From: Candidatus Hydrogenedentota bacterium
Lineage (GTDB): Bacteria > Hydrogenedentota > Hydrogenedentia > Hydrogenedentales > SLHB01
DNA: 32,746 bases
Reading direction: 5' to 3'
NCBI GenBank assembly: GCA_012719295.1
Contig: JAAYAQ010000029.1
Location: 1-32,746, forward strand
Shown here piece by piece: positions 1 through 32,746 of the stretch. The notes below the pieces were generated by a model. It made no database searches. It worked only from the letters and a program-made list of their open reading frames with translations, and was not told the DNA's origin. The position numbers and the translations under genes are program-made. The number at the start of each line of letters is the position of its first letter. The stretch's first letter is position 1.

Positions 1-1520
1 CCGTATCCGGTGCGGAACGCCTCGCGGGCGTCCGGGGTTTTCGGGAGCATCGCGGCACTTTTCGCGCGGGTGGTTTCGATCACGGCCGGCACGAACGTCT
101 CCAGCGGGCCGAAGCCCTCGGGCAATTGGCCGTCAGGGAAGACGCGCAACACCGCGTCGGGATCCTTTTCGTAAGGCGGTTCGGTGAAGTCCGCGTATTG
201 GGCGCCCTGGTTCAGCACCCACGTGCCGAAGAAACGGTACATGGCGGTGCGGCTGTCCTCGTTGTAGTTGTGAGGATAGTCGAAGTGCTGATTTTCGAGG
301 CGCCCGGCGGCGTCGTAGAACGCGTAGATCCGGCGGATGGCGGGAAACTCGACCCGCGGCGTCAGCCGGGTCCAGTCGCCCGCGGTCGAGACCATGAGCA
401 TCGGGCGCGGGGCCATGAGCGCGCCGATTTCCATGTTGGACGCGTTGATGCGCAGGATGGGGGCGTTCTCGCACATGCAGCCGCCCTGCATGGTATGCGA
501 GATCATATTGACGGGCGCGCCCACCTTGATGCGCGGTTCGACCGCCTGCAGCGCAAACGTCTGGGTGCCGCCGCCGGACGCGCCAGTGCAGGCGAGGTTG
601 TCCGGATCAACATAGGGCAGGGAAGCCAGGAAATCAACCACCCGCAGCGAGTTCCACAACTGAAACGCGAAGGGGTGCAGTCCGTACAGCTTCTGGACGG
701 GATCCTCCCACCCGTGGTTGGGGAACTGGAGGCTGTCGACGTAGCCCACCATGTCGTAGCTGAACACGACCATGCCCATGCGGGCCAGGGTGATGCAGCG
801 CGCCGGAACCGAGCCGCGGGCGCCGTCCTCCAGGCGCCCGGATTCCCAGTGGCCGTGCGGGCAGGCTACGCCGGGGAACGGACCGCCGCCTTTCGGGCGG
901 TAGAGGTTGCCGGTAACCAGCACGCCCGGCCGCGATTCGAAATACACCTTCTCGACGAGGTAGTCGTCGTGTTCCGCGGCGGGTTCGACGTGGGCGTTGA
1001 GCGGCGTGCGTTCCGGCATGGGCCAGAGTCCCGACGACACGAGGATCGCGCGCCGCAGCGCCGCCGCATGGGTCTCCCACGCCTCGCGCGAATCGAACGA
1101 GGTCATGCAAAAGGTGGCATCGGTGTGACGGGGGAGGTCGTAGCGGCCGTCCAGCGGCGTTCGCGGCTGGTCGAACACCCGCATGCACGGCTGGGCTGTT
1201 TCCGGGTGGAACGCGGCATCGGCGCTCAGCGCCACCGACGCGATGCCGCCTTCAAGTGCTACCGCCACGGGTCCGGCGGGCAACTCGGCCTCGCCGGCCT
1301 TCACCCAGCGATATGCGCCCTTGTCGGACGCGCTCTCCGGCGCCAGGAACGCCGTGCCGCCGAGCGTCGCCTGGGCCGCCCCGTCAGCCCACAGCCACAC
1401 CGTGTACGTCGCCGCACTCGGCAGGGTCACAGACCCGCCCTGGAGTTCGTACGCGTCCAGCCAGACGAGATCCGGCGTCTCAACGGCCATGCCCAATACC
1501 GAAAGCAGCACCATCACCAT
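1..1520 (-). CDS. Secreted alpha/beta hydrolase (acetyl-xylan-esterase/dienelactone-hydrolase type), 3' end missing
   Basis: Reading leftward from an ATG at 1520, the frame stays open to the window edge (506 codons seen, C-terminus missing). The start is fixed by AGGAGG 8 bases upstream; an in-frame ATG at 1559 lies inside the likely -10 box and is less likely. Residues 1-12 are hydrophobic and may be a short export signal, although without a basic N-terminus. Residues ~25-110 look like a small beta-rich domain, and ~110-500 an alpha/beta hydrolase. I see the nucleophile elbow G-A-S-G-G-G (Ser315), an upstream H-G-H-W oxyanion-type turn (222-225), Asp382 in A-G-D-W and His417 in D-Y-P-H-N, in the order expected for a catalytic triad. 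Such proteins cleave acyl esters, often on polysaccharides; the substrate here is unknown. It is divergent from the URO-D-like gene. Confidence 0.8.
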   Translation of the reverse strand, partial: MVMVLLSVLGMAVETPDLVWLDAYELQGGSVTLPSAATYTVWLWADGAAQATLGGTAFLAPESASDKGAYRWVKAGEAELPAGPVAVALEGGIASVALSADAAFHPETAQPCMRVFDQPRTPLDGRYDLPRHTDATFCMTSFDSREAWETHAAALRRAILVSSGLWPMPERTPLNAHVEPAAEHDDYLVEKVYFESRPGVLVTGNLYRPKGGGPFPGVACPHGHWESGRLEDGARGSVPARCITLARMGMVVFSYDMVGYVDSLQFPNHGWEDPVQKLYGLHPFAFQLWNSLRVVDFLASLPYVDPDNLACTGASGGGTQTFALQAVEPRIKVGAPVNMISHTMQGGCMCENAPILRINASNMEIGALMAPRPMLMVSTAGDWTRLTPRVEFPAIRRIYAFYDAAGRLENQHFDYPHNYNEDSRTAMYRFFGTWVLNQGAQYADFTEPPYEKDPDAVLRVFPDGQLPEGFGPLETFVPAVIETTRAKSAAMLPKTPDAREAFRTGY

Positions 1521-1554
1521 CTCTGCAACCTCCTTGGCGTGCGGGTTTCGGTTG

Positions 1555-1582
1555 AGCATATCGCGAACCGCGACAAAATCAA
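1555..1582 (-). promoter_or_regulatory. Candidate sigma-70 promoter of the hydrolase gene
   Basis: On the minus strand TTGATT (1577-1582) and TATGCT (1555-1560) are separated by 16 bases, about 30 bases upstream of the ATG at 1520. The -10 box lies in the 10-mer GATATGCTCA, which recurs in the divergent promoter facing the URO-D-like gene. Seen by eye only. Confidence 0.4.
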
Positions 1583-1665
1583 AGGGGAAGCATGGGCGTT
1601 GCGGACGGAGGGCGAGGGTTAGGTTCCGAAGAGCAGACGGGGTCGCAAACCGCTGGCGGGGTCTG

Positions 1666-1674
1666 TGATATGCT
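1666..1674 (+). promoter_or_regulatory. Candidate extended -10 promoter of the URO-D-like gene
   Basis: TGATATGCT (TG-N-TATGCT) is an extended -10 element about 30 bases before the ATG at 1706. I see no good -35 box. It sits in a small palindrome (GTGA, 5 bases, TCAC) and shares GATATGCTCA with the opposite promoter. Confidence 0.35.
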
Positions 1675-1705
1675 CACCGTGATGCGCGCGCAGGGAGGAG
1701 CGGTG

Positions 1706-2938
1706 ATGCTGAACAAGAGCGATGTGGCTGTGATTCGGGAACTGGCGGGCCGGGTGGCCGGGATCGCCGCGCTACCGGTGCAGGAAGAGAAACGCGCGTT
1801 GTGGCGCCGCTTGAACGCGCTCGAGCCGGTCCGGCCCATGGTGATGGTGGACCAGATTGCCTGGAACGAAATTCAGTGCGGCGAACTGGCCCTGCGCTGC
1901 GCCAATCCCGAGTGCCGCGCCTACGAGACCATGTTGCGCCGCACCCTGTACCAATGGGACCGGTTCCGCGTCGACAGGGTCGTGGAACCGTTCATTCGCG
2001 TGCCCAAGGCGGTGGAGAATACCGGGTTCGGTATCGTGGTGCACGAGGACACCGTGGCCACCGATCCCGCGAACGACGTCGTGGGCCACCGGTACATCAA
2101 CCAGTTCCAGACCGAGGACGATCTTGAGAAGATCCGGACGCCCGTGATTGCGCACGACGCGGACGAGACCGCGCGCCGCCTGGACGCGGCCCACGCGCTG
2201 TTTGACGGCCTGCTCGAGGTGCGCCCCTGGGGCGTCGATCCGTATCTCTCCTACTGGGACCCAATCAGCACGTGGATGGGCGTCGAGAACGCCTTGTTCG
2301 CGCTGGTGGAACGGCCCGACTACATGCACCGGCTGGTCCGCCGCATGATGGAGGGGTATCTCGCCCTGCTCGACCAGTTGGAGGCGCAGGGGCTGCTGTG
2401 CCAACCGCAGAGCTTGATCCACTGCACCGGCGCGTACACGGATGAGCTGCCCGCGCCCGGATACCACCCCGAAAAACCCCGCACGAAAGACCTGTGGATG
2501 TTCGGCCTCGCGCAGATGTTCTCGACCGTGTCCCCCCAGACGTTCAAGGAGTTCGAGGTCGATTACCTGAGCCCCATCTGCGCGCGATTCGGCCTGGTCT
2601 ACTACGGGTGTTGCGACCCGCTCGACGGCAAGATGAATGAAGTGCGGATGATTCCCAACGTCCGCAAAGTGTCGATGAGCCCCTGGGCCGATGAGGAGCG
2701 CGGCGCGGAAGCGATCGGCCGCGCGTTCGTCTACTCGCGCAAACCGAATCCCGCCCTGCTCGCCGACAGCACATTTGATCCGGCCCTGGTGCGCGCGCAT
2801 CTCACCGCGACCCGCACCGTCTGCGAAAAGCACGGCTGCCCGCTCGAGTTCATACTCAAAGACATCAGCACGATCCGGTACGAGCCCGAACGCCTCGCCG
2901 CGTGGGCGGAGATCGCCATGGATGTCGCCGGCGGCTGA
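1706..2938 (+). CDS. Uroporphyrinogen decarboxylase (URO-D) superfamily protein
   Basis: 410 residues from ATG 1706, chosen because GGGAGGAG lies 5 bases upstream; a longer in-frame reading from 1592 has no such signal and adds low-complexity residues. The protein has the layout of the URO-D superfamily as found in methyltransferase-type (MtaA/CmuA-like) members: an aromatic-rich middle (L-Y-Q-W-D-R-F), Y-Y-G-C-C-D-P-L, which includes a Cys pair that could bind metal, then P-N-V-R-K-V-S-M-S-P-W and an ordered C-terminal strand (S-T-I-R-Y-E-P). True HemE is about 350 residues and part of haem genes; none are nearby, so a role in corrinoid-linked methyl transfer or an unknown demethylation is more likely. 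No corrinoid protein is adjacent. Family membership is fairly sure, substrate unknown. Confidence 0.8.
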   Translation: MLNKSDVAVIRELAGRVAGIAALPVQEEKRALWRRLNALEPVRPMVMVDQIAWNEIQCGELALRCANPECRAYETMLRRTLYQWDRFRVDRVVEPFIRVPKAVENTGFGIVVHEDTVATDPANDVVGHRYINQFQTEDDLEKIRTPVIAHDADETARRLDAAHALFDGLLEVRPWGVDPYLSYWDPISTWMGVENALFALVERPDYMHRLVRRMMEGYLALLDQLEAQGLLCQPQSLIHCTGAYTDELPAPGYHPEKPRTKDLWMFGLAQMFSTVSPQTFKEFEVDYLSPICARFGLVYYGCCDPLDGKMNEVRMIPNVRKVSMSPWADEERGAEAIGRAFVYSRKPNPALLADSTFDPALVRAHLTATRTVCEKHGCPLEFILKDISTIRYEPERLAAWAEIAMDVAGG

Positions 2939-3052
2939 CCGCGAACGCGCGATTCCGGAGTGCGCCGGCCCGGCCACGGTGCGCATCCCGGCGTCCTTCT
3001 GGTATCCTGCGCGCCAGTGGAACCGGAACCCGCACTACGGAGACCTGACCGC

Positions 3053-4111
3053 ATGCGCAAAGAATCGCTCGCGTTTTTGAAGACCCTCGTGACCACGCCC
3101 AGCCCGTCGGGCTTTGAGGAACAGATCCAGGCCGTCTGCAAGGATTACGTGAAACCGTACGTGGACGACGTCTACAAGGACGTGCACGGCAACCAGTACG
3201 CGGTGCGGAACCCGAAGGGCAAGCTGCGGGTGATGCTGGCGGGGCATGTCGATGAGATCGGCCTGATGGTCAACGACATTGACGAGAACGGGTTTCTGGG
3301 GTTTGTGGCCATCGGAGGCATCGACCCGTCGGTTCTGGACGGGCAGCGGATTGTGGTGCACGGGGCGGCGGGTCCCGTGCCGGGGGTGGTCGGGCGCACC
3401 GCCATTCACCTCATCGAGCGGGAGGAGCGCGGGAAACCGTTGAAACTCCACCAGCTCTGGGCCGACATCGGCGCAAAAGACCAGAAAGACGCGCAGAGCG
3501 TCGCGGCCATCGGCGATCCCATCACCATCGATGCGGGATTTGTCGCGCTGCGCGACAACAAAGTGGTGGCCCGGGCGTTTGACGACCGGATCGGCGCGTT
3601 TGTGGTGCTCGAGGCGATGCGGCTCATCGCCAAACGCGACCTCCCGTGCGCGGTGTATGGCGTCACAACGGTGCAGGAGGAGATCGGCCTGCGCGGCGCC
3701 ACCACCAGCACCTACGGGTGCGAGCCCCATGCCGGCATCGCGGTCGACGTGGACCACGCCACGGACTATCCGTTTGTCGATGCGCGCCGCTTCGGCAGAC
3801 AGAAGATCAACGCCGGACCGGTCATCTCGCGCGGACCCAACATCAATCCCATCGTCAACCGGCAACTCCTGGCCGTGGCGAAACGGCACAAGATCCCCTA
3901 CCAGGTGTCCGCGGCGCCGCGCGCCACGGGGACCGACGCCAACGCGATGCAGCTCAGCCGGCAGGGGGTGGCCACGGGGCTGATCGGCATTCCCAACCGC
4001 TACATGCATTCCCCGGTAGAGTTGCTGTCGCTGACGGATGCTGAACACGCGGCGCAGCTCATCGCCGAATGGGTCTGTTCGCTTTCGCCGAAAACCTCGT
4101 TCATCCCATGA
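3053..4111 (+). CDS. M42 family metallo-aminopeptidase (TET/glutamyl aminopeptidase type)
   Basis: 352 residues, a normal length for M42. It should be a cytoplasmic, dinuclear-metal aminopeptidase that trims short peptides, usually as a dodecameric tetrahedral particle. The metal and catalytic residues line up with the family: A-G-H-V-D-E-I-G (His65, Asp67), A-F-D-D-R (Asp177), Q-E-E-I-G-L-R-G (Glu209 as general base, Glu210), Asp232 in A-V-D-V-D, and His319 in Y-M-H-S-P. The spacing matches archaeal TET (68, 182, 212/213, 235, 323). ATG 3053 is preceded by GGAG; the longer frame from 2960 lacks support. The 114-base gap after the URO-D-like gene contains TGGTATCCT (3000-3008), a possible extended -10, so it may have its own promoter. 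It would process peptides delivered by the Dpp transporter; that link is inference. Confidence 0.92.
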   Translation: MRKESLAFLKTLVTTPSPSGFEEQIQAVCKDYVKPYVDDVYKDVHGNQYAVRNPKGKLRVMLAGHVDEIGLMVNDIDENGFLGFVAIGGIDPSVLDGQRIVVHGAAGPVPGVVGRTAIHLIEREERGKPLKLHQLWADIGAKDQKDAQSVAAIGDPITIDAGFVALRDNKVVARAFDDRIGAFVVLEAMRLIAKRDLPCAVYGVTTVQEEIGLRGATTSTYGCEPHAGIAVDVDHATDYPFVDARRFGRQKINAGPVISRGPNINPIVNRQLLAVAKRHKIPYQVSAAPRATGTDANAMQLSRQGVATGLIGIPNRYMHSPVELLSLTDAEHAAQLIAEWVCSLSPKTSFIP

Positions 4112-4120
4112 ACATGCGGC

Positions 4121-4137
4121 AACCGCGGGCGGCGGTT
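4121..4137. terminator. Small hairpin between convergent genes, possible bidirectional terminator
   Basis: AACCGC (4121-4126) and GCGGTT (4132-4137) form a perfect 6-bp stem with a 5-base loop between the M42 stop (4111) and the ribulokinase stop (4136-4138, overlapped by the stem). Only ATTT follows on the plus strand, so as an intrinsic terminator it is weak. Confidence 0.3.
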
Positions 4138-5821
4138 ATTTCCGGGCTTTCGCGCGGATCTCGAGCAGCCGTTTCATCACGTGATGCAGGTTGCCCGACC
4201 AGGCGCGCGTGCCGAGGGCGTCGTGCAGGTCCTTGTACAGGGGATAGAGCTCCTGATAGACGCGCCGCGCCTTGGGCTCCGGCGTGTACTTCTTCGCTTT
4301 GAGCCCCGTCATGGCTTTTTGCGCGGCGGCCACGCTGCTGTAGCCGCCGGCCTTCTTGCCCGCGACCACGGCGCCCGCGATGGCGGCGCCCAGCGCGCAG
4401 GTTTGCGCCGAGCGCGAGATTTCCATCGTGCGCCCCATGATGTCGGCGTAGATCTGCATCACGAGCGGGTTCTTTTCGGCGATGCCCCCGCAATTGATCA
4501 CGCGCCGGATCGGCACGCCGTATTCTTCGAAGCGGTTGATGATTGTCAAGGCGCCGAATCCGGTGGCCTCGATGAGCGCGCGGTAGATCTCCGCGGGGGT
4601 GGTATAGAGCGTCTGCCCGAGAAGAAGGCCCGTGAGGCGCTGATCGACGAGGATCGTGCGGTTGCCGTTGTTCCAGTCGAGCGCCAGCAGCCCGGAAGCG
4701 CCCGGGGCCAGTTTCGCGGCCTCTTTTGTGAGCGCTTCGTGCGAGCCCGCTTTCGGCCCGCCCGGCTGGATGTAATTGACGAACCAGTTGAAGATGTCGC
4801 CCACGGCGGACTGGCCCGCCTCGAGCCCGATCGCGCCGGGCAGGATGCTGCCGGGCACAATGCCGCACAGCCCCGGGATGTCCGCGGGCGGGTTGGCCAT
4901 CGAAGCGACAGCCATGTCGCAGGTGCTCGTGCCGACGATGCGGGCGAAAATGCCCGGCCGGATGCCCGCGCCGACCGCGCCCAGATGCGCGTCGAATGCA
5001 CCCGCCGCCACCGGAATGCCTTCCGGCAGCCCCGTCTTCTTCGCCCAGGCGCTGGAGAGGCCGCCGACCCGGGTGTCAATCGCGTATGCCTTGTCGTTGA
5101 GCCGCTGGCGGAGCGCCCCGAGCGCGGGATCGAGTTTGGACAAGAATTCCGCGTCAGGATATCCGCCCCAGGCGTCGTTGTACATGGCCTTGTGGCCGGC
5201 CGCGCACACGCAGGTCACATAACGGCCCGGCGCCTCGTTATCGGTCAGCATGGCGGGAATCCAGTCGGCGCACTCGACCCACGTATACGCGGCCTCGAAC
5301 ACCTTCGGATGGGCCCGCCGGCAATGCAGGATCTTGCTGAAGAACCACTCGCTGCTGTAGGTGCCGCCGCATTTCGCCAGAAATTGGGGCCGGTCGGTGC
5401 GCGCCAGGGCGGTGATCTCCTCGGCCTCCTCGATGCTGGTGTGGTCTTTCCACAGCCACGCCATCGCGGCGGGCTCGTTCGCGAAGCGCTGCTGGAAGGC
5501 CAGCGGCCGGCCCGTCTCATCGACCGGCAGCGGCGTGCTGCCCGTCGTGTCGACCCCGATCCCGATCACCTGCTCCGGACGGAACCCCTTGACCGACTTC
5601 TTCGCCGCCGCCAGGGCCTTTGTCATGGCGATCTCGGCGCCTTTGACGTAGTCCGCCGGATGCTGGCGCGCGAGGTTCGGGTCGCTGCTCAGGATCACGC
5701 CCTCGCGTCCGTGGGCGTAGTTCCAGACCGCCGTGCCGATCTCGGCGCCGTTGGCGACGTTGACGACCAGCGCGCGCACGGAGTTCGTGCCGTAATCCAG
5801 ACCTATGGTGTACTTGGGCAT
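4136..5821 (-). CDS. araB: Ribulokinase, FGGY carbohydrate kinase family
   Basis: 561 residues, close to the 566 of E. coli AraB. The enzyme phosphorylates L-ribulose (family members also accept other ribuloses and ribitol) with ATP in the cytoplasm. The sugar-kinase fold shows an N-terminal phosphate motif G-L-D-Y-G-T-N-S-V-R (7-16), V-D-T-T-G-S-T-P (90-97), the catalytic aspartate in A-G-A-F-D-A-H-L (Asp277), V-G-T-S-T-C-D at 296-302, and a C-terminal adenosine motif C-G-G-I-A-E-K-N-P. ATG 5821 follows AAGGAG at 6 bases. Neither isomerase (araA) nor epimerase (araD) is in the window, so it is a solitary kinase here and the exact substrate is less certain than the family. Confidence 0.9.
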   Translation of the reverse strand: MPKYTIGLDYGTNSVRALVVNVANGAEIGTAVWNYAHGREGVILSSDPNLARQHPADYVKGAEIAMTKALAAAKKSVKGFRPEQVIGIGVDTTGSTPLPVDETGRPLAFQQRFANEPAAMAWLWKDHTSIEEAEEITALARTDRPQFLAKCGGTYSSEWFFSKILHCRRAHPKVFEAAYTWVECADWIPAMLTDNEAPGRYVTCVCAAGHKAMYNDAWGGYPDAEFLSKLDPALGALRQRLNDKAYAIDTRVGGLSSAWAKKTGLPEGIPVAAGAFDAHLGAVGAGIRPGIFARIVGTSTCDMAVASMANPPADIPGLCGIVPGSILPGAIGLEAGQSAVGDIFNWFVNYIQPGGPKAGSHEALTKEAAKLAPGASGLLALDWNNGNRTILVDQRLTGLLLGQTLYTTPAEIYRALIEATGFGALTIINRFEEYGVPIRRVINCGGIAEKNPLVMQIYADIMGRTMEISRSAQTCALGAAIAGAVVAGKKAGGYSSVAAAQKAMTGLKAKKYTPEPKARRVYQELYPLYKDLHDALGTRAWSGNLHHVMKRLLEIRAKARK

Positions 5822-6127
5822 GGGTCGCTCCTTTTCGCTCGTATCCCCTGCAGGCGTGTGCGCCAGCGCGTTTCAGTCTACTGTCCGCGCGCCCGTTCCG
5901 CAAGCTGCGCCGATCCGCCAATCACCGGGTAACTGGAGGAACGGCCCGGCATGCCCGGACATCGCCGGCGCTGCAGGAAGATCTCGCCTGGTATGTTGCC
6001 GCGCCTTCGGGATCGGGATCATGTCTCATGGGCGGGGCATTCCACGGCCCGACGCGCGCATGAACACCGGCGCCGTCCGTTGACCACCCACGCCTGTGAC
6101 GTGTCTCGCCTCGGGGAAACGCCGCGA
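5822..6127. other. Non-coding gap of about 300 bases upstream of ribulokinase
   Basis: This stretch separates two minus-strand genes. Its left part holds the candidate ribulokinase promoter. In the rest (about 5904-6127) I see no convincing gene, terminator or repeat. Confidence 0.6.
5875..5903 (-). promoter_or_regulatory. Candidate promoter of ribulokinase
   Basis: Minus strand: TTGCGG (5898-5903), 17 bases, TAGACT (5875-5880), about 54 bases upstream of the ATG at 5821. The match to the sigma-70 consensus is moderate. Confidence 0.35.
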
Positions 6128-7573
6128 TCAGTCCTTGCCCCGCACGCGCAGGTCGACCTGAGGCGCCTGGCGTTCGATCTCCTGCTCGTAGGCCTTTTCG
6201 ACCATGGTCTTGTAGAGGGATTCGCGCTGGCTCTCGGCTTCCTTTTCGGCCAGGTTCGCCGTGTCGACGCTGCTGCCGGCGCCGCTGAGCGCGGAGGCGC
6301 TCTCCTGCAGGCCGGTGCGCAATTCGCGCAGGCGCGAGGTAACGTTGTTGATGCCGGCCTGGGCGGCCCGTTTCTCGACGACGAATTCGTCCGTCACGCC
6401 GCGGTACAGATCGAGGGCCTGGCGCAATTGCACGATGGCCTCCGCGTACCGTTTGGTCGAGGCCTGCACCTCGGCGTTCTCTTCCAGCTCGCGCGCCTTG
6501 GTGATGGCGTCGCGGGCCTGGGCCAGGCGCGCGTCGCGCTCCCGGATCAGCTTCTCGGCGGTCAGGCGTTTCGACTCGGCAAACGGATGCAGGGGATCGA
6601 CCTCGAGGGCGCGCGCGTAGTAATCCCGCGCCGTTTCGAGCCGGTCCTTCTCCAGTTCCTCGTCGGCCAGGTCGATGTAGTAGTCCGCAATCCGCCGGAC
6701 GACGTCTTTACGTTCCGGTTCCTTCTTGAGCACCGCCAGGTACTCTTCGACGGCGCGCTCCCGCATGCCGGCCTCGTACATCATGTCGCCGATTTCTTTC
6801 AAGACATCGCCGGTGTATACATCCAGCGCTTCGAGACGCGTGTGCGCGGCGTTGATCTCGCCCACACTGGCGCGGTCGACGTAGAAGGCCATGGCGCGGA
6901 GGACATAATTGCGTTTCTGCTCCTGCGACACCCCCGCGGAGACGCCGCGGCGCTGGAGCACGGTGTACCAGATGTCGCCCACCGCGTTGATCGAACGGCT
7001 GATGTCCTGTCCGTAGGTGGTTCTGGCCACGCCGTCAAACCCCAGTCCCGACTTGTAGTCGTTGGTGAGCATGGCCTGGCGTTCATCGAGTTCACGGGAA
7101 AGCCGGGTGAAATACTCCGTGCTGTCGACCATCTGGCGCGCCTGGAGCGTCAGGCCGGTCTCGGAGATGCGCTGGTCGATATCGTCGTAATACATCGTGC
7201 GGTACACGGGGTCGGCGGTCTGCATGGGGGCGGTCACGCTGGCGGCGACTTTTCCCAGCGCGCCCATCCGGAACGCGAAATAGGGATCCACGCCCGATTC
7301 GCGCACGGCCTGCAGCAGCTGCATCTCGGTGAGGATGGAGCGGACGGGTTGCATGTCCGCGTTGGGCATCAGCAGGGCCAGTTCCGCCGAGGAGAGTGCG
7401 GCGCCCTGGCGGATTTCCTTCTCCATTTTCGACAGCGGCACGACGCCTTCCTTGCTCAACATGCGCCCGGCTGTAGTAACAATGGCGATCTGCGATTGCG
7501 GTCCCCACGCGCCCGCGGGCACACAGATCCAGAGCAGCCCCAGCACCGCCAAACCTACCGCACTTTTCCGCAT
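6128..7573 (-). CDS. Exported TPR/coiled-coil protein with a degenerate S1/P1-nuclease (phospholipase C)-like N-terminal domain
   Basis: 481 residues. ATG 7573 is chosen because GGAAGG lies 5 bases upstream; a GTG two codons earlier would overlap that site. Residues 1-22 form a signal peptide ending A-G-A, so the mature chain would begin W23-G24. Zinc-dependent phospholipase C and P1 nuclease also begin with Trp, whose amino group binds zinc. The next ligand (His in W-G-x-x-G-H) is Gln28 here, and I-N-A-V-G-D-I-W-Y-T-V-L (195-206) resembles the family's H-x-x-G-D-x-H-x-P-L-H with Asp200 kept but the histidines lost; there is no His at all before residue 244. Residues ~265-335 look like TPRs (A-R-D-Y-Y-A-R-A-L-E-V-D-P) and ~335-470 are helical and charged. 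I infer a non-catalytic periplasmic scaffold. It is the last gene of a three-gene unit, 18 bases after the TPR gene. Confidence 0.6.
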   Translation of the reverse strand: MRKSAVGLAVLGLLWICVPAGAWGPQSQIAIVTTAGRMLSKEGVVPLSKMEKEIRQGAALSSAELALLMPNADMQPVRSILTEMQLLQAVRESGVDPYFAFRMGALGKVAASVTAPMQTADPVYRTMYYDDIDQRISETGLTLQARQMVDSTEYFTRLSRELDERQAMLTNDYKSGLGFDGVARTTYGQDISRSINAVGDIWYTVLQRRGVSAGVSQEQKRNYVLRAMAFYVDRASVGEINAAHTRLEALDVYTGDVLKEIGDMMYEAGMRERAVEEYLAVLKKEPERKDVVRRIADYYIDLADEELEKDRLETARDYYARALEVDPLHPFAESKRLTAEKLIRERDARLAQARDAITKARELEENAEVQASTKRYAEAIVQLRQALDLYRGVTDEFVVEKRAAQAGINNVTSRLRELRTGLQESASALSGAGSSVDTANLAEKEAESQRESLYKTMVEKAYEQEIERQAPQVDLRVRGKD

Positions 7574-7591
7574 CGGCACCTTCCTCGCGGT

Positions 7592-9175
7592 TTACGCGGC
7601 GCCGCCCGTCGCGTCCAGCGATTCCTTGAGTTGCGCCACGAGCGTCCGCACTTCCTCAGCATGAGCATCCTCGGTTGCCGGATCTATGAGTTCCAGATAG
7701 CGTTCCAGCATTCGGACGGCTTCCGTCGGTTCGCCGCGCTCGAGGTAAAACAGCCCGAATTCCAGGTGCGCGGGGGCATACGCCGAATCGGTCTGGAGCG
7801 CCTTGCGGAAAGCGTCCCGCGCGGCCACCGCTTCGCCGGAACGCGCATACGCGCGCCCCTGCAGGGTATACAGCGCCGCGTCCGAGCCGCCCAGCTGGAT
7901 GGCCTGTTGCAGGCTCTGGGTGGCCCGTGCGGGATCGTCCATGGCCAGGTGCACGCGGGCGGCTTCGACCGCGGCCTCCGCCGCTAGCGGTCCCGACGTT
8001 TTCAGCAGGGGTTCCAGTTGCTGCAGCGCCGCCTCATGGAGCCCTTGTTCCCGCTGGCACACCGCGAGGAACAGGCGCGCCCGGAGGTTGTTCTCGTCGA
8101 GGGCGAGCGCGCGTTCAAGATACCCCCGGGCCTCGTCGAACTCCCTGCGGGAAATCAGCAGGATGGCGAGCTGGGTCAGGGCGTCGCCCTCCAGTGCCGT
8201 GCCGCTGTCGACGGCGGATTTCAGATATTCCGTAGCGCCGATCCAGTCGTTTTCCTCAGACGCCAGAAGACCGGCCGTTGCGAGCACATCGCCGTCGCTG
8301 GGCGCTTCTTCCAGCACCTTTTGAATGGCCTGGTGGGCCGATTCGGTATGTCCCTGCGCGGCGATGCCCACCGCGGTGAGCCGTCTGGCCGCGAGCCCCG
8401 GGGCGCCGGCGCCGACGGCCGCTTCACGCAACGCCGCGACCTGCCCCTCCGCATTGCCCTCCACCCCGCGAAGCAGTCCCAGCAGGTACCAGGCTTCCGA
8501 ATCGGCGGGGAATTGCTGGACCATCGTTTCGAGCGCGGCCTGAGCGCGGCGGCGGCCTTCTTCGCCGCCGGCTTTGGCCCAGCTCAGGGCCAGGCCCCGA
8601 TGGGCCTCGCGATTCGCGGGGGCCAGACGCACCACGCTGGCCAGTTGTTCGGCCGCGTAGGCGTATTCTCGGTTCTCCCAGTACATCCAGGCCAGCGCCT
8701 GACGCGCTTCCACCGAGTCCGGAACGGATTGGATGTAGTCATTCAGGGCGCTCACGGCCTGGGCCGCATTGCCCTTGTTGTATTCCTCAATCGCCGCGCC
8801 GATGCGGTCGCGCCGCAAAAAGAGCGCCAGCAAGAACAGCAGAATGACGACCACCAGAAACCCCAGCGTAGCGATGCCAATCCATTTCAGGCTGACCGAC
8901 GGCATGGTGAACGACCGTTTTTTGGCCTTCGCCGGCGCGGGCTGTTCCTCGGTGATTCGCTGTCCGGTGAGGAGGTTCGTGCCGCATGCGACGCAGATGA
9001 TGTCGCCCGCCTGCACCAGCGCGCCGCAGGTTGGACAGGTCTCCTTTTCCCCGCTGCTGCGCCGCTGCCCCGGCGCCGCCTTCTTGCGCAGGAATCCCCC
9101 GCAATGCACGCAATTGTCCAGCCGGGGATCCGTCAGCTTGCCGCAGTACGGGCAATTCATCATCGACGATGCCAC
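7592..9175 (-). CDS. Membrane-anchored double zinc-ribbon and TPR protein
   Basis: 527 residues starting at a GTG with GAGGAG 8 bases upstream; the ATG codons a few residues in lack that spacing. The N-terminus carries two C4 zinc ribbons: Cys8/11/22/25 and Cys47/50/61/64. A basic linker is followed by a single membrane helix (about 97-120), then a long run of TPR units to the C-terminus (for example A-L-A-W-M-Y-W-E-N-R-E-Y-A-Y-A-A at ~160, and A-Y-A-P-A-H-L-E-F-G-L-F-Y-L-E-R-G near the end). The zinc ribbons should be cytoplasmic and the TPR superhelix outside, although the topology is inferred. Such proteins act as protein-interaction scaffolds; the partner is unknown. The exported TPR protein downstream and the small zinc-ribbon protein upstream make a likely three-part membrane assembly. 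Confidence 0.8.
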   Translation of the reverse strand: MASSMMNCPYCGKLTDPRLDNCVHCGGFLRKKAAPGQRRSSGEKETCPTCGALVQAGDIICVACGTNLLTGQRITEEQPAPAKAKKRSFTMPSVSLKWIGIATLGFLVVVILLFLLALFLRRDRIGAAIEEYNKGNAAQAVSALNDYIQSVPDSVEARQALAWMYWENREYAYAAEQLASVVRLAPANREAHRGLALSWAKAGGEEGRRRAQAALETMVQQFPADSEAWYLLGLLRGVEGNAEGQVAALREAAVGAGAPGLAARRLTAVGIAAQGHTESAHQAIQKVLEEAPSDGDVLATAGLLASEENDWIGATEYLKSAVDSGTALEGDALTQLAILLISRREFDEARGYLERALALDENNLRARLFLAVCQREQGLHEAALQQLEPLLKTSGPLAAEAAVEAARVHLAMDDPARATQSLQQAIQLGGSDAALYTLQGRAYARSGEAVAARDAFRKALQTDSAYAPAHLEFGLFYLERGEPTEAVRMLERYLELIDPATEDAHAEEVRTLVAQLKESLDATGGAA

Positions 9176-9226
9176 GTTAACTTCTCCTCGTACCCGCCGG
9201 CCTGCCGGCGCGCGGGACGCCGCGCG

Positions 9227-9397
9227 TCACGCAGTGTCGTGCGGTAACGGCGTCTCACAGGATCTACAGTTCCGGGCTTCTATAAAATTCCGCGTGCCAC
9301 AGCGAAGGCACTTTCTGAAAAACAGGGGCGGCACACTCACCAGCGTGCAGACGGCAATCACCGCCAGCATAATCGCCACATACGCGCCGGCAGACAT
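9227..9397 (-). CDS. Small membrane zinc-ribbon protein
   Basis: 56 residues from ATG 9397, preceded by AAGGAGG with an 11-base spacing; an upstream in-frame ATG (9427) would place this site inside the coding region. Residues 5-27 are a membrane helix; residues 30-47 are a C4 zinc ribbon (Cys30, Cys33, Cys44, Cys47) of the same C-x2-C type as in the next gene. It lies 51 bases upstream of the zinc-ribbon/TPR gene and only about 65 bases from a near-consensus promoter, so it seems to be the first gene of that operon. The function is not known. The reading is supported by its Cys pattern, ribosome binding site and context rather than by a known family. Confidence 0.65.
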   Translation of the reverse strand: MSAGAYVAIMLAVIAVCTLVSVPPLFFRKCLRCGTRNFIEARNCRSCETPLPHDTA

Positions 9398-9468
9398 CGG
9401 TCCGGAAACCTCCTTGCGGCGCTGCACCCGCCCTGTCAGACAACAGTGCTCCCTGTTGCATCATGCCC

Positions 9469-9497
9469 ATTCTAGACCCCGGGTTATCTCTTGTCAA
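9469..9497 (-). promoter_or_regulatory. Near-consensus sigma-70 promoter of the zinc-ribbon/TPR operon
   Basis: Minus strand: TTGACA (9492-9497), 17-base spacer, TAGAAT (9469-9474). This is the best promoter match in the window. The leader to the ATG at 9397 is about 65 bases and contains a 6-bp hairpin (CAACAG, 6 bases, CTGTTG; 9441-9458) of unknown role. Confidence 0.72.
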
Positions 9498-9594
9498 CGG
9501 AAGTCCTTACAGCAAACGCCCTTACTTTTGCCCGGCAAATCCCGGAAATGGCGCCGTGACCTCGAGGTCCGCCACCCCGCCCATGTCGTCAGGA

Positions 9595-12500
9595 TTACCC
9601 GGCCGGGAGCACCAGGGCCACAACGGCCAGCGGTTCGAGGGTCAGGGTGAGATCGGCGCCGGGGGTCACGGATTCGGCAACCGCAACGCCCTCTTCGGTC
9701 ACGCGGGAACACGGGCGCGCGTCTCCGGTCAGACCGTACTCGTTGCCGTCGAGCGTCCACGAGAACGACAGCGGGCGGTCGATGGTATTGGCGAAGACAA
9801 ACGCGACCGACCCGTCTTCGGCGCGCCAGGCGCCCGTCTGGAGGGCGGGCGTAGTCACCGGCCAGTCACCGCCGCCCCAGGCCCAGTTGGCGGTCACCTG
9901 GGGGAGCTCGCCGCCGGGGGCCGGCGGGCGGAGCATCCGGCCCCGGGCGAGGTGCGGCAGGAGGCGGCTTCGGACCCGCGCACAGCGCCGCAGATACTCG
10001 GCGGCACGGGGCAGGCGTTCGACGTAATCGGTGCCGTACCACCCCAGCTGCTCGCCCCACACCAGGGCCTGGCCGGTGCGGGCCCAATGGGCCTGGAGAT
10101 CCTCGCCGCCGTCGGAGCGGCCGAACAGCACAATTTTGCCGCCGTACACCGCCGCGAAGGCGGGCACGGCATGGTTGTACTGGAAATGCCAGGTCAGGTA
10201 CCCGTCGAAAAGGTGCGTGAACGGTTCCGCGTTGCACTCGGTGGTGAGCATTTTGTCCGGGAACTGCTGGTCGATGGCGGCATTGAGCGCCGTGAGCATG
10301 GGCCAGTATCCGAGGGTGGTCCACCAGGCGCCGCCCCCGAGCGGGTGGCCGTGGCTGCGGTCGTAGCACTCGGCGGGAGCGGCCGCGGCCACCTGGTCGA
10401 TGTAGACGCCGTCCACATTGAATTCGGGGCCGATGAGCCGCAACACGACTTCCTGGACCTTGCTCTGCCAGACCTCCTGGGTCGGGCACATGGGAACCAG
10501 GTCTTCGGGGTCGCTCCCGTAATGCTCGATATACGGGGCGCCGTCGCGTTGCTTCGTCGCGGCGGGCAGCGCCACCGGCTGAAAATCCTCGGTGTCGGAA
10601 TCCCACAAGCGGCCGTTGATGTAGGGCATCACCCGAACGCCCGCCTCGTGCAACCTGGCAACCCCTTCCGCGAAACCCTCCTTCGCGGGGAAATAGTGGG
10701 GATAATTGTTGTCGAAAGGGATTTCATGCCACGAATACCAGTGGACCGCCGTCGGCACGCCCAGGTATTCGGCGAAGGCGAGCGTCTGAGGGACGGCCGT
10801 GCTGGCCGCGCCGCCGGGGCGGCCCCACACGCAGGTGTCCATCAGCCACGCCGGAATGTCGGGCCGGCCCCACTGGCCCCGCGCCGGCCACCACGCGGCC
10901 TCGCGTTCGGCCCAGGCGCGGTAGAGCCGGGCCGCGTCGAACCAGTCGCCCCGGAACGCCGCGAGCACGGCCGGTCCCGGCATCTCGAAATCGTTGCCCG
11001 GCACGGACGCATCGGGCGCGGGCCATTCGATGCGGACATCGAGAGCGTCTCGGGTCTCGTCGCGGCGCACGCGGAACCGCTTGGTCGCGGCGAGGGGATC
11101 GTGCACGGCGATGTAGAGCCCGGCGTCCGTGTCGTAATGCGCGCCGAACTGCATGCTGCCCCAGCCGCTCGGATACCGGGCTTCCACCGAGACGCCGTTA
11201 ACCAGCGGAGCGGGCCAGAGCGTGCCCGAGACCGTCGGCGCGAGAAACCAGTCGTCGTCCGCGAAATCCCCGATAGGACCCAGCGACAAAACCGGGAACT
11301 CGACCCGGTTCACGGCGATGACGTCCGTATCGTTGGTGATGTTGAGCGTCAGGGCGAGCCCGGACGCTTCGAGCGCCATGTCGACCGTGACCGTGATGCC
11401 CGCCGCCCCATCGCGGCCCGTCCATACGAGCCGGACTTGCCGGTTCTGCCCCGTGCCCGTGGACGGCTGGGACGGTTCGCACACAAACACCGCGTCCAGA
11501 CTGGTCCAGACGGTTTCCCGGTCCCCGGCATCCTCAACCGTCATGGTCCACAGAGGCGTTACGCTGTCCGACAGGAATTCGCGCCGGCCCGCGAGACTGA
11601 ACAGGCTCATCAAGGCGCGCTGGTCCGCCGGATCGAACGCGACGGTCCCCAGCGCGTCGTCGAACACATACACTTGTTGCGCCTCCCGGTCGCCGGCTGT
11701 GGAGACGCTTCGCGTAACGGGCCCTTTCATGCCACTCGAGAGCGCCTGAAGCCGTTCGAGCGTGTCTTCAAGCGAGGCCTCCCAGAGCGCGGGCCGGGCA
11801 TACATTGAGAAACGCCACGCCGCGCGCTGCATGCGGCGATCGTCCGGTTCAGCGGCGGCAAGGCGTTCGGCGATGTCTTTCCGAAGCTCCTCCAGCCGGG
11901 GCGTGCTGATTCGCGTGTGCGCGCGCCGGAACGGAGCGGTCGCGGCGGCCGAGAGGGCCTCCACGGCGTCTTTGCCCGCGTCGAGCCACGCTGACGTGCG
12001 CAGCGTCGTTTCGGGGCCTTCCCAGGTCACCCAGGGGCCGTGGACGTAGCTCCCGTAGCCCGGCGTGCCTGAATACAGCTTGATGGGACCGCCATACAGG
12101 CCGAACACGTGCTCTCCGTCGGTCAGGCACGCCCACGACTCGCCCTGGAGCGACTGGGCATCCTCCTGGAACGTCCCCTGGATCAGCGGCCCTCCGGCCG
12201 CCCACTGGGGCAGCGGCCGCGACGGGAAATGCCATTCCGCCAGGTGCAGTTCCTGCCAGGTCCGCGATTCGTCCTGCGTGCAGGTGGCGGTGATTTCCAC
12301 GGCCGGCGACCCGGCGCGGTATTGGAACCGGTACACCGCGCGTGCGTTGCCGGGGGCGGCGGCGGCGTCCCGCAGGTACCGGGCACGAACCTCGACGACC
12401 GCCTCGATGGGCCCCGAGGACAGCAGGCGGACCTCCGGCTGGGTGTCGAAACGAAGCCCGAACGGGCCCGTGTCGGGATGGTAGAGCCGGTCGTTGAAGA

Positions 12501-12984
12501 AATAGTCCTCAAACATCCGGCCCGTTTCAAGGAAGGTGACCTTCGAAGGCAGCCCAGCCATCACCGTGGGATCGTGAACGGTCTCGACGACGCCGTTGTT
12601 GATCGTGATGACGCCGTTTTCGCTGACTGCGGAGACTCGGGCTTCGGGCGGCGGCGGCGCGCCTTCCGGGCCGCCGTCGGAATACAGCCGGATGCGCGCT
12701 CCGGGCGGAATGTCCGCGGGCACGCGGAGCAGCAGGCGGCCGGCGCCGCCGTCCCGCGCATTGTACTGAAGAAGTAACGGCGTCAGCCCGTCACCCTGTT
12801 CGAGAAACGCTTTGGGGGCGAAGGGAGCGGACGCGTCCTTCAGGAGCGGCGTCCAGTCCAGGTCGCGCGCAATGATTCCGCCGGACGGCGGCGTCTCGAC
12901 GATCAGGAGGAGGGAATCCGGGGATTCGGCGGCGAAGGCCCCCGGGGTCATGAGGGCGAGAACGAGAGCGCAGGCGAGTCTCAT
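9595..12984 (-). CDS. Exported glycoside-hydrolase-like protein (DUF6259-type TIM barrel)
   Basis: 1129 residues. ATG 12984 is chosen over the longer frame because AAGGAG lies 8 bases upstream and a signal peptide (M-R-L-A-C-A-L-V-L-A..., cleaved near residues 18-19) follows directly. The first ~700 residues look like beta-sandwich and linker regions; from about residue 700 comes a TIM-barrel catalytic region resembling DUF6259 / GH-like proteins: I-P-A-W-L-M-D-T-C-V-W-G, W-Y-S-W-H, then F-N-V-D-G-V-Y-I-D-Q-V with Asp863 and T-T-E-C-N-A-E with Glu916 as the obvious carboxylate candidates. A small beta domain ends the protein. It probably acts on a complex glycan outside the cytoplasm; the substrate cannot be read from sequence. 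It is the last gene of a three-gene operon, 73 bases after the aldolase gene. Confidence 0.75.
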   Translation of the reverse strand: MRLACALVLALMTPGAFAAESPDSLLLIVETPPSGGIIARDLDWTPLLKDASAPFAPKAFLEQGDGLTPLLLQYNARDGGAGRLLLRVPADIPPGARIRLYSDGGPEGAPPPPEARVSAVSENGVITINNGVVETVHDPTVMAGLPSKVTFLETGRMFEDYFFNDRLYHPDTGPFGLRFDTQPEVRLLSSGPIEAVVEVRARYLRDAAAAPGNARAVYRFQYRAGSPAVEITATCTQDESRTWQELHLAEWHFPSRPLPQWAAGGPLIQGTFQEDAQSLQGESWACLTDGEHVFGLYGGPIKLYSGTPGYGSYVHGPWVTWEGPETTLRTSAWLDAGKDAVEALSAAATAPFRRAHTRISTPRLEELRKDIAERLAAAEPDDRRMQRAAWRFSMYARPALWEASLEDTLERLQALSSGMKGPVTRSVSTAGDREAQQVYVFDDALGTVAFDPADQRALMSLFSLAGRREFLSDSVTPLWTMTVEDAGDRETVWTSLDAVFVCEPSQPSTGTGQNRQVRLVWTGRDGAAGITVTVDMALEASGLALTLNITNDTDVIAVNRVEFPVLSLGPIGDFADDDWFLAPTVSGTLWPAPLVNGVSVEARYPSGWGSMQFGAHYDTDAGLYIAVHDPLAATKRFRVRRDETRDALDVRIEWPAPDASVPGNDFEMPGPAVLAAFRGDWFDAARLYRAWAEREAAWWPARGQWGRPDIPAWLMDTCVWGRPGGAASTAVPQTLAFAEYLGVPTAVHWYSWHEIPFDNNYPHYFPAKEGFAEGVARLHEAGVRVMPYINGRLWDSDTEDFQPVALPAATKQRDGAPYIEHYGSDPEDLVPMCPTQEVWQSKVQEVVLRLIGPEFNVDGVYIDQVAAAAPAECYDRSHGHPLGGGAWWTTLGYWPMLTALNAAIDQQFPDKMLTTECNAEPFTHLFDGYLTWHFQYNHAVPAFAAVYGGKIVLFGRSDGGEDLQAHWARTGQALVWGEQLGWYGTDYVERLPRAAEYLRRCARVRSRLLPHLARGRMLRPPAPGGELPQVTANWAWGGGDWPVTTPALQTGAWRAEDGSVAFVFANTIDRPLSFSWTLDGNEYGLTGDARPCSRVTEEGVAVAESVTPGADLTLTLEPLAVVALVLPAG

Positions 12985-13057
12985 GGTGCAAACTCCTTCC
13001 GCAAAGGCCGGGCGGGCGCGCGCCTCCGCGGCAGGCGGGTTCGCGCGGCGCCGCCGA

Positions 13058-14131
13058 TTACGCCAGCCACTCGTCGAGATGCTGCTCGACAAAGGCGTCG
13101 TCGTTCAGATGCGGGTAGGCGCTGTACACGCGGTCGATCTCGCGCCGCTGGCCCGGCGACAGCGTCTCGTTCGGGTTGAGACACCGGGTGGAGGCCATCA
13201 GTCCCTGGCGCATCAACACGTCGTGAATGCCCGCGATGCACCCGGCAAACCCGTTCGCCACGTCGAAAAACGCCGCATTGCAGTCGGTGACCTCGGCCGC
13301 GCGGGTCAGCATCGATTCCGGGACGCCCGAACCTGCTTCGACGAGGGCCCGGCACGCGTTCCACTGCTCCACGGCCGACCGGGTCCAGCAGGCCCAGTGG
13401 CCGAGCAGGCCGCCCGCGATGCGCACGGTCACGGCATCGCCGCCAACGCGCACGCGGTAGGGCGTGAGCAGGTCCACGAGGATGTTGTCGTCGTTGCCGG
13501 TGTAGAGGGCGAGGTCGCCGGCCCGGCCGGCCTCGGCCACGGCGCGCACGACGTCAAACGTCTGGTAGCGGTTGAACGGCGCCATTTTGATGGCGATCAC
13601 GTTCTCGATCTCGGCAAATTGACGCCAGAATCCGGCGGGAAGCACGCGCCCCCCGACGGCGGGCTGCAGGTAAAAGCCCATGATCGGCAGGATCTCGGCC
13701 ACGGCCCGGCAGTGCGCGAGCAATTCCGGGACGGTCTCGTCCTTGAGGGCCGCCAGGCTGAGCAGGCCCGCGTCGTAGCCGGTCTCGTTCAGAAACGCGG
13801 CTTCTTCGAGGGCCTGGGGAGTCTTGCCGCAGATGCCCCCGATCAGCACCACCGGACGGCCGAGGGAGGCCGCGCACGCGGCGGCGGTTTCCCGGGCCAG
13901 TTCGAGCACGGGTTTGAACAGGCCGTGTTGCGGCTGCCGAATCTCGAACTGCGTGGTATGCACGCCCACTGCCACGCCGCCCGCGCCCGCGGCGCAGTAG
14001 TAGCGGGTCAGGGCGCGCTGATGCCGTTCGTCAAATTTCCCGTCTTGCGTGAGAGCCAGGGGATGCGCCGGAATCACCGTGCCCCGGCGAAGGACGTCGA
14101 GCACGGCCGTCGAAGGCATTGGATGGGCCAT
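13058..14131 (-). CDS. DapA/NanA-type class I aldolase (dihydrodipicolinate synthase family)
   Basis: 357 residues, longer than DapA (about 290) because of an added C-terminal segment. The family uses a lysine Schiff base to cleave or join pyruvate to an aldehyde (DapA, N-acetylneuraminate lyase, sugar-acid aldolases and dehydratases). Lys182 in I-A-I-K-M-A-P and Tyr154 in M-G-F-Y-L-Q-P are spaced 28 residues apart, exactly as Tyr133/Lys161 in E. coli DapA. V-L-I-G-G-I-C-G (95-102) takes the place of the usual glycine-rich substrate loop. ATG 14131 follows the SDR stop by one base, so translation is probably coupled. Its place between a sugar-type SDR and a secreted glycosidase suggests sugar-acid or sialic-acid-like breakdown rather than lysine synthesis. 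Confidence 0.85.
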   Translation of the reverse strand: MAHPMPSTAVLDVLRRGTVIPAHPLALTQDGKFDERHQRALTRYYCAAGAGGVAVGVHTTQFEIRQPQHGLFKPVLELARETAAACAASLGRPVVLIGGICGKTPQALEEAAFLNETGYDAGLLSLAALKDETVPELLAHCRAVAEILPIMGFYLQPAVGGRVLPAGFWRQFAEIENVIAIKMAPFNRYQTFDVVRAVAEAGRAGDLALYTGNDDNILVDLLTPYRVRVGGDAVTVRIAGGLLGHWACWTRSAVEQWNACRALVEAGSGVPESMLTRAAEVTDCNAAFFDVANGFAGCIAGIHDVLMRQGLMASTRCLNPNETLSPGQRREIDRVYSAYPHLNDDAFVEQHLDEWLA

Positions 14132-14132
14132 G

Positions 14133-15209
14133 TCAGAACTTCCCGTCGCGGGTTTCGTAATGGGTAGGTTTGCCGAGGCTCGAGCCGCCGCTGGCCACCC
14201 AGTACGCCACCCACTCGATCATGGCATCGACGCTCACTTGCGGATACCCGAACAGCTTATGGCACGCCGCGGCATTGCTCAAAAGCACGTTCGGCGATTC
14301 CTCGCCCACGAGCTTCGGGGTCTTGCCCAGGAGCCTGCCCAGCCGGTCCGCCATCCACCGAATCGATACCGTTTCCGGCCCGGCCACGTTCAGGATGCGC
14401 GCGGGCGACGCCGCCAGTCCGAACCCGAGCAGCGCGACGTTGCACACGTACCCCTGCCAGACCACATTGACGTGCCCCATCGAGAGGTCAACCGGTTCGC
14501 CTTTCCAGACCTTCGACGCCACATCGTGGACGATCCCGTAGCGCAGTTCCGCGGCGTAATTGAGCCGGAACTGCAGCACCTTCGTGCCTTCGTGATTCGC
14601 GTAATAATCGAACATGCGCTCGCGCCCGAGCGTCGTCATGGCGTATTCGCCCACGGGAGCCACCGGCGTTTCCTCGGTCGCCCCGCCGCTGCCCACCGGA
14701 AGAAACGGATAGATGTTGCCCGACGAAAACGACACGATCCGCGATCTCCGGTAGCGCTGCGCGCACAATCCCGAGAGGTGCACGTTGACGGCCCACGTGT
14801 CCCACTCGGCGCCCGTCGAACCGAATTTGCGGCCGACCAGGTAGAGGACGTTTTCGGCGTCCGGCAACCGGTCGATGGCGCCCGGTTCCATGAGATTGGC
14901 CTGATGGGTTTCGACGCCAAGCCGTTCGAGCGCCTTCCGCACACCGGGCGAGGAAAACGTGGCAACGCCAATGACCTTCCGCCGCACGCCCGAGGCCTCG
15001 ACGGCGCGCACGGCCATCCGCGCCAGCGTATGCCCCACCTTGCCGCCCGCCCCCAGGATCAGCAGATCGCCCTGGAGTTTGTCCATGAAATCGACGAGTG
15101 CCGGCGCCGGCGTTGACAGCAATTCGTCGAGTGCCGCCTCGGTTCTCACGGGGGGGTTGGCGGTTTTCACCGGGACCGGTTTTCCCGGGGTTCGTCTCGT
15201 GGCGGACAT
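14133..15209 (-). CDS. NAD-dependent epimerase/dehydratase-like SDR with altered active site
   Basis: 358 residues from ATG 15209 (AAGGGG 5 bases upstream); the longer frame to 15500 runs through the promoter region and has no other support. A Rossmann nucleotide site L-I-L-G-A-G-G-K-V-G (50-59) and the serine-containing strand S-F-S-S-G-N-I-Y (160-167) mark an extended SDR. The active-site helix reads E-Y-A-M-T-T-L-G-R-E: Tyr189 is present but the Y-x-x-x-K lysine is Thr193. Extended SDRs with this change are usually impaired in classical catalysis, so the protein may do a different reaction or only bind. A long N-terminal extension (1-45) precedes the fold. It is the first gene of the operon with the aldolase and glycosidase. 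Confidence 0.85.
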   Translation of the reverse strand: MSATRRTPGKPVPVKTANPPVRTEAALDELLSTPAPALVDFMDKLQGDLLILGAGGKVGHTLARMAVRAVEASGVRRKVIGVATFSSPGVRKALERLGVETHQANLMEPGAIDRLPDAENVLYLVGRKFGSTGAEWDTWAVNVHLSGLCAQRYRRSRIVSFSSGNIYPFLPVGSGGATEETPVAPVGEYAMTTLGRERMFDYYANHEGTKVLQFRLNYAAELRYGIVHDVASKVWKGEPVDLSMGHVNVVWQGYVCNVALLGFGLAASPARILNVAGPETVSIRWMADRLGRLLGKTPKLVGEESPNVLLSNAAACHKLFGYPQVSVDAMIEWVAYWVASGGSSLGKPTHYETRDGKF

Positions 15210-15249
15210 GGCATCCCCTTCAGGTTGCGTAAAAAAGACTGATGCGGCC

Positions 15250-15278
15250 ATTGTGCCACAGGGCGTCCGGGGGTGCAA
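15250..15278 (-). promoter_or_regulatory. Candidate promoter of the SDR-aldolase-glycosidase operon
   Basis: Minus strand: TTGCAC (15273-15278), 17 bases, CACAAT (15250-15255), about 40 bases before the ATG at 15209. A moderate match, back to back with the dpp promoter. Confidence 0.4.
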
Positions 15279-15331
15279 TCGCGCGCGTTTCCCGGCGTTC
15301 CGTTTCCGGGGTGCTGCGGGGGCCGCCGTGG

Positions 15332-15361
15332 TTGCGGGCGGGGCAGGGCTTTGTTTAGTAT
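15332..15361 (+). promoter_or_regulatory. Candidate promoter of the dpp operon
   Basis: Plus strand: TTGCGG (15332-15337), 18 bases, TAGTAT (15356-15361), 60 bases before the lipoprotein start at 15421. Confidence 0.4.
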
Positions 15362-15420
15362 GGCGGCCGCGGAATTCAGGTGCGCCCATGTCACGGCGTG
15401 AAACGGTTCTGGAGGCTTTG

Positions 15421-17115
15421 ATGCGGAATTTCCGGCGCTTCGGCGCCCTCATCCCGGTGTGTGCGGCGTTTCTGATCGCGATCCCGTGCGCCTGTCTCAT
15501 GAGTGGCTGCGGCGGCCCGTCCGGGGCGCCCCGTCAGGCGGCCGGCGCGGGAGGAAGCGACGCCGCGGGCGGCGCTCCGGCCGAAACCGGCGGCGAGCCG
15601 GTATACGGGGACTGGCTCATCACGCGGATGCCGGCCGAAACCGAGAACCTCAACCCCTACACGAGTTCCGACGCCTATGCGTCCCGGATCAATGAGTTTA
15701 TTTTCGAAAGTCTGCTGGACCGCGACAACGAGACCCTCGAGATGATCCCCCGGCTGGCCGAAACCTGGGAGATCTCCGAAGACAAGCTGATGTACACCTT
15801 CACCCTCCACGAAGGGACCGTGTTTTCCGACGGCACACCGCTGACGACCGAGGACGTCAAGTTCAGTTTTGAGACGATCAAGGATCCCAAGGTCGACGCG
15901 CCGCACCTGCGCAACTATTACCAGGACGTCACCGCGTGCGAGATCGTCGATGCGCGGACGGTCCGGTTCGTGTGTTCGAAACCCTATTTCCGCCATATTG
16001 TGATGCTCGGCGGCCTCGAGATCATTCCCAAACACATCTACGGCACGGGCGACTTCAACACCCACCCGAACAACCGGAAACCCATCGGGTCGGGTCCGTA
16101 CATTCTCGAGAAATGGGATCCCGGCCAGCAGATGGTGCTGGCCGAAAACCCCGTGTACTGGGGCAAACGGCCCTGGCTCGCCAAGCGCGTCTACCGGATC
16201 ATTCTCTCCGACGGGCCCGCGCTTCAGGCGCTCACGGCGGGCCAGCTCGACACGATGGGCCTCACGCCGGAACAGTGGGTCCGACAGACCGGTTCCCGGC
16301 GGTTCACGGAACAGTTCAACAAATACTCGTTTTATGCGCCGTACTACAACTACGTGGGCTGGAACAGCCGCCGGCCGCAGTTCAGCGACAAGCGGGTCCG
16401 GCGCGCCCTCACCATGCTGCTCAACCGCGAGGACATCCGCGACAAGATCTTCCACGGCCTGGCGATCATCGTGACGGGCAATGCCTTCGTCGACAGTCCG
16501 GAATACAACAAGAACATCCAGCCGTGGCCCTACGACCCCGAACAGGCCAAGAAACTCCTGTCCGAGGCCGGCTGGGTCGATACCGACGGCGACGGCGTCC
16601 GCGACAAAGACGGGACCGCGTTCCGGTTCGAGCTGATCATCAAGAACGACAGTCCTGAAGCGGAGCAGATCGGCACGATCTTCCAGAACGAACTCAAACG
16701 GGCCGGCATCGAAATGTCGTTGCGGCCCCTGGAATGGGCGACGTTCCTCCAGCAGGTCGATGCGCGGAAGTACGACGCCTGCATCCTGGCCTGGTCCATG
16801 CCTCCCGATTTCGACCCGTACCAGGTCTGGCATTCGAGCATGGCCGAGGGGACCGGGTCGAATTTTGTCGGGTTCAACAACGCCGAGGCGGACCAGATCA
16901 TGGAGACGGCCCGGCAGACCTTCGACCGGGACGAGCGCATCACGCTCTACCACCGGTTCCATGAGATTCTCCACGAGGAACAGCCCTACACGTTTCTTTT
17001 CTGCAGCAAATCGCTTCTGGCCGTGGACAAGCGGTTCCACGGCATCGTGATGTATCCGTTCGGCCCCGACTCGCGGGAATGGTGGGTTCCCAGGGAACTG
17101 CAGCGGTATCCGTAA
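15421..17115 (+). CDS. dppA: Dipeptide/oligopeptide ABC transporter substrate-binding lipoprotein
   Basis: 564 residues. ATG 15421 follows GGAGG at 5 bases; an ATG at 15388 has no such site. The N-terminus is a lipoprotein signal (basic residues 2-6, hydrophobic 8-26, L-M-S-G-Cys30), then a flexible Gly/Ala-rich linker to ~residue 58. The rest is a family 5 extracellular solute-binding protein: L-N-P-Y-T-S-S-D near the start, the L-A-E-T-W-E-I-S block, V-F-S-D-G-T-P-L-T-T-E-D-V-K-F-S, and a long C-terminal lobe. It captures peptides (members also bind nickel-chelates, cellobiose or opines) and hands them to the permeases. First gene of the dppA-B-C-VOC-D-F unit. The ligand cannot be deduced from sequence alone. 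Confidence 0.92.
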   Translation: MRNFRRFGALIPVCAAFLIAIPCACLMSGCGGPSGAPRQAAGAGGSDAAGGAPAETGGEPVYGDWLITRMPAETENLNPYTSSDAYASRINEFIFESLLDRDNETLEMIPRLAETWEISEDKLMYTFTLHEGTVFSDGTPLTTEDVKFSFETIKDPKVDAPHLRNYYQDVTACEIVDARTVRFVCSKPYFRHIVMLGGLEIIPKHIYGTGDFNTHPNNRKPIGSGPYILEKWDPGQQMVLAENPVYWGKRPWLAKRVYRIILSDGPALQALTAGQLDTMGLTPEQWVRQTGSRRFTEQFNKYSFYAPYYNYVGWNSRRPQFSDKRVRRALTMLLNREDIRDKIFHGLAIIVTGNAFVDSPEYNKNIQPWPYDPEQAKKLLSEAGWVDTDGDGVRDKDGTAFRFELIIKNDSPEAEQIGTIFQNELKRAGIEMSLRPLEWATFLQQVDARKYDACILAWSMPPDFDPYQVWHSSMAEGTGSNFVGFNNAEADQIMETARQTFDRDERITLYHRFHEILHEEQPYTFLFCSKSLLAVDKRFHGIVMYPFGPDSREWWVPRELQRYP

Positions 17116-17130
17116 CCCGATGGGTAGTCC

Positions 17131-18135
17131 GTGAAAGCCTATCTCATACGACGATTGCTCCTGGTGATTCCGACGTTTCTCGGGATCAGCATGATTTCGT
17201 TCGCGGTCATCCAGCTGGCCCCGGGCAGCCCGATCTACATGAAATTGCGCACGGCCGAGCAGGGCATCTCCACGGACGCCAACACCCAGGAAATCCTCCG
17301 GCAAACCAAGGAGCTTTACGGACTGGACCAGCCCATTCCGATCCAGTACGTCAAGTGGCTGGGCCGACTCGTGACCCTCGACTTCGGCGAATCGTTCAAG
17401 GACCACCGTCCCGTGCGCGACAAGATCCTCGAAGCCCTGCCGATCACGCTCCAGCTCAACATCATTTCGATCTTCCTCGTCTACCTCATCTCCATTCCGA
17501 TCGGGGTCTATTCCTCGACCCATCAGCGCACGTGGTCCGACACCTTCATCACGATCGGGCTGTTCGTACTGTACAGCATGCCGAGTTTCTGGGTGGCGAT
17601 GCTGCTCCTGTACTTCTTCGGCGGCGGCGAATGGTTCAACTGGTTTCCGGTCTCCGGCATGAACTCCATCGGCGCCGAAAACTTCTCGTGGGTTCACTGG
17701 CTGGCCGATCGCGCCTGGCACCTGGTGCTGCCGGTGTTCTGCCTGACCTACGGCGGGCTGGCGGGGCTCTCGCGCTACGCCCGGTCGGGCATGATCGAGG
17801 TCATCCGGCAGGACTACATCCGCACGGCCCGCGCCTACGGGTTTTCGGAGAAGATCGTGGTCTTTAAATACGCCATGCGCAACTCGCTGATCCCCATCAT
17901 CACGCTGCTCGGCACGCTCCTTCCCGCGCTGCTGGGCGGAAGCGTGATCATCGAAAGCATTTTCTCGATACCCGGGATGGGATTCCGGGGCTTCGACGCC
18001 CTGTTGTCCCGGGATTACCCCATGATTATGGGCCTGCTGGCGGTGTCGGCGCTGCTCACCCTGATCGGGCTGCTGCTGTCCGACCTCCTGTATGCCATCG
18101 CGGACCCGCGCATCAAATTCGAGAAATCGGACTGA
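17131..18135 (+). CDS. dppB: Dipeptide ABC transporter permease, DppB type
   Basis: 334 residues from a GTG 15 bases after the dppA stop; the ribosome binding site is weak (GGGTAG), so translation may be coupled. The N-terminus L-I-R-R-L-L-L-V-I-P-T-F-L-G and the first membrane helix are typical of DppB/OppB. The EAA loop that contacts the ATPases is clear: D-Y-I-R-T-A-R-A-Y-G-F-S. The later helices run through G-S-V-I-I-E-S-I-F-S-I-P-G-M-G. About six membrane segments; it forms the inner-membrane channel with DppC. Confidence 0.93.
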   Translation: MKAYLIRRLLLVIPTFLGISMISFAVIQLAPGSPIYMKLRTAEQGISTDANTQEILRQTKELYGLDQPIPIQYVKWLGRLVTLDFGESFKDHRPVRDKILEALPITLQLNIISIFLVYLISIPIGVYSSTHQRTWSDTFITIGLFVLYSMPSFWVAMLLLYFFGGGEWFNWFPVSGMNSIGAENFSWVHWLADRAWHLVLPVFCLTYGGLAGLSRYARSGMIEVIRQDYIRTARAYGFSEKIVVFKYAMRNSLIPIITLLGTLLPALLGGSVIIESIFSIPGMGFRGFDALLSRDYPMIMGLLAVSALLTLIGLLLSDLLYAIADPRIKFEKSD

Positions 18136-18144
18136 CGGAGCGGC

Positions 18145-19194
18145 ATGAACGATTCGGCCATACTGAAACAGGGTTACTGGCGGCTGGTCTGGCGGCAGTT
18201 CCGCAAGAACGGGCTCGCCATGGCCGGGCTGGCGGTCATTCTCTGCCTCTTCGCCGTGGCCCTCCTGGCGCCGTTTCTGGCCCATTCGCGCCCCATCCAT
18301 CTCGTGAAAGACGGACGCACGTACTGGTTCGCCAACCTGATCGACTATCCCGAGTTGATCGAGGTCGATTTCGTGACCTGGACCCCCGGCGACGGCGAGC
18401 GCGTCCTGCGCCCGCCCGTGCCGTTCGGTCCGCTCGACGACAACGTGCTTCACCGCCTCGAACCGCCCGTGTGGGCCCGCAGCGCGCCGGAAGACGGGAC
18501 GGAAGTAGACAATGGGCCGTTCCGGCACTGGCTGGGCACCGACGACCGCGGCCGCGACGTGCTCAGCCGCCTCATCTGGGGCACGCGCATCTCGATGAGC
18601 ATCGGGTTCGTGGCGGTCGGCATTTCGGCGCTCATCGGCGTCGTCTTCGGCGCGCTGGCGGGGTATTACGGCGGCAAGGTCGACATGGTCATCCTGCGGC
18701 TCATCGAGATCGTGATGTGTTTTCCCAGCTTCTTCCTCATCCTGACCCTGATGGCGTTCCTGCCGCCGAGCATCTGGAACATCATGGTGGCGATCGGGTT
18801 GCTGGGCTGGACGGGGATCGCCCGGCTCGTCCGCGGCGAATTCCTCCGCCTGCGCGAAAGCGATTTCGCGACCGCCGCGCGGGCCACGGGGCTCCACGAC
18901 GGCTGGATCATCTTCCGTCACCTGCTGCCGAACGCGCTCGCGCCCGTCTGGGTGTCCGCCACGTTTGGCGTCGCGGGCGCCATCCTGACCGAATCCGGCC
19001 TCAGCTTCCTGGGATTTGGCGTGCCGCCGCCCGCGGCCAGTTGGGGCGAAGTGCTGAAACAGTCGCAGACGTACATCACGTACGCGTGGTGGCTGGTCAC
19101 CTTTCCGGGCGCGGCCATCTTCATTACCGTGACGGCGTTCAATCTGGTGGGCGAGGGGCTGCGCGACGCCATGGACCCGCGGCTCCGGCAATAA
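18145..19194 (+). CDS. dppC: Dipeptide ABC transporter permease, DppC type
   Basis: 349 residues, ATG 18145 with GGAG just upstream, 9 bases after dppB. The N-terminal OppC-type segment (W-R-Q-F-R-K-N-G-L-A-M-A-G-L) is followed by a first membrane helix and a loop of about 100 residues outside the membrane (~48-125), longer than in E. coli DppC, then H-W-L-G-T-D-D-R-G-R-D-V-L-S-R, a DppC hallmark, and five further helices. The EAA loop is A-T-A-A-R-A-T-G-L-H. It pairs with DppB. Confidence 0.93.
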   Translation: MNDSAILKQGYWRLVWRQFRKNGLAMAGLAVILCLFAVALLAPFLAHSRPIHLVKDGRTYWFANLIDYPELIEVDFVTWTPGDGERVLRPPVPFGPLDDNVLHRLEPPVWARSAPEDGTEVDNGPFRHWLGTDDRGRDVLSRLIWGTRISMSIGFVAVGISALIGVVFGALAGYYGGKVDMVILRLIEIVMCFPSFFLILTLMAFLPPSIWNIMVAIGLLGWTGIARLVRGEFLRLRESDFATAARATGLHDGWIIFRHLLPNALAPVWVSATFGVAGAILTESGLSFLGFGVPPPAASWGEVLKQSQTYITYAWWLVTFPGAAIFITVTAFNLVGEGLRDAMDPRLRQ

Positions 19195-19213
19195 CGAAGC
19201 GAAGGAGAATGCG

Positions 19214-19600
19214 ATGCGCATCGAACATCTGGCCCTGAATGTGAACAACCCGGCCGAACTGACCGAATGGCTGTGCGACAACCTCGACATGCGCATTCTG
19301 CGCCAATTCGGCAATCCGCCCAACGCGTTCTTCGTCGCCGACTCCGAAGAGCACACCGTGCTCGAGATCTACAAGAACCCGGACGGCCCCATTCCGGATT
19401 ACGCGGCCATGAACCCGCTCACGCTGCATCTGGCGTTTGTCGCCGACGATGTGGCCGGCGCCCGCGAACGCCTGCTGGCCGCGGGCGCGACCTCCGTCAG
19501 TGACGCGGTCAAGACGCCGGGCGGCGATGAATTGGCCATGGTGCGCGCGCCGGGCGGACTGGCCATCCAGCTCATGAAACGCGCCACCCCGTTTGTGTAA
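19214..19600 (+). CDS. VOC-fold (glyoxalase/bleomycin-resistance-like) protein
   Basis: 128 residues with AAGGAG 6 bases before the ATG. Two beta-alpha-beta-beta-beta halves are visible: I-E-H-L-A-L-N-V and L-T-L-H-L-A-F-V each start one half. Likely metal ligands are His5, Glu51 (L-E-I-Y), His72 and, in the fourth place, Gln119 instead of the usual glutamate. The fold covers glyoxalase I, dioxygenases, epimerases and drug-binding proteins, so the reaction is not known. It lies 19 bases after dppC and 6 bases before dppD, inside the transport operon, which suggests it acts on or binds the imported compound or its breakdown product. Confidence 0.85.
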   Translation: MRIEHLALNVNNPAELTEWLCDNLDMRILRQFGNPPNAFFVADSEEHTVLEIYKNPDGPIPDYAAMNPLTLHLAFVADDVAGARERLLAAGATSVSDAVKTPGGDELAMVRAPGGLAIQLMKRATPFV

Positions 19601-19606
19601 CACCCG

Positions 19607-20635
19607 ATGGACACCGCGCTCAGCATCCGCAACCTGAAAACCTGGTTCTTCACCGACGCCGGCGTCGCGAAGGCCGTTGACGGCGTGTCCCTCGACATTC
19701 CGCGGGGCAAAACGGTGGCGCTGGTGGGAGAGAGCGGCTGCGGCAAGAGCGTGACCGCCCTGTCCGTGTTGCGGCTCGTGCCCGCGCCGCCCGGCCGCAT
19801 CGTGGAAGGTGAGGTTCATTTCGGCGGCCGCAACCTCGTCGCGTTGTCCGAGCGCGAGATGCGCGGCATTCGCGGCAACGGCATTTCAATGATCTTTCAG
19901 GAGCCGATGACGGCGCTGAATCCGGTGTTTCGTGTCGGAAGCCAAATTGCCGCGGCGATCCGGGTCCATCGCGACGTATCGAAGAACGGCGCGATGGATC
20001 AGGCCGTCGATCTCCTCGGCCAGGTCGGGATACCCGACCCGGCGCAGCGGGCCAGCGAGTATCCCCACCAGATGTCCGGCGGCATGCGGCAGCGGGCCAT
20101 GATCGCCATGGCCCTCGCGTGCAATCCCGAACTGCTCATCGCCGACGAGCCGACCACCGCCCTCGACGTGACCATTCAGGCGCAAATCCTGGACCTGCTC
20201 CGCCAACTCCAGGCCGAGCGGCACATGGCCATCCTGCTCATCACGCACGACCTCGGCATCGTCGCCGAGACCGCCGACGAGGTGGCCATCATGTACGCGG
20301 GCAAGCTCGTCGAGCAGGCGCCGGTCGCCGAATTGTTTGAGAATCCGAGGCACCCGTACACGCTGGGGCTGTTCAAGAGCCTGCCCCGCCTCGACGAGCC
20401 CCGGGGCCGCCTGCGCACCATCGAGGGGCGCGTGCCCGCCGCCACGCATTTCCCGCCGGGCTGCCGGTTCCATCCGCGCTGCGATTATGCGATGGACGTC
20501 TGCCGGGAGCATGTGCCGTCGCTTGCCATCGGCGCGCCCGGGCACGGCGTGGCCTGCTGGCTTCACGATCGGGACGCCATGAGCCGCGAGGGCCGCCCCG
20601 TAGGCATCCCCCGGAACGAGGAGGCCGCGCCATGA
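19607..20635 (+). CDS. dppD: Dipeptide ABC transporter ATPase, DppD type
   Basis: 342 residues. ATP-binding cassette motifs are complete: Walker [10 protein letters not shown] (41-49), Q-loop Gln98, signature M-S-G-G-M-R-Q-R (156-163), Walker B with Asp180/Glu181 ([12 protein letters not shown]), and switch His214. The C-terminal oligopeptide-ATPase extension holds four cysteines ([10 protein letters not shown]..., then C-R-E-H and V-A-C-W). Its stop overlaps the dppF start as ATGA (20632-20635). Confidence 0.95.
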
Positions 20636-21627
20636 CCGATTCTCCTTCACAACCGCCCCTTCTCGAAGTGGATGGCCTGGTCAAACACTTCCCCGTGCGG
20701 GGCGGGGTGTTTTCGCGCGTGCTGGGTGCGGTTCGCGCGGTCGACGGCGTTACCTTCTCGATCCCGAGAGGCAAGACCCTGAGCCTCGTAGGCGAGAGCG
20801 GCAGCGGCAAAACGACCGCCGGCCGGAGCATCCTGCGGCTCATCGAACCCTCCGCGGGGCGCGTGCTGTTCAACGGCGTCGATCTCACCAGGCTCGACCG
20901 GCGCGAGATGCGCCGGTACCGCAAGGCCATGCAGATCATCTTCCAGGACCCCTACGGATCGCTGAATCCGCGCATGACGGTCTACAACATGCTGTCGGAA
21001 ATCCTGTCGACGCACAAGATCGTGCCGCGCGCGCAACGCCGCCAGCGCATCTACGAGATTCTCGAGCTGGTCGGGCTGCCGCCCGAAAGCGCCGACCGGT
21101 ACCCCCACGAATTCAGCGGAGGCCAGCGCCAGCGCATCGGCATCGCCCGCGCGCTCGCCGTCGAACCCGAGTTGATCGTCGCCGACGAGCCCATCTCCGC
21201 GCTCGATGTCTCGATCCAGGCGCAGATCTTGAACCTGCTGCGCGATGTGCAGGAACGGCTCGGACTGACCTACCTCTTCATCGCACACGACCTCAGCGTG
21301 GTGCGCCACATCTCCGATTACGTCGCCGTGATGTACCTGGGACGCATCGTCGAGCGCGGCCGCGTTGACGACATTTTCGAGCGGCCGGTGCATCCGTACA
21401 CGAAAGCGCTGTTGGCCGCGGCGCCGGTGCCCAACCCGAAGCTTGCGCGCGCGCGCCAGCCCCTTGCCGGCGACGTGCCCTCGCCCATCCATCCCCCGCC
21501 GGGCTGCCATTTCCATCCGCGCTGCCCCGATGCCGTTGCGCTGTGCCGTATCACCGAGCAGCGCCTCGTCGAGATCGCGCCCGGCCATTGGGCGGCCTGC
21601 AGCGTCCACGCCCCCCAGCCCGAATAG
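20632..21627 (+). CDS. dppF: Dipeptide ABC transporter ATPase, DppF type
   Basis: 331 residues, start overlapping the dppD stop by 4 bases, so coupled translation. Walker [10 protein letters not shown] (54-62), F-S-G-G-Q-R-Q-R (161-168), Walker B ending Asp185/Glu186, switch His219. The C-terminal extension again has four cysteines (G-C-H-F-H-P-R-C-P, then C-R-I-T and A-C-S-V). It is the second ATPase of the heterodimer and the last gene of the operon. Confidence 0.95.
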
Positions 21628-21674
21628 AACCGGCCTTCACACCGGCCCGAGGCTGCCGGGGCGCCGCAGGCGCG

Positions 21675-21751
21675 CCCGATGCGGATATGGCGCCGGTGAT
21701 CGCTTGCGAATGGATCATCCTGTTAATCCTGTCCAAAAACTCTCTCGAGGC
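21675..21751. repeat. Direct repeat copy 1 (77 bases)
   Basis: Starts CCCGATGCGGATATGGCG, continues through ATCCTGTTAATCCTGT and ends TCTCGAGGC. It is nearly identical to 21868-21952, apart from three small substitutions and a short insertion in the other copy. The ATCCTGTTAATCCTGT core resembles interspersed intergenic repeats that I recall from several bacterial phyla; that likeness is from memory. Confidence 0.85.
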
Positions 21752-21793
21752 CTTGAAGAATTCGGCGGTAGGTTGTCCCACCCGGTGAGATGT

Positions 21794-21829
21794 GATACCG
21801 ATCCCGATCCCGATACCGATACCGATTTC
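21794..21829. repeat. Six-unit hexamer tandem array (GAT-A/C-CC)
   Basis: Six 6-bp units read GATACC, GATCCC, GATCCC, GATACC, GATACC, GATTTC. It lies between the two ~80-base direct repeats. It could expand or contract by slippage. The plus-strand frame would give alternating D/P and D/T, but nothing suggests it is translated. Confidence 0.85.
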
Positions 21830-21867
21830 GAGACTCATGGTAGCTCTTCCGAAGCGCTGTTGGTGCA

Positions 21868-21952
21868 CCCGATGCGGATATGGCGCCGGTGATCGCCTAC
21901 GAATGGATCATCCTGTTAGTCCTGTTAATCCTGTCTAAAACGCTCTCGAGGC
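21868..21952. repeat. Direct repeat copy 2 (85 bases)
   Basis: Same start and end as copy 1 at 21675-21751; differs by a 9-base insertion (a second CCTGTTA-type unit) and a 1-base shortening in the A-run. The extra unit looks like a local slippage event. Confidence 0.85.
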
Positions 21953-22017
21953 GTTGGCGCGCCGGAGGTGTGTGCAACCGCCGTTCTCCGTACAGTACCG
22001 TTTCCACCGGCGCCAAC
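21953..22017. repeat. Inverted repeat abutting direct repeat copy 2
   Basis: GTTGGC-GC-GCCGG (21953-21965) pairs with CCGGC-GCCAAC (22007-22017): 11 bp with a 2-base bulge, enclosing about 41 bases. It starts immediately where the second direct repeat ends. Confidence 0.55.
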
Positions 22018-22067
22018 CGTGCAGAGGTCTGCTCACACTATCCGGCACTTCGGGGGCGCACTGTCCC

Positions 22068-22096
22068 TTGTGTGCGCGAAATCGCTTCCGTATACT
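22068..22096 (+). promoter_or_regulatory. Candidate promoter of thioredoxin reductase
   Basis: TTGTGT (22068-22073), 17 bases, TATACT (22091-22096), giving a leader of about 55 bases before the ATG at 22158. The -10 box matches consensus at 5 of 6 positions. Confidence 0.55.
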
Positions 22097-22157
22097 GCGT
22101 TTCGACGCGGATACGGGTCGTTCATTCACCCCCGGCAGCAGCAATGGAGTCAGATGC

Positions 22158-23105
22158 ATGGAAAGAGTTGTCATCATCGGGTCGGGTCCGGCGGCGTATA
22201 CGGCGGCGCTCTACACGGGACGCGCGAATCTCGCGCCGCTCGTGTTCCAAGGCGAGCTCAGCAAGGAGATCCTGCCCGGCGGGCAGCTCATGACCACAAC
22301 CGAAGTCGAGAATTTCCCCGGGTTCCCCGACGGCGTGACCGGACCCGAAATGATGGAGCTGTTCAAGAAACAGGCCGAACGGTTCGGCGCGAAGATGCTT
22401 CCCAGGACGGTCACGGCGGTGGATTTCTCCCGCAGGCCGTTTACGGTCGCCTCGGGCGATGAAACCTGGCAGTCCGAAAGCGTGATCATCGCTACCGGCG
22501 CCACGGCGAAGTATCTCGGCCTGGAATCCGAAGAACGTTTCATGAACCGGGGCGTTTCCGCCTGCGCGACCTGCGACGGCGCGCTCCCCCGTTTCCGCGG
22601 CAAACCCGTCGTGGTCGTGGGCGGCGGAGACTCGGCCATGGAGGAAGCCCTCTTCCTCACCAATTTCGCCAGCCGCGTACACATCATTCACCGGCGCGAC
22701 AAGCTCCGCGCCAGCAAGATCATGGGCGACCGCGCCATGGCCCACGAGAAGATCGTCCTCGAATGGAACAGCGTGGTCGAGGAAGTCCTGGGCAACGACG
22801 CCAACGGCGTTACGGGCGTGCGCATTAAGGACGTGCATTCGGGCGCGCGTCGCGAGCTCGAGGCCGCCGGCTATTTCTCCGCCATCGGACACAAACCCAA
22901 CTCGGACCTGTTCCGGGACGTCCTGGACATGGATGAAGTGGGCTATCTCCGCGTCGAGCCGGGCACCTCCAAGACCAACCTCGACGGCGTGTTCGCCGCG
23001 GGCGACGTGGCCGACCCCGTGTACCGGCAGGCGATTACCGCCGCCGGTTCCGGCTGCAAAGCCGCGCTGGACTGCAGCCGCTGGCTCGAGGCGCAACACG
23101 GTTGA
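22158..23105 (+). CDS. trxB: Thioredoxin reductase (NADPH, low-molecular-weight type)
   Basis: 315 residues. ATG 22158 follows TGGAG at 8 bases; longer readings to 21954 run through the promoter and repeat. The flavoenzyme passes electrons from NADPH through FAD to thioredoxin in the cytoplasm. FAD site V-I-I-G-S-G-P-A-A (5-13), redox pair C-A-T-C (Cys136, Cys139), NADPH site V-V-G-G-G-D-S-A (153-160) with the H-R-R-D-x-x-R-A specificity loop (178-185), and the closing G-V-F-A-A-G-D motif. Length is typical (E. coli 321). No thioredoxin gene is adjacent. Confidence 0.95.
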
Positions 23106-23226
23106 GGCGCGCGCGGCATTGACACGCCCCGGGCCCTTGGGCCACCATGCCCACAAAGCCGTGGCGCCGGCGATCGCTATCCGGAACACCAACGTCCGTT
23201 TCACGGCCAGAAAGAGGGGGTCTCTT

Positions 23227-24738
23227 ATGAACCGCGCTGTTGCTTTCACGTTGTCCGGACTGCTCATGGCCGCCTGCGTCGCGGTGGCGCAGGACGCGGA
23301 GCCCGTCGCCATCGGTTCGCGGCTGGAACCGCTGGTCGACACCCATCTGATTGCGACCCTGTCGGGCGGCGCGGCGTTTCGCCTGCACCAGCCTGTGCCG
23401 CGTGAGATCGTGCTCGATCACAATGAACCCTGGGAGGGCAGTGGCACCGGATACCACACGGTGTTCCAGGACGGACCGCTCTACCGCATGTATTACAAGA
23501 CCTGGCACCTGGATCCGCAGCCGGGCGGTCTCAAGACGCCCCATCCGACCTTTGCGGGCTATGCCCACAGCACCGACGGCATCCACTGGGTCAAACCGCG
23601 GCTCGGCCTCTTCGAATACGAAGGGGCCAAAGACAACAACATCGTCTGGGTCGGCAAGGGGTCGCACGATTTCACCCCCTTCAAAGACACCCGGCCCGGA
23701 TGCCCGCCCGAAGAGCTCTACAAGGCCGTGGGATGGGGAGACGAGCCGTCGGGACTCTATGCCTTCAAATCCGCGGACGGCATTCACTGGTCCTTCCTGC
23801 AGGACGCGCCGATCATGACGGGCTACGCCTTCGACACCCAGAACCTCGCGTTCTGGGACAGCGTCCGCAACGAGTACCGCGCCTACATCCGTGATTTCAG
23901 TCAGCAGAACTACCAGGGGGTCCGGGGCATCCGCACGGCCATATCGCCGGACTTCCGCACCTGGACCGAGGCCCAATGGCTTGAGTACGCCGACTCCCCC
24001 GTCGAACAGTTGTACACCAACCAGGTCCAGCCCTACTACCGCGCCCCCCACCTCTTCGTCGGCTTCCCGACCCGGTACGTGGAACGGGGCTGGTCGCCGT
24101 CAATGGAGGCGCTGCCGAATCCCGAGCACCGCCACCTGCGTTCCAGCGCGAGCGACCGGTACGGCATGGCCATCAGCGAAGCGCTTTTCATGACCAGCCG
24201 CGACGGACTCCACTTCAACCGGTGGAACGAGGCCTTTCTGCCGCCGGGTATCGAGCGCGCCGACAACTGGGCCTACGGCGACCATTACCTCGCCTGGCAG
24301 CTCGTGGAAACCGAATCCTGCATGGACGGCGCGCCAAGGGAGTTGTCGCTCTATGCCACCGAAAGCTACTGGACCGGGAACTCGAGCAGGCTGCGCCGTT
24401 ACACGATGCGCATCGATGGTTTCGTCTCCATCGACGCCCCGTTGAGCGGCGGCGAAATCCTCACCAAACCGCTGGTGTTTGAGGGGACCGGGCTCGTCCT
24501 CAACTTCGCCACCTCCGCCGCGGGCAGCATTCGCGTCGAGGTGCAGTCTCCGGACGGCCAGCCCCTGCCCGGGTTGGCGCTCGACGACTGCCACGACGTA
24601 TTCGGCGACGCCCTGGCCCGGCCGGTGGTGTGGAAGGAAGCGGCGATTGGCCCGCTTGCCGGCCAGCCCGTGCGCCTCCGGTTCGTGCTGCGCGACGCGC
24701 GCCTGTACGCCCTGCAGTTCCGCGCAAACGGAGGGTGA
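23227..24738 (+). CDS. Exported GH43/GH32-like five-bladed beta-propeller protein
   Basis: 503 residues; AGAGGGGG lies 6 bases before the ATG. Signal peptide 1-21, cleaved after A-V-A; a cysteine at 17 (L-M-A-A-C) leaves a lipoprotein possible. The main part resembles the sucrase/glycosyl-hydrolase GH32/GH43-type propeller: a recurring blade motif S-x-D-G-x-H-W at 115-121 and 182-188, with relatives S-P-D-F-R-T-W (240-246) and S-R-D-G-L-H-F near 320. A beta-sandwich-like segment of ~100 residues closes the chain. Expected action is on a glycan outside the cytoplasm, substrate not known. Upstream there is a perfect TTGACA at 23119-23124 but only a poor -10 box behind it. It meets the aminotransferase gene tail to tail with 9 bases between. 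Confidence 0.75.
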   Translation: MNRAVAFTLSGLLMAACVAVAQDAEPVAIGSRLEPLVDTHLIATLSGGAAFRLHQPVPREIVLDHNEPWEGSGTGYHTVFQDGPLYRMYYKTWHLDPQPGGLKTPHPTFAGYAHSTDGIHWVKPRLGLFEYEGAKDNNIVWVGKGSHDFTPFKDTRPGCPPEELYKAVGWGDEPSGLYAFKSADGIHWSFLQDAPIMTGYAFDTQNLAFWDSVRNEYRAYIRDFSQQNYQGVRGIRTAISPDFRTWTEAQWLEYADSPVEQLYTNQVQPYYRAPHLFVGFPTRYVERGWSPSMEALPNPEHRHLRSSASDRYGMAISEALFMTSRDGLHFNRWNEAFLPPGIERADNWAYGDHYLAWQLVETESCMDGAPRELSLYATESYWTGNSSRLRRYTMRIDGFVSIDAPLSGGEILTKPLVFEGTGLVLNFATSAAGSIRVEVQSPDGQPLPGLALDDCHDVFGDALARPVVWKEAAIGPLAGQPVRLRFVLRDARLYALQFRANGG

Positions 24739-24747
24739 GAGCGGCGA

Positions 24748-26031
24748 TCAGATGCGCGCCCAGGCTTGGTCGATGAGCGCGAACGCTTCGTCGATCTCGC
24801 GGTCGGTGATGACCAGCGGCGGACTCACACGCAGCACCTTCTTCGCCAGCGGCCCAAGGAAATGCACGCCGGCCCCGCCCGTGCCGTAATACGCCTCGAG
24901 CACGCAGCGGTTGGCCAGTTCGGCGTTCTCCATCTCGACGCCGTAGACGAGTCCTTCGCCGCGGACCGCCGTCACGAAGGGAAATTTGTCGCGCAACGCG
25001 TGAAGGCCTTCCCCCACGCGCTTCGCGGCGGCGCGGCACCGCTCGACGATCTGCTCTTCCTCAAACACATCGAGCACGGCGCAAACGGCCGCACACGAGC
25101 GCGGGTTGCCGCTGAACGTGTCGGACGCTTCGCTGTAGTCCATGGCATCAATGAGATCCGCACGGCCCACGACCGCCGCCGCGGGCTCTCCGTTGCCGAT
25201 GCCCTTGCCCAGGACGACCAGGTCGGGCTGCACCCCGTAGGTCTCGTAGGCGTACATGTTGCCGGTGCGGCCGTGACAGGCCTGCACCTCGTCGAAAATG
25301 AACACGACGCCGTGCTGATTGCACCACGCCTGCAGCATCTCGTGATACCAGCGGGGCGGATGAAACGACCCGGCCGAGCCGAGATAGGGTTCGGTGATCA
25401 GCAGCGAAATCTGGCCGGGGAATTCTCTGGCCAGCGCGTCGAGTTCGTCCTGGTAGAACTTCCGGGGGCGCTCTTCTTTCATGGGAAACGAGATGAACCG
25501 CACGTTGGGGTTGGGGCTTTCGGAACCGGTGACGTCTCCCGCGAGTCCCTTCTTGCCGTGGAATCCGTAGCGCGTAGCCAGCATGATCGGGCGCCCGGGC
25601 TGATGGTGCTGTGCGGCCCACATGGCCTTCTGAATGCCCTCCGAACCGCTCGCGCCCCAGAAGACTTTCTGTGCGTTCGGGTTGGTGGCGGCCATGCTCG
25701 ACACGAGCCGTTCCGCCGCGAGAACTTCCACTTCCGTCACCATGTTGTAGGCGTTGCGCGGCAGTGCCCCGGCGTATTCGCGATACCGTTCCTCAAACCG
25801 GGGATGGCCATGCCCGAGATTGGTCACCAGCACGCCCGACGTGAAATCCAGGAGCCTCCGGCCGTCAACGGTCCAGAGGGTGCAGCCCTCGGCCTTTTCC
25901 ACGGTCAGTTGCGACGGCGTGTAGGTGCGCTGCCCTCGGCCCACCACGGCGTTCAGCCGTTCGCGGATCGCATTTGCCCTGGGTTCTCCTTCGTGCTGAA
26001 TGGCCTGGAATGTGCCTGCCTGCGTCGCCAT
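24748..26031 (-). CDS. Class III PLP-dependent aminotransferase
   Basis: 427 residues, usual for class III (omega) aminotransferases such as 4-aminobutyrate, ornithine or beta-alanine transaminases and glutamate-1-semialdehyde mutase. The PLP fold is clear: G-A-S-G-S-E-G (127-133) for the cofactor phosphate, V-V-F-I-F-D-E-V-Q (242-250) with Asp247 binding the pyridine nitrogen, and V-L-G-K-G-I-G-N-G with Lys276 as the Schiff-base lysine. The substrate cannot be told from these motifs. ATG 26031 is preceded by AAAGG at 10 bases. Convergent with the propeller gene; no adjacent pathway partner. Confidence 0.9.
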   Translation of the reverse strand: MATQAGTFQAIQHEGEPRANAIRERLNAVVGRGQRTYTPSQLTVEKAEGCTLWTVDGRRLLDFTSGVLVTNLGHGHPRFEERYREYAGALPRNAYNMVTEVEVLAAERLVSSMAATNPNAQKVFWGASGSEGIQKAMWAAQHHQPGRPIMLATRYGFHGKKGLAGDVTGSESPNPNVRFISFPMKEERPRKFYQDELDALAREFPGQISLLITEPYLGSAGSFHPPRWYHEMLQAWCNQHGVVFIFDEVQACHGRTGNMYAYETYGVQPDLVVLGKGIGNGEPAAAVVGRADLIDAMDYSEASDTFSGNPRSCAAVCAVLDVFEEEQIVERCRAAAKRVGEGLHALRDKFPFVTAVRGEGLVYGVEMENAELANRCVLEAYYGTGGAGVHFLGPLAKKVLRVSPPLVITDREIDEAFALIDQAWARI

Positions 26032-26128
26032 GATCTCTACACCTTTCCCGTTTGCCGAAAGAATTCCGCAAAAACCGGCCCAAACGGCGGCATTTGCGGA
26101 GCACGCGCTCGTTCACGCGAAAGCACCT

Positions 26129-26157
26129 AGTATACCCGCCCCGCCGTCCAAAACCAA
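26129..26157 (-). promoter_or_regulatory. Candidate promoter of the aminotransferase gene
   Basis: Minus strand: TTGGTT (26152-26157), 17 bases, TATACT (26129-26134). The transcript leader would be about 90 bases before ATG 26031. Confidence 0.5.
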
Positions 26158-26207
26158 AACGCACGCATCCGGCCCGTGGGCCGGGTACACACGATTCAGA
26201 AGATCTG

Positions 26208-26231
26208 GTGGACCCTGTGGACGGTGTGGAC
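26208..26231. repeat. Three GTGGAC units at 9-base period
   Basis: GTGGAC occurs at 26208, 26217 and 26226, a short tandem repeat in the gap between the aminotransferase and the regulator. Its role is unknown and it may be chance. Confidence 0.5.
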
Positions 26232-26296
26232 GTGCGGACGATCCAGGGGTTGTGTCCGGCTGGCTTGCCGTGGCGCCGCCGCAGCTAACCGGTCAA

Positions 26297-26710
26297 TCAG
26301 ATGTAGTACATGTCCGGCTGGGAAGCGTTGTCGAGGATATCGCGAATCCGGTATGTGCGCATCACCTTGGAGAGTTGGCGCGCCGCGTCTTTCCAGGCGG
26401 GTTTGAGCTCCGTGCCCGCATCGTCGTCAATGGGCAGCGGGTTGAGTATCGGGCCGTCAATGGCTTCGATAATCTCCATCAGGGTGATGTTGTCGGGTGA
26501 TTTGGACAGCATGTAGCCGCCCTGCGCCCCGCGGATGCTGCGGACCAGTCCCGCCCGCTTGAGCTGCAAGAGAATGTGCACGAGGTACTTGCTCGGAATC
26601 TTGCGTTTGTCCGCGATGAACACCGCGGTGAGGGGCTGTTCGGAATGTTCATTCAGCGCCAGTTCAACAATCGCCCGGCAGGCATACTCGCACCTGGACG
26701 AGATATTCAT
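26297..26710 (-). CDS. Rrf2 family transcriptional regulator without cluster cysteines
   Basis: 137 residues from ATG 26710, preceded by GAGGAAGG at 11 bases; the longer frame runs back through the promoter. The winged helix is typical of Rrf2: Y-A-C-R-A-I-V-E-L-A-L, I-P-S-K-Y-L-V-H-I-L-L-Q-L-K-R-A-G-L-V and S-I-R-G-A-Q-G-G-Y-M-L. The dimerisation helix and loop where IscR/NsrR-type members carry three cysteines (about residues 85-110) contain none, so it should not bind an iron-sulfur cluster there; the only cysteines are Cys7 and Cys11. It may respond to another ligand, as CymR-like members do. It has its own promoter with a palindromic element, which hints at self-regulation. Confidence 0.85.
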   Translation of the reverse strand: MNISSRCEYACRAIVELALNEHSEQPLTAVFIADKRKIPSKYLVHILLQLKRAGLVRSIRGAQGGYMLSKSPDNITLMEIIEAIDGPILNPLPIDDDAGTELKPAWKDAARQLSKVMRTYRIRDILDNASQPDMYYI

Positions 26711-26838
26711 TCGGTTGATAGCCTTCCTCTCCCGGGCGCCGTCTCCCACCACTTCTTCCGGGCGCCCGCGCGGCCGTGTGTCGCGCATGCTGTGGTCCCC
26801 GAAAACTGCTTTGGGGATCGTCCTTCCTGAACACTCAT

Positions 26839-26867
26839 ATCCTACTAGTTTTGACGCAAGAAGTAAA
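26839..26867 (-). promoter_or_regulatory. Candidate promoter and operator of the Rrf2 gene
   Basis: Minus strand: TTTACT (26862-26867), 17 bases, TAGGAT (26839-26844), in the most AT-rich stretch of the region. The palindrome ACTAGT (26844-26849) overlaps it, in a plus-strand context ATATCCTACTAG that recalls one half of IscR-type sites. The leader would be about 120 bases. Confidence 0.45.
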
Positions 26868-26975
26868 GAGTATTCAAGCATTTATGACATCACTGTTTCG
26901 AGGGGCGCGGATGTCCACAGGGGGCAGCGCTTCGTTGCTCTGGACTCCGGACCGGATGGGCGGACGGGCGCTCCG

Positions 26976-28178
26976 CTACACCGTTTGTACGCCGTGCACG
27001 AAGGCGGCCCGGATGACGGGCTTCCACTGGGGATGGGACTGGTCGAGATCGAAAACGATCAGGTTGGCGACGGCGCCGGGTTTCAGCGTGCCGAAATCGG
27101 CCTTGACGCCCAGTATCTCCGCCGGAATCATGGACGCGCACCGGAACGATTGTTCGAGCGTCATGTCGGTTTCACGCGTGGCGTTGAGGACGCCCTGCAA
27201 CAGCATCAGGGCGCTGCCGGAGAGGAGATTGGTGCCGCACAGGTTGATGCGTCCCGACGGCAGCAATTCGACCATCATTCCCTTGACGCCGCTGTGGTGC
27301 GGATACATGCCCGGTTTCAAACCGGCGATTCGGACGGCGTCCGAGGTGAGAATGACGTTGTCGGACCCTTTCATGCGGACCATGGTCTTCAGCATGTCGG
27401 GTGGAACGTGGTGGAGGTCGGCGATGATCGCCGCGGCGAGCCGGTCCTCGGCCAGCTGGGGCCAGAGGGGGTTGCTGTGGCGGTCCAGTTCGGCGGCAAG
27501 GCCGTTTCCGAGGTGGGTGCAGAGGCGCGCGCCGGCGTCCACCGCCTCGGCGATCTGGTCCTCGGAGGCATGGTGGTGCCCGAGCGCCACGGTCACGCCG
27601 CGCTTCACCAGACCCTCGATAAACGCCATGCCCCGTGGAAGTTCGGGCGCGACGGTCGTGTAGAGCACGTGGCCGCCGCTGGCTCGGTTGAGCTTGTCGA
27701 AATCGCGCAGGCTGGGTTCACGGACATAGCGTTTGGCGTGCGCGCCCCGGGGCCCGTCCAGCGGGGACAGAAACGGCCCTTCGAGATGGAGGCCCGGCAC
27801 GGCGCGCGCCACTTCCGGGTCTTCCAGAGCCGCCGCGATGACCCGGCAGGCGTGTTCCATATTGGCAAACGTGTTCGTGGTGATGGTGGGCACCCATTTC
27901 GAGACGCCCCACGTGGCGAGGAACCGGGTGAGTTCGAGCACATCGCCGGGTTTGGCTTTCGGCCCCTGGAGATTGATGCCGTTGCCGCCGTTGACCTGAA
28001 TGTCGAAAAGCGTCGGGCCGATGATGGAGGAGCGGGTACCGTAATCGGGACGGCCAAAGCCCCCGCCTTGCGTGATGGCCTCGATTATTCCGTCGCGGAT
28101 GGTGATGTGAACCGGCCGCCCTGACCCAACCGGGATTCCGCATACCGTGACGGCTCCATTGGCGCCTGGGATGTCCAC
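26976..28178 (-). CDS. N-acetylglucosamine-6-phosphate deacetylase-like amidohydrolase (copy 1)
   Basis: 400 residues from a GTG at 28178 (GAGGG 7 bases upstream), 14 bases after the stop of copy 2. NagA removes the acetyl group from GlcNAc-6-phosphate in the cytoplasm. The metal site follows the NagA pattern: Glu133 in H-L-E-G-P, His201 in L-G-H-H-H-A, His222 in T-H-L-G-N-G, Asp280 in L-T-S-D-A. Compared with E. coli the last block reads T-H-L-G-N-G-L where T-H-L-Y-N-A-M is usual. F-D-I-Q-V-N-G-G-N-G (58-67) and the D-G-P-R-G-A-H block match copy 2. No kinase, NagB or phosphotransferase system adjoins, so the true substrate may differ from GlcNAc-6-P. Confidence 0.82.
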   Translation of the reverse strand: MDIPGANGAVTVCGIPVGSGRPVHITIRDGIIEAITQGGGFGRPDYGTRSSIIGPTLFDIQVNGGNGINLQGPKAKPGDVLELTRFLATWGVSKWVPTITTNTFANMEHACRVIAAALEDPEVARAVPGLHLEGPFLSPLDGPRGAHAKRYVREPSLRDFDKLNRASGGHVLYTTVAPELPRGMAFIEGLVKRGVTVALGHHHASEDQIAEAVDAGARLCTHLGNGLAAELDRHSNPLWPQLAEDRLAAAIIADLHHVPPDMLKTMVRMKGSDNVILTSDAVRIAGLKPGMYPHHSGVKGMMVELLPSGRINLCGTNLLSGSALMLLQGVLNATRETDMTLEQSFRCASMIPAEILGVKADFGTLKPGAVANLIVFDLDQSHPQWKPVIRAAFVHGVQTV

Positions 28179-28192
28179 GCTAGTGCCCTCGT

Positions 28193-29374
28193 TTATGCCC
28201 GCTGCTCACCGTCGATAAACACCGCCTTGAGGTTCGTCTTCCACTTTTCATGCGACTTTGTGATGGTGAATGCCACGAAATTGGCTTTCGTTCCCGGTTT
28301 GGGAAGCCGGAACGGGTGTTTGAGCCCGAAAAGCCGCGCCGGTATGGATGACGCGCACGCCAAGGCCTGCCGCAGGGTTAAGTCGGTGACGCGCATGGCG
28401 TTGACCACGCCCTGCAACAGCATCAGGGAACTGCCGCCCAGGTATTCCGTTCCGCTCAGGCAGATCCGGCCCGACGGCTTCAGTTCCACTGGGATCCCGC
28501 CCAGATCATAGGCCCCCGGCTTCAATCCGGCCAGATGCACGCAGTCCGAGACCAGAATCACCCGCTGCGGCTGCTTTGCCCGCACAAATGCCCGCAGCAC
28601 ATGCGGCGGCAGGTGTTCGAGGTCGGCAATGAGCGACGCCAGGAGGTGATCGTTCGCCAGTTGTGGCCAGAGCGGATTGTGGTGGCGGTCCATGGTGCCG
28701 ACCAGACCGTTGCCCAGATGCGTGGTCAGGACGGCCCCCGCCTCCACGGCGCGCTCAATCTCGAGGGGCGACGCATTGTGATGGCCAAGGGCGACGCGCA
28801 CCTTGCGCCGGCTCACTTCGCGAATAAAACCAAGGGCGCCCTCAACTTCCGGGGCCACGGTGATGTACGCGATCTGACCGTCCGCGGCTTTCATGAATTC
28901 CTCGAATTCCTCGAGCGACGGCGGCCGGACCTGCTGCCTGTCGTGCGCGCCGCGCGGACCGTCGTCGGGCGAGATGTAGGGGCCCTCGAGGTGAATGCCG
29001 GGAATGGCCTGCCGGACGCGCGGATCCTGCAGGGCGGCCGCAATCACGGCGCAACCGTGAAGCATGTGCCCGGCCGGCCCGGTAATGAGCGTGGGAATCC
29101 AGTGCGAGACGCCCTGGGACGCGAGAAAATCGTTGAGTGCGCACACATCATCGGGCGTGACGGAATCGCCCTGCAAATCGATGCCGTTCGCGCCGTTGAC
29201 CTGAATATCGAATAACGTCGGGGCGATGATGCAGGTGCTCGAGCCGATCTCCGGCGTGGCGCGGCCCGCCGGCTTGATTTCTTCGATTTGTCCGTCTTTC
29301 ACGAGGATGTCGGACGGTTCATCCGCGCCCGCGAGTATACCCCGTACCAAAATGCGATGTTTTCTGGAAGCCAC
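28193..29374 (-). CDS. N-acetylglucosamine-6-phosphate deacetylase-like amidohydrolase (copy 2)
   Basis: 393 residues, GTG start at 29374 with AAGGAG 8 bases upstream. Same fold and residues as copy 1: Glu130, His198, His219, Asp277 (spacing near E. coli 131, 195, 216, 273), with the same T-H-L-G-N-G-L. It matches copy 1 closely in blocks (D-I-Q-V-N-G, G-P-R-G-A-H, D-R-H-x-N-P-L-W-P-Q-L-A), so the pair arose by tandem duplication. It is the upstream gene of the pair and has its own promoter. Confidence 0.82.
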   Translation of the reverse strand: MASRKHRILVRGILAGADEPSDILVKDGQIEEIKPAGRATPEIGSSTCIIAPTLFDIQVNGANGIDLQGDSVTPDDVCALNDFLASQGVSHWIPTLITGPAGHMLHGCAVIAAALQDPRVRQAIPGIHLEGPYISPDDGPRGAHDRQQVRPPSLEEFEEFMKAADGQIAYITVAPEVEGALGFIREVSRRKVRVALGHHNASPLEIERAVEAGAVLTTHLGNGLVGTMDRHHNPLWPQLANDHLLASLIADLEHLPPHVLRAFVRAKQPQRVILVSDCVHLAGLKPGAYDLGGIPVELKPSGRICLSGTEYLGGSSLMLLQGVVNAMRVTDLTLRQALACASSIPARLFGLKHPFRLPKPGTKANFVAFTITKSHEKWKTNLKAVFIDGEQRA

Positions 29375-29401
29375 GTACCCGTCTCCTTGCGATTGGCAAG
29401 G

Positions 29402-29430
29402 GTTCTACCACAATCCGCCCCGGGAAACAA
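29402..29430 (-). promoter_or_regulatory. Candidate extended -10 promoter of the NagA-like pair
   Basis: Minus strand: TTGTTT (29425-29430), 17 bases, TAGAAC (29402-29407) with a TG-N extension. It would start transcription about 20 bases before the GTG at 29374, separating the NagA pair from the FetAB genes. Confidence 0.48.
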
Positions 29431-29515
29431 TACGGACTTGCACGCCGCCGCCCCGCCGGCCCGGCCCCCCCGGGACTCTGGGGCCTCATAAAGTGCTGCA
29501 ATACAAGGTGTTCGA

Positions 29516-30331
29516 TTAATTCTGACGTTTGGTAATCAGATCGGAGAGAAGCTGGTGGCGGGCATTGAACAGGCGGTGGTACACCAGCACGGCGATCAGC
29601 ATGCATCCGAGGGAGGTGGCAGCGGCGATCATGAACATGACGACGATCTGGTATTCCACCGCCTTGAGGGGGTCTTCCCCCGCGAGAATCTGGCCGGTCA
29701 TCATTCCGGGCAGGGAGACGAGTCCGGCGACCATCATGGAATTGATGATGGGGATCATGCCCCGGCGCACGGCGTCAGACAACGGCGCGCGTGCGGCTTC
29801 CCAGCGCGTTGCGCCGTGGGCGAGTTCCATTTCAACCTGGTCGCGTTTGTCCGCGAGGGTCTGCAGGATCTGGTCGAGGCACAACGATATGCCGGTCAAG
29901 GCATTGCCAAGGATCATGCCCAGAAGGGGAACCAGGTATTGGGGTTTGTACCAGGGTTCGATCTGAATGATCGCTCCCGTGACGAGGACGGCCGTCAGCC
30001 AGGCGCTGAGAACGAGCGTGACAACGGCGCGCCAGGTTGCCCCGGGAAAGGTGCGGCCCGACCGCTGGACCGCCGCGCGCCCCGCAATGACGGTCATCAC
30101 GAGAATGACCCCCAGGATCGGCAGCACATGTTCCAGGCGGAAGACCCATCGGAGGATGACGCCGACGAGGAGCAACTGCACGACTGTGCGCACCGAGGCC
30201 AGGACCAGGCGTTTCTCGAGCCCGAGCTGCAAAGCAAGACTGATGCCGCCGGCAATCAGCACGAGACCGGCCGCCAGCACGAGCTGCCAGGGACTTAACG
30301 CGACCGCACCCGGCCCCGGGCCATCCATCAT
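29516..30331 (-). CDS. fetB: FetB/YbbM-type ABC transporter permease (UPF0014)
   Basis: 271 residues (E. coli FetB 259). About seven membrane segments, with the family's characteristic first block S-V-R-T-V-V-Q-L-L-L-V-G, P-L-L-G-M-I-L-G-N-A-L-T-G-I-S-L and S-L-P-G-M-M-T-G-Q-I-L-A-G-E-D-P. E. coli FetAB has been linked to iron export and oxidative-stress resistance. The start overlaps the FetA stop as ATGA, with AAGGAG nearby, so translation is coupled. It forms a transporter with FetA. Confidence 0.9.
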   Translation of the reverse strand: MMDGPGPGAVALSPWQLVLAAGLVLIAGGISLALQLGLEKRLVLASVRTVVQLLLVGVILRWVFRLEHVLPILGVILVMTVIAGRAAVQRSGRTFPGATWRAVVTLVLSAWLTAVLVTGAIIQIEPWYKPQYLVPLLGMILGNALTGISLCLDQILQTLADKRDQVEMELAHGATRWEAARAPLSDAVRRGMIPIINSMMVAGLVSLPGMMTGQILAGEDPLKAVEYQIVVMFMIAAATSLGCMLIAVLVYHRLFNARHQLLSDLITKRQN

Positions 30332-30984
30332 GCCGCTCCTTTCGCTGACGCGAGGTCGATGACGCGGTCGCAGCGTGCGGTGATGCGCCCGCGTTCATGC
30401 GAGACGATCAGCGCGGCCAGCCCACGCCGGCGGGCCTCGCGGCGGACCACCTCGTCGACGGCTTCGGCGGCCGCGTCGTCGAGGGCGCTGCTGGGTTCGT
30501 CGAGCAGGACCACATCCGGCTCCGCCAACAGGGCGCGGAGCAGGCAGATGCGCTGACGCTGGCCTTCGGAGAGCGACAGGGCCTCCTGTGTCATGCGGCC
30601 GGGTTCGAGGAGCAATTGCGCCATCAGATCGAGAGCGCGCGGTTCATCAAATACCGCCTTCGCCGCACCGTATCGAAAGGCGCGCGACAGGTTCTGGCGG
30701 ACGGTCCCTTCCAACAGCACGGGCCGTTGCGCCACGAGAATCACGCGCCGGCGGAACGCGGGCCATCCGAGCGTCTCGGGCGTCTGCCCGCGCAGGCGCA
30801 CGCTGCCCGCAACGGGATCGATCAGGCCCGCGATGGCGCGCAACAGGGTCGTTTTACCGCAACCGGACGGCCCCGTGAGCGCCGCCAGTTCGCCGGTTCC
30901 CAAAGAAATGGCGACATCCTGCAACAGGGGGATCCCGTTGGCTGAGACCGCGAATCCCTCGATCCGAAGCACTGGTTCCGTCAC
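30328..30984 (-). CDS. fetA: FetA/YbbL-type ABC transporter ATPase
   Basis: 218 residues. Walker A G-P-S-G-C-G-K-T-T (38-46), Q-loop Gln86, signature L-S-E-G-Q-R-Q-R (138-145; the common L-S-G-G-Q has Glu in the third place), Walker B L-L-D-E-P with Asp162/Glu163, switch His196. Begins 12 bases after the M20 peptidase stop and overlaps fetB, so peptidase-fetA-fetB look like one transcript. Confidence 0.92.
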   Translation of the reverse strand: MTEPVLRIEGFAVSANGIPLLQDVAISLGTGELAALTGPSGCGKTTLLRAIAGLIDPVAGSVRLRGQTPETLGWPAFRRRVILVAQRPVLLEGTVRQNLSRAFRYGAAKAVFDEPRALDLMAQLLLEPGRMTQEALSLSEGQRQRICLLRALLAEPDVVLLDEPSSALDDAAAEAVDEVVRREARRRGLAALIVSHERGRITARCDRVIDLASAKGAA

Positions 30985-30996
30985 GAGCCGACCTCT

Positions 30997-32367
30997 TTAG
31001 GCCGGAAAACCGGCCAGGAAGCGTACGTACGTCTCGATGCCCTTGAACAGTGTGGGCAAATGCTGTTTTTCATTGGGCCCGTGGATGCTGTCGTCCGGCA
31101 GACCGAACCCTAGCAGGACGGATTCGACCCCCAGCTTCGCCTGAAGCACGCCGACCACGGGAATGCTTCCGCCTTCGCGCCGGAACACGGGCTCCATTCC
31201 GAAGACGTCCTTGAGGGCCTTCGCGGCCGCGCGGACCGGCGCGGCGTGGCGGTCCATGAGCGCGCCGGGACCGTGCGAGAGCTCGCGCACGCGCCACGTG
31301 ACGGTATCCGGCGCGTTTTCGGAGAGGTACTGTTCCAGCATGGATTTGATCGCGGCGGGCTCCTGCCTGGGCACGAGGCGGCACGAGAGTTTGGCGAGGG
31401 CCTTCGCCGGAAGCACGGTTTTCGCGCCTTCGCCGATGAACCCCGAAACCAGGCCATTCACTTCAAGCGTGGGACGGCCGCCCACGCGCTCGAGGGTGGT
31501 GTACCCCGCTTCGCCCCAGAGCCGGGGAGCGCCCGTCATGGCTTTCCAGTCGTTGTCGGTCATGGGCCAGCGGGCGATCTGATGGCGTTCTTCGTCGTCG
31601 AGGGGAACGACCGCGTCGTAGAACCCGGGCAGGGTCACCCGGCCGCCGGCGTCGTGCATGCCGGCCACGAGTTCGCACAGCACCTGGGCGGGATTGTGCA
31701 CGGAGCCGCCGAACAGGCCGGAGTGCAGGTCTTTGCCGGGACCGCGGACTTCCAGTTCGAAATAGGCCAGCCCGCGCAGCGCGTACACCAGCGACGGCAG
31801 ATCCGGGGCGAGAATGCCCGAATCGCAGTTCAAGACAAAATCGCATGCGAGCAAGTCGCGGTGCGCTTCGATGAACGCGTCAAGACTTGGCGAGCCGATC
31901 TCTTCTTCGCCTTCGAGCAGGTACTTGAGGTTGACCGGGAGGCTGCCCTGGAGGGCGAGAGCTTCGACGGCTTTGATCTGCGCGAAGATCTGGCCTTTCA
32001 TGTCCGATACGCCGCGGGCATACAGGCAGTCGCCCCGGATCGCAGGCTCGAACGGCGGCGAATCCCATTCGTCGAGCGGATCGGCGGGCTGGACGTCGTA
32101 ATGGCCGTAGACCAGCACGGTGGGCTTGCCCGGCGCGCCCAACCATTCCGCATACACCATCGGGTGGAGCGGGGTGGGCATCAGCTCCGCGCGCGTCATG
32201 CCCACGCCGTTCAGGGCGTCGCGCAGCCATGCGGCCGTGCGCTGCATGTCCTGCCGGTGTTCAGACAGGGTCGAGACGCTGGGGATGGCCACCAGGGCCT
32301 TCAATTGTTCGAGATACGCGTCATGGTGAGAGCGCACATGCGTCAATGCGGCGTCCAGAGCAGCCAT
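30997..32367 (-). CDS. M20 family dinuclear-metal dipeptidase (CNDP/ArgE type)
   Basis: 456 residues from ATG 32367, preceded by AAGGAGG at 4 bases; a longer frame to 32547 runs through the promoter and is rejected. Zinc-dependent exopeptidase motifs are complete: V-L-V-Y-G-H-Y-D-V-Q-P (His89, Asp91), R-G-V-S-D-M-K-G (Asp122 bridging), L-E-G-E-E-E-I-G-S (general-base and metal Glu at 155-156), N-C-D-S-G (Asp182) and S-I-H-G-P-N-E near the C-terminus. The lid/dimerisation domain fits 190-400. Cytoplasmic cleavage of dipeptides or N-acyl amino acids is likely. It heads the operon with fetAB. Confidence 0.9.
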   Translation of the reverse strand: MAALDAALTHVRSHHDAYLEQLKALVAIPSVSTLSEHRQDMQRTAAWLRDALNGVGMTRAELMPTPLHPMVYAEWLGAPGKPTVLVYGHYDVQPADPLDEWDSPPFEPAIRGDCLYARGVSDMKGQIFAQIKAVEALALQGSLPVNLKYLLEGEEEIGSPSLDAFIEAHRDLLACDFVLNCDSGILAPDLPSLVYALRGLAYFELEVRGPGKDLHSGLFGGSVHNPAQVLCELVAGMHDAGGRVTLPGFYDAVVPLDDEERHQIARWPMTDNDWKAMTGAPRLWGEAGYTTLERVGGRPTLEVNGLVSGFIGEGAKTVLPAKALAKLSCRLVPRQEPAAIKSMLEQYLSENAPDTVTWRVRELSHGPGALMDRHAAPVRAAAKALKDVFGMEPVFRREGGSIPVVGVLQAKLGVESVLLGFGLPDDSIHGPNEKQHLPTLFKGIETYVRFLAGFPA

Positions 32368-32405
32368 TCTTCCTCCTTCGGGGGGATAGAGTTGTATGGA
32401 CAACG

Positions 32406-32435
32406 ATGATACCACAGCCTCTGGAACCCGTTGAA
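32406..32435 (-). promoter_or_regulatory. Candidate extended -10 promoter of the M20-fetAB operon
   Basis: Minus strand: TATCAT (32406-32411; 5 of 6 match) preceded by TGG (TG-N extension), with TTCAAC (32430-32435) 18 bases upstream as a weak -35. The leader would be about 30 bases. Confidence 0.5.
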
Positions 32436-32475
32436 GAACAGGAGAACGGCCATAGAGTTCGAAACCACCACCGAA

Positions 32476-32528
32476 GAACGGGGACATGTTCCAAGTGCCG
32501 CCCCCGGCGCGACTACGTGTCCCCGTTC
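32476..32528. repeat. Inverted repeat GAACGGGGACA / TGTCCCCGTTC
   Basis: A perfect 11-bp inverted repeat (32476-32486 with 32518-32528) surrounding 31 bases. The right arm recurs at 32604-32614, so the 11-mer is present three times in 140 bases. The form is like a REP/RAYT-associated palindrome, an inference. Confidence 0.7.
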
Positions 32529-32537
32529 GAACCGGAT

Positions 32538-32559
32538 GGGCAGCCACGGGGGGCTGCCC
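32538..32559. repeat. 8-bp hairpin GGGCAGCC / GGCTGCCC
   Basis: Perfect 8-bp arms (32538-32545 and 32552-32559) with a 6-base loop. No T-tract follows on either strand, so it is more likely a repeat than a terminator. Confidence 0.6.
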
Positions 32560-32612
32560 CTACATGGGTAAGTGGATGGGCAATCCCGAATGCGGCGATA
32601 TTATGTCCCCGT

Positions 32613-32650
32613 TCCTGCGGCCCTGAAAGGGCGACCCAGATCCCGCAGGA
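32613..32650. repeat. Nested hairpin TCCTGCGG ... CCGCAGGA
   Basis: Outer arms of 8 bp (32613-32620 with 32643-32650) enclose an inner CCCT-GAA-AGGG hairpin (32621-32631). It follows the third 11-mer directly. Confidence 0.55.
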
Positions 32651-32746
32651 TACAACAAGAGATTGGCCACAGAGGGCACAGATCTCAGGGTTTGAAAACG
32701 CCGGCCAGGCACGTCGACACAGGCGGCATCCCCCGCGTTGACGACA

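Follow-up and report, generated by a model that had tools for sequence, protein, structure and literature searches.

Parts of a three-gene locus from Candidatus Hydrogenedentota resemble several described systems. LapB/YciM unites a membrane anchor, a TPR array and a zinc ribbon in one protein, in the order N-terminal transmembrane segment (TM), TPRs and C-terminal ribbon, with TPRs and ribbon in the cytoplasm. TcaA-like proteins carry an N-terminal ribbon, one TM and an extracytoplasmic domain, and TcaA is not known to have a TPR array. PilW/PilF, PrsT and MamA have TPR arrays that serve envelope or organelle assembly and lack zinc ribbons. The zinc-dependent phospholipase C (PLC) and S1/P1 nuclease superfamily (PF00882, PF02265) shares its fold, export and a Trp at the predicted mature N-terminus with the third gene of the locus. 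We analysed this locus in a stretch of 32,746 nucleotides (the window), which holds the following features.

9469..9497, minus strand: sigma-70-like promoter TTGACA-17-TAGAAT, 11/12 match
9408..9415, minus strand: Shine-Dalgarno AAGGAGGT, read from the sequence, 10 bases 5' of the gene 1 ATG
9227..9397, minus strand: gene 1, 56 aa, single TM and C-terminal four-Cys zinc ribbon, predicted N-out/C-in
9323..9379, minus strand: gene 1 TM by hydropathy, residues 7-25, P23 invariant
9257..9310, minus strand: gene 1 zinc ribbon C30, C33, C44, C47, from Cys conservation and weak Pfam matches
7592..9175, minus strand: gene 2, GTG start, 527 aa, double zinc ribbon-TM-TPR protein
9101..9154, minus strand: gene 2 first zinc ribbon C8, C11, C22, C25, Cys at least 90% conserved, Pfam DZR/Zn_ribbon_3
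8984..9037, minus strand: gene 2 second zinc ribbon C47, C50, C61, C64, followed by a conserved CGTNLLTG motif
8819..8875, minus strand: gene 2 TM, residues 101-119, hydropathy 3.1, orientation ambiguous by charge
7631..8803, minus strand: gene 2 TPR array, about residues 125-515, Pfam TPR_19/16/14 with E down to 5e-24
6128..7579, minus strand: gene 3, GTG start, 483 aa (alternative ATG at 7573), predicted exported protein with pseudo-PLC/P1-fold domain and TPR helices
7511..7579, minus strand: predicted gene 3 signal peptide with A-x-A-like site, then invariant W25 at the mature N-terminus, from sequence and alignment
6935..7510, minus strand: gene 3 N-domain, residues 24-215, PLC/P1-nuclease fold with zinc ligands lost, from model, Foldseek, residue counts and tree
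6284..6925, minus strand: gene 3 TPR-like helical region, residues 219-432, Pfam TPR_2 E 1.6e-7 and model helices

The three minus-strand ORFs were confirmed at 6128-9397, behind TTGACA-17-TAGAAT. Measured against a 95%-identical congener, dN/dS was 0.20 for gene 1 and 0.11 for each of genes 2 and 3. Purifying selection acts on all three, and these ratios identify them as real genes, in line with the preliminary description of three genes in one direction. Genes 1 and 2 are separated by 51 bases in the window and genes 2 and 3 by 12, or by 18 if gene 3 starts at its ATG, the start from which the earlier gaps of 51 and 18 had been counted. The promoter, previously called near-consensus, is the only match of at least 11/12 on either strand of the window, and shuffling 200 bp of matching composition produced one of this quality in ∼0–0.02% of shuffles. 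Its -35 and -10 hexamers, their spacing and the Shine-Dalgarno sequence are identical in two congeners, one of them only ∼70% identical at the protein level.

All four Cys of the gene 1 ribbon are invariant in 19 orthologues, and its Pfam zinc-ribbon matches are weak and below cut-off. As Lys and Arg fall almost exclusively on the ribbon side of the TM, the charge rule supports a cytoplasmic ribbon. Gene 2 scores above the cut-off for two zinc-ribbon families (PF13248, 38.8 against 27 bits; PF12773, 29.8 against 27.3 bits), and the four Cys and the LLTG of its second ribbon are invariant in 21 orthologues. In the same orthologues, the mean number of Lys and Arg flanking the TM is 3.0 before and 2.9 after, which leaves the charge rule ambiguous; we infer that the gene 2 TPRs lie outside the cell membrane. 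Of the earlier proposal of ribbons inside and TPRs outside, the charge rule thus backs the gene 1 part and is neutral on gene 2.

In contrast to LapB/YciM, gene 2 has two ribbons before the TM and its TPRs after it, and the NCBIfam match covers the TPRs only and lies far below cut-off; on ribbon position and score we rejected a LapB/YciM assignment. The match to TcaA spans residues 45-116 (E 5e-6) and reaches 25.5 bits, against an NCBIfam equivalog cut-off of 550 bits. Scores for PilW (66 against 154 bits), PrsT (115 against 312) and MamA (84 against 200) are likewise below their equivalog cut-offs. The best three gene 2 orthologue candidates from outside the phylum (G091, G238 and G376; E 1e-36 to 1e-38) were rejected as TPR proteins without ribbons. 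Literature searches gave nothing relevant on either the three-gene combination or a catalytically dead fold of PLC/P1 type.

Full-length gene 3 was swamped by generic TPRs in Foldseek, and the isolated N-domain was used instead. Its model has a pLDDT of 89 and a pTM of 0.89. Against the PDB, the top 17 matches were all zinc-dependent PLCs (probability 0.75–1.00; TMq 0.53–0.69), with S1/P1 nucleases next; at probability 1.00, TM was 0.6–0.7 over ∼190 residues. Because the Foldseek E-values are only 0.006–1, the assignment draws on the consistent family and the probabilities; the N-domain profile, run as an HMM against sequences in the PDB, gave no match. As modelled, the N-domain has the zinc-dependent PLC/P1-nuclease fold and lies nearer to PLC than to the nucleases. 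The preliminary description had suspected a dead-enzyme-like, degenerate-nuclease N-terminus; the degenerate enzyme fold is borne out by model, Foldseek and ligand loss, and the nuclease label gives way to PLC.

W25 is invariant in 29 of 29 sequences, directly after the A-x-A-like site. We mapped four zinc ligands besides this Trp by sequence motif and alignment, in PC-PLC/P1 numbering. Among 21 gene 3 orthologues, H6 is replaced by Gln or Arg and H118 mostly by Lys, D122 and H128 are variable, and the His/Asp set (H6/H14, H118, D122, H128) is not retained. By alignment, then, the four mapped ligands other than the N-terminal Trp are lost. Neither PF00882 nor PF02265 appeared among the families listed for the 21 orthologues, for the paralog or for the SLT-fused forms described below, and PF00882 had no match in the window's genome. 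A further difference from the PLC and S1/P1 enzymes is the fusion to TPR helices. Y100, R104, G106 and Y175 are new invariant residues, which suggests that a surface or core without catalytic function has been conserved. If the N-domain functions at all, it may do so as a binding module.

A tree of N-domains resolved three groups, the SLT form, the paralog and gene 3, with graded retention of zinc ligands. A homologue of the N-domain from outside the phylum (family f35, loci L099-L101; profile E 1e-26 to 1e-31) is joined to an SLT lytic transglycosylase (PF01464, E 1e-28) and lies on a long branch. Like gene 3 it starts with W-G-x-x-x-[HQ]; unlike gene 3 it retains H30 and D114, and the SLT enzyme replaces the TPRs. 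The surrounding cluster is one of peptidoglycan recycling (SpoIID, NamZ, a GH3 hydrolase, AnmK and an ABC sugar transporter), and no ribbon-TPR partner was found. In several genera, the Hydrogenedentota paralog of gene 3 follows an acyltransferase/alpha-beta-hydrolase fusion and has AsmA/YhdP-like genes close by, and its neighbours vary from family to family. A pseudopilin-like gene (N_methyl) precedes the paralog in the window's genus.

The synteny search that the preliminary description had proposed found the three genes together, in conserved order, throughout the phylum. Genes 2 and 3 are both present in 57 of 60 Hydrogenedentota genomes from 11 families and adjacent in 56 of these 57, the exception being split at contig ends. 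Gaps between them are short, with 4-base overlaps in 6 of the 21 loci examined, and the gap between genes 1 and 2 reaches 290 bp among the loci examined. Gene 1 precedes the pair in 45 of 60 genomes; as it was undetected in about a quarter, some of which keep genes 2 and 3, it is not indispensable. In G036 the whole flanking block is absent as well as the trio, so that deletion and assembly gap are indistinguishable there. Conserved 'opposite-strand' ORFs at the locus were rejected as shadow frames of genes 2 and 3. Apart from one gene, M184, no recurrent flanking gene was found around the trio, which is therefore the unit. Judging from these comparisons, the cassette is a putative operon that is phylum-wide and vertically kept in Hydrogenedentota. 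A role in anti-phage defence was rejected: no PADLOC model matched the cassette, and it is near-universal in the phylum, whereas a patchy distribution would be expected.

M184, which encodes a three-TM protein, adjoins the trio on its upstream side in six families. It was found in 56 of 68 Hydrogenedentota genomes and in none of 318 outside the phylum, and a Pfam search gave nothing convincing. In family f1, which includes the window, it is unlinked to the trio and encoded elsewhere in the window's genome. In this family, greA/carB-like and DapA-like genes (identified by eye) lie close to it, with no clear functional link. M184 is probably a fourth member of the system.

Overall, we favour, at a probability of roughly 0.45, a model in which genes 1–3, probably with M184, would form a Hydrogenedentota-specific, non-enzymatic envelope scaffold for wall or lipid maintenance; we infer the complex, the orientation of gene 2, the ligand and the function. 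Gene 1, with one TM and a cytoplasmic ribbon, and gene 2, with a cytoplasmic double ribbon, one TM and outside TPRs, would make up the membrane part, and M184 would be a probable further membrane partner. Exported gene 3 would supply its pseudo-enzyme domain as a binding module together with a second TPR array, so that the scaffold would span the inner membrane and reach into the periplasm. Its job would most likely be envelope upkeep, through the turnover of peptidoglycan or the handling of phospholipids. The pseudo-PLC domain would bind a ligand from wall or lipid or serve as the docking site for an enzyme, and the TPRs would gather partners. This functional reading draws on homologues in other contexts, namely the SLT fusion and the neighbours of the paralog. 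In a bolder and doubtful version, M184 and genes 1–3 would form a four-protein complex, an envelope machine that would define the phylum. In it, a dead PLC fold, kin of the lytic-transglycosylase-fused one, would bind the ligand in the periplasm as the head of a ribbon-TM-TPR scaffold coupling cytoplasmic state to wall or lipid turnover.

Genes 1 and 2 might instead be a membrane-anchored TPR chaperone for a secretion or pilus machine, with cytoplasmic ribbons docking on a ribosome, translocon or ATPase, periplasmic TPRs gathering exported substrates, and gene 3 as soluble periplasmic partner. The best named resemblances of gene 2 (PrsT, MamA, PilW and LapB, all below cut-off) and the pseudopilin-like gene ahead of the paralog speak for such a factor; however, no secretion or pilus gene recurs beside the trio, the TPR matches are generic and a pseudo-PLC domain has no known place in these machines, and we regard it as rather unlikely. 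That the three are separate envelope proteins, joined by a common promoter and history and by no single assembly, seems improbable to us. The evidence for the trio is purely genomic, gene 1 is missing where genes 2 and 3 persist, and its distance from gene 2 can be wide, all of which would suit separate proteins; yet 11 families share the order and neighbourhood although all other flanks change, and the 4-base overlaps hint at translational coupling between genes 2 and 3.

It is also conceivable that gene 3 is still an enzyme, with an altered chemistry built on Trp1 and the new conserved D98, R104, Y130 and D133, and acting on a wall or lipid substrate. W25 directly follows the putative A-x-A-like cleavage site, as in the PLC/P1 metal site, and D98, Y130 and D133 are invariant in the 21 orthologues. 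Nevertheless, the four mapped ligand positions are unsuited to metal or freely variable, and no Pfam PLC or nuclease family matches, which makes retained catalysis very unlikely.

As a set of genes inherited vertically and found almost throughout a phylum, the cassette is likely to be important to the cell biology of Hydrogenedentota. Its pseudo-PLC/P1 domain offers a concrete case of a metalloenzyme fold that loses its zinc site stepwise, through the SLT form, the paralog and gene 3, with fold and new residues fixed, and links this fold to peptidoglycan and lipid genes. Together with M184 as a fourth marker, the trio is directly testable even though the phylum is uncultured.

Three genes, bearing a transmembrane segment (TM) and zinc ribbon (gene 1), ribbons, TM and TPRs (gene 2), and an exported N-domain with TPRs (gene 3), lie in one direction behind a promoter:

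9497-9469, minus strand: promoter TTGACA-17-TAGAAT, ahead of gene 1
9227-9397, minus strand: gene 1, 56 aa
7592-9175, minus strand: gene 2, 527 aa
6128-7579, minus strand: gene 3, 483 aa

The gaps are 51 bases (genes 1-2) and 12 bases (genes 2-3), or 18 when counted from the gene 3 ATG. The promoter is the sole 11/12 match within the window and has a very low chance expectation. In two congeners, both boxes, their spacing and the Shine-Dalgarno were identical and the bases around them drift. Against the 95%-identical congener, dN/dS was 0.20, 0.11 and 0.11 for genes 1, 2 and 3. The ORFs, the unique and conserved promoter and these ratios confirm the three-gene cassette, with gaps of 51 and 18 bases, of the preliminary description.

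The closest named records are labelled 'Candidatus Hydrogenedentes/Hydrogenedentota'. In a synteny sample of 60 Hydrogenedentota genomes (one order, 11 families), genes 2 and 3 were both found in 57, adjoining in conserved order in 56 and divided across contig ends in the remaining one. The conserved synteny that the preliminary description had proposed to look for in relatives is thus present. Neither gene was found in G003, G028 and G036; in G036 (91% complete, of the same genus as locus L056), both are absent along with the flanking block, through deletion or an assembly gap. Gene 1 stands immediately ahead of gene 2 in 45/60 genomes. It was not found at two loci of genus g37 (L058, L063), where M184 lies directly ahead of gene 2, indicating that gene 1 can be lost. 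Profile searches matched gene 3 or its paralog, a longer second homologue, in 67/68 phylum genomes, and the trio was not seen in 318 genomes outside the phylum, with few first-look candidates scored per genome.

Flanking genes vary freely, with M184 upstream as the single exception. This putative fourth member (160-200 aa, three TMs, motif NSSMxAL..., 23 invariant columns among 8 sequences) adjoins the trio, by position, in roughly 22 genomes spread over six families (f3, f7-f11; upstream at L051-L063). In the window's family, f1, it is located elsewhere (own copy G000:C500:5238-5642, L079). Present in 56/68 phylum genomes and 0/318 outside, M184 is apparently restricted to Hydrogenedentota; it matched no credible Pfam family.

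Gene 1 has a single TM and four Cys, all invariant; its lysines and arginines lie almost exclusively on the ribbon side, which predicts an N-out/C-in orientation. In gene 2, two ribbons precede one TM and the TPRs, and the second ribbon, with CGTNLLTG, is invariant in 21 orthologues. Flanking charges leave its orientation ambiguous; we infer cytoplasmic ribbons, as a signal-less N-tail of 90 residues that carries ribbons would probably not be exported.

The gene 3 signal peptide ends in an A-x-A-like site, directly followed by an invariant Trp. The isolated N-domain model (pLDDT 89, pTM 0.89) retrieved zinc-dependent phospholipases C (PLC) as its top 17 PDB matches, then S1/P1 nucleases, with weak E-values (0.006 upward) and TM-scores up to 0.69; sequence profile searches did not detect this relationship. 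Despite the E-values, the modelled PLC/P1 fold is a solid assignment, given the consistent family, the TM-scores and the kept Trp. The dead-enzyme-like N-terminus described earlier stands, but its fold is closest to PLC, with the nucleases second.

Zinc ligands were placed via a conserved Pro motif. His118 and His128 are missing in gene 3, the paralog and the SLT forms (N-domain fused to an SLT lytic transglycosylase) alike. The first His position holds His in SLT forms and Gln/Arg in paralog and gene 3; at the Asp122 position, SLT forms and paralog both keep Asp and gene 3 is variable, making the decay of the active site a graded one across the three groups. Trp1 is retained in 29/29 sequences; Y100, R104, G106 and Y175 are invariant throughout, and D98, Y130 and D133 in gene 3. 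A tree, read with a long-branch warning, separates these three groups: gene 3 and the SLT forms are each fully supported, and the paralog has 78/71. Judged from the alignment, this is the pattern of a PLC/P1 fold probably retained for non-catalytic use; that gene 3 is an altered enzyme appears very improbable.

Homologues elsewhere offer functional clues. SLT fusions occur outside the phylum in f35 (L099, L100, L101). At L099:9221-19901 (G091), an ABC sugar transporter, SpoIID, NamZ, a GH3 hydrolase and AnmK follow co-directionally, a set that, on what is established for its families, is a peptidoglycan turnover/recycling cluster. The paralog (540-640 aa; L045:4742-6484 in the window's genome, G000:C441) occurs in nearly every Hydrogenedentota genome with varying neighbours: a pseudopilin-like gene precedes it in the window's genus and an acyltransferase/alpha-beta-hydrolase fusion in f10/f11, with AsmA/YhdP-like genes slightly further upstream at some loci. 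This fusion of a phospholipid-type acyltransferase and an S33-like hydrolase (L089:6333-8582, L090:6884-9112, L092:6285-8540, L095:10733-13048) is an unusual lipid-remodelling architecture. Together, the SLT-fusion cluster and paralog neighbours point to an envelope, wall or lipid context rather than to a particular job of the trio. Separately, window positions 26976-29374 hold a tandem gene pair resembling, by eye, paralogous NagA-type amidohydrolases.

Our leading, still tentative reading (probability about 0.45) is a scaffold for envelope upkeep: a predicted inner-membrane anchor would place ribbons in the cytoplasm and TPRs in the periplasm, and the secreted pseudo-PLC domain of gene 3 may act as binding head. 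An assembly or secretion chaperone is a rather unlikely account of the same parts, and co-regulated but separate proteins an unlikely one. In the papers searched, we found neither this combination, nor its near-universality in one phylum, nor a dead PLC fold as TPR partner. All parts fall in known folds and, its function being putative, we rate the trio as a candidate envelope TPR scaffold, a known kind, rather than a categorically new system.
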